A stretch of 64,000 nt of DNA from Pigmentiphaga kullae (lineage in GTDB: Bacteria > Pseudomonadota > Gammaproteobacteria > Burkholderiales > Burkholderiaceae_B), in contig NZ_SGXC01000001.1 in assembly GCF_004216695.1 (NCBI RefSeq), positions 1,364,001-1,428,000 on the forward strand, read 5' to 3'. Below the pieces are notes generated by a model. The model did no database searches. It was not told the DNA's origin and worked only from the letters and a program-made list of their open reading frames with translations. Position numbers and translations under genes: made by a program. This document shows positions 1 through 64,000 of this stretch, one piece after another (position 1 is the first letter of the stretch; each line of letters opens with the position of its first letter).

Positions 1-268
1 CCCGCGCGATGGCCTGGGTGCCGATGATGGCGCCCGCGCCGGCGCGGTTTTCCACCACGACGCTCTGGCCCCAGCGTTCGCCCAGCTTCATCGCGATCAG
101 CCGCGCCATGCCGTCGGTGGCGCCGCCCGGCGGCATGGGCACGATCATCCTGACGGGCTTTTGGGGATAGGTGGCCTGCGCGCGCAGCGCGGGCGACAGC
201 GCCAGGGCGGCCGTCGCGGCCAGCCACTGGCGGCGCCGGATGTCCGGCGAACAGGACGAGGTCGTCAT
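1..268 (-). CDS. Bug (TctC-like) periplasmic tricarboxylate-binding protein, N-terminal part (cut by window edge)
   Basis: This is the first 89 residues of an orphan substrate-binding protein of the tripartite tricarboxylate transporter family. A twin-Arg-like signal region (RRRQWLAATAALALSPALRA) is followed by the family's mature start YPQKPVRMIVPMPPGG and the VVVENRAGAGAIIGTQ segment. Its ATG overlaps the TGA of leuD by four bases (ATGA), so it is the last gene of a leuC-leuD-bug operon and probably binds the carboxylate that the dehydratase handles. The rest of the gene lies outside the window. No TctA/TctB membrane genes are visible. Confidence 0.9.
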   Translation of the reverse strand, partial: MTTSSCSPDIRRRQWLAATAALALSPALRAQATYPQKPVRMIVPMPPGGATDGMARLIAMKLGERWGQSVVVENRAGAGAIIGTQAIAR

Positions 269-906
269 GTCGATTCCTTGGGCGTGAAGGGAAGGTGGTG
301 TATCCATGGCCGGCGCAACGCGTCGTGCCGCTGGAAGTCGTCGATGAGGTCCTTGCGCTTGAAGGTCTGCGCGATCGGGTCGAGCCCTTCGAGCAGGGCC
401 TCGCGGCGCAGGGCCTGGATGTCGAAACCGATGCGCGCGCCGTCGGCGCCGGCCACGAAGCATTGCCGCAGGTCCACCGTCATGGGGGCGCCGGGGTGGC
501 TGCGCGCCTGCGCCGCCAGCGACTCCACGTCGGCGCGCGGCAGGCGCACGGGAAGCAGGCCGTTCTGGAAGCAGTTGCCGTAGAAGATATCGCCGAAGCT
601 GGGCGCGATGACGCAGCGCACGCCCAGCGCCAGCAGGGCCCAGACCGCGCCTTCGCGCGAGCTGCCGCAGCCGAAGTTGGCGCCGGCCAGCAGGATGCGC
701 GCATGCCGGGTGGCCGGCTGGTTGAAGACGAAATCCGGATCTTCCGTGCCGTCCGGGCGATAGCGCAGGGACTCGAAGCAATACGGGCCCAGTTCGTCGC
801 GCGCGACGCCGTTGAACAGGGGCTCGACCCGGATGATCAGGTCGGTGTCGATGTTGTCGCGCAGCAGCGGCGCGGCCACGGATTCCAGGCGGTCGAAGGG
901 CGTCAT
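265..906 (-). CDS. leuD: LeuD-type small subunit of an aconitase-family dehydratase
   Basis: 213 residues, the usual size for bacterial LeuD. It carries the swivel-domain signatures NIDTDLIIRVEPL near the N terminus and GANFGCGSSREGAVWALLALG followed by IAPSFGDIFYGNCFQNGLLP. The ATG overlaps the leuC stop (ATGA), indicating translational coupling. With LeuC it would form the 3-isopropylmalate dehydratase-type heterodimer. Because it sits in an operon with a Bug binding protein and a divergent GntR regulator rather than with leuB or leuA, a catabolic role on another alkylmalate or maleate is as likely as leucine synthesis. That is inference from context. Confidence 0.88.
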   Translation of the reverse strand: MTPFDRLESVAAPLLRDNIDTDLIIRVEPLFNGVARDELGPYCFESLRYRPDGTEDPDFVFNQPATRHARILLAGANFGCGSSREGAVWALLALGVRCVIAPSFGDIFYGNCFQNGLLPVRLPRADVESLAAQARSHPGAPMTVDLRQCFVAGADGARIGFDIQALRREALLEGLDPIAQTFKRKDLIDDFQRHDALRRPWIHHLPFTPKEST

Positions 907-2309
907 GCCAGGCTTGCCTCGAAGTCGCGGACGTCGCAGATCGCTCCGGCGACGGCCGCTGCCGCGGCCATGGCCGGGCTGGTCAGGTGGGTCCGCGCGC
1001 CGGGGCCCTGGCGGCCCACGAAGTTGCGGTTCGATGTCGAGACGACCCGCTGGCCGCGCGCGGCCAGGTCGCCGTTGGCGGCCAGGCACATGGAACAGCC
1101 GGGGTCGCGCCACTGGAAGCCGGCTGCCAGAAAGATTCCGTCCAGGCCTTCGGCCTCGGCGGCCCGTTTGACGCGTTCGGATCCGGGCACGACCCAGGCC
1201 TCGACGTGCGCGGCCACCTTGCGGCCCCGCGCGACGGCGGCGGCGCTGCGCAGGTCCGACAGGCGGGCGTTGGTGCAGGAGCCGATGAAGACCCGGTCGA
1301 TGGGCGTGCCGGCGATGCGCTGGCCCGGGTTCAGCCCCATGTAGTCGAGCGCGGCCTGCACGGCGTGCCGGCGCTGCGCATCGTCGATGCCGGCGGGGTC
1401 GGGCACGATGCCGTCGATGGCCACCACCTGTTCGGGGCTGGTGCCCCAGGTGACCTGCGGCGCGATGCCGGCCATGTCGATCAGCACCTCGCGGTCGAAG
1501 CGCGCGTCGGCATCGGAGCGCAGCGTGCGCCAGTAGGCGACCGCGGCTTCCCAGTCCCGCCCCGCGGGAGCGTAGGGCTTGCCGCGCAGATAGGCGCAGG
1601 TTTTCTCGTCGGGGGCGACCATGCCTATCTTCGCGCCCAGTTCGACCGAGAGGTTGCATAGCGTCAGCCGGGCTTCCACGTCCAGCGCGGATACGGCCTC
1701 GCCCGCGTATTCGATGGCGTGGCCGGTGCCGCCGGCCGTGCCGACCACCCCGGCGGCATGCAGGATCATGTCCTTGGCCGAGACGCCCGGGGCGGCCTGG
1801 CCGGCGAAGCGTATCCGCATGTTCTTCGGCTTGGCCTGGACCAGGGTCTGGGTGACGGCGACGTGCACGAACTCGCTGGCGCCGATGCCGAAACCCAGCG
1901 CGCCCAGTCCGCCGTGGGTGCAGGTATGGCTGTCGGCGCACACGACCAGGGCGCCCGGCAGCGTCAGTCCCTGTTCCGGCCCCATGACATGGACGATGCC
2001 CTGGGAGCCGCTGCCCACGTCGAAGACCCGGATGCCGCGCGCCTGCGCTTCGCGGCGCAGGTCGCCCAGCAGCCGCACGCCCTGGGGCGTCGGGCTGGCG
2101 CGCCCCGGCAGGGTGGAGACGGAATGGTCGGGAGAGGCGAAGGCCAGTTCCGGATTGCGCATTTGCAGGCCGCGCCGGCGCATGTCGACCAGTGCCTTGC
2201 TGCCCGCGTCCGTGATCAGGTGCCGATCCACGTGCAGCAGCGCGAAGCCGTCACCCAGATCGGCGACCACGTGGTCGTCCCAGATCTTGTCGAAGAGCGT
2301 ACGCGGCAT
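903..2309 (-). CDS. leuC: LeuC-type large subunit of an aconitase-family dehydratase
   Basis: 468 residues from MPRTLFDKIWDDHVV; an in-frame ATG lies three codons upstream. It shows the LeuC hallmarks: IDRHL-like HVDRHLITD, ADSHTCTHGGLGALGFGIG, and the three [4Fe-4S] ligands in FIGSCTNARL and DPGCSMCLA. It is the bacterial-length LeuC, clearly different from the shorter HacA-like protein at 57.4 kb. First gene of the leuC-leuD-bug operon, facing a GntR gene across a 140-base spacer with two dyads. Isopropylmalate dehydratase activity is the family default. The substrate here is uncertain because of the uptake and regulator context. Confidence 0.9.
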   Translation of the reverse strand: MPRTLFDKIWDDHVVADLGDGFALLHVDRHLITDAGSKALVDMRRRGLQMRNPELAFASPDHSVSTLPGRASPTPQGVRLLGDLRREAQARGIRVFDVGSGSQGIVHVMGPEQGLTLPGALVVCADSHTCTHGGLGALGFGIGASEFVHVAVTQTLVQAKPKNMRIRFAGQAAPGVSAKDMILHAAGVVGTAGGTGHAIEYAGEAVSALDVEARLTLCNLSVELGAKIGMVAPDEKTCAYLRGKPYAPAGRDWEAAVAYWRTLRSDADARFDREVLIDMAGIAPQVTWGTSPEQVVAIDGIVPDPAGIDDAQRRHAVQAALDYMGLNPGQRIAGTPIDRVFIGSCTNARLSDLRSAAAVARGRKVAAHVEAWVVPGSERVKRAAEAEGLDGIFLAAGFQWRDPGCSMCLAANGDLAARGQRVVSTSNRNFVGRQGPGARTHLTSPAMAAAAAVAGAICDVRDFEASLA

Positions 2310-2350
2310 CGGCACCATCTTTCCCCATCCCCATCCAGGGGTGAAATCGT

Positions 2351-2371
2351 ATAATCATTATGACAACATAA
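2351..2371. promoter_or_regulatory. Candidate GntR operator between leuC and gntR
   Basis: Two overlapping dyads lie in an AT-rich patch of an otherwise GC-rich region: ATAAT-C-ATTAT at 2351-2361 and TTATG-ACAA-CATAA at 2358-2371. They lie about 40 bases upstream of leuC and 80 bases upstream of gntR. The 4-base centre matches the spacing of the second GntR operator type in this window. Binding by the adjacent regulator is inferred. Confidence 0.5.
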
Positions 2372-2452
2372 CAAATTTTGTGCAAAGCGGGTCCCATGCG
2401 ACCGGCGTGCCACAATGGCGCTCCACGGCATGACCCGTGGCCCCGCGCACCC

Positions 2453-3184
2453 ATGCAGAAACTCAGCCGAAGCCTAGGAACCCCGCTCCACCACCAGATC
2501 GCCGCCGTCATCAAGGACGGCATCGCCAACGGACGCCACCAGCCCGGCGAGCGGCTGCCGACCGAGGACGCCTTGTGCAGGCTCTTTTCCGTCTCGCGCA
2601 TCACGGTGCGGCGGGCGATGCAAGGCCTGGAAGAGCAGGGGCTGATCGAGCGGCGCCAGGGGGACGGCACCTTCGTGGCCGAATCGGCGGCGGTGGTGTC
2701 CTTGCAGACGCCGCTGTCGGGCTTCATGGCCCAGGTCGCGGAAAGCCGCGCGCTCAGCACGCCGCGGCTGCTGTCCTTCCAGGAAGTGGAGGCGCCGCTC
2801 CAGGTGCAGACCGGCTTGATGCTGCAACCGGGCGAACGCGTGATGAAGCTCGTGCGCCTGCGCACGCGCGGCAACCTGCCCATCCTGCACAGCACGGCCT
2901 GGCTGCCGGTGGACATCGCCGCACATTTCCAGCCCGGGGACTTTTCCCGGCAGGCGTTGAGCGAATTGATGACGCGGGCCGGCTTTCCCTATTTCAGGAT
3001 AGAAGCGGCCGCGGGCGCGGCGCTGGCCGATCCGGTCCTGGCCCGCGATCTGCAGGTGCCCATCGGGTCGGCGCTGGTGGACGTGCGGCGCGTGGCGTTC
3101 GACCGGCACGGCCGGGCAATCGAGTACCAGCACGTGCTGGGCCCGTCCGACCGCTACCAGATGCGCGTGACGATGCGCGGGTAG
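2453..3184 (+). CDS. GntR-family regulator, HutC/UTRA subgroup
   Basis: 243 residues from MQKLSRSLGTPLHHQ. The N-terminal winged helix includes IKDGIANGRHQPGERLPTE and the recognition region LFSVSRITVRRAMQGLEEQG followed by GDGTFVAE. The C-terminal half is a UTRA ligand-binding fold with ERVMKLVRLR and the closing IEYQHVLGPSDRYQMRV. Start chosen at the internal ATG, since the helix-turn-helix begins about 15 residues later. Divergent from leuC-leuD-bug, so it probably senses the organic acid those genes import or convert and autoregulates from the shared spacer. Confidence 0.9.
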   Translation: MQKLSRSLGTPLHHQIAAVIKDGIANGRHQPGERLPTEDALCRLFSVSRITVRRAMQGLEEQGLIERRQGDGTFVAESAAVVSLQTPLSGFMAQVAESRALSTPRLLSFQEVEAPLQVQTGLMLQPGERVMKLVRLRTRGNLPILHSTAWLPVDIAAHFQPGDFSRQALSELMTRAGFPYFRIEAAAGAALADPVLARDLQVPIGSALVDVRRVAFDRHGRAIEYQHVLGPSDRYQMRVTMRG

Positions 3185-3194
3185 TTCCTGGTCC

Positions 3195-4265
3195 TCAGGC
3201 CTGGAACAGGTCGTTGCGGCCGAACAGTCCGCTCAGCAGTTTCTTCACCGGCGCGGGCAGCGCCGCGTCGGCCAGTTCGCCGTGCGGCAGCCAGACCTGC
3301 GGATGGTCCCCTTCGCGCAGGGCCAGCGAACCCGCCTGCACGTGCCAGGGCTCCACGTGCAGCTTGAAGTGAGTGAAGGTGTGCGAGAACACCGGCAGCC
3401 GGATGGTCTCGGCCGGCGCCACCCCCAGGATGCGGCAGGCTTGCGCGGGATCCCCGTCGGCGAATTCCGGCAGGCTCCACAGGCCGCCCCAGATGCCCGG
3501 GGAAGGCCGGCGCTGCAACAGGATCTCGCCGGCCTTCTCGATCACCAGCATGCCGGTATGCCGCTCGGGCACGGCCTTGCGTTCGCGCGGCGTGGGCAGT
3601 TCGTGCTGCCTGGCCTCGCGCAGCGCGACACAGGTCTCGCGCACGGGACAGCGCCCGCAGTCCGGATCCCCGCGCGTGCACAGCGTGGCGCCCAGGTCCA
3701 TCAGGCCCTGCGTGTAGCGCCGCATTTCATCGGCCGCCCCGGGCCCGTCGGCCGGCACCTCGGCATGCGCGATGGCCCACATGCGCTGTTCCACCGCGCG
3801 TTTGGTGGGGTCGCCCTCGATGCCGAAATGGCGCGCGAAGACCCGCTTCACGTTGCCGTCCAGGATGGGGCTGCGCTCGCCATAGGCGAACGCGGCGATC
3901 GCCGCCGCCGTCGAGCGGCCGATGCCGGGCAGGGTCTCGATGTCCGCCGCCGTGGGCGGAAACCGCCCGCCCCAGTCCGACACGACCTGCCGGGCACAGG
4001 CGTGCAGGTTCCGCGCCCGCGTGTAATAGCCCAGCCCCGCCCACAAGGCCATGACCTCGCCTTCGTCGGCGGCGGCCAGGTCGGCCACCGCGGGAAATTT
4101 CGCCAGGAAGCGCTCGTAATACGGAATCACGGTCGCGACCTGGGTCTGCTGCAGCATGATCTCCGACAGCCAGATGCGATACGGATCCTGCGTGTTCTGC
4201 CAGGGCAGCGTATGCCGCCCGTTCTGGCGCTGCCACTGCGCCACGCGCCGGGAAAAAGCAATCAT
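3195..4265 (-). CDS. mutY: A/G-specific adenine DNA glycosylase MutY
   Basis: 356 residues. Base-excision repair enzyme removing adenine opposite 8-oxoguanine. Seen: LSEIMLQQTQV with the catalytic Glu, the helix-hairpin-helix LPGIGRSTAAAIAAF followed by the catalytic Asp in ILDGNVKRV, a [4Fe-4S] loop of the form C-x6-C-x2-C-x5-C (CTRGDPDCGRCPVRETC), and a C-terminal NUDIX-like 8-oxoG recognition domain. Start set at MIAFSRRVAQW, where family homology begins; the 63 in-frame residues upstream are low-complexity and overlap the GC hairpin. Lies downstream of mutM on the same strand, pairing the two GO-system enzymes. Confidence 0.96.
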   Translation of the reverse strand: MIAFSRRVAQWQRQNGRHTLPWQNTQDPYRIWLSEIMLQQTQVATVIPYYERFLAKFPAVADLAAADEGEVMALWAGLGYYTRARNLHACARQVVSDWGGRFPPTAADIETLPGIGRSTAAAIAAFAYGERSPILDGNVKRVFARHFGIEGDPTKRAVEQRMWAIAHAEVPADGPGAADEMRRYTQGLMDLGATLCTRGDPDCGRCPVRETCVALREARQHELPTPRERKAVPERHTGMLVIEKAGEILLQRRPSPGIWGGLWSLPEFADGDPAQACRILGVAPAETIRLPVFSHTFTHFKLHVEPWHVQAGSLALREGDHPQVWLPHGELADAALPAPVKKLLSGLFGRNDLFQA

Positions 4266-4405
4266 GTCATGTGTTCCATCTAGCTGCTGCGCGCCCCGGA
4301 GTGTACGGCCACCGGCTACGCCATGCCACGGCAAATACGCCAGTTGGCGCCAGCCTATTGTTTCCCCAGGATGCGGTGGATCCGGCTCCGCCGGTCCACT
4401 CGCAT

Positions 4406-4440
4406 CGCCCCCTGGGGGGCGCGCGAAGCGCGTAGGGGGG
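4406..4440. terminator. GC-rich hairpin downstream of mutM (probable terminator / dispersed repeat unit)
   Basis: Starts as CGCCCCCTGGGGGGCG and continues through GCGCGCGAAGCGCG to a final G-run, immediately after the mutM stop. Two alternative foldings are possible: C-run with the first G-run, or C-run with the last G-run enclosing a GCGC hairpin. It resembles GC-rich intergenic units that I recall from Burkholderiales genomes. There is no T tract, so termination is not certain. The remaining stretch up to mutY (4266-4405) shows no gene. Confidence 0.45.
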
Positions 4441-4441
4441 G

Positions 4442-5263
4442 TCACCTTTGGCATTTAGGGCAGTAATAGGTCGCCCGTTGTCCTTGTACCAGCCTGCGGA
4501 TCGGCGTCTCGCACACCCGGCAGGGCTGGCCCGCCCGGTCGTAGACCCGCGCGTCGATCTGGAAATAGCCCGATTCGCCTCCCGCGCCCACGTAGTCGCG
4601 CAGCGAGCTGCCGCCGGCCCGGATGGCGTCGTCCAGCGTGGCGCGCACCGCTGCCGCCAGCTTGTCGTAGCGGGCCGCCGAGATGCGTCCGGCGGCGGTG
4701 CGCGGGTGGATGCCGGCGCGGAACAGGCTTTCCGATGCATAGATGTTGCCGACCCCGACGACGATGTCGCCCATCAACAGGGCCTGCTTGATGGGGGCGC
4801 TGCGGCGGCGGGTGTGGCGGAACAGCCAGCCGCCGTCGAAGCGGTCATCGAAAGGCTCGATGCCCAGGCTGGCCAGCAGGGGATGGCTTTCCACCGGTCC
4901 GGCCGCCGCGTCGTGCCACAGCACCGCGCCGAAGCGCCGGGGGTCGTGCAGGCGCAGGACCGCCTGGTCGAACACCCAGTCGACGTGGTCGTGCTTGCGC
5001 GGCGCCTCGTCCGGATGCACGTGGCGCAGCGAGCCTGACATGCCCAGGTGGACGATCAGCCAGCCATGCTCGAATTGCATCAAAAGGTATTTGCCGCGCC
5101 GGCCCGTGGCCAGCACGCGGCGCCCCTCGACCAGGGCGGCGAGACCGGCGGGAACGGGCCAGCGCAGGCGGGGTTCGCGCACGATCAGGCGGCGCAGTTC
5201 GCGCCCTTCCACCGTGGGCGCGATGCCCCGGCGGGTGGTTTCTACTTCGGGAAGTTCGGGCAT
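4442..5263 (-). CDS. mutM: Formamidopyrimidine-DNA glycosylase MutM/Fpg
   Basis: 273 residues. Excises 8-oxoguanine and formamidopyrimidines. It begins [14 protein letters not shown] with the catalytic Pro-Glu, has the beta-hairpin Lys in [10 protein letters not shown], and ends in a Cys4 zinc finger ([11 protein letters not shown]..., ...YYCPKCQR). Length is typical and the N terminus is fixed by the essential P2-E3. Paired with mutY downstream on the same strand and divergent from the TPR gene. Confidence 0.98.
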
Positions 5264-5431
5264 GGCGTTTGCTGCTTGCGCGCGATGAACTGTTGGCGCG
5301 GCCGGCAGTCCGATGAGTAAAGCCTGGGTTCCAGCGTATCCGCGCCTGTCGCCGCCGGCCGTCGGGTAGTAAGCGCAGTGCTAACATCAACGAATATGGA
5401 CGGCGTCGGCGATACGCCAAGGAATTGTGCC

Positions 5432-7222
5432 ATGTTGTTTAACGCTCATCGTTTGAAGCTGGCGGCCGCATGGGTCGGGCTGGCGACGGCCGTATCGGCC
5501 GTGTCCGCCCAGAACGCGCCCCCGGCGTCCGACGAGTTGCTGGTTCCGGGCCTCAGCCTGTCCCCCATGGGGCGCGCGATCGGGCCCAGGGCACTCCCCA
5601 ACGTCGATCTGTCGGCCGAGATCCTGTTCCAGGTGCTTGCCTCGGAAGTGGCCGCCCAGCGCGGCGCCTTCGGGCCCGCCACCAGCACGACGCTGGACCT
5701 GGCCGAGAAAACGCGCGATCCGCGCCTGGCGCGCCGCGCGGTCGAGTTCGCGCTGGCCGGCGGCGACCTGGTGCGCGCGCTCGATGCCGCCCAGGCCTGG
5801 GCCGAACTGGACCCGGCCGACGTCGAGGCGCGGCAGACCGCCTTGTCGCTGGCCGCCGCGGCGGGGCGGGTCGAAGGCATGGGGTCGGCGCTGCGGGCCC
5901 GCATCGCGGCCGCTCCCGACAAGTCCGTCGCCATCGTCGATGCCCGCCGGGTCGTCGCCCGCCTGGACGACAAGCGCAAGGCGCTGTCCATCCTGGAAGA
6001 GGCGCTGACCGACGTACGCAACCTGCCGGAAGCGCATCTGGCCCTGTCGCGCGTCGCCGCGGCGGCCGGCGACAAGCCGCGCGCGCTGCAAGAGGCCCGC
6101 GCGGCGCTCGATGCCCAGCCCGATTCCGAAGCGGCCGCCATGCTGGCCTTGCAGATGGGCGTGGAAACCGAGCCCGAGCAGTCGGTGGCGCGGGCGCGCG
6201 CCTTCATCGCCACCCATGCGGAATCGCGCAACCTGCGCGTGCTGCTGGCGCGCGCGCTGGCCTCGCTGAAGGACTACGACGGCGCGCGCGACGAGTTGCA
6301 GGCCCTGGCGCGCGCCAACCCCGAGGATTTCGAGATCCTGTACATGCAGGGCGTGCTGGCCTACCAGTCGCAGCGCCCCTCGGACGCCGACGGCTATCTC
6401 AGGCAATACCTGGACGTGCACGAGCAGCGCACGGCCAAGGGCGCCGCGCCGCTGCCCGAGGCGGACAACGCGCTGTTCCTGCGCGTGCAGATCGCCGAGG
6501 ACCAGCAGCGCTACGACGATGCCTTCGACCTGCTGGCCAAGGTCGACGATCCCGATGCCGCGCTGCCGGCGCGCCTGCGCCAGGCCGTCCTGCGCGGCAA
6601 GCAGGGCCGCGTGGACGACGCCCGCCGCATCCTGGGCCTGATCGACCCGCGCGACGTTCGCGAAGGCAGCCAGGTGGCCCTGACCGAGGCGCAGATCCTG
6701 CGCAATGCCGGCGACCGAGACGAGGCGGTCAAGGTGCTCGAGGCGGCCAACCAGCGCTACCCCGATGCGCCCGACCTGATGTACGACCTGGCCATGCTGT
6801 ACGAGCAGCAGAACCGGATCGACGAGATGGAAAACCGGCTGCGCCGGATCATCGCGATCAAGCCCGACCATGCCCATGCGTACAACGCCCTGGGCTATTC
6901 GCTGGCCGACCGCAACGTCAGGCTGCCCGAGGCCAGGCGGCTGATCGAGCGGGCCATGAACCTGGCCCCCGACGATCCCTTCATCATCGACAGCATGGGC
7001 TGGGTCCATTACCGCATGGGCGACAACGCCAAGGCGCTGTCCTACCTCGAGCGCGCCTACGAGATCCGGCCCGACGCCGAGATCGCCGTGCACCTGGGCG
7101 AGGTGCTGTGGGCTTCGGGCCAGCAGGCCCGCGCGCGCCAGCTGTGGCGCGAGGTCCAGTCCAAGGACCCGTCCAACGCCGCGTTGCGGGGCACCCTGGC
7201 GCGCCTCGACGTGACGCTGTGA
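5432..7222 (+). CDS. Exported tetratricopeptide-repeat protein
   Basis: 596 residues. Start at MLFNAHRLKL, preceded by AAGGA; a hydrophobic signal region ends near AVSAVSAQ. The rest is a helical TPR superhelix. Recognisable repeats near the C terminus include HAYNALGYSLADRN, DPFIIDSMGWVHYRMGD and LSYLERAYEIRPD. Proteins of this type sit immediately upstream of lolB in many betaproteobacteria. The lolB GTG overlaps this stop by four bases, so co-expression is near certain. A periplasmic or outer-membrane assembly role is plausible, but no specific function can be read from sequence. Confidence 0.9.
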   Translation: MLFNAHRLKLAAAWVGLATAVSAVSAQNAPPASDELLVPGLSLSPMGRAIGPRALPNVDLSAEILFQVLASEVAAQRGAFGPATSTTLDLAEKTRDPRLARRAVEFALAGGDLVRALDAAQAWAELDPADVEARQTALSLAAAAGRVEGMGSALRARIAAAPDKSVAIVDARRVVARLDDKRKALSILEEALTDVRNLPEAHLALSRVAAAAGDKPRALQEARAALDAQPDSEAAAMLALQMGVETEPEQSVARARAFIATHAESRNLRVLLARALASLKDYDGARDELQALARANPEDFEILYMQGVLAYQSQRPSDADGYLRQYLDVHEQRTAKGAAPLPEADNALFLRVQIAEDQQRYDDAFDLLAKVDDPDAALPARLRQAVLRGKQGRVDDARRILGLIDPRDVREGSQVALTEAQILRNAGDRDEAVKVLEAANQRYPDAPDLMYDLAMLYEQQNRIDEMENRLRRIIAIKPDHAHAYNALGYSLADRNVRLPEARRLIERAMNLAPDDPFIIDSMGWVHYRMGDNAKALSYLERAYEIRPDAEIAVHLGEVLWASGQQARARQLWREVQSKDPSNAALRGTLARLDVTL

Positions 7223-7812
7223 TCCGCCTGCCAAGCCTGGCCCTGGCCCGCGTGGCCGCCGCGGGCGCGCTGGCCGCGATGCTGGCGGCCTGTGCCGTGC
7301 CGGTTCCCATCCCCGCGCCCCAGGGCGCGGACGAAAGCCGCTCGCTGTCGCGGGTGGGCCGGTTCGCGCTGCGTATCGAGGAAGCGGGCGGCAAGCAGAA
7401 CGCGGTGCAGGGCAGCTTCGCCTGGCGCGACGACGGCAGCCGCCTCGCGCTCGACCTCGTGTCGCCGCTGGGCGCGACCCTGGCGCGGGTCGAGGCCGTG
7501 CCGGGCGAGGCGCTGCTGCGCGAATCCAACGGCAAGGAAACCCGGGCCGCCGATCCCGACGAACTGGTGGCGGTCGTGCTGGGCAGCGATATCCCGGTAT
7601 CCGGCCTGCGCGACTGGCTGCACGGCCGCCTGGCGGCCCAGCCGCCCGCCGACGTGGTCGAGCGCGACGAACAAGGCCGTCCGCTGGTGTTCGACCAGGC
7701 GGGCTGGCGCGTGACCGCCCGGCAGTACGACGCGCTGGGCCCCACGCGGCTGCAGATGGCGCGCAACGAAGGCGGGCAGGACGTGGACCTGCGCCTGGTC
7801 ATCAATCCCTAG
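7219..7812 (+). CDS. lolB: Outer-membrane lipoprotein insertion factor LolB
   Basis: 197 residues starting at GTG, whose first bases overlap the preceding TGA (GTGA). The signal peptide ends in lipobox LAAC with the acylated Cys at residue 25. The body has the LolB pattern [38 protein letters not shown] and the late WRVTARQYD. LolB accepts lipoproteins from LolA and inserts them in the outer membrane. Gene order TPR-lolB-ispE is the usual one. Confidence 0.94.
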
Positions 7813-7819
7813 GGCCGCC

Positions 7820-8716
7820 ATGACCGCCGAATTGCGCGACGTCCCCGCGCCCGCGAAGATCAACCTGTTCCTGCACGTGGTCGGACGCCGCCCCGACGGC
7901 TACCACCTGTTGCAGACCGCCTTCCGTTTCATCGACCTCCAGGACACGCTGCATTTCCGCGCCCGCTCGGACGGCCTCATCGTCCGCGCCTACGACCTGC
8001 CCGACGTGGCCGAGGATGCCGACCTGGTCGTGCGCGCGGCGCGCGCCCTGCAGCAGGCTACCGGCTGCGCGCAGGGCGCCGAGATCGGCCTGGAGAAGCG
8101 GATACCCGCCGGCGGCGGCCTGGGCGGCGGATCCAGCGACGCGGCCACGGTGCTGCTGGCGCTGAACCGCCTGTGGGGCACCGGCCTGTCGCGGCGCGAG
8201 CTGATGCGGCTCGCGCTGCCCCTGGGCGCGGACGTGCCCGTGTTCGTGTTCGGCCGCAACGCCTTCGCCGAGGGCGTGGGCGAGGAACTGACCGCGATCG
8301 ACCTGCCGCCGCGCTGGTACGTCGTGGTCCAGCCGGACGCCAGCGTGCCGACCGCCGACGTATTCCGCGCACCTGAATTGACAAGAGATACGCCACGCGT
8401 CAAAATAGCGGACTTTCCTCGGGGAACATTTGAATGTTCCTGCGGGAACGATCTGGAACCCGTCGTTTTTGCCCGCTTTTCGGAAGTGGGGCGGATCGCG
8501 GCGGTGCTTGCCCAGGCCCTTGACGGCGCCCGGGTCAGGATGTCCGGATCGGGCGCGTGCCTATTTGTCGAATGCGACACGCAGGCGCAGGCCGATGGCG
8601 CGGTGGATAGAATCGCCGCTACAATGCAAGACCAGCCCAGCGGGCTGTCGGCGTTGAGAGTGAACCTGGCATGTGCCGGACTCGATGCGCATCCGCTGCT
8701 GGACTGGGCCGCGTAA
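7820..8716 (+). CDS. ispE: 4-diphosphocytidyl-2-C-methyl-D-erythritol kinase IspE
   Basis: 298 residues. GHMP kinase of the MEP isoprenoid pathway. Seen: [21 protein letters not shown] at the N terminus with the catalytic Lys, the glycine-rich ATP loop [14 protein letters not shown], and the C-terminal [13 protein letters not shown]. The codons for residues around 185-215 form a patch of about 100 bases of lower GC that contains a promoter-like sequence and a dyad (listed separately). It follows lolB after seven bases. Confidence 0.96.
8378..8440 (+). promoter_or_regulatory. Intragenic promoter-like element with downstream dyad inside ispE
   Basis: A perfect -35 hexamer TTGACA (8378-8383) is followed after 17 bases by CAAAAT (8401-8406). 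Next comes the dyad GGAACATT-TG-AATGTTCC (8423-8440). It is oriented toward tRNA-Gln and prs, about 400 bases downstream. Such a match is unusual inside a GC-rich coding sequence. Confidence 0.45.
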
Positions 8717-8805
8717 GCGGCCACCGAATCGAGGGCGTTCCGCCGCAGCCGGACGCCAGCGCAGCAAGTTTCGATGCTCACGCAGTTCCTGCGGGGGCAA
8801 CGAGT

Positions 8806-8882
8806 TGGGGAGTCGCCAAGTTGGTTAAGGCACCGGATTTTGATTCCGGCATGCGAGGGTTCGAGTCCTTCCTCCCCAGCCA
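8806..8882 (+). tRNA. tRNA-Gln (anticodon TTG)
   Basis: Complete cloverleaf. Acceptor TGGGGAG pairs with CTCCCCA at 8872-8878. The anticodon arm CCGGA-TTTTGAT-TCCGG places anticodon TTG in the loop, and the T arm is GAGGG-TTCGAGT-CCTTC-like. The discriminator G is followed by an encoded CCA (8880-8882). Its place between ispE and prs is conserved in betaproteobacteria. Confidence 0.97.
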
Positions 8883-8896
8883 AAGTCTTTGACCTA

Positions 8897-8940
8897 AAAG
8901 CTGTTGATGCCTGTCAGCGTTTCGCAGGATCAACAGCTTT
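8897..8940 (+). terminator. Long hairpin between tRNA-Gln and prs
   Basis: A perfect 12-bp stem, AAAGCTGTTGAT (8897-8908) with ATCAACAGCTTT (8929-8940), is extended inward by CCTG/CAGG. It is followed by a weak T-rich stretch (GTTGTTTTG). It could end the tRNA transcript or act as a leader structure for prs, whose ATG is 60 bases further on. Confidence 0.55.
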
Positions 8941-9000
8941 GTTGTTTTGTCGATCGGCCTCGGTTACAGGTCACCGGGCCACAGCCACGGGCAATGCGTC

Positions 9001-9951
9001 ATGGCGCAAGAAAGCTTCATGATTTTCACGGGGACTGCCAACCCCAAGCTGGCGGCGGACGTCGCGAGTCACCTCGGCATACCACTGGGCAAGATGAGCG
9101 TCGGTCGGTTCTCCGACGGCGAAGTCATGGTGGAAATCAACGAGAACGTCCGCGGTAAGGACGTCTTCGTGCTCCAGCCCACCTGTGCACCGACCAACGA
9201 CAACCTGATGGAAATCATGGTCATGGTCGATGCGCTGCGCAGGGCCTCGGCCGGCCGCATCACCGCCGCGATGCCGTATTTCGGCTACGCCCGGCAGGAT
9301 CGCCGCCCCCGTTCGGCGCGCGTGGCGATCTCGGCCAAGGTCGTGGCCAACATGCTGCAGGTCGTGGGCGTGGACCGCATCCTGACGATGGACCTGCACG
9401 CGGACCAGATCCAGGGGTTCTTCGACATCCCGGTGGACAACATCTACGCCGCGCCCATCCTGCTCAGCGACATCTGGAAGCGCAACCTGTCCAACCTGAT
9501 GGTGGTCTCGCCCGACGTGGGCGGCGTGGTGCGCGCCCGGGCGCTGGCCAAGCGCCTCGAGGTCGACCTGGCCATCATCGACAAGCGCCGTCCGCGCGCC
9601 AACGTGTCCGAGGTGATGAACATCATCGGCGACGTCGAAGGCCGCACCTGCATCATCATGGACGACATGGTCGATACCGCCGGCACGCTGTGCAAGGCGG
9701 CCCAGGTCCTCAAGCAGCGCGGCGCGCTGGCCGTCTACGCCTATTGCACGCACGCCGTGCTGTCGGGCGGCGCGGTGGGCCGCATCGCCGAATCCGACCT
9801 GGACGAGCTGGTCGTCACCGACACCATCCCCGCCAGCGACGAGGTCCGGGATTGCAGCCGCATCCGCCAGCTGTCGTGCGCGGCCCTGATCGGTGAAACC
9901 ATGCTGCGTATTTCGCGGGCCGACTCGGTCAGCTCGCTGTTCGTCGAATAA
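9001..9951 (+). CDS. prs: Ribose-phosphate pyrophosphokinase (PRPP synthetase)
   Basis: 316 residues from [15 protein letters not shown], the standard length of class I PRPP synthetases. It makes PRPP from ribose-5-phosphate and ATP. Seen: the flexible-loop region [10 protein letters not shown], the metal/substrate segment [14 protein letters not shown], and the PRPP-binding signature [17 protein letters not shown]. An in-frame ATG 18 codons upstream is less likely because homology begins at MAQESF. Located between tRNA-Gln and rplY as in related genomes. Confidence 0.97.
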
Positions 9952-9961
9952 GTTCTGCTCT

Positions 9962-9988
9962 CGCCGCCCTGCCTCGCGCAGGGCGGCG
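9962..9988 (+). other. Perfect stem-loop in the prs-rplY spacer
   Basis: CGCCGCCCTGC (9962-9972) pairs perfectly with GCAGGGCGGCG (9978-9988) around a 5-base loop, ten bases after the prs stop. No T tract follows. It may protect the prs 3' end, act as a processing site, or serve as a leader element for the ribosomal protein gene downstream. Confidence 0.5.
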
Positions 9989-10092
9989 GGGCGAGCCGGA
10001 AGCGCTGGTCGCGGCGCTGCCGGACGGAATGCGATGGTCGCGTTCCGTGCACCGCGAGCGGGCATATCGCCCGCCGCATTTTGGAGAAAACC

Positions 10093-10680
10093 ATGCAATT
10101 CAACGCCACTTCGCGTAGCGTCCAGGGTTCGAGTGCGAGCCGCCGCCTGCGCCGCGCCGGCCGTGTTCCCGCCATCGTCTATGGCGGCGACGCAGCGCCC
10201 CTGTCGGTCGAGCTCGATCACAACGAGATCTACCATGCCCTGCGCAAGGAAGAGTTCCACTCGTCCATCCTGAGCATGCAGCTCGAAGGCAAGAGCTCGC
10301 AAGTCCTGCTGCGCGCCGTCCAATGGCACCCCTACAAGCAGCAAGTGCTGCACGTGGACTTCCAGCGCGTCGCCGCCGGCCAGGCCCTGCACACCAAGGT
10401 GCCGCTGCACTTCGTCAACGCCGAAGCCTCGCCCGCCGTCAAGCTCAGCGGCGCGATCATCAACCACGTGTTGACCGAAGTCGAAGTGACCTGCCTGCCG
10501 AACGACCTGCCCCAGTTCATCGAAGTGGACCTGGGCAACATCATCGCCGGCGCGTCCATCCACCTGGCCGACGTCAAGGCGCCCAAGGGCGTGACGTTCC
10601 CCGGTGCCAGCGACATCGTCATCGCGACCGCCATCGCCAAGCCCGGTGGCGCCGCCGCCGAGGAAACCGCTGCGGAGTAG
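10093..10680 (+). CDS. rplY: Large ribosomal subunit protein bL25 (long CTC-type form)
   Basis: 195 residues from ATG preceded by GGAG. The N-terminal bL25 domain shows [17 protein letters not shown] and the 5S-rRNA-binding region ending [22 protein letters not shown]-terminal TL5/CTC-like beta domain runs through [18 protein letters not shown] short Ala/Glu tail closes the protein. It follows prs and is closed by a strong intrinsic terminator. Confidence 0.97.
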
Positions 10681-10703
10681 GTCCACCGCCGCCCTGTCTG
10701 AAG

Positions 10704-10737
10704 AAGCCCCGATCGGTTACGGTCGGGGCTTTTTTTC
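10704..10737 (+). terminator. Intrinsic terminator of rplY
   Basis: Stem AGCCCCGA (10705-10712) with TCGGGGCT (10723-10730), a 10-base loop and a T tract directly after. It separates rplY from the convergent alkB gene. Confidence 0.9.
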
Positions 10738-10742
10738 ATTCG

Positions 10743-11390
10743 TCATGCGCGATCGCGCACGCCTTGCGCCGAGCTCATGAAATTGACGCTGATGCGCGCG
10801 CCCGCGATGTCCGGTTCCTTGGGCACGCAATGCACCCAGTCCTGCTGGGATCGTCCTCCCATTACCACCAGGTCTCCGGAGGAGGGCTTGAACGTCATGG
10901 AACTGCCGCCCTTGTTCGGCCTGATCAGGAAGCGCCGGGTCGTTCCGAGTGTCAGGACGGGCACGATGTATTCCAGCTTCCGGCAGGAGCGATGGTCGCG
11001 GTGCCAGCCGGTACTGTCCTGCCCGTTGCGATAGAGGTTCATCCACAAGCCGTCGTAAGCCACGCCGTAGTGGCTCGAGAGCGCGCGAACGGCTTGCAGG
11101 AGATCCTGCTGCGGCACATCGGCAAGGTGTCGGTAGCTTGCCGTCATGCGCGGCTCAAGGAATACCTTGTTGAACATGCGTCGTTCATGCTCGCGCCAGG
11201 GAGCGCCGTTGCGCAACTGCTCATAGAGCAGGGATGCCCCCGACATCCAGCCGGGCACGATTTCAATCCAGGAATGATCGTCGAGAGCGAAACGCCTGGC
11301 CGTTCCAAAGGATGTATCTATCGAGAAGCGGGCGCTGCGTTCGAACAGATCGCTCTGGGTGGACATCGGGTCCAGGGTGCATGTGTTCAT
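10743..11390 (-). CDS. alkB: AlkB-family 2-oxoglutarate/Fe(II) DNA dealkylase
   Basis: 215 residues if it starts at the ATG overlapping the alkA stop (ATGA); a second ATG eight codons later is possible. It has the double-stranded beta-helix iron ligands of the family: His and Asp in TGWHRDHRS and the distal His in QDWVHCVP, then the 2-oxoglutarate Arg in ARISVNFM. The pattern NLYRNGQDSTGWHRD with a late RRFLIRPNKGG resembles ALKBH2-like AlkB proteins. It probably reverses N1-methyladenine and N3-methylcytosine damage and is translationally coupled to the methylpurine glycosylase upstream. Confidence 0.92.
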   Translation of the reverse strand: MNTCTLDPMSTQSDLFERSARFSIDTSFGTARRFALDDHSWIEIVPGWMSGASLLYEQLRNGAPWREHERRMFNKVFLEPRMTASYRHLADVPQQDLLQAVRALSSHYGVAYDGLWMNLYRNGQDSTGWHRDHRSCRKLEYIVPVLTLGTTRRFLIRPNKGGSSMTFKPSSGDLVVMGGRSQQDWVHCVPKEPDIAGARISVNFMSSAQGVRDRA

Positions 11391-12895
11391 GTCGAGGTGC
11401 CGCGTTCCATGGCATGCCAGATGCGCAGCACCGAATAGCCGCGCCAGGGCCGCCATCCTTCGGCGGCTTGTGCGGCGGCGTGGGCGCTGCCGACGCCCAG
11501 GGCTTTTTGCAGCGCTACGTCGCCGGCGGGAAAGGCATCGGGCCAGCGCAGGGCGCGCAGCGCGATGTACTGTGCCGTCCAGTCGCCGATGCCGGGCAGG
11601 GCCCGCAAATCCGCACAAGTCGCCGCGACGTCCACGCCGGGATGCAAGGCGATGCGGCCGGCCAGCACGGCTTGTGCCAGCGCGTGCAGCGCGGCCTGGC
11701 GTTGGCGCGTGATGCCCAGCCGACCCAGCTCATCACCTGTCGCGGCCGCCAGGGCGCCAGGGGTAGGGAAGAGATGGTCCAGGCCCGCGATAGGGGTTTC
11801 GATGGGATCGCCAAAAGCCGCAACGAGGCGTTTGCCCAGCGTGCGCGCCGCGGCGACGGTAATCTGCTGGCCCAGCACGGCGCGCACGGCCAGTTCGAAT
11901 CCATCCAGTGTGCCCGGTACGCGCACGCCGTCGCTGGACGGGAAGGCAGTGTGCAGGGCGGCATGGATGGCGATGGGGTCGGCGTCGAGATCGAGTGCCG
12001 CGCGCACGCGGTTGATCAACGTGGGCAAGGCGGCAGCCAGCGAGTCGCTGGCCGTCAGGACGGCCAGGGCGCGATCCTTGTCGAAGCGCACCCGCAGCCA
12101 GCCCACGCGGGTCTGCTCGCCCTGCGCGAGGCGCAGCGTACGCGTGTATTCACCATCGGCCACCTGTTCCACGCCGGGTATCGCGCGCAAGCGCAAGAAG
12201 TCCAGCATCGCATCCACGTCATAGGGAGGCCGCCAGCCCAGCCGCACGCTGATCCCCTGGCCATCCGGCACGGACCTGGCGCGCCGCAGGGCGCTGGGGT
12301 TCAAGCCATAGTGACGCGAGAAGGCGTCGTTGAAACGCCGTACGCTGGCAAACCCGCTGGACAACGCTACCTGGGCCATGGGCAGTCGGGTATCGGCAAT
12401 CAATTGCTTGGCTGCCAGCAGCCGCCGCGTTTGCTGGTACTGCAGGGGAGAGACACCGAAATGGGCCTCGAAAAGGCGGCGCAGATGGCGATCGCTGACG
12501 CCCAGCTTCCGAGCGATTCCGGCCATCAGGCCGCCAACGGATGGCGCCCCGGCCGAGGCCGTGGAGGTCGCGTGTTTCCAGGTATCGGGTTCGTCCATCA
12601 GCCGCGCTGCCTGCAAGGCCAGGATACGCGATGCATCTTCCGTGCTCCATGATGCCGCGCGCGGGGCCAGTTCGGGGCGGCAGCGCAGACAGGGCCTGAA
12701 ACCCGCCGCCTCGGCCTCCGCCGCATGGTGGTAGAAGCGGATGTTTTCACGACGCGGTGTCTTCACGCGACACACCGGACGGCAATAGATCCCCGTGCTG
12801 GTTACGGCCGCGAAAAAGGAGCCGTCAAAGCGCGCGTCGCGCGCTTTCAGCGCAAGGTAGCAGGCATCGCTTTCGGGGGCGTCAATGACAGGCAT
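11387..12895 (-). CDS. alkA: Ada-AlkA chimera: methylphosphotriester sensor/AraC regulator fused to 3-methyladenine glycosylase
   Basis: 502 residues in three parts. Residues 1-80: Ada-type methyl-acceptor with Cys38, Cys42, Cys69 and Cys72 at exactly the Ada spacing. Residues about 90-190: AraC helix-turn-helix pair (LGVSDRHLRRLFEAHFGVSP, ALSSGFASVRRFNDAFSRHYG). Residues about 200-500: AlkA fold with the helix-hairpin-helix LPGIGDWTAQYIALRAL and catalytic Asp in FPAGDVALQKALG. Start set at MPVIDAPESDACY, which places the cysteines correctly. It lacks the O6-methylguanine transferase domain. It should sense methyl phosphotriesters and induce its own alkA-alkB operon. Confidence 0.93.
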   Translation of the reverse strand: MPVIDAPESDACYLALKARDARFDGSFFAAVTSTGIYCRPVCRVKTPRRENIRFYHHAAEAEAAGFRPCLRCRPELAPRAASWSTEDASRILALQAARLMDEPDTWKHATSTASAGAPSVGGLMAGIARKLGVSDRHLRRLFEAHFGVSPLQYQQTRRLLAAKQLIADTRLPMAQVALSSGFASVRRFNDAFSRHYGLNPSALRRARSVPDGQGISVRLGWRPPYDVDAMLDFLRLRAIPGVEQVADGEYTRTLRLAQGEQTRVGWLRVRFDKDRALAVLTASDSLAAALPTLINRVRAALDLDADPIAIHAALHTAFPSSDGVRVPGTLDGFELAVRAVLGQQITVAAARTLGKRLVAAFGDPIETPIAGLDHLFPTPGALAAATGDELGRLGITRQRQAALHALAQAVLAGRIALHPGVDVAATCADLRALPGIGDWTAQYIALRALRWPDAFPAGDVALQKALGVGSAHAAAQAAEGWRPWRGYSVLRIWHAMERGTST

Positions 12896-13087
12896 GGGGG
12901 CATCGTACATTCCGATCGCTGGCGTGGCTCGCCATTTTCGGACATGTGACCCGTACGTCCTGGCAGTACGCGGCCTGGAAGTCGACATGCGGTATCCGCC
13001 GGGCAAATCCGCATCACGGGATCAGCCAGTCACTTTTCATTTGCAGGCTAAGATATCGGGCCTTCCCGAATCCCGCCTTGCATCTCC

Positions 13088-13681
13088 ATGTCCGAACCCA
13101 TACGCCTCATCGCCGGGCTGGGCAACCCCGGCCCCGACTACGAACGCACCCGCCACAACGCGGGATTCTGGCTGCTGGACCAGATCGCCGACGACTTGCG
13201 CGTATCGTTCACGAACGAGAAGCCCTTCTTCGGCCACGTGGCCAAGGCCCGTTTCGAAGGGGCGGCCATCCTGCTGGTCAAGCCCATGACCTACATGAAC
13301 CGTTCCGGTCAGGCGGTGGGCGCGCTGGCGCGTTTCTACAAGCTGGCTCCCGAGCAGATCCTGGTGGCGCACGACGAACTCGACCTGCTGCCCGGGCAGG
13401 CCAAGCTCAAGCAGGGCGGCAGCCATGCGGGGCACAACGGCCTGAAGGACATCCAGGCGGCGCTGGGGTCGCAGGCATTCTGGCGGCTGCGGCTGGGGAT
13501 CGGGCATCCGCGTTCGCTGGGGCTGGCGCAGCAGGTGGTGGACTTCGTGCTGCACCCGCCGCGCAAGGAGGAACAGGCCCGCATAGACGAGACCCTGGAC
13601 CGGTCGCGCGCCATCATTCCCGCCGTGCTCCGGGGCGAGTTCGAGCAGGCCATACAGCAGTTGCACAGCGGCAATGCCTGA
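13088..13681 (+). CDS. pth: Peptidyl-tRNA hydrolase
   Basis: 197 residues, the normal length. It recycles peptidyl-tRNA. Signatures: [21 protein letters not shown] with the catalytic His, [15 protein letters not shown], and [29 protein letters not shown]. It stands where rplY-pth-ychF synteny expects it, but alkBA has been inserted before it and about 15 kb after it. Its stop overlaps the next ATG by eight bases. The 192 bases upstream carry no gene and presumably hold the divergent pth and alkA promoters. Confidence 0.98.
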
Positions 13682-14483
13682 GGCCCGCCTGCCTTGCGCG
13701 GCCGGGGCGGCGCCGGGGCGGGGCAGGCCGGCCTTTCGCCAGGAGTTCGCGGATTTCCTGGCCTTCGTCAGGCGGCCGCGGCTGGGGCCGCGCATGCCGC
13801 GCGGATGGCACGGCGGCCAGGCCGGCGCGCCGCGCCATGGTTCACAGGAATGGCTGGGCGGCTTGGGCGGACCGCACCTGCTGAGCTGGGTGCTGGTGCT
13901 GTGGGGCATCAACCTGCTGGTGCTGGGCCCCCTGGCGGCATCGGTTGCGACGGCCTCGGGGGCCGAACGCAGGCTGGACGCGCTGCATCTGTCGTGGTTC
14001 CACGTCGTCCTCTGGGCGCCGGTGATCGAGGAAATGGTTTTCCGCTACGGGCTGCGGCGGCCCGCTCCGGCGCTCTGGCTGCTGCCCGTGCTGGTTTCCG
14101 CCATGCTGATGCGGCCCAGCCTGGCTGCGGGCGCGAGCGTGGCGCTGGCCTGCGGCGCGATCGCCGCCGTGCTGGCGTGGCGCGGCCATCGCTGGCCATG
14201 GAAATGGCTGCGGCGCTACGTCGGGGCCTTCCCGCTCGTCTTTCATCTGGCCACGCTGGCGTTTGCGTTCCTGCACCTGGCCAATTTCCGGCTGGGCGAG
14301 AGCGGCTGGCTGCTGCTGCCGCTGCTGGTCCTGCCGCAATGGGCTTGCGGCCTCGTGCTGGGCTGGATGCGCGTGCGCTTCGGCATAGGCGCCTCGATCG
14401 CGCTGCACGCCTGTTTCAACGCGGGGCCGATGGCCTTGCTGTGGATCCTGCAAAACCATGCGCCCGACCTCTTGGATGGATAA
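13674..14483 (+). CDS. CPBP-family intramembrane (CAAX-like) protease homologue
   Basis: 269 residues. It overlaps the end of pth by eight bases. The first 60 residues are cytosolic and basic, then several membrane segments follow. The CPBP motifs are present: motif 1 [13 protein letters not shown] (Glu119-Glu120, Arg124), motif 2 FAFLHLANF with its His, and the late HACFN. Members are membrane metal-dependent proteases or pheromone/bacteriocin-processing factors. The substrate here is unknown. Coupling to pth appears to be a lineage arrangement. Confidence 0.8.
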
Positions 14484-14526
14484 TGGCCCTTTCCGCAACG
14501 ATCACGAACCCGCAACAGGACCCGAC

Positions 14527-15324
14527 ATGAAGCAAGCTCCCACGCTGTCGTTCGACGGCTCCGTCGTCTTGGTCACCGGTGCCAGCAAGGGCATAGGCCT
14601 GGCCTGCGCGCGCGCCTTCGCGCGGGCGGGGGCGGTGGTGGCGGGCGTGTCGCGCAGCCAGGAGAACCTGGACGCCGCGCGGCGGACCTTGCAGGCCGAG
14701 GGCCTGGACATGCGGGTCCAGGCCGCCGACCTGTCGGATCCGGCGGCGGCGCAGGCGGCGGTGGACTGGGCCGAGCGCGAGTGCGGCCCCATCGCGGTGC
14801 TGGTGAATTCGGCGGGCGCGGCGCGCCGGTACGCGCCCGAGCAACTGGGGCCCGAGGCGTTCCGGCAGACCATGGACGCCAAGTACTTCAGCTACATGCA
14901 CATCCAGGATCCCGTCGCCAAGCTGATGGCGGGCCGGGGGCGCGGCAGCATCGTCAACATCGTCGGTCAGGGCGGAAAGTCGCCCGGCATCTTCCACATC
15001 GGCGGCGGGGCCGCCAACGCGGCGCTCATGCTCGCCACGGTGGGCTATGCCCAGGCCTATGCCGGCCGCGGCGTGCGCGTGAACGCGATCAATCCCGGCA
15101 TGACCCGGACCAACCGCGTCGAGGAAGGGCTGGCCGTGGCGGCGCAGTCCAGCGGCCGGCCGCGCGAAGAGGTGCTGGCCGAACAGGTTGCGGGCATTCC
15201 CATGGGCCGGCTCGCGCAGCCCGAGGAAATCGCCAACGTCGCGCTGTTCCTGGCCTCCGATCTCGCCAGCTACGTCACCGGTGCCGTCATCCCGATGGAC
15301 GGCTGCGCCTCGCCTTTCATCTGA
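14527..15324 (+). CDS. SDR-fold protein with a substituted catalytic triad
   Basis: 265 residues from MKQAPTLSFDG. The cofactor-binding half is intact: VTGASKGIG at 17-24 and VLVNSAGAA near 92-99. The C-terminal NAINPGMTRTN and VTGAVIPMDG are also normal. At the active site the usual Ser, Tyr and Lys are missing: where NISS...YxxxK is expected the sequence reads IVGQGG...HIGGGAANAAL, giving Gly147, Gly160 and Asn164. It may still bind NAD(P) but should not do standard ketoreduction. First gene of the accessory stretch after pth/CPBP; it may or may not belong with the operon downstream. Confidence 0.85.
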   Translation: MKQAPTLSFDGSVVLVTGASKGIGLACARAFARAGAVVAGVSRSQENLDAARRTLQAEGLDMRVQAADLSDPAAAQAAVDWAERECGPIAVLVNSAGAARRYAPEQLGPEAFRQTMDAKYFSYMHIQDPVAKLMAGRGRGSIVNIVGQGGKSPGIFHIGGGAANAALMLATVGYAQAYAGRGVRVNAINPGMTRTNRVEEGLAVAAQSSGRPREEVLAEQVAGIPMGRLAQPEEIANVALFLASDLASYVTGAVIPMDGCASPFI

Positions 15325-15439
15325 GCCGGGCCGCGAGCGCGCGGCGCCTGGTTTTCCCCTTTCTCCTCCTGCAACGATTCCTAGGACCATCCCTAGGTAC
15401 GGGTGAATTCTGTTGCCATTCCTCGATGGCTTGCTTAAA

Positions 15440-15465
15440 TTAACGCTTGCAAGTGCAAGCATTAA
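15440..15465. promoter_or_regulatory. 26-bp dyad upstream of the Rieske/ABC operon (candidate MarR operator)
   Basis: TTAA-c-GCTTGCA-ag-TGCAAGC-a-TTAA, symmetric about 15452.5, with 11 of 13 arm positions paired. It lies about 75 bases before the first gene of the operon, in the only AT-rich part of the 212-base spacer. The best candidate binder is the MarR protein encoded at the distal end of the same gene run (26.6 kb). That is inference. Confidence 0.6.
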
Positions 15466-15536
15466 CTAATGCAAAGATTGCTGCTGCAATAAATAAAGGC
15501 CGAAGCGAAGACCCGGCCGTCGAGGAGACAGTGTCC

Positions 15537-17066
15537 ATGGTTGCTTTTTCTCAAGCCCGCCGCCTGGCGCATTCCACCTTGTGGGCCGGCATCCTGCTGG
15601 TCGCGCAGGGGGCCACCGGAGGGCCCTTGCTGGCGGCGCCGCAGGTCCGCATGGCCTCGGGCGTGGGCATGAGCACCTTCGATCCCGTGCGCGCGACGCC
15701 GCAGACGGTCGATTACCTTCGGCCGGTCTACGACACCCTGGTCACGCGCCTGGGCATAGACCGCTTCGAGCCCTGTCTGGCCACGGCATGGGAGTTCTCC
15801 GACGGCAATCGCAAGCTGGCGCTGACGCTGCGCGACGGCGTGCGCTTCTCGGACGGCACGCGCTTCGACGCGGAGGCGGTCAAGGCCAACCTGGAACGGG
15901 GCCGCCGCATCGAGGGCAGTCCGTGGGCGGCGGTCTACCGGAACATCGAACGCGTCACGGTCGCGGGGTCGGGCCGGGTCGAGTTGCAGCTCGTCGAACC
16001 CAACCCCGCGCTGCTCGAATCGCTGGCGAACATGCCCGGCATGATGGTCAGCCCGAAGGCGTTCCAGGATGAGACCGCCCTGGCCCGCCAGCCGGTCGGC
16101 ACCGGCGGATGGCTGCTGGATGGGCAGCGCAGCGTGCATGGGACGCAATATGTATTCGCGCGCAACAAGGACTACTGGAACCCGGCGGCACAGCGCGTCG
16201 ACACCGTGGTCATCCAGCAGATGACCGAGTCGGCCGCGCGCGTCAATGCGCTGCGCAGCGGCCAGCTCGACGTGGCGGCGGTGCCGCAGGACCAGGCCGC
16301 CGCGCTGGAGAAGCTGGGCTTTCGCATCGCGGCGGCGAACCGGGTGCACTATCTGATGGCCGTCTGGGATGCGGGCGGCAGCGTGGTCAAGCCGCTGGCC
16401 GACGTGCGCGTCCGGCGGGCCATGAGCCTGGCCATCGATCGTCAGGCCGTGCTCAAGGTCATCTTCGGCGGCCGGGGAACGGCAGCCCTGAATTTCTTTC
16501 CCGAAGGCACGGCGGGGCATGATCCCGCGCTGGACCGGACGCCCTCGTACGACCCGGCGAAGGCGCGCCAGCTTCTGCGCGAGGCGGGCGTGGACGGCTT
16601 CGCGGTGGACGCGGTGGTGCAGACCAACAATGCGCGCTTCGCCGCGGCCGTCGCGGGCGAACTGGCCAAGGTCGGCATCAAGGTGAACCTGAAGACCATG
16701 CCCGACACGGGATCGTTCCAGGCCGCGGTCCAGCATCGCCAGTCGCCGCTGGGCATCTTTGCCCACCAGACGGCGATGCCCGAAACGCTCTACGCCTCGC
16801 TGCTGTCTCCCAGCGGCCGATACAACCCCTTCGGCCTGAAGTACGCCGAACTGGAAAGTCTGGCCAAGGACGCCGCGCGCCAGCCGCCTTCCGAGGCCGG
16901 CCGCCTGTACGGCGCGCTGTTCGGCCGGATGATCGCCACCGAGGCCGTGGTCTTTCCCGTCGTCCACGCGGACATCGTCGCCGCCGTGCGCCGGGGCATC
17001 GATACGGGTCCGCAGACCTTCGCGTCGGCGGGGCTGCCGGACCCCCGGAACATCGTCGTCAAGTAG
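15537..17066 (+). CDS. ABC transporter periplasmic binding protein, peptide/nickel family 5
   Basis: 509 residues from MVAFSQARR, preceded by GAGGAGA. A signal peptide ends around GPLLAAPQ. The mature protein has the family pattern: DPVRATPQTVDYLRPVYDTL, the ATAWEFSDGNRKLALTLRDGVRFSDG box, and RVRRAMSLAIDRQAVL. It would capture an oligopeptide-like or other large solute for the permeases encoded 5 kb downstream. In between lie catabolic genes on the same strand, so uptake and degradation of one compound are probably co-expressed. Confidence 0.88.
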   Translation: MVAFSQARRLAHSTLWAGILLVAQGATGGPLLAAPQVRMASGVGMSTFDPVRATPQTVDYLRPVYDTLVTRLGIDRFEPCLATAWEFSDGNRKLALTLRDGVRFSDGTRFDAEAVKANLERGRRIEGSPWAAVYRNIERVTVAGSGRVELQLVEPNPALLESLANMPGMMVSPKAFQDETALARQPVGTGGWLLDGQRSVHGTQYVFARNKDYWNPAAQRVDTVVIQQMTESAARVNALRSGQLDVAAVPQDQAAALEKLGFRIAAANRVHYLMAVWDAGGSVVKPLADVRVRRAMSLAIDRQAVLKVIFGGRGTAALNFFPEGTAGHDPALDRTPSYDPAKARQLLREAGVDGFAVDAVVQTNNARFAAAVAGELAKVGIKVNLKTMPDTGSFQAAVQHRQSPLGIFAHQTAMPETLYASLLSPSGRYNPFGLKYAELESLAKDAARQPPSEAGRLYGALFGRMIATEAVVFPVVHADIVAAVRRGIDTGPQTFASAGLPDPRNIVVK

Positions 17067-17111
17067 GACGACGCACCGCTTCATCGCCTATACACAAGGA
17101 AGCTCAGCATC

Positions 17112-18386
17112 ATGACGTCGCGCATCACCCGCACCCGCAACAACACCGCGCAGGAAAGCCTGATCCTGAACCAGACCGGCAAGGGCACGCCCATGGGCGA
17201 ACTGCTGCGCCGCTACTGGTGGCCGGTCGGCATCTCCGCCGACCTGAACGACAAGCCCACGCTGGTCAAGCTGCTGGGTGAAGAACTGGTGCTCTATCGC
17301 GACCAGCAGGGCCGCCTGGGACTGGTCGGGTCGCGCTGTCCGCACCGCCGCGCCAATCTCTGTTTCGGCAACGTCGCGCACGATGGCATCCGATGCCGCT
17401 ATCACGGCTGGCTGATGGATGCCGAAGGCCGGGTCAAGGCCACGCCGGGCGAGCCGGACAAGTCCTTCAAGGACTCGGTGCGGCATCCTGCCTATCCGGT
17501 CCAGGAACTGGGCGGCATCGTCTTCGCCTACCTCGGCCCTCGGCCCGCGCCGGCCTTGCCGCCGTTCAACTTCCTGGTCGATCCGGGCGAGCGCGTCGTG
17601 AAGGTCACCGGCTATGCCGAATGCAACTGGATGCCGACCATCGAGAACGCGATGGATCCGCTGCATCTGAGCTTCACCCATGCACCGTCGTTCAAGGACC
17701 TGCGCGCAGAGCCCGAGGTCTGGTTCGAAGAGCACGATCTGGGTGTGGCCTATGTGTCGGCGCGGCCGGTGCCGGGCAAGGACGGCCGCTTCGGCATACG
17801 GGTCCACAACCTGCTGCTGCCGGCCATCAGCCATAGCGGCAACACGGACCGCTGGATCTCCGGCGCCGCGGGCAGCGACGATCCGCCCATCACCGCGCGC
17901 TGGGCGGTGCCGGTGGACGATACCCACACCCTGATGTTCCGCATCATGTACAAACCCGCGGGCCATGCCGGCGACTGGCGCGAGTGCGCGGACGACGAGC
18001 GCTGGGACCTGCCGTGGGTGGCCACGCGCGCCGAGCCGTACCAGGAGTACCGCGAGGCGCCTTCGCAGGACGCCGTCAGGCTCGGGCACACGGTGCCGCC
18101 GGGCGCATCGCGCGAGGACGCGACCATCGTCGAAAGCATAGGCGCCGTCATCGACCACGAGAACGAGAATCTGCTGCCCACGGCCGACCACGGGCTCGCG
18201 ATGATCCGCCAGCTCTACCTGGACGCCGCGATGAGCGTGCAGGAAGGCGGGGATCCTCCGGGCACCTTCCGCGACCTGGCTCCGGATACGGTGGTCAAGC
18301 CGCGCACCGGCGAGCGCATGGTCGATGCGCAAGAATACGCGCGGCTGCTGGAGCAGAAGTCCGTGGCCGCCAGCCTGGTTTCGTGA
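17112..18386 (+). CDS. Rieske non-heme iron oxygenase, large subunit (aromatic hydroxylase/demethylase type)
   Basis: 424 residues. [2Fe-2S] Rieske ligands are Cys76-x-His78 and Cys95-x2-His98 (SRCPHRR, RCRYHGW). Mononuclear iron ligands fall in AMDPLHLSFTHAP, with His185 and His190. This pattern is of the phthalate 4,5-dioxygenase / vanillate O-demethylase group, which oxidise aromatic or N/O-methyl substrates. No reductase or ferredoxin gene lies nearby, so electrons must come from elsewhere. It lies between the binding protein and an FAH-family hydrolase, which fits a ring-attack or demethylation step. Confidence 0.9.
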   Translation: MTSRITRTRNNTAQESLILNQTGKGTPMGELLRRYWWPVGISADLNDKPTLVKLLGEELVLYRDQQGRLGLVGSRCPHRRANLCFGNVAHDGIRCRYHGWLMDAEGRVKATPGEPDKSFKDSVRHPAYPVQELGGIVFAYLGPRPAPALPPFNFLVDPGERVVKVTGYAECNWMPTIENAMDPLHLSFTHAPSFKDLRAEPEVWFEEHDLGVAYVSARPVPGKDGRFGIRVHNLLLPAISHSGNTDRWISGAAGSDDPPITARWAVPVDDTHTLMFRIMYKPAGHAGDWRECADDERWDLPWVATRAEPYQEYREAPSQDAVRLGHTVPPGASREDATIVESIGAVIDHENENLLPTADHGLAMIRQLYLDAAMSVQEGGDPPGTFRDLAPDTVVKPRTGERMVDAQEYARLLEQKSVAASLVS

Positions 18387-18396
18387 AGGCCACGCG

Positions 18397-19404
18397 ATGC
18401 GGCTGGTGAGCTTTCTCGCACCCGACGGGCCGGCCCGGCTGGGGGTGCTGCTGGGCGCCGAACCCGACGCGCCGGTGCTGGACCTGGCCCGCACGCGGGC
18501 CTGGTCGGGCGCCGCGCGGGACCAGGGCGGCGATGCTGCCGCCGAGGCGGGCGACATGGCGGCCTTCCTCGCCCAGGGCCAACCGGCCCTGGACGGTGCG
18601 CGCGCCGCGCTGGACCGGGCGTGCGGGTGCTGGGCCGATCCCGCCGCGCGCCAGCCGCTGCTGGACGGCAAGGTCGTGCTGCCGCGCAACGCTGTGCGCT
18701 TCCTGCCTGTGGTGCGGCGTCCGGGCAAGGTCGTATGCGTGGGGTTGAACTTCGCCTCGCACATCGCCGAGGCCCGGGCCGCGGGCCAGCCGGTACCCGA
18801 GGCGCCCGCCGAGCCGCTGGGCTTCGGCAAGGTAGCCAGCGCCCTGGCGGGACACGGCGCCTCCATCGTGCTGCCCCGGCATGGCAGCCAGCTCGACTAC
18901 GAGGTCGAGCTGGCGTTCGTGATCGGCCGGCGCTGCGCCGATGTGGCGCCCGAGGCCTTCGCGGAACACGTGGCGGGGCTGACCATCGCCGTGGACTACA
19001 GCCTGAGGGACTTGCTGTTCCGCTCGGGCGGAAATCCTTTCCTGGCCAAGAACTTCGACGGTTTCTGCCCCCTGGGGCCCGCGCTGGTGACCCTGGACGA
19101 ACTGGGCGATCCCGACGACCGCGAACTGCGCCTGTGGGTCAACGGCGAACTGCGGCAGCGGGAGTCGATGCGCGCGGCGCTGTTCAGCTGCGCGCGGATC
19201 CTGTCGTACTGGTCGGCCCGCTACACCTTCGAGCCGGGCGACGTGATCACCGCGGGAACGCCGGCGGGCGTGGGCATCTTCAGCCGCGATCCGGCGTCCT
19301 GGCTGCTCAAGCCCGGCGACGTGGTGCGGGCCGAAATAGACGGACTCGGCATGCTCGAGACCACCATCGTGGCGGACGGGCGCGGGTCCGACGCGGTTTC
19401 CTGA
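18397..19404 (+). CDS. Fumarylacetoacetate hydrolase-family protein
   Basis: 335 residues. The catalytic C-terminal domain is recognisable by CVGLNFASHIAEA, GFGKVASAL, the metal-binding QLDYEVELAFVIGRR and ITAGTPAGVGIFSR. The family includes C-C bond hydrolases, hydratases and decarboxylases acting on 1,3-dioxo acids from aromatic degradation. An N-terminal extension of about 100 residues (RLVSFLAPDGPARLGVLLG) is of the FAH_N type. Placed ten bases after the oxygenase, it is a likely later step of the same pathway. The substrate cannot be told. Confidence 0.88.
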   Translation: MRLVSFLAPDGPARLGVLLGAEPDAPVLDLARTRAWSGAARDQGGDAAAEAGDMAAFLAQGQPALDGARAALDRACGCWADPAARQPLLDGKVVLPRNAVRFLPVVRRPGKVVCVGLNFASHIAEARAAGQPVPEAPAEPLGFGKVASALAGHGASIVLPRHGSQLDYEVELAFVIGRRCADVAPEAFAEHVAGLTIAVDYSLRDLLFRSGGNPFLAKNFDGFCPLGPALVTLDELGDPDDRELRLWVNGELRQRESMRAALFSCARILSYWSARYTFEPGDVITAGTPAGVGIFSRDPASWLLKPGDVVRAEIDGLGMLETTIVADGRGSDAVS

Positions 19405-19445
19405 ACGCTTCATCCGCGCAAGCCATCCATACAGAGAACAACGAC

Positions 19446-19838
19446 ATGCAAAAAGAAAGACTGAAGATCGATTCCATTCCTACGCTGGGCCTGGCGCTGT
19501 CCGTCGGCGTCAAGGCCGGCCGCCTGGTGTTCTGCAGCGGCATGGCCCCGCTGGATGCCGAAGGCAACCTGGTGGGCGTGGGCGACATCGCGCGCCAGAC
19601 CGAACAGACCCTGGACAACCTGGAGAAGGTCCTGGCCGCCGGCGGCGCGGGTTTCGAGGACGTGGTCAAGACCACGGTGTTCGTCACCGACGCGCGCCAT
19701 TTCCAGACGGTCAACGACATCTATGCGCGCCGTTTCGGCAAGGCGCCGCCAGCGCGCTCGACCGTGCAGGTGGGCATGATGCACCCCGATCTGATGATAG
19801 AGATCGAGGCCATCGCGGTGGTCGAGGACGCGGCCTGA
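19446..19838 (+). CDS. RidA/YjgF-family protein
   Basis: 130 residues, the usual length. It has GRLVFCSGMAPLDAEGNLVG, RQTEQTLDNLEKVLAAGGAGFEDVVKTTVFV and the substrate-carboxylate Arg in PPARSTVQV. Family members deaminate reactive enamine/imine intermediates or act in pathway-specific hydrolysis. In this operon it would deal with an enamine or similar intermediate released from an amino-bearing substrate, which agrees with the gamma-glutamyltransferase-like gene next to it. Confidence 0.88.
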   Translation: MQKERLKIDSIPTLGLALSVGVKAGRLVFCSGMAPLDAEGNLVGVGDIARQTEQTLDNLEKVLAAGGAGFEDVVKTTVFVTDARHFQTVNDIYARRFGKAPPARSTVQVGMMHPDLMIEIEAIAVVEDAA

Positions 19839-19846
19839 CGCGACGG

Positions 19847-21649
19847 ATGCCCATCATGCCGATCTCTTTCCGTCCCGACGACAGGCCGCGCATCTCCAGC
19901 GCCGACGAGCGCCGCCCGCCCGCCATCGTCGCGCGCCACACCCGGCCCGCGGTGCGCGGCCTGCGCTGCGTCATCAGCAGCACCCACGATCTGGCGACGC
20001 TGGCCGGGCAGCGCGTCGCCGTGCGGGGCGGGAATGCCATCGACGCGGGCGTGGCCGCCGGCATCGCGCTGGCGGTGCTGGAACCGCACATGTGCAATTT
20101 CGGCGGCGTGGCGCCCATCATGGTCATGCGGCCGGGCATGGCCGCGCCGGAAACCGTGGACGGCGTCGGCACCTGGCCGGCGGACATCGCGCTGGATGAC
20201 TACAGGCAATGGTTCGGCGGCGACATGCCCATCGGATTGGAGCGTTCGGTGGTGCCGGGCGCTCCGGCCTCGTGGCTGACCGCGCTTGCCCGCCACGGCC
20301 GCCTGACGCTGGCCGAGGTGCTGGAGCCGGCCATGGAGTTGTGCGTGGATGGCTTCGCCGTGTATCCGGGCCTGGCTTCGTTCGTCCATCATTTCGCCGA
20401 ACGGCTGCGCGGGTGGCCGGCGTCGGCGGCGCAGTGGTTGCCGCAGGGCGGTCCGCCGCGCGTTGGCCAGCGCATGGTCCAGCCGGACCTGGGCCGGCTG
20501 CTGGGCACGCTCGCGGATGCCGAGCGTGCCGCCTTGGCCACCGGAGCATCGCGGGAAGACGCGATCCAGGCCGCCATCGACGCCTTCTACCGGGGCGAGG
20601 TCGCCGAGCGCATCGCGGCCTTCGTCGCCGAGCAGGGCTGGCACCTGACGCGCGCGGACCTGGCGGGCTGGCGGCCGACCATCGAGACCGCGCCGTCGGT
20701 CCGTTACCGGGGCGCCGACGTGCATTTCTGCGGACCCTGGACCCAGGGGCCGATGATAGGGCTGGCCCTGAACATCCTGGAAGGCTACGACCTGGCGGCG
20801 ATGGGGGGCGGCTCGGCGGATTTCCATCACCTGTTCTGCGAGGCCATCAAGCTGGCGGCCGCCGATCGCGAAGGTTTCCTTGGCGACCCCCGACACGTGG
20901 ACGTGCCCATGCGGGGGCTGCTGGACAAGGCCTACGCCGACGAGCGGCGGCGGCTGATCCGGCTGGACCGGGCCAACCCCGGGCTGCCGCCGCCCGGGGC
21001 GCCCTGGCGCCACGAGGGCCGCGCCGGCCGCGAAGGATACGTGCCCGCGCCCGCCGGCGGCGTCGCGCCGCCCGACACCTCGTACGTCTGTGCGATGGAC
21101 GCCGAGGGCAACGCGTTCTCGGCCACGCCCTCGGACCACGCCATGGGATCGCCGCTGGTGCCGGGCCTGGGCATCGTGGTGTCGCATCGCGGCGCCCAGC
21201 TGTGGCTGGATCCGGCGCATCCGTCGGCGATGGCGCCCGGCAAGCGTCCGCGCCTGACTCCCAATCCCGCGATGCTGGTGCGCGATGGCAGGGCGGAAAT
21301 GGCGTTCGGCAGTCCGGGCGAAGACGCGCAGACCCAGGCCATGGTGCAGATGCTTTGCCAGCATCTGGATTTCGGGCTGGACCTGCAATCGGCGATCGAG
21401 GCGCCGCGGGTGGCGAGCCAGGGCTTTCCCAGTTCCTTCCACCCGCACGTGTTCCGTCCGGGTGCGATGCTGGCCGAGGAAACGCTGGGAGCCGCCGCGC
21501 TGGAGGAGCTGTCCCGGCGCGGCCATCGCGTGCAGGCCATTCCCCGCTTCAGCTACGGCGTGGGCGCGCTGTGCGCGGTGCAGTCCGGCGCCGAGGGGCT
21601 GCTGGGCGCCGCCGATCCGCGCCGCGACTGCCTGGCACTGGCGTGGTGA
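19847..21649 (+). CDS. Gamma-glutamyltransferase-family Ntn-hydrolase, no signal peptide
   Basis: 600 residues (a second ATG three codons in is possible). Family landmarks: the N-terminal VRGGNAIDAGVAAGIALAVLEPHMCNFGG and, at the expected self-cleavage point, the nucleophile Thr411 in PPDTSYVCAMDAEGN. A GSPGED segment and FSYGVGALCAVQ follow near the C terminus. There is no export signal, so it probably works in the cytoplasm, cleaving a gamma-glutamyl or related amide bond of an imported compound. Next to RidA and peptide-type ABC genes, it points to an amide-linked substrate. Confidence 0.88.
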   Translation: MPIMPISFRPDDRPRISSADERRPPAIVARHTRPAVRGLRCVISSTHDLATLAGQRVAVRGGNAIDAGVAAGIALAVLEPHMCNFGGVAPIMVMRPGMAAPETVDGVGTWPADIALDDYRQWFGGDMPIGLERSVVPGAPASWLTALARHGRLTLAEVLEPAMELCVDGFAVYPGLASFVHHFAERLRGWPASAAQWLPQGGPPRVGQRMVQPDLGRLLGTLADAERAALATGASREDAIQAAIDAFYRGEVAERIAAFVAEQGWHLTRADLAGWRPTIETAPSVRYRGADVHFCGPWTQGPMIGLALNILEGYDLAAMGGGSADFHHLFCEAIKLAAADREGFLGDPRHVDVPMRGLLDKAYADERRRLIRLDRANPGLPPPGAPWRHEGRAGREGYVPAPAGGVAPPDTSYVCAMDAEGNAFSATPSDHAMGSPLVPGLGIVVSHRGAQLWLDPAHPSAMAPGKRPRLTPNPAMLVRDGRAEMAFGSPGEDAQTQAMVQMLCQHLDFGLDLQSAIEAPRVASQGFPSSFHPHVFRPGAMLAEETLGAAALEELSRRGHRVQAIPRFSYGVGALCAVQSGAEGLLGAADPRRDCLALAW

Positions 21650-21686
21650 GCGTGGACGCGCGCGTACCGGACCAACAGGAGAAACG

Positions 21687-22631
21687 ATGATCTCCGTATT
21701 GATCGAGAAAGCGGTGGGAGCGGTCGCGCTGCTCGTCATCGTGTCGCTGATGGCCTTCGGCCTGAGCGCGCTGTCGCCGCGCCATCCCGAGGTGCACCGG
21801 CTGGGGGCGGACGCCCCCGAGTCGGCCGTACGCGAGGTCCGGCACGAGCTGGGGCTGGACCGCCCGCTGGCGGCGCAGTTCGTCGAATGGGCGGGCGGCG
21901 CCGTGCGAGGTGATCTGGGACGTTCCTACGTGTCGGATACGTCCGTGGCGGAAGAGATCGCCGTGCGTGCGCCCCGCACCTTGTCCATGGTGGCGTTGGC
22001 GATCGCGATCGCCTGTGCGCTGGGCCTGGCCCTGGGCGTGTCGTCGGCGCTGGCGAGACGCCCCGCCACACGGCGCTGCCTCGCGGTGTTCACCGGGCTG
22101 GTGCAGGCGGTGCCGGGCTTCTGGCTGGGCATTCTGCTGGTGACCCTGTTCGCGCTGCAACTCGGCTGGCTGCCGGCTACCGGCTACGTGCCGGCGTCGG
22201 TGTCGGTACAGGGCTGGCTGCAATCCATCCTGCTGCCGTCGATCGCGCTGGGCCTGCCATCCACCGCGGCCATCGCCCGCCAGCTGCGGGGGGCGCTGGC
22301 CGGTGAACTGGGCGAGGACTACGTCCGCAACGCCGTCGCGCAAGGCTTCGACCGGATGCACATCGTGCTGCGGCACGCGCTGCGCAATGCGATGGGGCCG
22401 GCGATCACCATCATCGGCTTCCAGGTGGTGGTCAAGCTCAGCACCGTGGTGGTGGTAGAGCGGGTTTTCGCCATCGACGGCCTGGGGACCCTGGCGCTGG
22501 ACGCGGTCTTCCGCGGCGATACGCCCGTCCTGCTCGGCTGCGTGATGACGTTCGCGCTGATCGTCGTCGTCGTGAATCTTTTCGTGGACCTGGCCTACAC
22601 ATGGATCAATCCGAGAACGCGGGCCGCATGA
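21687..22631 (+). CDS. ABC transporter permease, DppB-like
   Basis: 314 residues, preceded by AGGAG. Six membrane segments. N-terminal signatures of peptide-permease B proteins: LSPRHPEVHRLG, and REVRHELGLDRPLAAQFVEW. The cytoplasmic EAA-like loop is ALRNAMGPAITIIGFQVV with upstream EDYVRNAVAQGFDR. It forms the heterodimeric channel with the permease half of the next protein, whose ATG lies inside this gene (31-base overlap). Confidence 0.92.
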   Translation: MISVLIEKAVGAVALLVIVSLMAFGLSALSPRHPEVHRLGADAPESAVREVRHELGLDRPLAAQFVEWAGGAVRGDLGRSYVSDTSVAEEIAVRAPRTLSMVALAIAIACALGLALGVSSALARRPATRRCLAVFTGLVQAVPGFWLGILLVTLFALQLGWLPATGYVPASVSVQGWLQSILLPSIALGLPSTAAIARQLRGALAGELGEDYVRNAVAQGFDRMHIVLRHALRNAMGPAITIIGFQVVVKLSTVVVVERVFAIDGLGTLALDAVFRGDTPVLLGCVMTFALIVVVVNLFVDLAYTWINPRTRAA

Positions 22632-24526
22632 TGGCCGCCATGGTGCGTCTGCCGAGGTGGCTGGGCCTGGACGCCGCCAGCCGGCGCCTGGTGCCGTCCG
22701 GCCTGCGGTGGCCGGTGCTGCTGTTCGCGGTGCTGGTCGCCTGTGCCCTGATCGGGCCATGGCTGGCGCCGCACGACCCGGACGCGCAGGACCTGCTGGC
22801 CAGTCTGGCCGGTCCATCGGCCGGGCACTGGCTGGGTACCGACGAGCAGGGCCGCGACGTCCTGAGCCGGCTGCTGTACGGCCTGCGCGTCGACCTGCTG
22901 GCGGCGCTGCTCGCCGTGGGCTGCGGGGCGGCGTTGGGCGTGCCCGCGGGCACGCTGATCGGCTTCGTCGGCGGACGCTTCGACCGGTTCTGCATGTGGC
23001 TGGTCAACGCCGCGCTGTCACTGCCGCCCATCGTGCTGATCCTGGCGGTGGTCGCGGTGTTGGGCCGGGGGCTCTACGGCTCCATGGTCGCCCTGGGCCT
23101 GGTGCTGTCGCTGGCCTTCATCCGCCTGGTGCGGGGACAGGTGCTGATGCTGCGGCGGGCGCCGCACGTGCAGGCGGCCCGCCTGGGCGGCGTGTCGCGC
23201 TTGCGGCTGCTGGTGTTCCACGTATTGCCGGGCGTGTATCCGGCCATCGTGATCCAGGTCGGCCTTTTCCTGCCGGTGGCGCTGCTGGTCGAGGCTTCGC
23301 TCAGCTACCTGGGGTTGAGCGTACAGCCTCCGCAGTCCAGCCTGGGCAGCATGCTGCAGGCCGCGCAGTCGGCGTCGCTGACCGCGCCCTGGCAGGTGCT
23401 GCCGCCAGGCGTTGCGCTGGTCGTGGTGGCGCTGGTGCTCAATGCGCTGGCCGACGCCGTGAGCGACCGGCTGCGGCCCCGGACGATGGCCGGCGGCCTG
23501 CTGGAGTCGGCGCGCGGCAGGGGCCGGCCCGCGCGGCCCGCGCAGGATGCCGGGCAGGTTCCGCTGCGTGTCGAAGGCCTGCGCGTGATGGTGGCGGATC
23601 CGGCCACCGGGCCGAGGCTGGCCGTGCGCGACGTGGACCTGCGCGTGGGGCGGGGCGAGATCGTCGCCATCGTCGGCGAATCGGGATCGGGCAAGAGCCT
23701 GACGGCCATGTCGCTGCTCGGCCTGATGCCGGTGGGGGCGCACGTGGCGGGTGGCAGCGTGCTGCTGGCCGGCAGGCAGATGGTGGGAGCGGGAGCGGCG
23801 CAACTGCGGCAGGCGCGCGCGCACGAGATCGGCGTCATCTTCCAGGACCCGCACAGTTGCCTGAATCCCGTGCACACCATCGGCAGCCAGTTGATCGAGC
23901 CCATGGTGCGCCTGAAGGGATGGCCGCGCGCCGAGGCGCGCGAACGCGCCCTCGCGCTGTTGGCCGAGGTCGGCGTGACCGAACCCGGCAGACGCCTGGA
24001 CCAGTATCCGCACGAGCTGTCCGGCGGTATCGCGCAGCGCGTCATGATCGCCATGGCCTTGTCGCGCGAACCCCGGTTGCTGGTGGCCGACGAGGCGACC
24101 AGCGCGCTCGACACCACCGTGCAGGCGCAGGTACTGGAACTGCTGGCCCGCCTGCGGCGCGAGCGGCGCCTGTCCATCCTGCTCATCACGCACAGCATGG
24201 GCGTCGTCAGCCACGTCGCGGACCGGGTGGTCGTGATGTACGGCGGCGAGGTCGTGGAGACGGGACCGGTCGGGCAGGTCGTGCAACACCCCGCCCATCC
24301 CTACACGCGGGCGCTGCTCGAAGCGGTGCCGCGCAACACCGCACGACGGGGCGAGCTGGCGGGCCTGCCGGGGAACGTGCCCCGGCCCGGCGCGGAGTTT
24401 CCGGGCTGTCGTTTCGCGTCCCGCTGTCCGCGCGTCGTGGCGGCGTGCACCGAGCATCCCGTCCCCCTGCTGGCCAGCGGCGATGGCCTGGCACGGTGCG
24501 TGCGCATTCCTGGAGACATGGCATGA
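22601..24526 (+). CDS. ABC transporter fusion: DppC-like permease joined to DppD-like ATPase
   Basis: 641 residues. Residues about 1-305 are a DppC-type permease with LGTDEQGRDVLSRLLYG and the EAA-like loop APHVQAARLGGVSRLRL. After a Pro/Arg-rich linker, residues about 325-640 are a complete ATPase: Walker A GESGSGKS near 358, signature LSGGIAQRV near 473, Walker B LLVADEAT near 493, and the oligopeptide-ABC Cys-rich tail CRFASRCPRVVAAC. These are normally separate genes. The fusion fixes a 1:1 permease-ATPase stoichiometry. Its stop overlaps the next ATG (ATGA). Confidence 0.9.
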   Translation: MDQSENAGRMMAAMVRLPRWLGLDAASRRLVPSGLRWPVLLFAVLVACALIGPWLAPHDPDAQDLLASLAGPSAGHWLGTDEQGRDVLSRLLYGLRVDLLAALLAVGCGAALGVPAGTLIGFVGGRFDRFCMWLVNAALSLPPIVLILAVVAVLGRGLYGSMVALGLVLSLAFIRLVRGQVLMLRRAPHVQAARLGGVSRLRLLVFHVLPGVYPAIVIQVGLFLPVALLVEASLSYLGLSVQPPQSSLGSMLQAAQSASLTAPWQVLPPGVALVVVALVLNALADAVSDRLRPRTMAGGLLESARGRGRPARPAQDAGQVPLRVEGLRVMVADPATGPRLAVRDVDLRVGRGEIVAIVGESGSGKSLTAMSLLGLMPVGAHVAGGSVLLAGRQMVGAGAAQLRQARAHEIGVIFQDPHSCLNPVHTIGSQLIEPMVRLKGWPRAEARERALALLAEVGVTEPGRRLDQYPHELSGGIAQRVMIAMALSREPRLLVADEATSALDTTVQAQVLELLARLRRERRLSILLITHSMGVVSHVADRVVVMYGGEVVETGPVGQVVQHPAHPYTRALLEAVPRNTARRGELAGLPGNVPRPGAEFPGCRFASRCPRVVAACTEHPVPLLASGDGLARCVRIPGDMA

Positions 24527-25425
24527 ACCAGCCCTTGATCGAGATCAGCGGGCTCGCGATCGACTATCCGGGGCGCCGCCGCCTGGGCGGCCCCCGCGAG
24601 CGGGTACGCGTCGTCGAGGGGGTGGACCTGAGCCTGGACGCGGGACAGACCCTGGGCCTGGTGGGCGAATCCGGGTCGGGCAAGAGCAGCATCGGCCAGA
24701 CCCTGCTGGGCGCCGTGCCGCCCGCCGCGGGCCGGATCCGCGTCGCGCAATGGGACGTGGGAGCTCTGCGTCATCGTGACTTGCCCGCTTATCGCCGCAC
24801 CGTGCAGATGGTCTGGCAGAACCCCTATGCCTCGCTGACGCCGACCTTGCCCGTGGGCGAGCAGATCGGCGAGCCCCTGCGCGCCGATCCGGACATGGAC
24901 GCGGCGGCACGGAGCCGGCGCGTCGCCCGGCTGCTGGAACAGGTGGGCCTGCGCCCGGCCGACGCGGACAAGCTGCCCCACCAGTTCTCGGGCGGCCAGC
25001 GCCAGCGTGTCGCCATCGCCCGCGCGCTGGCGCCGTCGCCCCGGCTGATCGTGCTGGACGAGCCGGTCAGCGCGCTGGACGTGATCACCCAGGCCCAGAT
25101 ACTGCGCCTGCTGGAAGCGGTGCAGCGCGAGACGCGGGTGGCCTACCTGCTGATCTCGCACGACATCGGCGTGGTGCGCTACCTGTCGGACCGTGTCGCG
25201 GTGCTCAGGCGCGGCTGCCTGGTCGAGAGCGGCGACGCGGACCAGGTGTGCGAGCGTCCGGCCCATGCCTACACCAGGGAATTGATCGGATCCATTCTCG
25301 AGCCCGGGCCGCTCGAACCGCCGGCGGACGAGATGTCCGCCAGCACACCGTCTCGCCTGGGCCCGTCATGGGGCGGGACACCTGCACAAGGACCGGTCCG
25401 CCCGCGCGGCGAGTGTCCACGATAA
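24523..25425 (+). CDS. ABC transporter ATPase, DppF-like
   Basis: 300 residues. Walker A GESGSGKSS near residue 46, Q-loop MVWQNPYASL, signature FSGGQRQRVAIARAL near 154, Walker B LIVLDEPVSALD and H-loop LLISHDIGVV. It completes the peptide-type transporter as the second ATPase. The last 35 residues (after GSILEP) are Pro/Gly-rich and not part of the fold. It has the ATGA overlap with the fusion gene and is followed after 16 bases by the porin gene. Confidence 0.93.
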   Translation: MNQPLIEISGLAIDYPGRRRLGGPRERVRVVEGVDLSLDAGQTLGLVGESGSGKSSIGQTLLGAVPPAAGRIRVAQWDVGALRHRDLPAYRRTVQMVWQNPYASLTPTLPVGEQIGEPLRADPDMDAAARSRRVARLLEQVGLRPADADKLPHQFSGGQRQRVAIARALAPSPRLIVLDEPVSALDVITQAQILRLLEAVQRETRVAYLLISHDIGVVRYLSDRVAVLRRGCLVESGDADQVCERPAHAYTRELIGSILEPGPLEPPADEMSASTPSRLGPSWGGTPAQGPVRPRGECPR

Positions 25426-25441
25426 CGAGGGGGGAACATCC

Positions 25442-26524
25442 ATGAAGCATTGCAGCGCGCTGTGGCTGGCAGCGGGACTGTGCGCCGCGCCGGCGTTTGG
25501 CCAAAGCAGCGTCGTCATCTACGGTACCGTGGATGCCGGGGTACAGGTGGTCGACGACATCGGCGGACGCAGCCGGTGGTCGCTGGGTTCCGGCGCCATG
25601 CAACCCGAGCGCTTCGGTCTGCGCGGCGTCGAGGACATGGGGAACGGGCTCAAGGCGGACTTCAGGCTCGAAACCGGCATCCTGACCAAGAGCGGACAAC
25701 AAGTGGTGGCCGAGCGCCTGTTCAACCGCGAAGCCAGCCTGGGGTTGAACGGCGGCTTCGGGTCTTTCCGCATGGGGCGGATGCCGGACCTGATGTACGA
25801 GTTCATTCCCAAGTACCTGAGCCCGCCTGCCTTGACCGCCATCGTCGCCAAGCACCCCGGCAACTGGGACAACTACGCCAGCCAGTATCAGTTCGGCAAT
25901 TCCGTCATGTATACGACGCCGGATTTCGGCGGGTTCAAGGCGGCCGCGCAGTATGGCTTCGGCGAAGTGCCGGGCGATTCGCGCCGTAACCGCAACCTGA
26001 GCGTGGGCGCGACCTACACCGCCGGACCCTGGCGGACCGCGCTGGTGGCTTCGGAACATCGCAACCGGCCCGTCGATATCGCGGGCCGCATGGGAGTCAC
26101 GCAGGCCTTCGGCGTCACGCTGACCCCAGGCGTCGCCGTGTCGACCGACTCGGTGCGCAACGTCGCGATCGGCACGTCGTGGCGGGGGACGTCGACCATC
26201 GTCGGCGTCGCGTACTCGCGCACCCGCATGTCCGCGCTGGGCGGGGATGCCACCCAGCACAACGTCGACATCGGCGGCGGCTGGACCTACGCGCCGTCGC
26301 AGACCGTCCAGGCCACGTTCACGCATTCGCGGTTCGAGGGCGCGCGCTGGAACCAGTTGAAGCTCGTGGGCATCTACGGGTTCTCCAAGCGCACCAGCGC
26401 CTACCTGCTCGGCCAGTACCAGCGGGCCGCCGGCGACGCGAAATTCGCCGCCATGCAGGACATAGGCGTGGCCTCCGGCCGTTCACAGACCATGTTGACG
26501 GCAGGCATAATCCATTCCTTCTGA
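25442..26524 (+). CDS. Gram-negative porin (Burkholderiales OmpC-like)
   Basis: 360 residues. Signal peptide ends at AAPAFGQ; the mature start SSVVIYGTVDAGVQVVDD is the family's first beta strand. The segment GLRGVEDMGNGLKADFRLETG and the C-terminal Phe (TAGIIHSF) needed for BAM-mediated insertion are present. It is the last uptake component of the operon, giving the ABC substrate a passage through the outer membrane. It has the same family as the porin at 45.9 kb but is clearly divergent from it. Confidence 0.93.
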   Translation: MKHCSALWLAAGLCAAPAFGQSSVVIYGTVDAGVQVVDDIGGRSRWSLGSGAMQPERFGLRGVEDMGNGLKADFRLETGILTKSGQQVVAERLFNREASLGLNGGFGSFRMGRMPDLMYEFIPKYLSPPALTAIVAKHPGNWDNYASQYQFGNSVMYTTPDFGGFKAAAQYGFGEVPGDSRRNRNLSVGATYTAGPWRTALVASEHRNRPVDIAGRMGVTQAFGVTLTPGVAVSTDSVRNVAIGTSWRGTSTIVGVAYSRTRMSALGGDATQHNVDIGGGWTYAPSQTVQATFTHSRFEGARWNQLKLVGIYGFSKRTSAYLLGQYQRAAGDAKFAAMQDIGVASGRSQTMLTAGIIHSF

Positions 26525-26533
26525 TCCGCCCGG

Positions 26534-26554
26534 GGGCCGGCGCGCAGCCGGCCC
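26534..26554 (+). terminator. GC hairpin after the porin gene
   Basis: GGGCCGGC (26534-26541) pairs perfectly with GCCGGCCC (26547-26554) around a 5-base loop, ten bases after the porin stop. No T tract, so it may be only a partial terminator before the MarR gene. Confidence 0.4.
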
Positions 26555-26591
26555 GCACGCATCATCGATCAACAGACGCGAGTATCCCTAC

Positions 26592-27065
26592 ATGTCGTCC
26601 GACCCCCGTGCGTTTCCGTCGCAATCGACTGTCCATCTCCAGATCGCGCGGACCTACGCGGCCTGCATCTCGGCCTTCGAGCAATACACCGACATCCATA
26701 TCGTCCGCTGGCGTGTGCTGTTCATGCTGTACAACCGCGGCGAATCCACCCAGAAGGAACTGGCCGAACACACCGGACTGGATGGCTGGTCCATCACCCG
26801 TGCCGTCAAGCCCATGGAGGAAGAGGGCTTCATCGAGCGCGAACTGGTGCGGTCCGACAACCGGCTGACCCTGGTCAAGCTCACGGCCGCCGGCCGCGCC
26901 CTGTACAAGCGGCTGGAAAAACGGCGCGAAGCCTTCCTGCGCCATGCGCTGCACGGGATGGGGCCGGACGAGGTCGAACTGATGGAGCGTCTCCTGGCCC
27001 GGGTCGAGTCCAACCTGGCCGATCCTGAACTGGCGGCGGCGTTCAAGCCGGATCCCGCCGCCTGA
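26592..27065 (+). CDS. MarR-family regulator
   Basis: 157 residues. Winged helix: FEQYTDIHIVRWRVLFMLY, then QKELAEHTGLDGWSITRAVKPMEEEGFIER with the wing VRSDNRLTLVKLTAAGR. The overall pattern is like MarR proteins controlling aromatic-acid catabolism. Same strand, 67 bases after the porin, so it is a plausible dedicated repressor of the 15.5-26.5 kb operon. Its own upstream spacer has only the GC hairpin and no obvious operator. Confidence 0.88.
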   Translation: MSSDPRAFPSQSTVHLQIARTYAACISAFEQYTDIHIVRWRVLFMLYNRGESTQKELAEHTGLDGWSITRAVKPMEEEGFIERELVRSDNRLTLVKLTAAGRALYKRLEKRREAFLRHALHGMGPDEVELMERLLARVESNLADPELAAAFKPDPAA

Positions 27066-27173
27066 CGGGCATGGCGCATTCATGAATTCCTGATATCAAT
27101 CTATAGGAACAATTCAATTCCGAAAAAGAATCCCCTTTGCTACCTTGAGCGGATCCCGTATCGGAATGCATGA

Positions 27174-28067
27174 ATGAAAGCAGTCTTTGGAGACTACGAC
27201 CAGGAAGCGCTGGACTACCAGTACGACAACCAGCGCTACTGCCCCACCTTCCGCCAGACCCTGGACGAGGGCGCGCGCCTGAGCCAGGAGGCCGTTTCCT
27301 TGCGCACGGAACACGACGTGCGCTGGGGCGCGCACCAGGATGCCCGGCTGGACATCTATGCGCCGGCCGGCGCCGGCCCTCATCCCGTCGTCGTCTACGT
27401 GCACGGCGGCGCCTGGCTGGGGCAGAACAAGGAAGAGAGCGCCTTCGCCGCGCCCGCCTTCGTGCGGGACGGCTGCATGTACGTGGCGCTGGGCTTTCCC
27501 CGCGCCTCGCAGGTTCCCTTCGCCGAGATGGTCGCGGCCGTGCGCGAAGGCGTCGGCTGGGTCGCGCGCAACATCGCCCGCCATGGCGGCGATCCTTCGC
27601 GCATCGTGCTGATCGGCCATTCCTCGGGCAGCCATCTGGTCACCCAGTGCCTGACCCACGACTGGACGGCGGCCGGCCTGCCGGGCAACGACTTCGCGGG
27701 CGCCGTGCTGGTCAGCGGCCTGGGCCATCTCGAACCCGTGCGCCTGTCGTATCGCAACCAGCGCCTGCACCTGACGCCCGAGCAGGTTCAGGAGTTCTCG
27801 CTGCTGGCCAACGAGCCCAGCGGCCGCACGCCGGTCGTGGTGGCGGTGGCCCGCGGCGACACCGACGAGTTCCGCCGCCAGAGCGGGGAAGTCGCCCGCT
27901 ACTGGCGCGAACGCGGCCTGCTGGCTTCCGAGCACGTGTTCGAAGGCCGCCATCACTTCGATGTGATCCTCGACCTGTGCGACCGGTCGAGCACCCTGTA
28001 TCGCGCCGTCATGCAGCTGATCGAGGGGAGCGGCGCCCGCCCCGACCAACGGAGAACCCCGACATGA
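27174..28067 (+). CDS. Alpha/beta-hydrolase (esterase/formamidase-like)
   Basis: 297 residues. The oxyanion-hole motif HGGAWLGQNKEESAFA and nucleophile elbow IGHSSGSHLV place it in the hormone-sensitive-lipase / kynurenine-formamidase-like group. The C-terminal EHVFEGRHHFDVILDL supplies the His. The upstream spacer (27066-27173) is AT-rich and holds a promoter-like region with ATTCATGAAT. The next gene, a Bug binding protein, overlaps by ATGA, so the pair probably imports and hydrolyses an ester or amide. The substrate is unknown. Confidence 0.85.
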   Translation: MKAVFGDYDQEALDYQYDNQRYCPTFRQTLDEGARLSQEAVSLRTEHDVRWGAHQDARLDIYAPAGAGPHPVVVYVHGGAWLGQNKEESAFAAPAFVRDGCMYVALGFPRASQVPFAEMVAAVREGVGWVARNIARHGGDPSRIVLIGHSSGSHLVTQCLTHDWTAAGLPGNDFAGAVLVSGLGHLEPVRLSYRNQRLHLTPEQVQEFSLLANEPSGRTPVVVAVARGDTDEFRRQSGEVARYWRERGLLASEHVFEGRHHFDVILDLCDRSSTLYRAVMQLIEGSGARPDQRRTPT

Positions 28068-29053
28068 GCAGCCTTCCCGATACGTCCCGCCGCGCGCTCG
28101 CGGCAGCCCTGGCGCTGTGCGCCGTCGGCACCGCCGCGCACGCCGCCGACAACTGGCCGTCGCGGCCCATACGCGTGGTCGTGCCCTACGCGCCCGGCAA
28201 CGCCGGCGACGTGACCTTCCGCATCGTCCAGCAGGAATTGGAAGCCCGCCTGGGCGCGAATTTCTACATCGATAACAAGAGCGGGGCGTCGGGCAACATC
28301 GGTGCCGAGGACGTGGTGCGGTCCGCGCCCGACGGCTATACGCTGCTGCTGGGCGCGACCAACAACTTCGTCACCAACCAGTACCTGGCCAGGCTGCGCT
28401 ACGACCCGGCCAAGGATCTCGTGCCGGTCACGGTCATCAATAACGCCCCGGCGGTGATCGTGGTCAATGCCAGCTTGCCGGCGAACAACCTGCCCGAACT
28501 GACCGCCTACGCCAAGAAGAACCCTGGCAAGCTCAACTACGGCACGCCGGGCAGCGGCACGGCGCCCCACTTGATCGGCGCGCTGTACGCGCAGTCCGCC
28601 GGCATAGAACTGGTGCACGTGCCTTATCGCGGCTCGCCGCCCGCGGTCCAGGCGCTGCTGGCGGGCGACGTCCAGATCTTCTTCGCCTCGGCCGGCATCA
28701 GCACCGTGGCGGGCCACATCGCCAGCGGCAAGCTCAAGCCGCTGGCCGTGGCGGCGCCGCAGCGCCTGCCCGCGCTGCCCCAGGTGCAGACCACCGCCGA
28801 GCAAGGCCTGCCCGACCTGGTGGCCGGCAACTGGTGGGGCCTGGCCGCCCCGGTGGGCACCGACCCCGCCATCGTCCAGAAGCTGGCCGACGCCGTGAAG
28901 GCCGCCGTCGCCAAGCCGGAAATCGCCCGGCAGTTCGAGAAACTGGGCCTGACCGCGGTCGGCAACAGCCCGGCCGAGTTCGGCGCCCAGATCCGGCGAG
29001 AGGCCGCCGTGTGGAAGGGCATCATCGAGAAGGCCGACATCAAGGCGGAGTGA
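28064..29053 (+). CDS. Bug (TctC-like) periplasmic binding protein
   Basis: 329 residues. Signal peptide ends at AAHAAD; the mature start [20 protein letters not shown] and [17 protein letters not shown] are the diagnostic Bug segments. It ends in [16 protein letters not shown], typical for the family. ATG overlaps the esterase stop. It probably binds the esterase substrate or product in the periplasm. No TctAB genes are present nearby, as is normal for Bug proteins. Confidence 0.93.
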
Positions 29054-29145
29054 GCGCGCCAGGGGGCAGGCGCGGCCGGGCTGCAACCGGGGTGGGGGCG
29101 GTACAATGCCCCCAGCTCCTTTCACGACAACATAGGTTTCCCCCC

Positions 29146-30237
29146 ATGGCCCTCCAGTGCGGCATCGTGGGCCTGCCCAACGTCGGCAAGTCCACACTCT
29201 TCAACGCCTTGACCAAAGCCGGCATCGCCGCGGAAAACTACCCCTTCTGCACGATCGAACCCAACGTCGGCGTGGTCGAGGTTCCCGATCCGCGCCTCGA
29301 TGCCCTGTCCGCCATCGTCAAGCCCGAGCGCGTCGTGCCCGCCACCGTCGAATTCGTCGACATCGCCGGCCTGGTGGCCGGCGCCAGCACCGGCGAAGGC
29401 CTGGGCAACCAGTTCCTGGCCCACATCCGCGAAACCGACGCCATCGTCAACGTCGTGCGCTGCTTCGAGGATTCCAACGTCATCCATGTGGCCGGCAAGG
29501 TCGATCCCATCGCGGATATCGAGGTGATCGAGACCGAACTGGCGCTGGCCGACATGCAGACCGCCGAGAAGGCCGTCCACCGCAACAACAAGACCGCCCG
29601 GTCCGGCGACAAGGACGCCGCCAAGCTCGTGGCCGTGCTGGAGAAGTGCGTGGCCCAGCTCAACATGGCCAAGCCGATACGCGCGCTCGACCTGTCCGAC
29701 GAAGAGAAGGCCCTGATCAAGCCCCTGTGCTTCATCACCGCCAAGCCCGCCATGTACGTCGGCAACGTCAAGGAAGACGGCTTCACCAATAATCCCCTGC
29801 TGGACAAGCTGGTCGAATACGCCAACAAGCAGAACGCGCCTACCGTCGCCATCTGCGCCGCCATCGAGGCCGAACTGGGCGAGATGGAAGACGAGGACCG
29901 CGCGGTGTTCCTGGCCGACATGGGCATGGAAGAGCCCGGCCTGAACCGCCTGATCCGCGCCGGCTTCAAGCTGCTGGGCCTGCAGACCTACTTCACCGCC
30001 GGCGTGAAGGAAGTGCGCGCCTGGACCGTGCCCATCGGCGCCACCGCGCCGCAGGCCGCGGGCGTGATCCACACCGACTTCGAGCGCGGCTTCATCCGCG
30101 CGCAGACCATCGCGTTCGATGACTTCATCCAGTACAAGGGCGAAGCGGGCGCGAAGGAAGCGGGGAAGATGCGGGCGGAAGGGAAGGAGTACATCGTCAA
30201 GGATGGGGATGTGATGAACTTCTTGTTCAACGTCTGA
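29146..30237 (+). CDS. ychF: Redox/ribosome-associated GTPase YchF (OLA1 family)
   Basis: 363 residues, the standard length. P-loop [18 protein letters not shown]3 region [22 protein letters not shown], and the TGS-like C-terminal domain ending [12 protein letters not shown]. It is a P-loop ATPase/GTPase of the Obg branch that binds ribosomes. In related genomes it follows pth closely; here about 15 kb separate them. Ends before a hairpin shared with the convergent GST gene. Confidence 0.97.
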
Positions 30238-30278
30238 CCATGCTTGCGCCTACCCGGGAACGGGTGGGCCGTTTCTCG

Positions 30279-30313
30279 ACATCCCCGACCTGGCGTGCCC
30301 TGGGCGGGGATGT
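30279..30313. terminator. Hairpin between convergent ychF and GST genes
   Basis: ACATCCCCG (30279-30287) pairs with CGGGGATGT (30305-30313); a short T-rich stretch follows on the plus strand. It lies in the 91-base spacer between the two stops and could terminate both transcripts. Confidence 0.6.
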
Positions 30314-30328
30314 TTCATTTGTGCGCGA

Positions 30329-30952
30329 TCAAGCCCCCGTTGCCGGCGCGGGCAGCGTGACCCCCTTGCGCACCGCCGGCCTTGCAGCCACGCGCTCATG
30401 CCATGCCGACAAATGCCGATGCCGGCTGAAGTCGAAGCCGATGATGCGCGCGATGTGCGTCCAGCCGAAGGTCGCGATGTCGGCGATGGAGTACGCGTCG
30501 CCGGCCAGGTAGGGATGCCCGGCCAGGCGGGCGTCGAGCACGGCGAAGATGTCTTCCGTCAGGCCCTGGTAGCGGGCGATGGCGGTGGGCAGGCGTTCCT
30601 GGGCGAACAGCTCGAAATGCACGCGCTGTCCGATGATGGGCCCCATGCTGGACGCATGGAACTGCAGCCACTTGATCGCCTCCCAACGCCCCAGGGTGTC
30701 GCGCGGCAGCAGCCGGCCGGTCTTTTCGGCGAGATAGAGCAGGATGGCGGCCGATTCGAACAGCGCGACGCCGGTGGCATCGTCGGTCATCGCGGGAATG
30801 CGGCCATGCGGGTTGAGCGCCAGGAAGTCCGGCTGCCGGTGGTCGCCCTGGTCGATGCGCACATGATGCAGGCGATAGGGCAGCGCCAGTTCTTCCAGGG
30901 CGATGGTGGCCTTGAAGCCGTTGGGCGAGCTGTCGGTGTAGAGGTCGATCAT
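30329..30952 (-). CDS. Glutathione S-transferase, nu-class (YfcG/YghU-like)
   Basis: 207 residues. Thioredoxin-fold N terminus MIDLYTDSSPNGFKATIALEEL with the SPNG motif of disulfide-reductase-type nu-class GSTs, the cis-Pro segment NPHGRIPAMTDD, then an all-helical C domain (YSIADIATFGWTHIARI). It is probably a glutathione-dependent disulfide reductase or detoxification enzyme. Divergent from a LysR gene across 108 bases with two dyads, so it is a candidate target of that regulator. Confidence 0.9.
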   Translation of the reverse strand: MIDLYTDSSPNGFKATIALEELALPYRLHHVRIDQGDHRQPDFLALNPHGRIPAMTDDATGVALFESAAILLYLAEKTGRLLPRDTLGRWEAIKWLQFHASSMGPIIGQRVHFELFAQERLPTAIARYQGLTEDIFAVLDARLAGHPYLAGDAYSIADIATFGWTHIARIIGFDFSRHRHLSAWHERVAARPAVRKGVTLPAPATGA

Positions 30953-30993
30953 GAAGAAGAAGGGCTAAACTCGAAAGGGGATGGGTTCGTACA

Positions 30994-31058
30994 TTTTCCT
31001 CACCGGAAAAGGAAAAACAAAACGATTTGAGCTGCTCCTAAAATTTAGAAAATCTAAA
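30994..31058. promoter_or_regulatory. Two dyads in the GST/LysR divergent spacer
   Basis: TTTTCC-TCACC-GGAAAA at 30994-31010 and TTTAGA-AAA-TCTAAA at 31044-31058. The latter is a perfect LysR-style T-N11-A element ending two bases before the lysR ATG, consistent with autorepression. The former lies 42 bases upstream of the GST start. Confidence 0.55.
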
Positions 31059-31060
31059 CC

Positions 31061-31942
31061 ATGAGTCCTGTGTTTCCTCTTCTTGCCCTGCGCGCATTTG
31101 CGGAGGTCGGGCGCCATGGCAGCATGAAGCGCGCGGCCGCATCGCTGGGGGTCACGTCGGGGGCCGTCAGCCAGCAGATCCGTCAGTTGGAAGAGCGGGT
31201 CGGCATGCCGTTGTTCCTTCGCAGCCATCACAAGATGGTGCTGACCGAAGCGGGAGCGCGGGTGCATCCGTTGCTGCGGGGCGCGTTCGACCAGATCGAG
31301 CATGCCCTGCGGATGCTGGAAACCGAACGCGCCCGCAAGACGATCTCGCTCAGCACGGTGCCTTCCTTCGCCGCTTCCTGGCTGGTGCCCAGGCTGGGTA
31401 GCTTCACCACCCGCCATCCGGACATCGAGATCCGCGTCGAGGCCTCCACGGCGCTGGCGGATCTGCGGCGAGATGGGGTCGATATCGCCATCCGCCACGG
31501 GCTGGGCGATTATCCGGACCTGTTGTCGGAGCGTCTGATGACGCCGGTGCTGGTTCCGGTCGGCAGTCCCGCGCTGCTCGCGGCGGGCGCGCCGATCCGC
31601 GAGCCCGCCGACTGCCTGGCTTATCCGCTGCTGCAGGATGCCGACCGCGCGGACTGGGCGCTGTGGCTGGCGGCGCATGGCGAATCCGATGATCCGCGCG
31701 CCGCGCGCGGCACGGCGTTCGAGGACGACTATCTGCTGATCCGCGCGGCCCAGGCCGGGCAGGGGCTGGCGCTGGTGCCCCGGGAGTACGCGCGCGAGGA
31801 GATCGCCGCAGGCCGCCTCGCGCAGGCGCTGGACAAGCCCTGGCCGGCACGCTTCGCCTACTACCTGGTGATGCGGCCGGACGTGGCGCTGCGGCCGGAG
31901 GTCGGGGCGTTCGTGGATTGGATCAAGGAGCAGGCGCGGTAG
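31061..31942 (+). CDS. LysR-family regulator (GcvA-like)
   Basis: 293 residues. N-terminal helix-turn-helix [36 protein letters not shown], followed by a two-lobed effector domain (TISLSTVPSFAASWLVPRLGSF). The wording of the domain is closest to the GcvA group. Divergent from the GST. Its last 82 bases overlap, on the opposite strand, the end of the MFS gene. Confidence 0.92.
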   Translation: MSPVFPLLALRAFAEVGRHGSMKRAAASLGVTSGAVSQQIRQLEERVGMPLFLRSHHKMVLTEAGARVHPLLRGAFDQIEHALRMLETERARKTISLSTVPSFAASWLVPRLGSFTTRHPDIEIRVEASTALADLRRDGVDIAIRHGLGDYPDLLSERLMTPVLVPVGSPALLAAGAPIREPADCLAYPLLQDADRADWALWLAAHGESDDPRAARGTAFEDDYLLIRAAQAGQGLALVPREYAREEIAAGRLAQALDKPWPARFAYYLVMRPDVALRPEVGAFVDWIKEQAR

Positions 31943-33441
31943 GCAGCGGGTCTGAGCAGTAGCCAGGCCGCCAGCGCCCCCGCCAGGGCCAGCGCCGCCA
32001 GGACGAGAAGCAGGGCGCGGAAGGCGTCGGCGTACACCGCCACCAGTAGGGCCCGGCCTTCGCCGCCGAGCTGCGCGGCCGCATGGTCCAGCGCTCCCGC
32101 CGCCATGTCGTTGGCGATGGCCGCAATGGCGGCCGGTTCGTGCAAGGCCTGAGCCAGGCCCGTCTGCGTCAGCGCCAGCAGCAGCGCCGCCGCGGCCGCG
32201 AGCGCGACCGCCTCGCCCGCGAGCCGCATGGTCGAGAAGATGCCGGTAGCCATGCCCGCGCGCTCCTTCGGCACCACGCTGACCGACAGGTCGTCCATCA
32301 GTCCCCACGGTAGCCCGGTGCCCGCGCCTATCAGCAGCATGGGCCAGACGATGGCCGTGGACTGCTGGCCCAACGGTATCGCGGCCAGCCACACCAGCCC
32401 GGCGGCCGCCACCACCAGGCCCGCCGCGGACAGCCCGCCCGCCGGATACCTGCGCGCCAGCATCCCCGCCAGGAACGGCACGATGGCCATGGGCAGAGAC
32501 AGCGGGATCATCATCAGGCCGGCCTGGATCTCCGAATAGCCTTCGACGCCGATGAAGCCTATGGGCAGGAGGATCAGCAGCACGACGAAGCACACGGCCG
32601 TCGCCAGCGGCAGCAATTGCACGCCCACGAAACGGCGATAGCGGAACAGCGACAGATCGAGCATGGGCCGCGCCTGCCGCCGCTCGATGGCGACGAACGC
32701 CGCCAGCAGGGCGAGCGATCCGCCCAGCAGCGCGAGCACGGCCGGACTGGTCCAGCCGTATTGGGGGCCGGTCACGATGCCGAAGATCAGCAGGCTTAGC
32801 GCGGCGGTGAAGGTCGCGGTTCCCCAGGCGTCGATGCCGCGCGCGTCCGGATCGCGCGTCTCGCGCATCCGTGGTACGCCCACGAACAGCACCAGCAGGC
32901 CGATGCCCGTGCCCGACAGGAAGATGGCCCGCCAGCCGAAGTGCTCGATCAGCAGGCCCGACCAGATCGGCCCGAAGGCCAGGCCGCCGCCGAACGTGGT
33001 GCCCAGCAGGCTGAAGGCGCGCGTGCGCGCCGGGCCGTCGAACTCCTGGGCCAGCGAGGCCGCGCCGCCCGCCATGGCCATCGCCGCCGCGATGCCCTGC
33101 GCGCCGCGCAGCAGGTCCAGCACCAGCAGATTGGGGGCGAAGGCGGTCACGGCCGACAGCAGGGTGAAGCCGAGCACCCCCAGGCGGAAGATGCGCTTGC
33201 GGCCGTACTGGTCGGCCAGCGTGCCGGCCGCCAGCACGAAGCTGCCGAACGCGAGCACGAAGGCGTTCACGATCCAGGCCAGCGCGATGGGGCTGCCGCC
33301 GAGGTCCCGCGCGATGGCCGGGGTAGCCACGGCGGGACCGGTGAAGCTGAGCGGCATCATGAGTCCCGCCAGGCAGACGGCGGCCAGGACGATGGCCTTG
33401 CCGGCGTCGGCGTGGTGGTGGGTGGAGGCGGTCGTTTCCAT
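31861..33441 (-). CDS. MFS drug-efflux permease, 14-segment DHA2 family
   Basis: 526 residues with about 14 hydrophobic segments. Motif A is LADQYGRKRIFRLG, and the motif C-like region is GLAFGPIWSGLLIEHFGWRAIF. The last 28 residues (after LLLRPAAYRAC) are polar and coded antisense to the lysR 3' end, so they are probably an extension rather than part of the fold. Preceded after seven bases by an SDR gene on the same strand; together they are probably controlled by the TetR protein divergent from the SDR. Confidence 0.9.
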   Translation of the reverse strand: METTASTHHHADAGKAIVLAAVCLAGLMMPLSFTGPAVATPAIARDLGGSPIALAWIVNAFVLAFGSFVLAAGTLADQYGRKRIFRLGVLGFTLLSAVTAFAPNLLVLDLLRGAQGIAAAMAMAGGAASLAQEFDGPARTRAFSLLGTTFGGGLAFGPIWSGLLIEHFGWRAIFLSGTGIGLLVLFVGVPRMRETRDPDARGIDAWGTATFTAALSLLIFGIVTGPQYGWTSPAVLALLGGSLALLAAFVAIERRQARPMLDLSLFRYRRFVGVQLLPLATAVCFVVLLILLPIGFIGVEGYSEIQAGLMMIPLSLPMAIVPFLAGMLARRYPAGGLSAAGLVVAAAGLVWLAAIPLGQQSTAIVWPMLLIGAGTGLPWGLMDDLSVSVVPKERAGMATGIFSTMRLAGEAVALAAAAALLLALTQTGLAQALHEPAAIAAIANDMAAGALDHAAAQLGGEGRALLVAVYADAFRALLLVLAALALAGALAAWLLLRPAAYRACSLIQSTNAPTSGRSATSGRITR

Positions 33442-33448
33442 GTCCGGC

Positions 33449-34189
33449 TCAGATGTTGTAGCCGCCGTCTATGGTCAGCGCGGTGCCGGTGACGAAGCGG
33501 CTCTCGGCGCTGGCCAGATAGGCGACCAGCCCGGCCACGTCCTCGCCTTCGCCGTAGTGCCCCAGCGCCATCAGCGCGCGCAGGCCGTCCGCGCGGTCGC
33601 CGTCGGCCGGGTTCATGTCGGTGTCGATCGGGCCGGGCTGGACCAGGTTGGCGGTGATGCCGCGCGGGCCCAGGTCGCGCGCCATGCCCTTGGTCAGGCC
33701 GATCAGCGCGGACTTGCTCATGGCATAGAGCGTCGAGCCGGGGGCCGGCACGCGATCGGCGTTGCAGCTGCCGATCGTGATGATGCGGCCGCCTTGCCCC
33801 ATGCGCGCCGCCGCGGCCTGGGCGCCCGTGAAGGCGGCGCGCACGTTCACCGCCATCACGCGGTCGAATTCCTCGACGGTGAAGTCCTCCAGCGCTTTCC
33901 AGTAGCCGATCCCGGCGTTGCTGACCAGGATGTCGAGCCGGCCGAATTCCTCCACGACACGCGCCACCGCCTGCGCGGGGGCGTGCGGCTCGGCGCTGTC
34001 GCTGCGCAGGGCCACGGCGCGCCGGCCCGTTGCGCGCAGTTCGCCGGCCACCGCCTCGGCCTTGTCCGGCGAACTGGCGTAGGTGATCGCCACATCCGCG
34101 CCCTCGCGCGCCAGGCGCAGCGCGATGGCCGCGCCTATGCCACGGCTCGCGCCGGTTACCAAGGCCACTTTTCCTGACAATCGGGACAT
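33449..34189 (-). CDS. SDR-family oxidoreductase (FabG-like)
   Basis: 246 residues from MSRLSGKVALVTG, preceded by GGAG. It is complete: TGASRGIGAA cofactor loop, ILVSNAGIG, catalytic Ser in TIGSCNADR and Tyr/Lys in STLYAMSKSAL, and the final ALTIDGGYN. A normal, probably NADP-dependent carbonyl reductase. Upstream partner of the MFS exporter and divergent from a TetR repressor, an arrangement common for quinone- or drug-responsive efflux systems. Confidence 0.92.
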   Translation of the reverse strand: MSRLSGKVALVTGASRGIGAAIALRLAREGADVAITYASSPDKAEAVAGELRATGRRAVALRSDSAEPHAPAQAVARVVEEFGRLDILVSNAGIGYWKALEDFTVEEFDRVMAVNVRAAFTGAQAAAARMGQGGRIITIGSCNADRVPAPGSTLYAMSKSALIGLTKGMARDLGPRGITANLVQPGPIDTDMNPADGDRADGLRALMALGHYGEGEDVAGLVAYLASAESRFVTGTALTIDGGYNI

Positions 34190-34205
34190 GCTTTGCTCCA
34201 TTTCC

Positions 34206-34274
34206 ATAATGATCGTTATAAAATGATCCCCGACCTCTTCACGGAGCGTCAAGAATTTTTATATCGATCGTTAC
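34206..34274. promoter_or_regulatory. Two copies of a TetR-type operator (ATAAYGATCRTTAT-like)
   Basis: ATAATGATCGTTAT at 34206-34219 (12 of 14 positions symmetric) and the related ATATCGATCGTTAC at 34261-34274, sharing the core GATCGTTA. The first lies just upstream of the SDR start, the second 15 bases before the tetR ATG. This is consistent with repression of both transcripts. Confidence 0.6.
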
Positions 34275-34288
34275 AAAAAAGGTGCGAT

Positions 34289-34882
34289 ATGGCTGAACGG
34301 GGACGCCCGCGCGGCTTCGACCGCGACGCGGCCTTGCAGCGGGCAATGGAAGTTTTCTGGGAGCGCGGCTATGAAGGCACGTCGCTGTCGGACCTGACGA
34401 CGGCGATGGGCATCAACGCGCCCAGCCTGTACGGGGCCTTCGGCGGCAAGGAGGCCCTGTTCCGCGAGGCCGTGGAGCGCTATCGCCACACCGACGGCGG
34501 GATGACCGACGTGGCGCTGCGCAAGGGCAAGACCGCGCGGGCGGCGGTCGAAGGCATGCTGATGGCCGCCGCGACGGCGCTGACGCTGCCGGGCAAGCCC
34601 AAGGGATGCTTCGTGGTGCTGGGGGCGACCAACTGCACGCCGGCCAATCAAGGCATGGCGGCGTTCCTGCGGAGCCATCGGCTGGCCTCGACCCAGCACG
34701 TGCGCGAACGGCTGGAACAGGGGGTGGCCGATGGGGAACTGTCGCCGGAGGTCGACCTGGATACGCTGGCCCGGTATTTCACGACTGTCGTGCAGGGCAT
34801 GTCGTTGCAGGCGCGGGATGGAGTAAAGCGCGCGGAACTGGAGCGAGTGGCCCGGGCCGCAATGGCGATCTGGCCAGGGTAG
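34289..34882 (+). CDS. TetR-family repressor
   Basis: 197 residues from MAERGRPRGFDRDAAL. Helix-turn-helix: GYEGTSLSDLTTAMGINAPSLYGAFGGKEALFREAVERY. The C-terminal ligand domain includes GCFVVLGATNCTP, typical of the AcrR-like group that regulates SDR/efflux pairs. Divergent from the SDR-MFS operon with two operator-like dyads in between. Confidence 0.92.
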   Translation: MAERGRPRGFDRDAALQRAMEVFWERGYEGTSLSDLTTAMGINAPSLYGAFGGKEALFREAVERYRHTDGGMTDVALRKGKTARAAVEGMLMAAATALTLPGKPKGCFVVLGATNCTPANQGMAAFLRSHRLASTQHVRERLEQGVADGELSPEVDLDTLARYFTTVVQGMSLQARDGVKRAELERVARAAMAIWPG

Positions 34883-34936
34883 TCCCGGACCTTCCTGCGG
34901 TGGACGCTGCTTTCGCCGATGGCTTCGCCTCGTCCT

Positions 34937-35404
34937 TCAGGCGCGTTCGCTGACCACGGCGCGCCACGATTCGTACAACTGCGGCGCGGGCGAAATCGGA
35001 TAGTGGACGATGTTGATGGACTGTTCCGACAACGGCAGGGCCAGTTCGCGGTAGACCGGCGCGGACGACAGTCCGTAGGGTTCGGCGTCGTCGTTCGAAT
35101 AGGCGTAGAAGACCTCGCGTATGCCGGTCATGTGGATCGCGGCCAGGCACATCGGGCAGGGTTGCGCGCTGGCGTACACCACACAGCCGTCCAGGCGCGG
35201 CGAGCCCAGCGCGCGGCAGGCCGCGCGGATGGCGGACAGCTCGGCGTGGGCGGTGGGGTCGGCGCACGAGAGTATCTGGTTGACGCCGGTACCGATGACC
35301 GAACCATTCCTGACGATGACCGCGCCGAAGGGGCGGCCGCCGCATTCCGCGTTCTTGCGGGCGAGATCGACCGCCATGCGCAGGAAATGCTCGGGCATGT
35401 TCAT
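34937..35404 (-). CDS. Nucleobase/nucleoside deaminase (GuaD-like)
   Basis: 155 residues from MNMPEHFLRMAV, preceded by GGGAG. Zinc-dependent deaminase signatures: THAELSAIRAACRALG-type AHAE (here PTAHAELSA) and QPCPMCLAAI. The C-terminal sequence around YPISPAPQLYESWRAV matches the guanine-deaminase branch (B. subtilis GuaD-like) better than tRNA deaminase TadA. It would release ammonia from guanine or a related base. It is divergent from a CynR-like regulator. Confidence 0.85.
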   Translation of the reverse strand: MNMPEHFLRMAVDLARKNAECGGRPFGAVIVRNGSVIGTGVNQILSCADPTAHAELSAIRAACRALGSPRLDGCVVYASAQPCPMCLAAIHMTGIREVFYAYSNDDAEPYGLSSAPVYRELALPLSEQSINIVHYPISPAPQLYESWRAVVSERA

Positions 35405-35485
35405 GTTGCTGTCTCCCAATGAGGACGGATCGATGGCAGGACATCGATCTTACGTTGCGCGATCAATAAGGTAAAAGACGGATTT

Positions 35486-35502
35486 ATTATCTTTTCGATA
35501 AT
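35486..35502. promoter_or_regulatory. LysR-type box between deaminase and cynR-like gene
   Basis: ATTATC-TTTTC-GATAAT, a perfect 6-5-6 inverted repeat, 22 bases before the regulator's ATG in an AT-rich spacer. It fits a LysR-family T-N11-A site. Confidence 0.6.
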
Positions 35503-35523
35503 TTCTTCTTATAAGGTCCGTCC

Positions 35524-36423
35524 ATGCTGCTCCGACCCATCCATTATTTCCTGGCCGTGGCCGAGCATCGCAGCTTCACGCGCGCCGCCGCGGCGCTGCA
35601 TGTCTCGCAGCCGGCGCTGTCGCAGCAGATACGGCAGCTGGAAGAGATGCTGGAGGCGCGGCTGTTCGACCGGACGGGGCGCGCGACGCGGCTCACGGAT
35701 GCGGGCCACGTCTATTTCAAGCACGCCCGCAAGGCTTTGCAGGACCTGGAGGAAGGCCGGCGCGCGATCCACGATGTGGGCGACCTGAGCCGGGGGTCGT
35801 TGCGGCTGGCCGTGACGCCCACCTTCGCCTCGTATCTGGTCGGACCGCTGGTCGAGCGCTTTCACGCCCGCCATCCGAATGTCTCGCTGATCCTGCGCGA
35901 GATGCCGCAGGAGCGCATCGAGGCGCTGCTGGCGGACGACGAATATGACGTGGGCATAGGATTCGAGGAAGTGCGCTCGCCCGAGATCGCGTCGCAGCGG
36001 CTGCTGGTGGAGACGCTGGCGCTGGTGGTCGGCAGCCGGCACCCGCTGGCCGGCAGGCGGCGGATGCCGCTGAAGGCGCTGGACACCGAATCGCTGGTAT
36101 TGCTGACCGCCGAGTTCGCGACGCGCGAACAGATCGATCGCTACTGCCGCCGGCATGGCCTGCGCCCCCGCGTCCTGATGGAGGCCAATTCGCTGGGCGC
36201 CGTCATCGAGATCGTGCGGCGCACTTCGTTGTCCACCTTGCTGCCGGCCACCATCGCCGGCGACCGGGACGGTCTGGCATCGATCGCGCTCGCGCCGTCC
36301 CTGCTCGAAAGAACCGCGGTGCTGATGCAGCGGCGCGGCGCCTACCAGACCGCGGCGGCGCGTGAGTTCGTCCGGCTCGCGCTGGAACACGGCGAAGGCG
36401 GGGGCGGGCGCAAGCGTGGCTAG
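35524..36423 (+). CDS. cynR: LysR-family regulator, CynR-like
   Basis: 299 residues, the length of E. coli CynR, and similar along the whole protein as I recall it: [10 protein letters not shown]-like [34 protein letters not shown]-like [28 protein letters not shown] and [14 protein letters not shown]. CynR activates cyanase genes in E. coli. Here no cynT/cynS/cynX is nearby; the divergent gene is a purine-type deaminase. The regulated pathway may therefore differ from cyanate detoxification. Confidence 0.8.
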
Positions 36424-36465
36424 ATAGCCTCGCCGGGGGCTTGCATATCGAAAAGAACGTCTATA

Positions 36466-36501
36466 CGATACACACAAACGATATATCGTTTAACTGTATC
36501 G
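36466..36501. promoter_or_regulatory. 36-bp nested dyad upstream of the PadR gene
   Basis: A perfect 16-bp palindrome, AAACGATATATCGTTT (36476-36491), is framed by CGATACA (36466-36472) and TGTATCG (36495-36501). All share one centre (36483.5). It ends 13 bases before the ATG, so it overlaps the likely promoter. Very AT-rich compared with flanking DNA. A probable autoregulatory PadR operator. Confidence 0.7.
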
Positions 36502-36514
36502 AAGGAGTATTCGT

Positions 36515-37111
36515 ATGTTTCACCCTCACAGAATGTGGGCCGCCTGGCCCGCGTGGATGGCGGGACGGGGCGGCCATCGCGGCCGCGACCCGTTCGACAT
36601 GGATGGCCGTGGCCGTGGCGGTTTCGGCGATGGCGGCCGCGGTTTCGGCCGGGGCGGGCGCGTCTTCGGGCCGGGCGACCTGCGGCTGGTGCTGCTGGCG
36701 CTGATCGCCGAACGTCCCAGCTCGGGCTATGAATTGATCAAGGAACTCGAGCAGCGCTTCGGCGGCGTCTATGCGCCCAGCCCCGGCTCGGTCTACCCGA
36801 CCCTGACGCTGCTGGAAGAGCAGGGGCACATCCGCGCCGCCGGCGTGGAAGGCGCCAAGCGTTCGTTCGAGATCACCGACGAAGGCCGGGCCTTCCTGCA
36901 GGAAAACCGGCCCATGGTCGATGCCGTGCTGCACCGGATGAACATCACCGCCCAGTCGATGTCCGGCCGCGCCATGCCGGGCTCGGTGCACCAGGCCATG
37001 CACACGCTGCGCGCGGCGCTGGTCTTTCACTCGCGCGGCTGGGACGAGGCCGAGACGCGGCGGGTGCTGGACGTCCTGGAAAAGGCCGCCCGGGACATCA
37101 GCGGAGGTTAG
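36515..37111 (+). CDS. PadR-family regulator with Gly/Arg-rich N terminus (YqjI-like)
   Basis: 198 residues. The first 50 are low-complexity Gly/Arg/Asp-rich with a few His, followed by the PadR winged helix GPGDLRLVLLALIAERPSSGYELIKELEQRFGGVYAPSPGSVYPTL (seen in shorter pieces) and a dimerisation helix. The layout matches YqjI, a nickel/iron-responsive repressor of a ferric reductase, though it has far fewer His. A Fur-family gene starts two bases after its stop, which supports a metal-linked role. No yqjH-like reductase is adjacent. Confidence 0.85.
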   Translation: MFHPHRMWAAWPAWMAGRGGHRGRDPFDMDGRGRGGFGDGGRGFGRGGRVFGPGDLRLVLLALIAERPSSGYELIKELEQRFGGVYAPSPGSVYPTLTLLEEQGHIRAAGVEGAKRSFEITDEGRAFLQENRPMVDAVLHRMNITAQSMSGRAMPGSVHQAMHTLRAALVFHSRGWDEAETRRVLDVLEKAARDISGG

Positions 37112-37112
37112 G

Positions 37113-37565
37113 ATGCTGGCGCCACGAAGCCAGATCGCGTCGCGGCCGCCGGCGCTGGCCGGGATGCGCGCCACCAAGGGCCGGCAGGCCGTGCTTGCCG
37201 CGCTGGAGGAAGCCTCCGACCACCCCACGGCGGAAGACCTGCTGATGCGCGCCCGCAAGGCGGATCCCGCGCTGAGCCTGTCTTCCGTCTATCGCATCCT
37301 GAAGGAGTTCCACGATCGCGGCATGGTCCGCCGGCACGTGTTCACGCAGGGGCGGGCCGTCTGGGAACTGGCGCAGCGCGCGCTGCACGCGCACCTGATC
37401 GATGTCCGGACGGGCGAGATCGTGGAGCTGCCCGAGGCCGACCTGGTGCGCACGTACCAGGCGGCTGCCGAGGCGCTGGGGTATCGGTTGCGGGACGTCA
37501 GGCTGGAACTGTACGGCGAGCGCATCGATCCCGGTCACGCTCAGCGGCCGCACGGCCAGCCTTAG
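37113..37565 (+). CDS. Fur-family regulator lacking the usual zinc-site residues
   Basis: 150 residues. Fur winged-helix landmarks: TKGRQAVLAALEEASDHPTAEDLLMRARK and LSLSSVYRILKEFHDRGMV. Where Fur has HHDHLIC...CG, this reads ALHAHLIDVRTGEIVEL, so the HHDH cluster is reduced and the Cys pair is absent. That suggests an Irr-like or otherwise atypical sensor. It is in an operon with the PadR gene. Its end overlaps the end of the convergent marR gene by four bases. Confidence 0.82.
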   Translation: MLAPRSQIASRPPALAGMRATKGRQAVLAALEEASDHPTAEDLLMRARKADPALSLSSVYRILKEFHDRGMVRRHVFTQGRAVWELAQRALHAHLIDVRTGEIVELPEADLVRTYQAAAEALGYRLRDVRLELYGERIDPGHAQRPHGQP

Positions 37566-38008
37566 GCTGGCTGGCTCGGTGCCGCCGCCCGCCGAAAATT
37601 GCCCTCCAGCGTCTCCAGCGTTCGCAGCAGCGCATCCAGCTCCTTCTCCGACAGGCCTTGCAGGACCTCGTCGAGGAAAGCCGCCCGCCGGGGCATGGCC
37701 TCGTCGACCACTTGCTGTCCGGCCGCCGTCAGGCTGACGTTGGTCTGGCGATTGTCCTGGGCATCCACCTGCCGAGCGATCCAGCCCAGTTGTTCCATGG
37801 CGTGGAGCAGCCGCGTCAGCGACGCCGGGTCCAGGCGGCAGCGTTCGGCCAGGAGCTTTTGCGGGCAGGTGCCGTGCTCGGACAGCGTCAGCAGGATGCG
37901 CCAGCGCGGCAGCGCATGGCCGATGCGGCCGCTGAAACCCGCCTGCATGGCGCGGTAGGTCTGGCCCAGGCGCTGGATGACCTGCAGGCCGCGTTGTTCG
38001 CGGTTCAC
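37562..38008 (-). CDS. MarR-family repressor of the adjacent exporter
   Basis: 148 residues from a GTG that overlaps the exporter's TGA (GTGA). Winged helix: PRWRILLTLSEHGTCPQKLLAERCRLDPASLTRLLHAMEQLGWIAR (in part) with VDAQDNRQTNVSLTAAGQQ. Second gene of the exporter operon, as in emrR-type systems but in reverse order. The perfect dyad upstream of the exporter gene is its likely operator. Confidence 0.9.
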   Translation of the reverse strand: MNREQRGLQVIQRLGQTYRAMQAGFSGRIGHALPRWRILLTLSEHGTCPQKLLAERCRLDPASLTRLLHAMEQLGWIARQVDAQDNRQTNVSLTAAGQQVVDEAMPRRAAFLDEVLQGLSEKELDALLRTLETLEGNFRRAAAPSQPA

Positions 38009-39603
38009 GGCGTGTCCCCGGAGGCAGGCTGTTTGCCGCGCTCGGGGCGCACGATCTGGATGGCCGGCACGCGCCGCACCAGCCACAGTCCGATCAGGGC
38101 GATCAGCACCGCGAGGATCTGGCCGTTGTGGATGCCCGAGACCAGGGCCTCGCGCACGTGTTCGAGCAGTTCGGTGGCCTGGCCGCCATGCTGGGCGAGC
38201 TGCTCGGCCAGCGTGCGCTGCGCCTGCGGATCCACCAGGACCTGCGGATTGTGCAACTGCGGCAGCCATTGCAGCGCGTTCTCCGATTGCAGCACGTCGG
38301 TGACGCGCCATAGGTAGCTGTGCGAGACGATGGTGCCCACGATGGCCGTGCCCAGCATGCCGCCCACCATGCGTGTCGATTGCAGCGTGGCGGTGGCGAT
38401 GCCCAGGTGCGTGCGGTCGGCGGTGTGCTGGGCGAAGATCGTCAGGTTCGGCATGGTGAAGCCTATGCCTATGCCGGCCAGGAACATGTAGAACGCGAAG
38501 AGCGCGTGCGGCGTGTCGTGGTGGGTGGTGACGACTCCCAGGCAGGCCAGCGCCAGCGTGGAAAAGCCCGCGTACAGCATGCGGTTGGGCTTGTCGATGT
38601 GGCTGATGATGCGGCCGTTCAGGATGCTGCCCACAGTGATGCAGGCGGCCATGGGCGTAATGAGCAGGCCGGCTTCCTGGGGCGACAGTCCGAAGCCGCC
38701 CTGCAGCAGCAGCGGCGCGTAGAACATCAGCGCGAAGATGATGAAGCCCACCAGCGTCGCCAGCACGAACAGCACGGCCAGCGCCGGGTTGCGGAACATG
38801 TCGATGGGCAGCAGCGGCTGCGGGCAGCGCTGTTCCCAGAAGTACAGGCCGGCGAACGCGGCCAGGCTGCCGGCTCCCAGCAGCAGCACCGTGGTCGAGC
38901 CGGCGCCCTTGGGCAGCAGTTCCACGACCATCTGCAGGCAGCCCAGCGCCACCGCGATCAGCAGCGCGCCGGGCCAGTCGAGCTGTATCTTGCCGGCCGT
39001 GTGGTGGCGGATGCGCGGCAGGAAGCGCGCGACGAACAGGATTCCCAGGATACCGACCGGCAGGTTGACGTAGAACACCGAGCGCCAGCCGTATTGCTCG
39101 GTCATCACGCCGCCCAGCGAGGGGCCGATGGCGTTGGCGATGCCGAAGGCGGAACTGACGATGATCTGCCAGCGCAGGCGCACGCGCGGCTCGGGGAACA
39201 GGTCCGGGATGCAGGCGAACGCGCAGCCCACCAGCATGCCGCCGCCTATGCCCTGCAGGCCCCGCGCCACGACCAGCCACAGCATGCTGGTGGCTGCGCC
39301 GCACAGCACCGAGGCCAGCGTGAAGACGAAGATGGCGGCGATCACGAACGGCTTGCGGCCGTAGTAGTCGCCCAGCCGGCCGAAGATGGGCACGGTGATG
39401 ACCGACGGCAGCAGGTAGGCGGTGGCCACCCACGCGTACAGGTCGAATCCCCGCAGCTCGGCCACGATGGTGGGCAGCGCGGTACCCACGACGGTCTGGT
39501 CGATGGCGACCATCATCATGACGAAGCACATGCCGAGGACGGCCATCAGCGATTGCCGGAAGGGCAGGACCTGGCCTTCGGAATGCTGGGAAAGCGTGGA
39601 CAT
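38005..39603 (-). CDS. EmrB/QacA-type MFS multidrug exporter (DHA2)
   Basis: 532 residues with about 14 hydrophobic segments. Motif A FGRLGDYYGRKPFVIAAI, the N-terminal MVAIDQTVVGTALPTIVAEL typical of EmrB-like exporters, and GIANAIGPSLGGVMTEQYGWRSVFYVNLPVG (read in parts) for motif C. A polar C-terminal tail of about 30 residues follows. No EmrA-like adaptor is adjacent. Co-transcribed with marR. Confidence 0.93.
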   Translation of the reverse strand: MSTLSQHSEGQVLPFRQSLMAVLGMCFVMMMVAIDQTVVGTALPTIVAELRGFDLYAWVATAYLLPSVITVPIFGRLGDYYGRKPFVIAAIFVFTLASVLCGAATSMLWLVVARGLQGIGGGMLVGCAFACIPDLFPEPRVRLRWQIIVSSAFGIANAIGPSLGGVMTEQYGWRSVFYVNLPVGILGILFVARFLPRIRHHTAGKIQLDWPGALLIAVALGCLQMVVELLPKGAGSTTVLLLGAGSLAAFAGLYFWEQRCPQPLLPIDMFRNPALAVLFVLATLVGFIIFALMFYAPLLLQGGFGLSPQEAGLLITPMAACITVGSILNGRIISHIDKPNRMLYAGFSTLALACLGVVTTHHDTPHALFAFYMFLAGIGIGFTMPNLTIFAQHTADRTHLGIATATLQSTRMVGGMLGTAIVGTIVSHSYLWRVTDVLQSENALQWLPQLHNPQVLVDPQAQRTLAEQLAQHGGQATELLEHVREALVSGIHNGQILAVLIALIGLWLVRRVPAIQIVRPERGKQPASGDTP

Positions 39604-39616
39604 GGGAAGATGCCAA

Positions 39617-39638
39617 AATCATTGATTGATCAATGATT
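39617..39638. promoter_or_regulatory. Perfect 10-2-10 dyad, MarR operator candidate
   Basis: AATCATTGAT-TG-ATCAATGATT, 14 bases upstream of the exporter ATG. It is the size and symmetry expected of a MarR site and sits over the transcription start region. Confidence 0.75.
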
Positions 39639-39737
39639 GTAGTCCTCCCCGCGTTTGGAGGGGCGGGACCGGCGCGCCGCGGCGGGCGTAGGGACTTTTT
39701 GTTTAACATGGACCAGGACGTTTTCCGAGGACTTGCC

Positions 39738-40526
39738 ATGCCGCTTTCCGAATCCGACCTGCAGGAACTGGCGCGGGCCCGGCACCTGCTGGAGCACCCG
39801 GGCATCGCCGCGCGCATCGCGGGGATCGCCGGCAAGCCCATCGAGCGCACGCTGGCCGCGCTGCCGGACCGGGTGTCGTCGATGATCGACGAGATCGCCC
39901 GCCGTTCCATCAGCAAGGCGCTGGACGTGGCGGTCAAGACCATGGACCCGACCCGGCCGGCGGCCGCCGCCGACTGGTGGCACAAGCTGGCGGCCGGGGC
40001 CTCGGGCGCCGCTGGCGGCGCCTTCGGCATGGCGGGGCTGGCCGTGGAACTGCCGATCTCGACCACCATCATGCTGCGCTCCATCGCCGACATCGCCCGC
40101 AGCCAGGGCGAGGACCTGAAGACGCCGGAATCGCGGCTGGAGTGCCTGCACGTGCTGGCGCTGGGCGGTTCCTCGAAGGCCGACGACGCGACCGACGCCG
40201 GCTATTTCGCCTCGCGCGCCGCGCTGGCGCAGGCCATCGCCTCGGCCAGCCAGTACCTCGCCCAGCACGGCACGGCCAAAGGCAGCGCGCCGGTGCTGGT
40301 CCGGCTGATCTCCGAGGTCGCCTCGCGCTTCTCGATCGCGGTGTCCGAGAAGGCGCTGGCCCAGGCGGTGCCGATGATAGGAGCCATCGGCGGCGGGGCG
40401 ATCAATGCGCTGTTCATCGATCATTTCCAGGACATGGGGCGGGGCCACTTCACTGTGCGGAGGCTGGAACGGGCACATGGGACCGAGGCCGTGCGCGAGG
40501 CGTATCTCGCGCTGCCGCGACGCTGA
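39738..40526 (+). CDS. EcsC-family protein
   Basis: 262 residues from MPLSESDLQELARARH, preceded by GAGG; an in-frame ATG ten codons upstream (39708) is an alternative. It has the EcsC pattern LEHPGIAARIAGIAGKPIER, a glycine/alanine-rich hydrophobic stretch GASGAAGGAFGMAGLAVELP and the late MIGAIGGGAINALFIDHFQDMGRGHF. Family members are membrane-associated and of unclear function. It stands alone between a divergent exporter and a DUF937 gene. Confidence 0.85.
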   Translation: MPLSESDLQELARARHLLEHPGIAARIAGIAGKPIERTLAALPDRVSSMIDEIARRSISKALDVAVKTMDPTRPAAAADWWHKLAAGASGAAGGAFGMAGLAVELPISTTIMLRSIADIARSQGEDLKTPESRLECLHVLALGGSSKADDATDAGYFASRAALAQAIASASQYLAQHGTAKGSAPVLVRLISEVASRFSIAVSEKALAQAVPMIGAIGGGAINALFIDHFQDMGRGHFTVRRLERAHGTEAVREAYLALPRR

Positions 40527-40662
40527 CCGCCCCGCTGCCGCCGAGTCGAAACAATCGTTTTCGCCAGACGTATCAGTCTGTTAACGTCATGCGCGCTCGT
40601 GCATGGCGAGCTACGATGGCCCCTGGGCCGGCACCGCGCCGGCGTCTTCAGCGAGAATCGCC

Positions 40663-41280
40663 ATGAACGCCTCCTCTTCCCTGTCAGACGAACTGATGTC
40701 CCAGCTGCAAGGCGCCCCCTTGCAGCAGCTCGCGCAGCAACTGGGCACGGACACCGCCCAGACCCAGCAGGCCGTGGGCGCCGCGCTGCCCCTGCTGCTG
40801 GGCGCGATGGGCAACAACGCGGCCCAGCCGCAGGGCGCGCAGGCGCTGTTCGGCGCGCTGCAGGACCACGGCGGGGGTGGCGGCCTGGAAGGCATGCTGG
40901 GGTCGCTGCTGGGCGGCGGCGGCAACGCGGGGGCGCAATCGGATGGCGGCGCCATCCTGGGCCACATCTTCGGTACGAACCAGCAGCGCGCCGAGACCGG
41001 GCTGGGCGAGGCCACCGGCCTGGGCGGCGGCAATGCCGCCAATCTGCTGAAGATGCTCGCCCCCATCGTGATGGCCTTCCTGGCGCAGCGTGTGCAGGCG
41101 GGTGGAATGACGCCGGACAGCCTGGGCAACACGCTGGGCCAGGAGCGCGATGCCGCGCGCCAGCAGGGTGGCCTGGGCGGGGGCCTGCTGGGCGCGCTGC
41201 TCGACCAGAACGGCGACGGGCAGGTAGGCCTGGAGGACCTGATCAAGATCGGTGGCAGCCTCCTGGGCGGCCGGCGCTAG
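40663..41280 (+). CDS. DUF937 (YidB-like) protein with an EF-hand-like C-terminal loop
   Basis: 205 residues from MNASSSLSDELMSQLQGAP. DUF937 helical pattern: LQQLAQQLGTDTAQTQQAVGAALPLLLGAMG. Gly-rich runs LEGMLGSLLGGGGNAG follow, and the C terminus contains DQNGDGQVGLEDLIKI, which fits a calcium-binding dockerin/EF-hand loop (D-x-N-x-D-G-x-V-x-x-x-D). No function is known for the family. It ends one base before the isochorismatase ATG, so the two may be co-transcribed. Confidence 0.82.
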   Translation: MNASSSLSDELMSQLQGAPLQQLAQQLGTDTAQTQQAVGAALPLLLGAMGNNAAQPQGAQALFGALQDHGGGGGLEGMLGSLLGGGGNAGAQSDGGAILGHIFGTNQQRAETGLGEATGLGGGNAANLLKMLAPIVMAFLAQRVQAGGMTPDSLGNTLGQERDAARQQGGLGGGLLGALLDQNGDGQVGLEDLIKIGGSLLGGRR

Positions 41281-41281
41281 C

Positions 41282-41962
41282 ATGCATACGCTACCGATAC
41301 GCCAGCACATCGTCGATCGCGTCATTGCCCGGCGCGGCCGCCTCCATCTGCACGAGCGGCTGGACCCGGCCAGGACCGCACTGGTCGTCATCGACATGCA
41401 GCCCACCTTCGTCGCCCCCGGCAGCCCGGCCGAGGTCCCCGAGTCCCGCTCCATCGTCGGCAACATCAACACCCTGGCCCGCATGCTGCGCCGCCGGGGC
41501 GGGCTGGTCGCGTGGGTCACGCACGCGAACCTGCCGGTGGGGCAGGGGTCGGATTGGTCCGGCTTCTACGACCATTTCGTGGCCGCCGACGTCCGCGCCC
41601 GCACCATCGAGGCGAACGCGCCGCGGCCGGCGTCCGAGGCGTTGTGGCAGGGCATGGAGCCCGCCCCGGGCGACGTCCACCTGGCCAAGAACCGCTACAG
41701 CGCGCTGGCGCATGGTTCGTCCGGGCTGGAGCGGGTGCTGCGCAGCGCGGGGATCACCCATCTGCTGATCGCCGGCACCAAGACCAACATCTGCTGCGAG
41801 TCCACCGGCCGCGACGCGATGATGCTGGACTTCTTTCCCATCATGGTGGCGGACTGCCTGGCGGCCCTGTCCGACGAGGAGCACCGGGCGGCGCTGGAGA
41901 CCTTCGTGCAGAACTTCGGCGACGTGCGCGAGGTCAGCGAGATCGAGGGCCTGATGGCGTGA
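41282..41962 (+). CDS. Isochorismatase-family cysteine hydrolase (intact triad)
   Basis: 226 residues. Catalytic triad visible: Asp38 in VVIDMQPTF, Lys136 in LAKNRYSAL and Cys171 in TNICCESTGRDAM. Such enzymes hydrolyse amides (nicotinamide, ureidoacrylate, N-carbamoylsarcosine); the specific substrate cannot be told. It serves as an intact comparison to the Cys-less homologue at 59.2 kb. Its 3' end overlaps the convergent PAP2 gene by 29 bases. Confidence 0.9.
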   Translation: MHTLPIRQHIVDRVIARRGRLHLHERLDPARTALVVIDMQPTFVAPGSPAEVPESRSIVGNINTLARMLRRRGGLVAWVTHANLPVGQGSDWSGFYDHFVAADVRARTIEANAPRPASEALWQGMEPAPGDVHLAKNRYSALAHGSSGLERVLRSAGITHLLIAGTKTNICCESTGRDAMMLDFFPIMVADCLAALSDEEHRAALETFVQNFGDVREVSEIEGLMA

Positions 41963-42713
41963 GCCCGTGCGAGCGGTCTGTCCGCTCGCGCACGGCCACG
42001 CATGCCATCAGCCAGGCCGCCGTCACCGCGAAGGCGGCGATGACGTCGCTCAGGTAGTGCACCTGCAGCATCACCCGGCTGTAGCCGACGCTGGCGATCA
42101 GGCCGGCCGCCAGCATGGCCATGGCCTGGCGCCACGCCGGCGGGGCGCTGCTTGCCAGCAGATAAGCCAGCATGCCGTAGACCGCCATCGCGCCGGTGGC
42201 GTGTCCACTGGGGAAACTCCACCCCAGTTCCTGGGTGAAGCCGTGCAGGTGTTCGGGGCGGACCCGCTGGAACACGCTTTTGAGCAGCACGTTCAGTCCC
42301 GCCGCGCCCAGCGTGCCCGCCAGCCACAGCGCCGCGTCGCGCCAGCGGCGGCGGCCCAGCAGCACGACCGCCACCAGGGTGCCCAGCCCCAGCAGGAAGT
42401 CGCGGTCGCCGGCCACGGTCAGCACTGCCAGGAAGCGCAGCCACGCGGGCGAGGCGCGCTCGGCCAGAGTCTCGGCCAGAGTCTTGTCGAATACCACCAG
42501 CCGCGATTCGGTCACGACGTTGGCGGCGATCAGTCCGAACACGGCGGCGCCGCCCACGATCAGCGCGGCCATGACGCGCGACCGGCGGGCGGGGGAAGCC
42601 CGGCTCGCGTCCAGCAGTCCGCCCACCCACAGGCCGAGCGCGCAGGCGCCGGCCAGCCAGGCAAGAAAGGCAAGGCCGGCGTAGCGGCCGGCGATCAATT
42701 CCAGGGTCGTCAT
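41934..42713 (-). CDS. PAP2-family membrane phosphatase
   Basis: 259 residues from MTTLELIAGRYAGL, with about six membrane segments. The phosphatase motifs are all present: KSVFQRVRPE (K-x6-R-P), SFPSGHATGA (PSGH) and YSRVMLQVHYLSDVIA (S-R-x5-H-x3-D). It is probably a phosphatidate or undecaprenyl-pyrophosphate phosphatase or lipid-A phosphatase. Start set seven codons inside the longest frame because MTTLEL begins the first segment. The C-terminal tail (RERTDRSHGLT...) is antisense to the isochorismatase end. Confidence 0.9.
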   Translation of the reverse strand: MTTLELIAGRYAGLAFLAWLAGACALGLWVGGLLDASRASPARRSRVMAALIVGGAAVFGLIAANVVTESRLVVFDKTLAETLAERASPAWLRFLAVLTVAGDRDFLLGLGTLVAVVLLGRRRWRDAALWLAGTLGAAGLNVLLKSVFQRVRPEHLHGFTQELGWSFPSGHATGAMAVYGMLAYLLASSAPPAWRQAMAMLAAGLIASVGYSRVMLQVHYLSDVIAAFAVTAAWLMACVAVRERTDRSHGLTPSGPRSR

Positions 42714-42857
42714 CGTGTGGGTCTCGCCATCCATGCCGCGTCATCACCTGCCGGCAATGGCCACATTGCCTCGCGCCTATGGCGGGCAAGGCGTCCGCCT
42801 TCTACAGTGCAGCGATCGGACGCGCACCACGATACATGACAACAACGGAGACGGCAC

Positions 42858-43817
42858 ATGATCCGAGCGTTATGGCACGGCCTGATGGCGGCCATTCTTG
42901 TGGCGCCGCTCGCCCCGGCGGCGGCCGCCTACCCGGAGCGGCCGATACGGCTCATCGTTCCCTTCGTGGCGGGCGGTTCGATCGACCGCGTGGCGCGCCT
43001 GCTGGCCGAGCGCATCCAGGCCCGGACGGGGCAGCCGGTCATCGTCGACAACCGGACCGGCGCGACCGGCAACATCGGCACCCAGGCGGTCGTGGCGGCG
43101 CCGCCGGACGGCTATACGCTGCTGATGCAGACCTCGGCGCTGGCCATCACCCCCTGGCTGTCCCGGCTGCCCTTCGACGTGGAGCGCGACCTCGTACCCG
43201 TGACCCGGATCGCGCGCACGCCCTACGCGCTGGTCGTCAGGACGTCCCTGCCGGTGGATTCGTTCGAAGCCTTCGTGGCCTACGCGGCCGCCCATCCCGG
43301 CAAGCTGACCTGTTCGAGCTACGGCGTGGGGTCGCCGCCTCACCTGGCGCTGGAGCTGATCAAGCAGGCGGCCTCGGTCGACATCGTCCACGTCCCGTAC
43401 CGCAGTTTTTCGCAGGTCGCGCCCGGCTTTGCCTCCGGACAGCTCGACTGCGGCATCGACACGCCGACGAACGTGCAGCCCCTGGTCGACACGGGCACCG
43501 TCCGCGTGCTGGGCGTGACCTCGGCCGAGCCCTTCTTCCTGTTCCCGTCGGCCCGGCCCATGGCCGGCCGCTACCCGGGCACGGAAGTCGAGGGCTTCCA
43601 GCTGCTGTTCGTCGCCAAGGGCACGCCGCCGGACATCGTGGATCGCATCCACGTCGAGTTCGCCCGTGTCCTGCGCGATGCCGAGGTTGAAAAACAGCTC
43701 CGGGCCATGGGCTTCGTGCCGGTGGGCGACGACCCCCGCTCGGCGGCGGCCGGCTTCGCCAGGGACTACGCGCGTTTCGGCCAGGTGATCAAGGAGCGTG
43801 GCATACGCGCCGAGTGA
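42858..43817 (+). CDS. Bug (TctC-like) periplasmic binding protein
   Basis: 319 residues. Signal peptide ends at APAAAA; the mature start YPERPIRLIVPFVAGGSID and IVDNRTGATGNIGTQAVV are diagnostic. It ends FGQVIKERGIRAE. It stands alone with no transporter or enzyme gene in the same direction, so its ligand cannot be guessed from context. Confidence 0.93.
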   Translation: MIRALWHGLMAAILVAPLAPAAAAYPERPIRLIVPFVAGGSIDRVARLLAERIQARTGQPVIVDNRTGATGNIGTQAVVAAPPDGYTLLMQTSALAITPWLSRLPFDVERDLVPVTRIARTPYALVVRTSLPVDSFEAFVAYAAAHPGKLTCSSYGVGSPPHLALELIKQAASVDIVHVPYRSFSQVAPGFASGQLDCGIDTPTNVQPLVDTGTVRVLGVTSAEPFFLFPSARPMAGRYPGTEVEGFQLLFVAKGTPPDIVDRIHVEFARVLRDAEVEKQLRAMGFVPVGDDPRSAAAGFARDYARFGQVIKERGIRAE

Positions 43818-43828
43818 TCCGAGCGCTT

Positions 43829-45139
43829 CTAGTGGACGGTTGCCGTCCAGGCCGGTCCGGACCGGGCCACCGCGACGCGCAGGACGATGAGTGGGGAGCT
43901 GTCCCCTGCCTCGCCGCGCGGCGGGCCCGCATCCACCTGGACCGTGCGGACCACGCCCTGGTCCGCGGTGGCGATCTGCAACATCGCCTGCCTGCCGGCG
44001 GGCGCCGCGTAGTTGTTCAAGCCCACGCTGAAGATGCCGGCCTGCAGGCGCTGCGGATCGCAGGTCGCGTGATAGTGCTCCGGACCATGGCCCGCGGTGT
44101 TGTCGAGATCGAGGGTGCCGCTGGCGCCCAGGCGCGCGCCATAGTGGACGTGGTCGCCGCCCGGCTCCAGTACATGGAGATCGATGTCGCCTTCCCCATC
44201 CCAGGCCAGCGTGGCGGTGAAGAACCCCGGGCTCGCCCGGGGCTCGGGGGCCTTCAGCGCCAGCAGGCCGTCGGCCATCAGCGCGCCGGCGGCGGGCCGA
44301 CCGTTGCGGTCCGCGTCGAGATAGGTTTCGATCAACCGATGGCCGGACGCGTCGCGGGTCGAAGGCGGGATCCAGAGGTTGGGCGGCGGCGGGGCGCCCG
44401 GCACGACGCCGCGCAGCGCCGCGATGACCAGGTCGTTGCCCGACAGCAGGTGGGGGCCGTTGATGCGGGCCGACGCGGGCGCGATGTGGACGGCCGCGAG
44501 CGATGCCGGATCCGGCAGGGCCCGGTACGCGGCGTTCAGGAAGAAGTTGCCTTGCGAATGGCCCACCAGCAGGACGCCCCGACCCAGCGCATGCAACGCG
44601 CGCAGGCGCAGCCGATGGGCGGCGTAGTCGATCCCGGTGGGCGGATCGGCCGCGAACGAGGTGGCGTCGGCGAGCAGGCGGGCGTTGCGCGCCTCGGTCA
44701 GCGCGACGGCGAGGTCGTAGGCCCGGGGCAGCACCGCCGCTATCTTGCGCCAGCCGTCCTGGCGGCCATCGACGATTTCCCAGAACAGCTCCCAGCGGTG
44801 GCGCAGGGCGTCGTCCAGTTCCGCGGCACGCTGCGCGAAGGCTTCCACCAGGTCTTCGATGCCCTTGCGCGCTCCACGCTGCAAGCCGCTGGCGTTGTAG
44901 AACACCTCGGCCCCGACGGCGAACGTGGCGCGGGCGGGGTGCTGCCGCAGCGCTTCGTCCAGCGTGCCGAGCAGCGCCCGCGCGCCGCTGGCGGCGGTGT
45001 CGGGCGTGTTCCAGACGCCATTGAAGAAGGCCAGGGTGTGGGTATGGGCGGGGCACAGGTCCGTTGCCCTCGCGCCTTGCGCCACCAGGCCCGCTGCCGC
45101 CAGCAGCGCCAGTGCCCATCGGCGCGTAGCCTTATTCAT
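43829..45139 (-). CDS. Exported alpha/beta-hydrolase-like protein with a YfaP/DUF2135-like C-terminal domain
   Basis: 436 residues. Signal peptide ends at AQGARA. The middle contains a nucleophile elbow GVLLVGHSQGNFFLNAAY, so it is an esterase/lipase-like fold. Near 310-400 there is a beta-sandwich resembling DUF2135/YfaP: FTATLAWDGEGDIDLHVLEPGG, HYGARLG and LDLDNTAGHGPEHYH. I do not know a characterised homologue with this combination. It overlaps the end of an upstream lipoprotein gene by eight bases, so the two are likely co-translated and act in the cell envelope. Confidence 0.75.
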   Translation of the reverse strand: MNKATRRWALALLAAAGLVAQGARATDLCPAHTHTLAFFNGVWNTPDTAASGARALLGTLDEALRQHPARATFAVGAEVFYNASGLQRGARKGIEDLVEAFAQRAAELDDALRHRWELFWEIVDGRQDGWRKIAAVLPRAYDLAVALTEARNARLLADATSFAADPPTGIDYAAHRLRLRALHALGRGVLLVGHSQGNFFLNAAYRALPDPASLAAVHIAPASARINGPHLLSGNDLVIAALRGVVPGAPPPPNLWIPPSTRDASGHRLIETYLDADRNGRPAAGALMADGLLALKAPEPRASPGFFTATLAWDGEGDIDLHVLEPGGDHVHYGARLGASGTLDLDNTAGHGPEHYHATCDPQRLQAGIFSVGLNNYAAPAGRQAMLQIATADQGVVRTVQVDAGPPRGEAGDSSPLIVLRVAVARSGPAWTATVH

Positions 45140-45644
45140 CGCAGCCGTCGCCGACGGGCAGCGACAGGATGGCGCCGTCCAGCGCGGCGGAATAATCGAG
45201 GTAGGCCAGGACCCGGGCCTGGGTGTTGGCGGACATCTTGCGCATGTCGGCCACGGCGTCCGCCCCCTCGGCGCCGGAAGCGCTGCGCGCCATCACGCAG
45301 GCCACCGCCCGGCTGGTGCGCCAGGCCGCTTCCTGCGCCGCGACGGAGTCGCCTCGGGACAGCAGGGCGTCCCGGAACGAGCGGGCGAGCTGCCTGAGCG
45401 CGTCCTGCCGCGCGGCTGCTCCGCCCCGGCGGGCGATCCATGCATCGATGTCGTCGCGCACGCCGTTGCCGTCGGCATCGGGCCCGCCCAGGTCCTCGGA
45501 GCGGTCCAGCACGGGCAGCTCGCCCTGGCGTTCCAGGTCGGCGATGGAGCGGGGCTGCCGCGGGGCGGAGTCTTGGCCGCCGCAGGCGGCAAGCAGGAGC
45601 AGGAAGGGGGCAAGAATGCCCAAGTGGCGTGGCGTCATGGCCAT
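45132..45644 (-). CDS. Small lipoprotein with a calcium-loop-like motif
   Basis: 170 residues (or two fewer from the second Met). Lipobox LLAAC followed by GGQDS. A short loop DLGGPDADGNGVRDDIDAWI resembles thrombospondin-3/EF-hand calcium loops. A helical region with one Cys and a C-terminal GDGC follow. No family recognised. First gene of a two-gene unit with the exported hydrolase. The 208-base spacer to the divergent porin (45645-45852) shows no other gene. Confidence 0.72.
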   Translation of the reverse strand: MAMTPRHLGILAPFLLLLAACGGQDSAPRQPRSIADLERQGELPVLDRSEDLGGPDADGNGVRDDIDAWIARRGGAAARQDALRQLARSFRDALLSRGDSVAAQEAAWRTSRAVACVMARSASGAEGADAVADMRKMSANTQARVLAYLDYSAALDGAILSLPVGDGCDE

Positions 45645-45852
45645 CCCATGCGTGGCTTTCCTTCGCCCGCATGGCGAAGGCGTCCCGGCCGGTGCGGAGC
45701 GGGCGAGGCGCCATTAAGCCGGGATCCGCACGCGCGTGGGGGGCGGGCGCGGCGACTTGTCCGTCGGGGGTTGTACGTAGGCGGCGCTTTGCCAAGCGGC
45801 GCCGATCGCGCCACACTTGCGTCGGGTTTCGTTTTTCCAGGCATGCCGAAAC

Positions 45853-46881
45853 ATGACAAGATCGCATCGCACCTGGCTGGCCGTACTGTCCGCGTGGCTG
45901 GTGCCGGCAAGCGCGGCATGCGCCCAGTCGTCCATGACCCTGTACGGGGTGGTCGACGCCGGCATTTACCGCCTGGCGCGCGGCGCCACCTCCATCGGCA
46001 ACATCCAGCGCAGCTACTGGGGCATCAAGGGGATCGAGGACCTGGGCAACGGCTATGCCGCCCTGTTCCATCTCCAGTCGCGCTTCGAGATCGACACCGG
46101 CCGGCTGGAGGCCAGCGGCGGCGCGCCGCTGTTCTACGGCGAGTCCACCGTGGGCGTGAAAGGGCCCTTCGGCCAGTTGCGGCTGGGGCGGGCCATGACG
46201 CCCATGTGGGCGCTCGATTGGCAGTTCGACCCCTGGTACAACTTCGACCGCGTGGCTTCCATCGCCTGGCAGATCTACCACCCGGCGTACCGGACGGATC
46301 CCTATCGCAACGGACCGCTGGGCGACTACAACCGCGCGAACAACGGCGTGTTCTACGACTCGCCGGTCGCGCGCGGCTGGTCGGTGCACCTGGCGGCCAA
46401 CGGCGAGCGCAGCAAGGTGCCCGACGCCAACGGTACGGTCGAAAGCAAGCGCGGGCTGGCAGCCGGCGTCAACTACGACGACGGCGCGGCGACTTTCCTG
46501 GTTTCCGCCGAACGCAACAGCGTGAACGACAAGACCTATTTCGTCGGCCTGGCCTACGGGTCGGGCCCGACGCGGGTCATGGCCTCCGCCAACCTGACCG
46601 ACCTGACGGCGGCCAGCCAGGTGTTCCTGGGCGAGAGCCGCCGGCGCCGCACCAGCGCCATGCTGGCCGCCACCCACCGCATCGGCGCGGCTACGTTCAA
46701 GGTCGGCGTGGGCCGGGACTTCCAGGGCTACGGCCGCAGCGGCGCGACGAACTACGTCAGCGCCGGCGTATCGTATGCGCTGTCCAGGCGCACGCAGGTC
46801 TACGCCGGATTGGGCCACGGGCGGCCATCCAGCGAAGGCAGCCGGACCAACGTGGGCATGGGCGTGAATCACAGTTTCTAG
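45853..46881 (+). CDS. Gram-negative porin (Burkholderiales OmpC-like)
   Basis: 342 residues from MTRSHRTWLAVLSAW. Signal peptide ends at AACAQ; the mature start SSMTLYGVVDAGIYRLAR is a typical first strand. The segment WGIKGIEDLGNGYAALFHLQSRF and the final Phe (GVNHSF) are family hallmarks. It is followed after eight bases by a DUF808 gene. It gives no clue to a substrate; the gene stands apart from transport genes. Confidence 0.93.
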   Translation: MTRSHRTWLAVLSAWLVPASAACAQSSMTLYGVVDAGIYRLARGATSIGNIQRSYWGIKGIEDLGNGYAALFHLQSRFEIDTGRLEASGGAPLFYGESTVGVKGPFGQLRLGRAMTPMWALDWQFDPWYNFDRVASIAWQIYHPAYRTDPYRNGPLGDYNRANNGVFYDSPVARGWSVHLAANGERSKVPDANGTVESKRGLAAGVNYDDGAATFLVSAERNSVNDKTYFVGLAYGSGPTRVMASANLTDLTAASQVFLGESRRRRTSAMLAATHRIGAATFKVGVGRDFQGYGRSGATNYVSAGVSYALSRRTQVYAGLGHGRPSSEGSRTNVGMGVNHSF

Positions 46882-46889
46882 GAACCCCG

Positions 46890-47813
46890 ATGGCAGGAAG
46901 CAGCTTCTTCGCCTTGCTCGACGATATCGCGTCGGTTCTGGACGACATCTCGTTGATGACCAAGGTTGCCGCCAAGAAGACGGCGGGCGTGCTGGGCGAC
47001 GATCTGGCCCTGAACGCGCAGCAGGTAACCGGCGTGTCGGTGAACCGCGAACTGCCGGTGGTATGGGCGGTCGCCAAGGGTTCGCTGCGCAACAAGGCCA
47101 TCCTGGTGCCGGCGGCGCTGATCATCAGCGCCTTCGCGCCATGGGCGATCCAGCCGCTGCTGATGGTGGGCGGTGCCTTCCTGTGTTTCGAGGGCGCCGA
47201 GAAACTGGCCGGGAAATTCCTGCCCGGACACGACAAGGAGGCCCGGCACGACGAGCGGCGCAGGGCGCTGGAGGACCCGGGCGTGGACATGGTGGCCTTC
47301 GAGCGCGACAAGATCCGCGGCGCCGTGCGCACCGACTTCATCCTGTCCGCCGAGATCGTCGCGATTTCGCTGGGAACGGTGGCCGGCGCGGGTTTCGGTA
47401 CACAGGTGGCCGTGCTGGTGGGTATCGCGTTGCTGATGACCGTCGGCGTCTATGGCATCGTGGCCGGCGTGGTTAAGCTGGACGATGCCGGGGCGTATCT
47501 GGGCGCGCGGCGGTCCGCGCCGGCGCGCGCCGTCGGCCGGGCCATCGTCGGCGCCGCGCCGTTCCTGATGCGCAGCCTGTCGGTCATCGGCACGGTGGCG
47601 ATGTTCGCGGTGGGGGGCTCGATCCTGACGCACGGCCTGCAAGCCGTCCACGGCGGCATCGAACGCCTGGCCCATGGCGCGGCCGGCCTGCCCGCGATCG
47701 GCGGCATTGCGGCGGCGGTGTTGCCCGTGCTGCTCAACATAGCGTTCGGCGTGGTCGCCGGCGCGGTGATCGTGCTCGTGGTCGAGCTCGCCCGCAAGCT
47801 GCTCCGGAAATAG
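46890..47813 (+). CDS. DUF808 (YedI-like) inner-membrane protein
   Basis: 307 residues. Family-typical N terminus MAGSSFFALLDDIASVLDDIS and MTKVAAKKTAGVLGDDLALNA, then several hydrophobic segments (ALIISAFAPWAIQPLLMVGG; LPVLLNIAFGVVAGAVIVLVV). YedI-type proteins are of unknown function. It is separated by eight bases from the porin on the same strand and ends seven bases before a convergent gene. Confidence 0.9.
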   Translation: MAGSSFFALLDDIASVLDDISLMTKVAAKKTAGVLGDDLALNAQQVTGVSVNRELPVVWAVAKGSLRNKAILVPAALIISAFAPWAIQPLLMVGGAFLCFEGAEKLAGKFLPGHDKEARHDERRRALEDPGVDMVAFERDKIRGAVRTDFILSAEIVAISLGTVAGAGFGTQVAVLVGIALLMTVGVYGIVAGVVKLDDAGAYLGARRSAPARAVGRAIVGAAPFLMRSLSVIGTVAMFAVGGSILTHGLQAVHGGIERLAHGAAGLPAIGGIAAAVLPVLLNIAFGVVAGAVIVLVVELARKLLRK

Positions 47814-47820
47814 TGCCGGC

Positions 47821-48852
47821 CTACGGCGCCGGGGCCGCGTCGCCCTCAACGCGAAAGCGCAGCGTGCCTATCATCTGGCCGGCGTCCGTCACCACCTTGA
47901 CCTGCCAGCGGCCGCGGGCGTCGGCGGGGAAGTTCTGCTTGTGGGTCCAGGCCCGATAGCCTTCCTTGCGTCCGCCGCGGATGTCCAGCGCAATGCGGTC
48001 CACCTCGCGCCCGTCGTGCAGCCAGACGTGGTAGATGTGCTCTTCCAGGCCCAGCGGCGCGTTGATCGAGGTGTAGGCGTAGATGCCCTGGTCGCGCATC
48101 TGGGCGGGCGTCACGGTGCGCAGGCGCTCGCCGGCCTGCATGTTGAGGCTGTCCATGCTGGTCGAAACGGCGACCTCGGTCAGCCACAGCGTGGCGGGGG
48201 GCACCCACAGGCGCAGCAGCCATCCCACGGAGCCGAGCGCAAGCATCAGCGCCACGACCGCCCATTTGCGCCAGCGGGCTTCCAGCGGAACCAGCTCGGC
48301 CAGCGTGGGGAAGGACAGCAGCACCGCGACACCCAGCGCGAGCTTGTAGCTGTTGCCCGTCGGGATGTGCAGGACCAGGGGCAGCGCGGTCAGCAGCACC
48401 GCGAACAGCGTGAAGGTGTGATACGTCAGGAACACCCAGCGGCGGGTCGACAGCCACCGGAAATACAGCGGATCGACCAGCGCCACCAGCGCGGCGGCGC
48501 CCACCAGTCCGGTGAACAGCGCCTGGCCGCTGTTCCAGGTCGTGGCGGTGTACAGGAAGGGCAGCACGAAGAACAGGCCTTCCTGGTGGATCATCTGCGT
48601 GCCGTAGCGCAGCACGGGTATCGGTATGGTCCAGCCGAAGCGCCGTTCGATGCGCCGCCGCAGGGCCCGTTCCAGCATCAGCCAGATCCAGCTCACCAGC
48701 ATCACCGCCGCGATCACGCGCGCAAAGGCCTCGTGGCGCTCGACGGTGAAGAAACTGACCACCCCGGACGCGAAGCCGAAGGCCGCGATGGTGCCGGGGT
48801 AGCGCTGGGCCAGCGCGATGAGGCGAAGGGGGATGGTTTTCCAGATAGGCAC
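47821..48852 (-). CDS. DUF5924-like membrane protein with C-terminal DUF2914-like domain
   Basis: 343 residues. The N-terminal two thirds hold about seven hydrophobic segments (LFFVLPFLYTATTWNSGQAL is distinctive). The last third is a soluble beta-rich domain with APLGLEEHIYHVWLHDGREVDRIALDI and GRWQVKVVTDAGQMIGTLRF, matching what I know of the DUF2914 fold. The function is unknown. Alone on its strand. Confidence 0.78.
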   Translation of the reverse strand: MPIWKTIPLRLIALAQRYPGTIAAFGFASGVVSFFTVERHEAFARVIAAVMLVSWIWLMLERALRRRIERRFGWTIPIPVLRYGTQMIHQEGLFFVLPFLYTATTWNSGQALFTGLVGAAALVALVDPLYFRWLSTRRWVFLTYHTFTLFAVLLTALPLVLHIPTGNSYKLALGVAVLLSFPTLAELVPLEARWRKWAVVALMLALGSVGWLLRLWVPPATLWLTEVAVSTSMDSLNMQAGERLRTVTPAQMRDQGIYAYTSINAPLGLEEHIYHVWLHDGREVDRIALDIRGGRKEGYRAWTHKQNFPADARGRWQVKVVTDAGQMIGTLRFRVEGDAAPAP

Positions 48853-48968
48853 GGCGGAGCCAGCCGGGCATGTAGAAAAATGCCAGGGGCCGTCTCATGT
48901 TAGCACCGGGAAGAACGGCGCTTCGCGCGGCTCCTCCCGGTGCCGCTTCGTTCCTTCCCGGACCCCGG

Positions 48969-49397
48969 TCAGGGGGCGACCTGCACCATCCAGGTCACGC
49001 CGAAGCGGTCGGTCACCATGCCGAAGCGCGACGAGAAGAAGGTGGGCGTCATCGGCGCGATCACGGTGCCGCCGTCGCCCAGGGCCGCGAACTTGCGTTC
49101 CGCGTCGGCGTCGTCGGCCACGCTCAGCGCCAGCGAGACGCCCTTGAATTCGGCGGGGCCCTTGCACATGCCGTCCGATCCCATCACGACGGCACCGCCG
49201 ATCTCCAGCGACATGTGCATGATCTTGTTCTCCGAACCCGGCGGCGGCGCGCAGTTCTCGTTGTCGCTGTCGCCTGCGGCTGGCGGAGCGTCCTTGAAGC
49301 GCAGCATCATCGTGACCCGGGCGCCGAGCGCCTTGGCGTAGAACTCGGCCGCTTCCTCGGCCCGGCCTTCGAAGAAAAGATAGGGCTGGATATGCAT
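48969..49397 (-). CDS. VOC-superfamily protein (PhnB/DUF1428-like)
   Basis: 142 residues from MHIQPYLFFEGRAEEAAEFY. The PhnB-type glyoxalase fold is shown by KALGARVTMMLRFKD, MHMSLEIGGAVVMGSD and the closing FGMVTDRFGVTWMVQ. These proteins lack a confirmed activity. The start is 93 bases from a large dyad and the divergent TetR gene, so it is a likely TetR target. Confidence 0.9.
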   Translation of the reverse strand: MHIQPYLFFEGRAEEAAEFYAKALGARVTMMLRFKDAPPAAGDSDNENCAPPPGSENKIMHMSLEIGGAVVMGSDGMCKGPAEFKGVSLALSVADDADAERKFAALGDGGTVIAPMTPTFFSSRFGMVTDRFGVTWMVQVAP

Positions 49398-49441
49398 GAC
49401 GGTCTCCTCGTCTGACTGCTGGATGAAGGTGGGTGAAAAAT

Positions 49442-49490
49442 TGTGGACGCTGTACACATAAGTTATCAGAGATAATGTACAGTGTCCACA
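49442..49490. promoter_or_regulatory. Long inverted repeat in the VOC/TetR spacer
   Basis: Arms TGTGGACGCTGTACA (49442-49456) and TGTACAGTGTCCACA (49476-49490) match at 14 of 15 positions around a 19-base AT-rich centre. It lies 10 bases before the tetR ATG. It could be two TetR half-operators in opposite orientation, covering both promoters. Confidence 0.7.
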
Positions 49491-49500
49491 TGGAGTTCCC

Positions 49501-50145
49501 ATGACCAGCGCCGTCACCCCGCCCGCCTCGCGCAGCACCTACCGCCACGGCGACCTGCGCCGCGCCCTGCTGGAAGCGGGCATCGAGCTTGCCCGCCAGG
49601 GCGGCCCGTCGGCGATCGTGCTGCGCGAAGCCACACGCCGCGCCGGCGTCGTCCCGAACGCCGCCTACCGCCACTTCGCCAGCCGGGAAGACCTGCTGCT
49701 GGCGGTGCGGGCCGCCGCGTTGTCTGCGTTGGCCAGCGCCATGGAAACCGAACTCGACAAACTGGACGGCAACAGCCCGCCCGCCGACTACGCCCGCGCC
49801 AGCCTGCGCGCGGTGGGCGCGGGCTACCTGCGTTTCGCCCGGCTCGAGCCCGGCCTGTTCCGCACCGCCTTCGCGCCGGCCGACGGGCCGCTGAAGGTGC
49901 CCGACGCGGACAAGGCCGGCCGCAGCGGACTGGATCCGTTCCAGTTGCTCAGCGCCGCGCTGGACCGCATGGCGGCGGCGGGGCTGCTGACGCCGGAACG
50001 CCGCTTCGCCGCCGAATACCTGGCCTGGTCGTCCGTGCATGGGCTGGCCATGCTGGTAATAGACGGACCGCTGCGCAGCTTCAGCGCCGCGCAGATGGAA
50101 GAGGTGGGGCAGCGGCTGCTGGAGATGGTGGAGAAGGGGCTGTAG
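49501..50145 (+). CDS. TetR-family repressor
   Basis: 214 residues. N-terminal helix-turn-helix STYRHGDLRRALLEAGIELARQ and EATRRAGVVPNAAYRHFASREDLLLAVRAAALSAL (in part), then a WHG-type C domain with YLAWSSVHGLAMLVIDG. Divergent from the VOC gene. Expected to repress both genes from the shared dyad. Confidence 0.92.
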   Translation: MTSAVTPPASRSTYRHGDLRRALLEAGIELARQGGPSAIVLREATRRAGVVPNAAYRHFASREDLLLAVRAAALSALASAMETELDKLDGNSPPADYARASLRAVGAGYLRFARLEPGLFRTAFAPADGPLKVPDADKAGRSGLDPFQLLSAALDRMAAAGLLTPERRFAAEYLAWSSVHGLAMLVIDGPLRSFSAAQMEEVGQRLLEMVEKGL

Positions 50146-50150
50146 GGGCC

Positions 50151-50633
50151 TCAGTAACCGGGCAGGCTCAGGCTGCCCTTGTCCGAAAACCGCGTCGTGC
50201 CGAACATGCCGCCCGACAGCTTGCCGCGGACCACATAGGGAATGTCGTCCAGGCGCGAACCGTCCGCCAGGCCCAGCGCCTGCCGGATCGCGCTGAACGC
50301 GGACACCGACACCGGCACCGTCAGCACGGTCTCGCCGAAGCGGGGCACGCTGCCGCGTTCGTTGCTGACGCCCGTCGCGAAGCGTTTGCCGTTCAACTCC
50401 AGCTCCAGCGCGGCGCCGTCGTAGTCCACCGCGGAGTCGTTGGGGTTCTGGACCCGCAGCTTGACCGCCATCCGCATCTCCAGGCCCTGGCCTTCCAGGG
50501 GTTCGACGCCGGCGACCTGCACGTTGAGCGGGTCGCGGCCGGGCAGGCTGGCGCAGCCGGCCAGCGCCAGGGCCAGCAGGCCCGCCAGGGCGGCCCGGCG
50601 CGGCGACGAAAAACCATGGGAAGTCAGGTGCAT
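50151..50633 (-). CDS. LEA type-2 (LEA14/WHy-like) lipoprotein
   Basis: 160 residues from MHLTSHGFSSPRR; an in-frame ATG 11 codons upstream is possible. Signal with lipobox LAGC, then the water-stress-type beta domain: VEPLEGQGLEMRMAVKLRVQNPNDSAVDYDG. Such envelope lipoproteins are widespread and linked only loosely to stress. Downstream of the ECF sigma gene on the same strand, with a 99-base spacer, so it might be part of that sigma factor's regulon. Confidence 0.82.
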   Translation of the reverse strand: MHLTSHGFSSPRRAALAGLLALALAGCASLPGRDPLNVQVAGVEPLEGQGLEMRMAVKLRVQNPNDSAVDYDGAALELELNGKRFATGVSNERGSVPRFGETVLTVPVSVSAFSAIRQALGLADGSRLDDIPYVVRGKLSGGMFGTTRFSDKGSLSLPGY

Positions 50634-50732
50634 GATCGGTGCCTGTGAAAGCCGCGTAGCCTTCATCTTAGGAACGTGGCGCACGGGCCGCAAAACTTGT
50701 TACCTCTTGCCGCAAGGCCTGCAAGAACCGCC

Positions 50733-51617
50733 TCACGGGCCCTGGAAACAGTCGAGCTTGTCCGGGTTGCGCATCAGGTAGATGTTCGATACCGCGCCAT
50801 TCTCGTCGTAGGCGAAGGTCAGCGCGCCGATGATCACGCCGTTCTCGCGCAGCAGCACGCCCTTGGCGCCGCTGATGTCGGCCACGATCCAGTCCATGCC
50901 CTGCCAGAACCGTATCAGGCCGCGCTCGACGAAACGCATGACGGACACCTTGCCCATCAGTTCCTGCCGCAGCGTGATGGCCTTGCCGCCGCCGTCCGAC
51001 GAGAAGCGGACGTCGTCCGACAGCAGCGCCGCCAGCGGCCCCGTGCCGCGGCCGTTGATGGCGTCCTGGAAAGCCGACAGCAACTGCTCCTGGCGTTCGG
51101 CCGGCGTGGTATGCCGGACCTTGCTGGACTCGATGGCCTCGCGCGCCCGCGAGACCAGCTTGCGGCAGGCGCTTTCCTGCATGCCCAACGTGGCGGCGAT
51201 GTCCGGGTAGGGGGTGTCGAAGATCTCGTGCAGCAGGTACGCGGCCCGCTCTTTGGGCGTAAGCCGCTCCAGCACCAGCAGGAAAGCCGTGGTCAGCGAC
51301 GATGCCAACTCCAGCCGCGACTCCGGGGTGTCGTCCTCGCGGGTATGGATGGGCTCGGGCAGCCACGAACCCACGTAGTCCACCCGCGTCCGGTGCGCCG
51401 CGCGCAGCATGTCCACGCACAGGTTGGTGCAGATGCTGGTCAGCCATGCCGCCGGATTCGCGATCGCGCCGCGATCCGCGTGCATCCACTTGATGAAGGT
51501 CTCCTGCACGGCATCCTCGGCATCCGCCCGCGTGCCCAGCATGCGATACGCCAGCCCGAACAGGAACCGCCGGCGTGCTTCGAAGAACTCCGTGCCATCA
51601 CCCGTCATCATGTCCAT
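50733..51617 (-). CDS. ECF41-group sigma factor with C-terminal SnoaL-like domain
   Basis: 294 residues from ATG; an upstream GTG (51647) would add ten. Sigma2: FLFGLAYRMLGTRADAEDAVQETFIKW. Sigma4: LTPKERAAYLLHEIFDTPYPDIAATLGMQESACRKLVSRARE (seen in parts). The linker WLPEPI and, in the C-terminal extension, DGGGK and the terminal NPDKL are the hallmark motifs of ECF41. This extension replaces an anti-sigma factor by acting in cis. The usual partner, a carboxymuconolactone-decarboxylase/oxidoreductase/epimerase gene, is not adjacent. Confidence 0.92.
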   Translation of the reverse strand: MDMMTGDGTEFFEARRRFLFGLAYRMLGTRADAEDAVQETFIKWMHADRGAIANPAAWLTSICTNLCVDMLRAAHRTRVDYVGSWLPEPIHTREDDTPESRLELASSLTTAFLLVLERLTPKERAAYLLHEIFDTPYPDIAATLGMQESACRKLVSRAREAIESSKVRHTTPAERQEQLLSAFQDAINGRGTGPLAALLSDDVRFSSDGGGKAITLRQELMGKVSVMRFVERGLIRFWQGMDWIVADISGAKGVLLRENGVIIGALTFAYDENGAVSNIYLMRNPDKLDCFQGP

Positions 51618-51691
51618 CGGTGCATCGATACCTGGAGCCGGTTCCACAGATGGATGCTCATGGCGATCTCCAAAAAAGGTCTACGCTGTAT

Positions 51692-51718
51692 GACGAGCGA
51701 GCCCGCCGGTTTGTGACG
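51692..51718 (-). promoter_or_regulatory. ECF41-type promoter upstream of its own sigma gene
   Basis: Read on the minus strand: CGTCACA (51718-51712), 16 bases, CGTC (51695-51692). This matches the ECF41 consensus as I recall it (TGTCACA-N16-CGTC) at all but one base. It lies 45-75 bases upstream of the sigma-factor start, suggesting autoregulation. Confidence 0.6.
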
Positions 51719-51766
51719 TCCCGGCGCGACGCCGTCCGGAATCCCGGACCAGATGGTTCAATTGTC

Positions 51767-51784
51767 CTATTGACAGGTCAATAG
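51767..51784. promoter_or_regulatory. GntR operator copy A, upstream of the monooxygenase-ALDH operon
   Basis: CTATTGA-CAGG-TCAATAG, a perfect 7-4-7 inverted repeat, 51 bases before the monooxygenase GTG. Shares the form CTATTG-N6-CAATAG with copies at 56454 and 57335. Confidence 0.75.
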
Positions 51785-51835
51785 AATAAATGTGAAATGG
51801 CTCGAAAAACGTCGACAACCCAAGCGAGGTAGCGT

Positions 51836-53044
51836 GTGAGCACCGGGACCCCCGAGCAGGTCATTATTGTAGGCGGCGGCCCCGTGGGCCTGGTCGCGGC
51901 GATGCGGCTGGGCCATTACGGCATTCCGGTCGTGGTCGTGGAAGCCGAGGAACAGGTGTCGCGGGCCTTGAAGGCGTCCACCTTCCATCCGCCCACGCTG
52001 GAAATGCTGGACGAGTACGGTATCACGCCGGGGCTGATCGAAGCCGGGCTGGTCGCCCCCACTTGGCAGGTGCGCATGCACGAGACGGGCGAGTTCGCCG
52101 AGTTCGATCTGTCGGCGCTCAAGGACGAGACCGCCCATCCCTACCGCCTGCAGACCGAGCAATGGAAGCTGTCCGAGTTGCTGCTGGCCCACATCCGGGA
52201 GAAGCTGCCGGCGGTGCGGGTGCTGATGGGGCATCCGTGCGTGGAGGTGTCGCAGGACCAGGATTCCGTGCGGGTCACGGTGCAGCCGCCCAGCGGCGAG
52301 CGCCAGCAACTGACCGGGCGCTACCTGATCGCGGCCGACGGCGCCCGCAGCATGGTGCGGACCGCTCTGGACCTGAGCTTCGAGGGGCTGACCTTTCCCG
52401 AGACCACGGTGCTGGCCACCACCCGGTTTCCGTTCCACGAGCACATTCCCTCGCTGTCCTACATCAACTATTGCTGGGCCTCGACCGGCACCTTCAGCCT
52501 GCTGCGGCTTCCCGGCCTCTGGCGGGTCAGCCTGTATCCCTGGGAAGGCGAGTCGATCGACGACGCGCTTGAGCCCGAGTCCATCCAGAGGAAGCTCCAG
52601 CATGTCCTGCCGCGCGACCAGGCCTACGACGTGATGGAGATCCGGCCCTATCGAATCCACCAGCGGGTCGTGAACACCTACGTCAACGGCCGCATCGTGC
52701 TGGCCGGCGATGCCGCCCACATCAACAGCCCCAGCGGCGGCATGGGCATGAACGGCGGCATCCACGACGCCTTCAACCTCACGGACAAGCTGCGCCGCAT
52801 CTACGCGGGCGAAAGCGATGCGCTGCTGGGCCAGTACGAACGCCAGCGGCGCCCGATCGCGATCAAGCACGTGCTGCAGCAGTCGGGCCGCAACCGCGCC
52901 CGCATGCAGGAACGCGGGGAATCGCAGCGCCGCGCGACGCTGGAGGACTTGAAGCGCAAGGCGGACGATCCCGCCCTGGCCCGCGAGTACCTGCTTGAAA
53001 CCTCGATGATCTTGAGCCTGCGCGAAGCGGCCGCGATCGACTAG
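51836..53044 (+). CDS. Class A FAD-dependent monooxygenase
   Basis: 402 residues from GTG, with GAGG a few bases upstream. FAD-binding GGGPVG (Gly13, Gly15, Gly18), the DG motif AADGARSMVRTAL and the second FAD motif LAGDAAHINSPSGGMGMNGGIHDAFNL. The overall pattern is that of aromatic or heteroaromatic ring hydroxylases (PHBH/6-hydroxynicotinate/salicylate type). It has no C-terminal thioredoxin-like extension. First gene of a two-gene operon with an aldehyde dehydrogenase and under operator copy A. It probably opens the pathway by hydroxylating an imported substrate. Confidence 0.92.
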   Translation: MSTGTPEQVIIVGGGPVGLVAAMRLGHYGIPVVVVEAEEQVSRALKASTFHPPTLEMLDEYGITPGLIEAGLVAPTWQVRMHETGEFAEFDLSALKDETAHPYRLQTEQWKLSELLLAHIREKLPAVRVLMGHPCVEVSQDQDSVRVTVQPPSGERQQLTGRYLIAADGARSMVRTALDLSFEGLTFPETTVLATTRFPFHEHIPSLSYINYCWASTGTFSLLRLPGLWRVSLYPWEGESIDDALEPESIQRKLQHVLPRDQAYDVMEIRPYRIHQRVVNTYVNGRIVLAGDAAHINSPSGGMGMNGGIHDAFNLTDKLRRIYAGESDALLGQYERQRRPIAIKHVLQQSGRNRARMQERGESQRRATLEDLKRKADDPALAREYLLETSMILSLREAAAID

Positions 53045-53056
53045 GCCGGGACCGCC

Positions 53057-54556
53057 ATGAATCAGCCCACGCAGGCGGAATTCCCCATCCGCGAGCAGGT
53101 ATCGAGCTTCATCGAAGGCCGCTACACGCGTACGGCCGGACACGAACTGCCGGTGATCTTCCCCGGCGACGCGCGGCGCATCTCGACCCTGGTCGAGGCG
53201 TCGGCGGACGAAGTCGACGCGGCGGTGCGATCCGCCCGGGCCGCTTTCGACGACGGGCGCTGGCGCGGGCTGCCGGTCGAGGCGCGCCAGGCCGTGATGC
53301 GCAAGGTGGCCGACCTCGTCGACAAGCACCGCGACGAACTGGCCTACCTGGAGTGCATGAATTCCGGCATTCCCATGCGCCACCTGCAGAAGGGGCAGAT
53401 TCCCCGCACCGCCTACAACTTCCGCTTCTTCGCGGAATTCCTGGGCCAGCATGCCGAGAAGCTGCACGGCCAGACGGACGGGTACCTGACGCTGGTGCTG
53501 CGCGAGCCGGTGGGTGTCGCGGCGTTGATCGGCCCTTGGAACGCGCCGCTGGCCCTGACGTCGATGAAGATCGCCGGCGCCATCGCGTTCGGCAACAGCT
53601 GCGTCTGCAAGCCCTCCGAGGTCACGCCGCTGGCGGTCGCGCGGTTCATGGAGCTGCTGATCGAGGCGGGCGTGCCGCCGGGCGTCGTCAATCTGGTCAA
53701 CGGCCGCGGCGGCGTCACGGGCGAGGCCCTGGTGGCGCATCCGCAGGTGGACCTGGTCTCGTTCACGGGCGGCACGCAGACGGCGCGCCGGATCTCGGCC
53801 AGCGCCGGCGAAGGGCTCAAGCCGCTGTCGCTGGAGCTGGGCGGCAAGTCCGCCAACATCGTCTTCGAATCGGCCGACCTGGAGCGCGCGGTGGACGGGG
53901 CGCTGGTCGGCATCTTCTCGAACAATGGCCAGCAGTGCCTGGCCGGTTCGCGCATCCTGGTGCAGCGGCCGGTGCTGGACCGCTTCGTCGACGCCTTCGC
54001 GCAGCGCGCCCGCCGGCTGCGCATAGGCAGCCCGCTGGACCCGGCCACCGAGATCGGGCCGCTGGCGTTCCAGGCCCACCGGCAACGGGTGGCCGGCTAC
54101 GTGGACATCGCCCGTGCCGACGGCGCGCAACTGCTGTGCGGCGGCGCGACGGTCGAGGCGCTGGAGCCGGGCTTCTATTTCCAGCCGACGGCCGTGCTGG
54201 CGCGGGACAACACGGCGCGCGTCTGCCGCGAGGAGATCTTCGGGCCCTTCGCCACCATCGTTCCGTTCGACACCCAGGACGAGGCCTGCGCCATCGCGAA
54301 CGACAGCGAGTTCGGCCTGGTGTCCTATGTGTGGAGCGACCACCAGCCCACGGTGATGCGCGCGCTGTCGGAGATCCGGGCCGGCATGGTATGGGTCAAC
54401 ACGCCCATGACGCGCGACCTGCGCGCCCCTTTCGGCGGCATCAAGGCATCGGGCTATGGCCGCGAGGGCGGCGAGTCCAGCATGAAGTTCTATACCTTCG
54501 AGAAGACGGTCATGCTGCCCACGGTGCCACCGTCGATACCCCGCATGGGTATATGA
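53057..54556 (+). CDS. NAD(P)-dependent aldehyde dehydrogenase
   Basis: 499 residues. Catalytic Glu260 in SLELGGKSANIVFE and nucleophile Cys294 in NNGQQCLAGSR. IGPWNAPLALTSMKIAGAI and the EEIFGPFATIVPF segment are typical. Closest in style to betaine/hydroxymuconic/vanillin-type ALDHs. It would oxidise the aldehyde produced downstream of the monooxygenase. Twelve bases after the monooxygenase stop and ended by a bidirectional terminator. Confidence 0.95.
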   Translation: MNQPTQAEFPIREQVSSFIEGRYTRTAGHELPVIFPGDARRISTLVEASADEVDAAVRSARAAFDDGRWRGLPVEARQAVMRKVADLVDKHRDELAYLECMNSGIPMRHLQKGQIPRTAYNFRFFAEFLGQHAEKLHGQTDGYLTLVLREPVGVAALIGPWNAPLALTSMKIAGAIAFGNSCVCKPSEVTPLAVARFMELLIEAGVPPGVVNLVNGRGGVTGEALVAHPQVDLVSFTGGTQTARRISASAGEGLKPLSLELGGKSANIVFESADLERAVDGALVGIFSNNGQQCLAGSRILVQRPVLDRFVDAFAQRARRLRIGSPLDPATEIGPLAFQAHRQRVAGYVDIARADGAQLLCGGATVEALEPGFYFQPTAVLARDNTARVCREEIFGPFATIVPFDTQDEACAIANDSEFGLVSYVWSDHQPTVMRALSEIRAGMVWVNTPMTRDLRAPFGGIKASGYGREGGESSMKFYTFEKTVMLPTVPPSIPRMGI

Positions 54557-54592
54557 AAAAACGGCGCTTTCTGGTGAAAGCGCCGTTTTTTT
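54556..54592. terminator. Bidirectional intrinsic terminator
   Basis: AAAAACGGCGCTTT...AAAGCGCCGTTTTT with a short loop and A/T tracts on both sides, starting at the ALDH stop and seven bases short of the convergent racemase-family stop. It should terminate both operons. Confidence 0.92.
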
Positions 54593-54598
54593 GCCGGC

Positions 54599-55357
54599 CT
54601 AGGGCTGCTGACGCGCGAGGCGTTCGCGCCAGTGGTCGCCCCGCAGCCAGGGCTCCAGCGGCGCGGGCCGGCCATCCACGGCCGAGACGCCCATCCAGGC
54701 CAGGCACAGCATGCACGACAGCACCGGCACGCGCGACCGGGCGTTCGCCGCCAGCAGCGGGGCCAGGGTGGGCATGCCCGTGCCCAGCATCAGGATGGCA
54801 TCGGTGTCGTCGCGGGCCAGGTCGTCCAGCAGCGCGCCGGCGGCGTCCGCCTTCATCGAATAGATGGGATGGAACTGCGTGTGGTCCATGGCGGCCGACG
54901 CGATGCGCGACACCGCGAAGCCCTGGGATTCCCAATAGGCCTTGCTGGAGGCGGTGAGTTCGGCGGGATAGGGCGAGGCCAGCGCGATCCGGCGCGCGCC
55001 CAGCTGCTTCAACGAGGCGACCACCGCGGTGGCCGCGGTGAAGGCCGGCACGCCGCGCTCGCGCTCGATATCCGCCAGCACCTGTTCCTCGCGTTCGCGG
55101 CCCACCAGGTAGGAGGCGCCGGTGCAGCCCACCGCGACCGCCTTGATGGGCGCGTTGGCGAACTGGTCGCAGGCGGTATCCAGCCTGTCCACGTAGTCGA
55201 CCAGCCGCGCCTCGATGGTGGACTTGTCGCTCATCAAGCGGGCATTGATGTGCGCGTATCCGGCCGGCAGCAGGATGAAGTACTCGGGCTCGACCGTGGT
55301 GTTGGCCTGCGGGGTCAGCAGGCCGATGAGCCCCTTGGGTGCGTATTCGACGGCCAT
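54599..55357 (-). CDS. Asp/Glu-racemase-superfamily protein (maleate isomerase/arylmalonate decarboxylase branch), single catalytic Cys
   Basis: 252 residues from MAVEYAPKGLIGLLTP. The N-terminal GLLTPQANTTVEPEY is close to maleate isomerases (NTTxE). First catalytic Cys is Cys78 in AVGCTGASYL. The second Cys, expected in a S/G-C-T-N segment, is replaced: the sequence reads LMLGTGMPTLAP with Gly192. Two-Cys members isomerise or racemise; one-Cys members such as arylmalonate decarboxylase do other chemistry, though that enzyme keeps the second Cys. Seven bases after the Bug gene on the same strand, and facing the ALDH operon. Confidence 0.85.
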   Translation of the reverse strand: MAVEYAPKGLIGLLTPQANTTVEPEYFILLPAGYAHINARLMSDKSTIEARLVDYVDRLDTACDQFANAPIKAVAVGCTGASYLVGREREEQVLADIERERGVPAFTAATAVVASLKQLGARRIALASPYPAELTASSKAYWESQGFAVSRIASAAMDHTQFHPIYSMKADAAGALLDDLARDDTDAILMLGTGMPTLAPLLAANARSRVPVLSCMLCLAWMGVSAVDGRPAPLEPWLRGDHWRERLARQQP

Positions 55358-55364
55358 GCGGGCA

Positions 55365-56375
55365 TCAATCCAGCTTGATGTTGGCGGCCTTGATGATGGG
55401 CGCCCACTTGCGGTCCTCGTCATGCAGGAACTTCACGAATTCCGCCTGCGGCGCGCCGATCGGGGTCAGCCCCTGTTCGGCCAGCTTGCTGCGGAAATCG
55501 GCGTTGGCCATGACCTTTCCGAGCGCGGCCTGGAGCCGGTCGACGACGGCGGCGGGCGTGCCGGCCGGCGCCGAGACGCCGAACCAGGCCTCGCCCACGG
55601 TGCCGGGCACGACCTCGTTCATCGTCGGCACGTCGGGGAAGGCGGGGACGCGCTTGGGGCCGCTGACGGCCAGGATGCGCACGTTGCCCGCCTTGGACTG
55701 GGTGGAGGCCACCGCCATGTTGTTGAAGATGGCGTCCAGCTGTCCGCCCAGCAGGTCGTTCATGGCGGGACCCGTGCCCTTGTAGGGAACGTGGGTCATG
55801 TCCATGTGCGCCTTCTGCTTGAGCATTTCGCCGGTCAGGAAGCCCGCCGAGCCTACGCCGGCCGAGCCGTAGTTGTACCTGCCGCCGGCCTGGCGGGCCA
55901 GTTCGACGAATTCCTTGAAGTCCTTCGCGGGGTGGTTGGTGCGCACGATCAGGCCGTTGGGGAAGGTGCCCAGCAGCATGATGTGCGTGAAGTCGCGATA
56001 GGGATCGTAGGGGATCTTCTGGCCCAGCAGCGGACCGGTGGTGATGGCCGCGCCGTTGGTGATGACCAGCGTGTAGCCGTTGGGCGGCGCCTTGGCGCCC
56101 AGGTCGGTTCCCAGGATGGAGCCGGCCCCGCCCTTGTTGTCCACGATGACCGACTGGCCCACTTCCTCGGCCAGCGCGTTGGCGACCAGCCGTCCGATGA
56201 CGTCGGTCGAGCCGCCCGGGCTGAACGGCACGATGAGCTTGATGGGACGATCGGGATAGGCCTGGGCCAGGACCGCGCCGGAAGCGGCGGCAAGGCCCAC
56301 TGCAAGGAACGCGCGGCGGCAGATGTTCAGCACGCGGGGGCGGGCGCGGTGTTCCCCTGTAATATGATTGCGCAT
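55365..56375 (-). CDS. Bug (TctC-like) periplasmic binding protein
   Basis: 336 residues from MRNHITGEHRARPRVL. The signal peptide ends near GAVLAQ; mature start AYPDRPIKLIVPFSPGGSTD and IVDNKGGAGSILGTDLGAKA are diagnostic. First gene of an operon with the racemase-family protein and divergent from gntR, with operator copy B in the 112-base spacer. It is therefore the probable binding protein for the acid degraded by this gene set. Confidence 0.93.
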   Translation of the reverse strand: MRNHITGEHRARPRVLNICRRAFLAVGLAAASGAVLAQAYPDRPIKLIVPFSPGGSTDVIGRLVANALAEEVGQSVIVDNKGGAGSILGTDLGAKAPPNGYTLVITNGAAITTGPLLGQKIPYDPYRDFTHIMLLGTFPNGLIVRTNHPAKDFKEFVELARQAGGRYNYGSAGVGSAGFLTGEMLKQKAHMDMTHVPYKGTGPAMNDLLGGQLDAIFNNMAVASTQSKAGNVRILAVSGPKRVPAFPDVPTMNEVVPGTVGEAWFGVSAPAGTPAAVVDRLQAALGKVMANADFRSKLAEQGLTPIGAPQAEFVKFLHDEDRKWAPIIKAANIKLD

Positions 56376-56453
56376 GACGTGACCTGAAGGAAATGTGTAC
56401 GACGGCATGTGGATATTCCGCCAGGTTCCGTCATCGAGTCAAGCTAAATTGTT

Positions 56454-56471
56454 CTATTGGACAGACAATAA
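56454..56471. promoter_or_regulatory. GntR operator copy B, between bug-racemase and gntR
   Basis: CTATTGG-ACAG-ACAATAA: same form as copies A and C, with five of seven arm positions paired. It is 17 bases before the gntR ATG and 79 bases before the bug ATG. The weaker symmetry fits an autoregulatory site. Confidence 0.68.
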
Positions 56472-56487
56472 GACAGAATCGGGATCT

Positions 56488-57273
56488 ATGCCGCAAACCC
56501 TGCCCCTGCCGAAGTACCACAGCGTCTACCTGGTATTGAAAGAAAGGCTGCGCGACGGCGTGTACGACGACCGCGTGCCCGGCGAGCTGGAACTGATGGA
56601 CGAGTTCGCCGTGTCGCGCGCCACCGTGCGCAAGGCCCTGGAGAATCTGACCCAGGAAGGCCTGATCGAGCGGTCGGCCGGACGCGGCACCCGGCGCCTC
56701 CAGCCCCCCGGCCAGGCGGCCCGGGGAGGGACGGCCGCCCCGCGGATGGCGGGCCTCCTGGACAACATCATCGCCGCCAGCCTGGACACCACGGTCAAAG
56801 TCATCGAGCACGAGTACGTGTCCGCCACCGAACCGGTGGCGCAGATGCTGCAGATCGAACCGCGCGCGCAGGTGCTGCGGGCGGTTCGCGTGCGCAGCAC
56901 CAAGGCGGGTCCGGTTTCCTGCATCACCACCTGGGTGCCGCGCGAGTTCGCGGGCAACCTCGGCCGCCGGCAGCTCGGGCGCAAGGCCATGCTGGTGCTG
57001 ATCGAGGAATCGGGCGTGGCGATCGGCCGGGCCCGGCAAAGTATCTCCGCGCGTCAGGCCGACGCCACCGTCGCGGGGCTGCTCGGGCTGCCGCTGGGAT
57101 CGGCGCTGCTGTCGGTCAGCCGCGTGGTCTACGACGTGAACGACCGCCCCGTGCTCTGGCTGCAGGGCCTGTACTGCCCCGACCGCTACGAGTACGAAAT
57201 GGAGTTGTCGAGGGTGGGCGAGATCGACGCCAAGGTCTGGGTCAGCAAGGATTTCAACGCCTACATGCGCTGA
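56488..57273 (+). CDS. GntR-family regulator, HutC/UTRA subgroup, of the 52-61 kb catabolic genes
   Basis: 261 residues from MPQTLPLPKYHSVYLVL. Winged helix: KERLRDGVYDDRVPGELELMDEFAVSRATVRKALENLTQEGLIER (in parts) with the wing GRGTRRL. UTRA effector domain: VLRAVRVRSTKAGPVSCITTWVP, ending RPVLWLQGLYCPDRYEYEMELSRV. Start chosen downstream of operator copy B. The regulator is flanked on both sides by genes carrying the same dyad, so it very likely controls them and itself. Confidence 0.92.
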   Translation: MPQTLPLPKYHSVYLVLKERLRDGVYDDRVPGELELMDEFAVSRATVRKALENLTQEGLIERSAGRGTRRLQPPGQAARGGTAAPRMAGLLDNIIAASLDTTVKVIEHEYVSATEPVAQMLQIEPRAQVLRAVRVRSTKAGPVSCITTWVPREFAGNLGRRQLGRKAMLVLIEESGVAIGRARQSISARQADATVAGLLGLPLGSALLSVSRVVYDVNDRPVLWLQGLYCPDRYEYEMELSRVGEIDAKVWVSKDFNAYMR

Positions 57274-57278
57274 CGCGC

Positions 57279-57298
57279 CGCGCCGGGTATCCGGCGCG
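57279..57298 (+). terminator. GC hairpin after gntR
   Basis: An 8-bp stem (57279-57286 with 57291-57298) and a GTAT loop just after the stop. No T tract follows. It may partly insulate gntR from the LeuC-like operon, which has its own operator. Confidence 0.4.
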
Positions 57299-57334
57299 CC
57301 ACAAATACGAACACAAGAACCCGAATCAAATGTA

Positions 57335-57352
57335 CTATTGTTAGGACAATAG
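57335..57352. promoter_or_regulatory. GntR operator copy C, upstream of the LeuC-like operon
   Basis: CTATTGT-TAGG-ACAATAG, a perfect 7-4-7 inverted repeat, 46 bases before the TTG start. Spacing and arms match copy A. Confidence 0.75.
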
Positions 57353-57397
57353 ATTGGAAGGGCCCGGCCGGGTCCTTCGAGGATATCGGGTGACAGT

Positions 57398-58675
57398 TTG
57401 ACTACATCGCCGGATGAAGGCCGGACGCTGGCGCAGAAGCTGATCGCGCGCGCCTCGGGGCGCGCCAGCGTGCGCGTGGGCGAGATCGTGACCTGCAAGG
57501 TCGATCTCGCGATGTTCCATGACTCCTCGGGACCGAGGCGGCTCAAGCCCATGCTGGAAGAGCTGGGCGCGGGCATCTGGGACAAGTCGCGCGTGGTGCT
57601 GGTCATGGACCACTACGTGCCCGAGCGCGACGAGGATTCCCGCAGGATCGTCCGCATCGCGCGCGAGTGGGCGCGCGAGCAGGACCTGCCGCACGTCTAC
57701 GACAGCCAGGGCATCTGCCACGTCGTGGTGCCGCAGGGCGGGCACATCCTGCCCGGCATGTTCTGCGTGGGCGGGGATTCGCATTCGCCTACGGGCGGCG
57801 CGTTCGGCGCCTACATGTTCGGCATCGGCTCGACCGAGATGCTTGGGGTGGTCGTGACGGGCGAGATCTGGCTGCGCGTGCCGGACACCCTGCGCATGCA
57901 CTGGTCCGGCGTCTTGTCCCAGGGCGTCACCGCCAAGGACATGATGCTGCACATGCTGGGCCGCTTCGGCATGAACGGCGGTGCCTACCAGGCCGTGGAG
58001 TTCTGCGGGCCGGCGGTGCGGGCGCTGGGCATGCAGGAACGCATGACGCTGTCGAACATGAGCGCCGAGCTGGGCGCCCAGGCCGGCCTGATCGCGCCCG
58101 ACGACATTACGGCCGAATGGCTGGCCGCCACCGGCGCCAAGGTGCCCGACCTGAGCGGATGGCATACGGACGAAGGGGCCGCCTGCACCCGCTACGATTT
58201 CGATGCCGGCGCGCTGGCGCCCATGGTGGCCGCACCCCATAGCCCCGCCAATTCACGGCCGGTCGACGACTACCATGGCGTACCGGTCCATGTGGCCTAT
58301 GTCGGCGCGTGCACGGGCGCCAAGCTCGACGACCTGCGCGCCGCCGCATCGGTGCTGCGGGGCCACCGGGTGGCGCCGGGCGTGCGGCTGATCGTCGCCC
58401 CGGCCAGCCTGCGCGACCAGGAGGCCGCGCGCGGCGAAGGCGTGCTGCAGGTCCTGATGGATGCCGGCGCGGAGCTCTTCCCGACCTCCTGCGGCGCCTG
58501 CTCGGGCTACGGCAGCCCCATGGGGGACGATGTCACGGTCATCTCGACCACCGCGCGCAACTTCAAGGGCCGCATGGGCTCGCCCACCGCCCAGGTGTAC
58601 CTGGGTTCGCCCTATACCGTGGCCGCCTCGGCATTGCGCGGCGTCATCAGCGACCCGCGGGAGGTACTGGCATGA
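57398..58675 (+). CDS. Aconitase-family dehydratase large subunit (HacA/DmdA-like)
   Basis: 425 residues, starting at TTG. It is the shorter 3-isopropylmalate/homoaconitate dehydratase type, with [4Fe-4S] ligands Cys305 (VGACTGAK), Cys365 and Cys368 (SCGACSGYG). Also VVLVMDHYVPERDEDS, FCVGGDSHSPTGGAFGAYMFGIGSTE and ISTTARNFKGRMGSPTAQVYLGSP (in parts). This branch includes LeuC of archaea, homoaconitase and the 2,3-dimethylmalate dehydratase of nicotinate fermenters. It heads an operon with a small subunit, an isochorismatase-fold protein and a C-C lyase, which argues for catabolic hydration of an alkylmaleate-type acid. Confidence 0.9.
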   Translation: MTTSPDEGRTLAQKLIARASGRASVRVGEIVTCKVDLAMFHDSSGPRRLKPMLEELGAGIWDKSRVVLVMDHYVPERDEDSRRIVRIAREWAREQDLPHVYDSQGICHVVVPQGGHILPGMFCVGGDSHSPTGGAFGAYMFGIGSTEMLGVVVTGEIWLRVPDTLRMHWSGVLSQGVTAKDMMLHMLGRFGMNGGAYQAVEFCGPAVRALGMQERMTLSNMSAELGAQAGLIAPDDITAEWLAATGAKVPDLSGWHTDEGAACTRYDFDAGALAPMVAAPHSPANSRPVDDYHGVPVHVAYVGACTGAKLDDLRAAASVLRGHRVAPGVRLIVAPASLRDQEAARGEGVLQVLMDAGAELFPTSCGACSGYGSPMGDDVTVISTTARNFKGRMGSPTAQVYLGSPYTVAASALRGVISDPREVLA

Positions 58676-59202
58676 GCGCGACCACGCATCGCGTCTGGAA
58701 GCTGGGGCAGGACATCGATACCGATCTGCTGGCGCCCGGCTACGTCATGAAGCACGGCATCGAGGTCATCGCCACGCACTGCCTGGAGTCGGTCCGGCCC
58801 GAGTTCGCCGCCACCGTGCGGCCGGGCGACGTGGTGGCGGCGGGGCCGGGCTTCGGCATCGGCTCCTCGCGCGAGCAGGCCGCGGCGGCGCTGGTGCGCC
58901 TGGGCGTGGCGGCCGTGATCGCGCCGTCCTATGGCGGGCTGTTCTTCCGCAACGCCTTCAACGTCGGGCTGATGCTGCTGACCTGTCCGCAGGCGGAGTC
59001 GCTGGACGAGGCCGCGCGGATCGAGATCCGGTTCCGCGAGACGCCGCAGGTGGCGACCCCGGACGGGCGGGTGCTGGCGTGCGAACCCATTCCGGACTTC
59101 CTGGTCGACATGGCTCGCAGCGGCGGCCTGCTGAATCAGCTTCGCAAGCGCCTGGCCGGGAATGGTCCCGGCACTTCTTCCTCCGGACATCTATCGCGAT
59201 GA
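58672..59202 (+). CDS. Aconitase-family dehydratase small subunit (HacB/DmdB-like)
   Basis: 176 residues, coupled to the large subunit by ATGA. It has the short small-subunit form: LGQDIDTDLLAPGYVM and GPGFGIGSSREQAAAALVRLGVAAVIAPSYGGLFFRNAFNVGL (in parts). The substrate-specificity loop after DIDTDLLAPG differs from the LeuD at the left end of the window. Forms the active heterodimer with the preceding protein. Its stop overlaps the next ATG. Confidence 0.9.
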   Translation: MSATTHRVWKLGQDIDTDLLAPGYVMKHGIEVIATHCLESVRPEFAATVRPGDVVAAGPGFGIGSSREQAAAALVRLGVAAVIAPSYGGLFFRNAFNVGLMLLTCPQAESLDEAARIEIRFRETPQVATPDGRVLACEPIPDFLVDMARSGGLLNQLRKRLAGNGPGTSSSGHLSR

Positions 59203-59819
59203 CGAACGCATCCCTTCCCGCCGACCCGGCACGCACCGCGCTGCTGATCGTGGACCTGCAGAACGATTTCCTGGCGCCCGACGGCGCCTACGCCCGGGGC
59301 GGGGCGGTCAGCGCCGCCGCGGCCGCCTTGCCGCCGCGCGTGGCGGCAGTGGCGCGGGCGCTGAAGGCGGCCGGCGGCATGGTGGTCGCCAGCCAGTTCA
59401 CGCTGTGGCCCGACGGCCGCGGCGAACCGATGATCGCCCCGCACCTGGCGGCGCTGCGGCCGTTCCTGCGCAAGGGCGACTTCGCGCCGGGCAGCCGCGG
59501 GCAGGCCAATGTCGCCGAACTGGACGGCCTGGTGGACGTGTCGGTCTGCAAGGTGGCGTACTCCGCCTTCTTCAACACGCAGCTGGACTGGGTGCTGCGC
59601 CATGCGGGCATCGATACGGTCGCCGTGTGCGGCATCGTGACCAACGGCGGCGTGGCCAGCACGGTCCGCGACGCCCACATGCGGGAGTACCACGTTGCCG
59701 TGCTGGCGGACGGCTGCGCCGCCTTCCGCGAGGAAGTGCACGCCACGGCGCTGGCCGACATGGCGGGCATCGCCGACGTGACCGACTGCCGCAGCTTCGA
59801 GCGCGGCCTGGCCGCCTGA
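59199..59819 (+). CDS. Isochorismatase-fold protein lacking the catalytic cysteine
   Basis: 206 residues. Asp19 (IVDLQNDF) and Lys118 (SVCKVAYSAF) of the triad are present, but the nucleophile position is Gly151: the sequence is GIVTNGGVASTVRDAH instead of TNxCVxxTxRDA. Isochorismatases such as EntB and PhzD also lack this Cys and cleave vinyl ethers, so an amidase role is unlikely, while a vinyl-ether or other hydrolysis is possible. ATGA-coupled to the small dehydratase subunit, so it belongs to the pathway. Confidence 0.88.
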   Translation: MTNASLPADPARTALLIVDLQNDFLAPDGAYARGGAVSAAAAALPPRVAAVARALKAAGGMVVASQFTLWPDGRGEPMIAPHLAALRPFLRKGDFAPGSRGQANVAELDGLVDVSVCKVAYSAFFNTQLDWVLRHAGIDTVAVCGIVTNGGVASTVRDAHMREYHVAVLADGCAAFREEVHATALADMAGIADVTDCRSFERGLAA

Positions 59820-59831
59820 AGGAGCCTCGCC

Positions 59832-60695
59832 ATGTCCCACGATTTGCGCAACCGCCTGGCCCGTCCCGGCATCGTGCTCGCCCCGGGCGTCTACGATGCC
59901 TTCAGCGCCCTGGTCGCCGAACAGGCCGGCTTCGAGGCCCTGTACCTGTCCGGCGCGTCCATCGCCTATACCCGGCTGGGGCGTTCGGACGTCGGCCTGA
60001 CCACCTATACCGAAGTCGCCGATACCCTGGCGCGCATCACCGAACGGGTGTCGCTGCCCGTGATCGTCGATGCGGACACCGGGTTCGGCAACGCGCTGAA
60101 CGCGATGCGCGCGGTGCGCGGCCTGGAGCGCGCCGGCGCCGCGATGGTACAGCTCGAGGACCAGACCTTTCCCAAGCGCTGCGGCCATCTGGACGGCAAG
60201 TCCGTGGTGCCGGTTGCCGAGATGGCCGGCAAGCTCAAGGCCGCGCTGGACGCGCGCGTCTCGTCCTCCACCCTGATCCTGGCGCGTACCGACGCGGTCG
60301 CGGTGGAAGGGCTGGAGGCCGCGCTGGAGCGCGCCGAACGTTATCTGGAGACCGGAGTGGACGCGCTGTTCATCGAGGCCCTGAGGACGCCAGAGCAGAT
60401 GGACGCGGCCTGCCGCCGCTTCAAGGGCCGGGCGCCGTTGCTGGCCAACATGGTGGAGGGAGGCAAGACCCCCATCCAGAGCGCGGCGGAACTGGAGCGG
60501 CACGGCTTCGGCATCGCCATCTTCCCGGGCGGCACCGCGCGCGCGGTGGCCCATGTGCTGCAAGGCTACTACGGCAGCCTGCGCGAACACGGCACGACCT
60601 CCCCCTGGCGCGACCGCATGCTGGATTTCGACGAACTGAACGCGCTGATCGGCACGCCGGAACTGATGCGGCTGGGAAGTTCGTATTCCGGTTGA
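59832..60695 (+). CDS. PEP-mutase/isocitrate-lyase-superfamily C-C lyase (2-methylisocitrate / 2,3-dimethylmalate lyase-like)
   Basis: 287 residues. Mg-binding DADTGFGN (Asp80, Asp82) and the lyase signature QLEDQTFPKRCGH with catalytic Cys117, both typical of true lyases rather than PEP mutases. LYLSGASIAYTRLGRSD lines the active site. Such enzymes cleave malate derivatives retro-aldol-wise to pyruvate or glyoxylate plus a small acid. As the last gene of the dehydratase operon it would cleave the hydrated product. Oxaloacetate-decarboxylase-like activity is the main alternative. Confidence 0.9.
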   Translation: MSHDLRNRLARPGIVLAPGVYDAFSALVAEQAGFEALYLSGASIAYTRLGRSDVGLTTYTEVADTLARITERVSLPVIVDADTGFGNALNAMRAVRGLERAGAAMVQLEDQTFPKRCGHLDGKSVVPVAEMAGKLKAALDARVSSSTLILARTDAVAVEGLEAALERAERYLETGVDALFIEALRTPEQMDAACRRFKGRAPLLANMVEGGKTPIQSAAELERHGFGIAIFPGGTARAVAHVLQGYYGSLREHGTTSPWRDRMLDFDELNALIGTPELMRLGSSYSG

Positions 60696-60746
60696 GCACG
60701 CGTACCCCATGTGATGCGATCATGGCGGCTTCGACAAGGAGCCGCG

Positions 60747-61655
60747 ATGACGCTACAGCAACTGCGCGACTTTCTGGCTGTGGTGGAGCAGGGCAGCTTC
60801 AGGCAGGCCGCCCGTATCCTGGACGTTTCCCAGGCTGGCCTGACCAATAGCGTGAAGGCGCTCGAATCCTCGTTGGGGGGATCCCTGCTCGCCCGCTCGG
60901 GGCGCGGGGTTCACCTGACCGAAGCCGGCCACCGGCTGTATGCCAGGGCGATCCTGATCGACCGCGAGGCCAGGCGCGCCGAGGACGAGGTGAGGCAGAT
61001 GCACGGCCACGAGACGGGCACGGTGGACGTGGCGATCGGGCCGTCCATGACCGCGCTGCTGCTGCCGCGCGTGGTCGCGGATTTCCGCGCGCGCTTCCCC
61101 AAGGTTGAACTGCGCCTGACCAGCGGCTTCTTCGAGCAGATCCTGCCCTCGCTGCAGTTGGGACAGGTGGATTTCGCGGTGACGTCGGTGCCGGACGAAG
61201 GCGCGGGCGGAGGCCTGGTCAGCACGCCCCTGTTGCAGACGCGCCTGGGCGTGGTGGCCCGCAAGGGGCATCCGATGGCGGATGCCCGGTCGCTGCGCGA
61301 ACTGGCCGACTGCGAATGGGTGGTGATGGGGCCGCCGGGACGGCCGGGCGGCACGATCGTACGTTTCTTCGAGGACAACGGGCTGCCCGCGCCCAAGGCC
61401 GCGGTGCGCTGCGAATCGTTCGCCCAGGTCATGGCCCTGGTCAATTCCACCGATCTGCTGGCACTGGTCCCGCGCGTGATGCTGGACCAGGGACTGCTGG
61501 GCAGCCTCGTGGTCCCGGTCGAACTCGACGAGCACGCGCATAGCTTCGAGATCTGCCTGGTGCGCCGCGCCGAGGCCTCGCTGACGCCCGCCGCGGCCGC
61601 CTTCGCCGCGATGTGCGAATCGTGCAGCCGCATCATCGCCGGCATGGGCAGGTAG
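60747..61655 (+). CDS. LysR-family regulator
   Basis: 302 residues from MTLQQLRDFLAVVEQG, preceded by AAGGAG. Helix-turn-helix: SFRQAARILDVSQAGLTNSVKALESSLGGSLLAR. Effector domain: VDVAIGPSMTALLLPRVVADFRARFPKVELRL, with VRCESFAQVMALVNSTDLLALVPR late. It lies 51 bases after the lyase on the same strand and converges on the Bug-ligBA operon. It may regulate the ligA-ligB-bug genes, a second layer beside GntR. Confidence 0.9.
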   Translation: MTLQQLRDFLAVVEQGSFRQAARILDVSQAGLTNSVKALESSLGGSLLARSGRGVHLTEAGHRLYARAILIDREARRAEDEVRQMHGHETGTVDVAIGPSMTALLLPRVVADFRARFPKVELRLTSGFFEQILPSLQLGQVDFAVTSVPDEGAGGGLVSTPLLQTRLGVVARKGHPMADARSLRELADCEWVVMGPPGRPGGTIVRFFEDNGLPAPKAAVRCESFAQVMALVNSTDLLALVPRVMLDQGLLGSLVVPVELDEHAHSFEICLVRRAEASLTPAAAAFAAMCESCSRIIAGMGR

Positions 61656-61658
61656 AAC

Positions 61659-61680
61659 GGCCCGCGGTTGCCCGCGGGCC
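61659..61680. terminator. Hairpin between convergent lysR and bug
   Basis: GGCCCGCGG (61659-61667) pairs perfectly with CCGCGGGCC (61672-61680) around TTGC. It lies between the two stops and is likely shared; no T tract. Confidence 0.55.
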
Positions 61681-61687
61681 GCATGCC

Positions 61688-62665
61688 TCAGTCCAGCTGG
61701 AGGTCCAGGCTGCGGACGATGGGCTCCCAGCGTGCCGTATCGGCCCGGAGCATCGCGGCGGCCTCGGCCGACGGGGTGCCGGCGGTCACCATGTCGAGTT
61801 CGGTCAGCCGGGCGATGATGGCCGGGTGTTTCATCGCGCGGGCGACGGCCTCCTGCAGGACCGCGATGCTGGCGGGCGGCGTGTCCTTGTGCACCCACAC
61901 GTACTGTTTGAACGTGGCGTCCAGGCCGTCCACGCCCGTCGCCTGGGCGAGCGTGGGCACCTCGGGCAGGCTGGGCGACCGGATCGCGGTGGACACCGCA
62001 AGCGCCGTCAGCTTGCCGGTCTTGATGTGAGGCAGCACGGTCGGACCCGCCAGCCAGCCGCAATCGACCTGGCCGCCCAGCACGTCGGTCAGCGCGGGAC
62101 CGGGGCCGCGATAGGCCACATGCTGGATGTCGGCGCCCGTGGCGCGCAGGAACATGGCGCCGGCCAGGTGTCCGGGCGTGCCGTTGCCGCCCGAGGCATA
62201 GGTCAGCCGCTTCTTCCCGGCCAGCTCCACCAGCTGGCTGGCGCGGTCGACCTTCACGCCCGGATGGCAGACCAGCACCTGGTTGAAGGTGGCCACCATG
62301 GATACCGGCACCATGTCGCGGCGCGCATCGAAGCTGAGTTTCTTGTAGACCAGCGGGTTCACGGTGACGACCGTGTCGGCGCCGACCAGCAGCACGTGTC
62401 CATCGGGCCGGGCCCGCAGCATCTCGCCGGGCGCGAGATTCAGGCCGGCCCCAGGGCGGTTCTCGACCGTGAAGGTCTGGCCGAACGAGGCGGCCAACTG
62501 TTCGGCCAGCGACCGGGCGATGATGTCCGACGGCGCGCCCGGCGGGGAACCGGACAGCATGCGGACCGGCCCGCCGGGATAGGCGGGTTGCGCGGCGGCG
62601 CAGGGCGCGGCCGCGGTCGTTACGGCAAGGGCCAGCAGGCATGCCGGCGGGGTAAGGCGGATCAT
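61688..62665 (-). CDS. Bug (TctC-like) periplasmic binding protein
   Basis: 325 residues. Signal peptide ends at APCAAAQ; mature YPGGPVRMLSGSPPGAPSD and VENRPGAGLNLAPGEML are variant but recognisable Bug segments. The usual VVPF of the first strand reads MLSGS. Its ATG overlaps the ligB stop (ATGA), so it is co-translated with the dioxygenase and may bind an aromatic acid for that pathway. Confidence 0.9.
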   Translation of the reverse strand: MIRLTPPACLLALAVTTAAAPCAAAQPAYPGGPVRMLSGSPPGAPSDIIARSLAEQLAASFGQTFTVENRPGAGLNLAPGEMLRARPDGHVLLVGADTVVTVNPLVYKKLSFDARRDMVPVSMVATFNQVLVCHPGVKVDRASQLVELAGKKRLTYASGGNGTPGHLAGAMFLRATGADIQHVAYRGPGPALTDVLGGQVDCGWLAGPTVLPHIKTGKLTALAVSTAIRSPSLPEVPTLAQATGVDGLDATFKQYVWVHKDTPPASIAVLQEAVARAMKHPAIIARLTELDMVTAGTPSAEAAAMLRADTARWEPIVRSLDLQLD

Positions 62666-63516
62666 GAGGTCTCCTCCTCGGCGTCCACGAAAGTGACCAG
62701 CCCCATGCCGCTGGTCATCGGGGCGTAGTAGTTCTTGTGCAGCCGCCGGACCCGCGGCGTCATCGCGCCGCGCATGATCAGCCACATGATCAGTTCGACC
62801 GCCTCGGCCCCGGCCGCCTGCATGATGTCCTCGTGGCTCATGGCCGCGAGCGACGCGGGGTCGGACTCGATCAGGTCCAGCCATCTCCGGTCGAAGGCTT
62901 CGTCCAGATGGCCGAAGCGTTCCCCGTGCAACTGGTGCGACATGCCGCCGGTGCCGACGATCGCCACGCGCGCGTCGGCGGGATAGCTTTCGACGGCGCG
63001 GCGCAGCGCCTGGCCCAGCCGCAGACAGCGGCGAGCCGTGGGCAGCGGATGCTGGATCACGTTGACGACCAGCGGCACGACCTTGATGTTCCAGTCGGGC
63101 TGATAGGACCACAGCAGCGGCAGAGGCACGAGCAGGCCGTGGTCCACCGCCATTTCCTGGCATATCGTCAGGTCGAATTCGTCGGCGATCAGGGCATTGG
63201 CCAGGTGCCAGGACAGGTCCGCGTCGCCCTTGACGGCGGGCAGCGGCCGCTGGCCGAAGCCTTCGTCGGCCAGCGGATAGCTGTCGGCCGTGCCCAGCGC
63301 GAAGGTGGGGCAGCGGTCCAGGCCGAAGTCCGAGCCGTGGTCGTTGTAGACGAAGATCACGGCGTCGGCGCGCACTTCGTTCTCCAGCCAGTCCTTGACC
63401 GGCAGATAGCCGTCGAAAAGCGGCTTCCATGCCGGGTCCTGCTGCTTGCCCAGGTCGAAGGCGCGTCCGATGGACGGAACGTGCGAACTGCCTATGCCTG
63501 CCACGATGCGTGCCAT
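62662..63516 (-). CDS. ligB: Protocatechuate 4,5-dioxygenase-type extradiol dioxygenase, beta (catalytic) subunit
   Basis: 284 residues. Type II (LigB) extradiol fold with Fe(II) ligands His12 (GIGSSHVP), His60 (VYNDHGSDF) and Glu241 (EAVELIMWL), and catalytic His194 in GTGGMSHQLHG. It opens the ring of protocatechuate, gallate or a related catechol next to the hydroxyls. Its ATG overlaps the ligA stop by one base (TGATG), typical of the tight alpha/beta coupling. It may use a substituted protocatechuate, given the neighbours. Confidence 0.92.
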   Translation of the reverse strand: MARIVAGIGSSHVPSIGRAFDLGKQQDPAWKPLFDGYLPVKDWLENEVRADAVIFVYNDHGSDFGLDRCPTFALGTADSYPLADEGFGQRPLPAVKGDADLSWHLANALIADEFDLTICQEMAVDHGLLVPLPLLWSYQPDWNIKVVPLVVNVIQHPLPTARRCLRLGQALRRAVESYPADARVAIVGTGGMSHQLHGERFGHLDEAFDRRWLDLIESDPASLAAMSHEDIMQAAGAEAVELIMWLIMRGAMTPRVRRLHKNYYAPMTSGMGLVTFVDAEEETS

Positions 63517-63881
63517 CAGACGGCCCCCTTGTCCTGGCGCGTGGCGAGGAATTCGTCCAGGCTCTGGCCGCGCATCTGCGCGCCCATCGTGTAGAGCCCG
63601 GCTCCCACCGTCGCGCCGATCTTGATCATGTAGTAGATGTTGCCGCCCAGCCTGACCAGTTCCAGCCAGTCGCGATCGCGGATGGCCTGCTTCTGGGGCT
63701 CGGACAGTCCGAACGAAGCCATGTAGGCTTCCTCGTCCTGCCGGAAGCGTTCGCGGTTTTCGGACCGGGTGAGCGACATGCACAGCTTGTTGACGGGATA
63801 GCCCCGGCGGCTGCGATCGCCGTCGAAGACATAGGTGCCGTCTATGCCCCAGTCCCGGGGCGGGGGTGATGCGTCCGTCAT
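63516..63881 (-). CDS. ligA: Protocatechuate 4,5-dioxygenase-type alpha subunit
   Basis: 121 residues. LigA fold: GTYVFDGDRSRRGYPVNKLCMSL at the N terminus and RFRQDEEAYMASFGLSEPQKQAIRDRDWLELVRLGGNIYYMIKI (in parts). This small helical subunit caps the LigB active site and supplies substrate-selectivity residues. First complete gene of the ligA-ligB-bug operon in the window; the gene upstream runs off the edge. Confidence 0.92.
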   Translation of the reverse strand: MTDASPPPRDWGIDGTYVFDGDRSRRGYPVNKLCMSLTRSENRERFRQDEEAYMASFGLSEPQKQAIRDRDWLELVRLGGNIYYMIKIGATVGAGLYTMGAQMRGQSLDEFLATRQDKGAV

Positions 63882-63907
63882 CGTGTCTCCTGGTAGGACG
63901 TGGGCGG

Positions 63908-64000
63908 TCAGACGTCGAAGGGCAGGCCCGTGTAGTTGCGCGCGAACAATTCCGCGGCACGCGGGTCTTCGACGATCTGTTCGAGTTCGGCAAGCTGCAT
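63908..64000 (-). CDS. C-terminal 30 residues of a gene cut by the window edge
   Basis: Reads EDPRAAELFARNYTGLPFDV and stop, 26 bases upstream of ligA on the same strand. The ATG-like codon at the edge may be internal. By position it could be another step of the 4,5-cleavage route (for example an amidohydrolase), but 30 residues are too few to assign. Confidence 0.6.
   Translation of the reverse strand: MQLAELEQIVEDPRAAELFARNYTGLPFDV

Follow-up and report, generated by a model that had tools for sequence, protein, structure and literature searches.

The window (64,000 nucleotides of the genome of Pigmentiphaga kullae) contains a gene, gntR (56488..57273, + strand), coding for a regulator with a GntR winged helix and a UTRA domain (GntR/HutC subfamily). 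To its left, a FAD-dependent monooxygenase-type protein (FAD_binding_3; 51836..53044) and an aldehyde dehydrogenase (53057..54556) are encoded on the + strand, followed on the minus strand by an arylmalonate-decarboxylase/Asp-Glu-racemase family protein (54599..55360) and a Bug/TctC substrate-binding protein (55365..56408), the gene of the latter being divergent from gntR. To its right, all on the + strand, come the genes of a LeuC-like large subunit of the aconitase family (57398..58675, with a TTG start), a LeuD/DmdB-like small subunit (58672..59202; this start is our reading of the sequence, and the family scan was run on 58615-59202), an isochorismatase-family amidohydrolase (59199..59819, scanned as the longer ORF 58461-59819) and a PrpB-like lyase of the PEP mutase/ICL superfamily (59832..60695). 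A LysR-type gene (60747-61655) follows this operon.

An inverted repeat, CTATTG-N6-CAATAG, had been described in the original prediction before three of these units. Copies A (CTATTGACAGGTCAATAG, 51767-51784) and C (CTATTGTTAGGACAATAG, 57335-57352) are indeed perfect 7-4-7 dyads, B (CTATTGGACAGACAATAA, 56454-56471) is imperfect, with one mismatch to the arms, and the distances of 51, 17 and 46 bases (A, B and C) to the starts at 51836 (GTG), 56488 (ATG) and 57398 (TTG) are correct. The four-base centre that they were said to share differs among them (CAGG in A, ACAG in B and TAGG in C). AT-rich patches around the dyads have been noted by eye only. With 0-1 mismatches the pattern is found within the window only at A, B and C; all three dyads are genuine and far beyond what chance would produce. 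The search with up to three mismatches shows nothing, because the nine places that it finds (shuffle mean 4.91) are also reached in 6 of 100 shuffles.

The 18-bp dyad as first described is real but is the core of a longer element, TGTnCTATTG-N6-CAATAGnACA, of about 26 bp in 20 hand-chosen sites, whose base counts are partly by construction since most of them were collected with a pattern fixing several bases. All the site sets used here (19 for the model, 20 for the dyad and 21 for the promoter) were hand-picked to represent each promoter class. In the 26-bp frame the putative operators, on the + strand, are A (51763..51788, TGTCCTATTG-ACAGGT-CAATAGAATA), 47 bp 5' of the monooxygenase start, B (56450..56475, TGTTCTATTG-GACAGA-CAATAAGACA), 12 bp 5' of gntR, and C (57331..57356, TGTACTATTG-TTAGGA-CAATAGATTG), 41 bp 5' of the LeuC-like gene. 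Operator B also adjoins the divergent bug-racemase pair and would presumably control it as well. The conserved block spans some 29 columns with a clear dyad centre. Another dyad, TGTnCTA-N4-TAGnACA, overlaps the main one with its centre 4 bp further left; it was rejected as the main operator for being weaker (0.615 versus 0.74 over the 20 sites) and is a possible second register, which makes the register adopted here tentative.

A motif common genome-wide, which the original prediction had named as evidence against itself, did not appear. The exact pattern CTATTGN6CAATAR occurs at four places in the 6.22-Mb genome, where 0.08 matches were expected from the base composition of the window, and the reversed control pattern has no exact match anywhere in the genome. 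Three of the four are A, B and C, as anticipated; the fourth, D, falls outside the promoters named originally, on another contig, 5' of the hydantoinase genes hyuB-hyuA. At up to one mismatch the whole genome gives 12 matches versus six for the reversed control; eight of these 12 are A-D on either strand and the other four places are at control level. The longer pattern TGTNCTATTGN6CAATAR, at up to two mismatches, gives eight matches in the genome (seven of them A-D) and none for the control, and at three mismatches it does no better than the control (13+13 versus 16+16).

Within the genus, 10/10 genomes that carry gntR also have A, B and C, each with no more than one mismatch (exact in 7/10; G192 and G193 have one mismatch per site and G196 has one at A), which bears out the conservation expected for orthologous clusters. 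Across these 10 genomes 25 of the 26 columns of operator B are invariant, compared with 21 of the 77 surrounding alignment columns. In G190 the monooxygenase-aldehyde dehydrogenase pair is located ~71 kb from gntR and site A has been kept. The hyuB gene is present in 6/11 genus genomes, preceded by D in five, while in the sixth (G198) it is cut at a contig end. G189, with neither gntR nor sites, gave no match to the isochorismatase or hyuB, nor to LeuC in a search that had no positive control; the absence of sites there may follow the targets and not the regulator, since the targets are also unmatched.

Among 268 genomes of the family, 126 have a gntR match at E up to 1e-30 and 44 a close homolog (E up to 3.5e-70; the next, from G187, stands at 1.6e-62 and 45%, with no model match listed). 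A model site lies 8-25 bp 5' of gntR for 44/44 close homologs, a count that is partly circular because six of the 19 training sites were gntR sites of other genera and many of the others are near-copies. Without the model, the 18-bp core is found with 1-2 mismatches 13-23 bp 5' of gntR in 30/30 upstream regions read, and the pattern of the original prediction picked up by itself the site of G066. In the more distant L012 and L013 (52% GntR), no site was found directly before gntR and the only one detected is a variant 7 kb upstream.

A way to understand site D is to look at the gene order in other genera, where gene ends are approximate because the ORFs come from a crude script. In L163 (G098), homologs of gntR, leuC, leuD, hyuB, hyuA, the isochorismatase and the PrpB-like lyase form one run, which also includes an ABC transporter, and L012 adds a FAD enzyme to this type of run. 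L111 has the same run without the lyase, and its stretch ends inside the isochorismatase gene; L113 has gntR, leuCD, hyuB and part of hyuA; and L112 has gntR, hyuBA and the isochorismatase, with leuCD not seen in that stretch. That homologs of gntR, leuCD, hyuBA and the isochorismatase can share one run with a single site in front of it (L111, L163) accounts for D and supports a role of GntR as the binding protein. The regulon under the UTRA-GntR that had been considered probable is supported, except for its being only local. Isochorismatase homologs (E up to 1e-60) are found in 44/268 genomes, 43 of which are among the 44 with gntR.

The protein itself has a GntR-type winged-helix N-terminus (PF00392, 54.5 bits, cut-off 27) and a UTRA ligand-binding domain (PF07702, 102.5 bits, cut-off 23.8). 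PhnF, HutC and LSA1692-type UTRA regulators are among its best NCBIfam scores, but the curated cut-offs are missed widely (100.4 of 156.8, 89.3 of 220 and 99.3 of 275, respectively) and it therefore belongs to none of these equivalogs. No report of this regulator or its operator was found in the open-licence PMC literature. The same domain combination is found in NagR/YvoA of Bacillus subtilis, which acts at dre sites in N-acetylglucosamine genes, whereas the predicted targets here are catabolic genes. NagR recognises G-5 through Arg38 and G-4 through Arg48, in 4-nt half-sites placed six apart (PMC4333415). The half-sites here match in length and spacing (ATTG-N6-CAAT versus GTGG-N6-CCAC), a fit of sequence only.

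Like NagR, the window protein keeps the equivalent of Arg48 and its operator G-4; unlike NagR, it has no equivalent of Arg38, and its operator has T instead of G at -5 and a conserved outer TGT/ACA. In the alignment with NagR this holds for all the proteins read (L012, L013 and 30 from the set of 44 close homologs), with Arg38 matched in 0/32 and Arg48, the arginine with which the recognition helix begins, in 32/32. At the 30 upstream sites, taken as the best core match per region and not as pattern-collected sites, -5 is T in 60/60 half-sites and -4 is G in 58/60. The two-guanine specificity of NagR was thus not found, and the arginine missing from GntR matches, as far as aligned sequences tell, the guanine missing from the operator. 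AraR of B. subtilis (GntR/AraR subfamily) has an effector domain different from that of the window's GntR. Its half-sites are spaced by six or eight, unlike those of the window's operator.

These observations suggest that the dyad is very probably the operator of the adjacent UTRA-GntR, acting as an autoregulated GntR/HutC-type repressor of the units behind A-D. The predicted regulon appears to be real, wider than originally held and a familiar kind of gene switch. A GntR dimer would bind ATTG-N6-CAAT within the 26-bp element and shut off its own gene via B, the monooxygenase-aldehyde dehydrogenase pair via A, the LeuCD/isochorismatase/PrpB-like-lyase operon via C and the remote hyuB-hyuA via D, until the binding of a metabolite of the pathway to its UTRA domain releases it. 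Repression is the likeliest mode because a -35-like hexamer, TTGAC(A/C/G), sits inside the operator in 16/21 chosen sites; for these sites, related to each other and not independent, a spacer of 17 gave the best mean -10 score among spacers of 8-39. Operator A contains TTGACA with TGAAAT 17 bp further on, and the promoter scan at D gave TTGACA-17-TAAAGT. At A, at D and at the gntR sites examined in other genera, the hexamer lies within the operator's left half, so that a bound repressor would block RNA polymerase.

That GntR binds the sites but activates its targets, or both activates and represses them, is improbable. The consensus promoter scan found none in the A or B-C stretch, and in the window the operator's TTG is not followed by a fitting -10 at B or C, where the site need not cover a -35, and the divergent bug gene has by eye a possible -35 hexamer adjoining B outside the operator; against this stand the hexamers within the other operators and the solved relatives DasR and YvoA/NagR, which are named repressors. 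Somewhat less credible still is that the LysR-type protein or an unlinked factor binds the sites and gntR is merely a target. The lysR gene does stand after the C operon and the autoregulation of GntR is deduced from sequence, but L007, L010 and L114 keep sites where no lysR homolog exceeds 33% identity, the sites accompany gntR in other genera, and the dyad shares the half-site length and spacing of NagR. Conserved promoter sequence or copied DNA with no common regulator, suggested by the likeness of TTGAC(A/C/G) to a -35 hexamer, is very hard to reconcile with a conserved block of some 29 columns around a clear dyad centre, with the invariance of B against its surroundings and with exact copies confined to four promoters of the genome.

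The one-operator operon of other genera may have been scattered in Pigmentiphaga, each unit with its own operator, and might encode an undescribed route, a proposal that we consider tentative. Going by the reaction types of these enzyme families, a HyuBA-type enzyme could open a cyclic imide or lactam, an isochorismatase-type amidase free a substituted maleate or succinate, LeuCD hydrate this product and the PrpB-like lyase cleave the malate derivative. If so, this would be a clear example of an operon that broke up while copies of a single operator preserved the regulon, and it would carry a prediction that links residue to base (Arg38 and G-5 absent together). For the uncharacterised clade of UTRA-GntR proteins, present in 44/268 family genomes, the analysis yields a concrete, testable operator together with a list of targets, and the link between the remote hydantoinase operon and this pathway narrows the substrate search.

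Some matches lie apart from this pattern. A two-mismatch site common to G192 and G193 (G192, L109:7649) and another of G192 (L116:5912) were rejected as operators, being inside predicted ORFs of 1132 and 700 aa, and a match in G098:C6 was dropped as the stretch is crowded with ORFs. The model-match tally includes 78 of 85 rows; the seven others repeat site A on the reverse strand. Further model matches fall in G064, G071, G048, G134, G139 and on G066:C74. Model matches also occur in eight genomes that have no close GntR homolog, and the match of G148 lies 5' of a LysR-type gene.

The dyad CTATTG-N6-CAATAG is found in the window where the original prediction had placed it, at 51767-51784 before the monooxygenase-ALDH operon (copy A), at 56454-56471 before gntR, the UTRA-GntR gene at 56488 on the plus strand (copy B), and at 57335-57352 before the LeuC-like operon (copy C). 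The 4-base centre that the copies were said to share is in fact different in each (CAGG, ACAG and TAGG respectively). No other place in the window came within one mismatch of the dyad, and at up to three mismatches nine places were found, versus a shuffle mean of 4.91. Throughout the genome (6.22 Mb, five contigs) CTATTGN6CAATAR had four exact matches, namely A, B, C and a fourth copy, D, on another contig (C2, 921806-921823), against 0.08 expected from the window base composition and none for the reversed control. The motif is thus not common across the genome. One mismatch added four places, about the control level (six rows). In the same genome the longer pattern TGTNCTATTGN6CAATAR was exact only at A-D; with up to two mismatches it gave eight rows, seven of them A-D, versus none for the control, and at three it did not rise above the control level.

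Across 20 chosen sites, conservation starts roughly two bases ahead of TGT and ends with the last ACA. The dyad scores best when centred as in CTATTG-N6-CAATAG, now lengthened to TGTnCTATTG-N6-CAATAGnACA; a second dyad, weaker and with its centre 4 bp further left, overlaps the main one. The right outer arm GACA is retained at B and at most gntR sites of other genera and is less well kept at A, C and D.

This gntR is present in 10 of the 11 Pigmentiphaga genomes, and all 10 have A, B and C before the orthologous loci, as anticipated. The copies are exact in seven; two genomes (G192, G193) have one mismatch at each copy and one (G196) a single mismatch, at A. In the region before gntR, these genomes show no variation at 25 of the 26 columns of the operator, versus 21 of 77 columns in the rest of the alignment. 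G190 has its monooxygenase-ALDH pair about 71 kb away from gntR, with the site retained. The genome without gntR, G189, has only six scattered places with two mismatches; since LeuC (at E up to 1e-60, in a search without a positive control), isochorismatase and hyuB were not found there either, the missing sites do not separate regulator from targets. The closest relatives of the GntR protein in named genomes are Pigmentiphaga and Alcaligenaceae/Burkholderiales records (82-98% identity), which makes Pigmentiphaga a very probable source of the window.

A 30-position model built from 19 sites was run on 268 family genomes. A match lies 8-25 bp before gntR in 44 of 44 close homologs (E up to 3.5e-70; 10 from Pigmentiphaga and 34 from other genera at 50-53% identity), a count that takes in training sites and near-copies. 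Independently of the model, the best CTATTG-N6-CAATAG match in the 30 upstream regions printed had one mismatch in 11 and two in 19, at 13-23 bp before gntR; in G066, from another genus, the originally predicted pattern alone found the site, and the model found a second, weak match. Eight genomes without a close homolog also had model matches (G073, G148, G065, G048, G139, G064, G134, G071). In G073 (L154:5493-5521) and G065 (L156, near 3080) the site precedes ABC-transporter ATPase genes that are alike by eye. G073 also has, next to the site, a UTRA-GntR at 36% identity and an arylmalonate-decarboxylase-like gene.

Copy D precedes hyuB, with hyuA next. The gene hyuB occurs in six of the 11 Pigmentiphaga genomes, preceded by D in five; in the sixth, G198, it is cut at a contig end. 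Outside the genus, the site before gntR heads a same-strand series in which gntR is followed by homologs of leuC (66-74%), leuD (61-65%), hyuB (77-79%), hyuA (69-77%) and isochorismatase (73-75%). The fullest stretch, L163 (G098), has gntR followed by leuC, leuD, hyuB, hyuA, isochorismatase and a PrpB-like lyase; L111 lacks the lyase and has isochorismatase only in part, L113 has leuCD, hyuB and part of hyuA, L112 hyuBA and isochorismatase with no leuCD shown, and L110 leuC and part of leuD. Genes remote from gntR here are thus its neighbours elsewhere, and here carry their own site. An isochorismatase homolog (E up to 1e-60) was found in 44 of the 268 genomes, a set that shares 43 members with the 44 genomes carrying gntR; the exceptions are G028, with gntR alone, and G238. 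G238 has a cluster of transporter, hyuBA, isochorismatase and FAD-enzyme genes, with no gntR in the fetched stretch (L162) and no model match in the genome, and probably represents similar pathway genes under other control.

Taken on sequence, the dyad is confirmed and the proposed regulon of at least nine genes under the UTRA-GntR is supported, with a longer operator and, through D and hyuB-hyuA, a wider regulon than predicted. Autoregulation by a UTRA-GntR protein that also has operators at its target genes is a known arrangement; nothing on this regulator or operator was found in open PMC papers. The enzyme set (HyuBA-type lactam/imide hydrolase, isochorismatase-type amidase, LeuCD/DmdB-type hydratase, PrpB-like lyase) suggests cyclic imide or lactam ring opening, deamidation, hydration and cleavage, a proposal drawn from these families and the reaction types we presume for them. 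Beyond the C operon, LigB- and LigA-like ring-opening dioxygenase genes (62662-63881, minus strand) adjoin an ORF that looks, by its sequence, like a further Bug protein.

The regulator combines a GntR with a UTRA domain, and its nearest PDB sequences are DasR and NagR/YvoA. The NagR-DNA structure shows 4-nt half-sites GTGG...CCAC, six apart, with G-4 read by Arg48 and G-5 by Arg38 (PMC4333415). In our alignment Arg48 is retained in the window regulator, whereas Arg38 is replaced by leucine; among 32 homologs read, all have the Arg48 equivalent and none an arginine at the Arg38 position. This agrees with the DNA, where G-4 is retained (58 of 60 half-sites in 30 upstream sites) and G-5 is missing (T at -5 in 60 of 60).

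TTGAC(A/C/G) lies inside the operator in 16 of 21 chosen sites, and 13 of the 21 have a hexamer matching TATAAT at four of six positions at a spacer of 16-18. Mean TATAAT match over all 21 peaks at spacer 17 (2.86 of 6; next 2.43 at spacer 9), although these promoter sites are mutually related and give no independent statistic. At D a promoter scan reports TTGACA-17-TAAAGT. A bound GntR dimer would cover the -35, which argues for repression, and by analogy with the family an effector of the UTRA domain would release it. Against repression by such cover, window copies B and C have no matching -10, and neither the A nor the B-C stretch yielded a promoter in the scan. For the divergent bug-racemase pair, a candidate promoter of the bug gene was picked out by eye at 56411-56440 (TTGACT on the minus strand, 18 bp, GAATAT); it adjoins operator B, outside it, and its -10-like ATATTC is present in the upstream regions from 8 of the 10 genomes of the genus.

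A variant site, ATTGTTCTAACATTAGAACAAT, occurs at L012:446 and L013:689, where it seems to head a single long operon of transporter genes, gntR (52% identical, about 7 kb downstream of the site), leuCD, FAD enzyme and PrpB-like lyase. A second conserved element, GTGTTTTCCCGAT(A/G)GAACA, lies some 15 bp upstream of the gntR operator in other genera (L029-L047); counted by eye on CCCGAT(A/G)GAACA, it is present in 19 of the 20 upstream regions L028-L047, L028 being the exception. It contains one half-site and may be an additional binding site.
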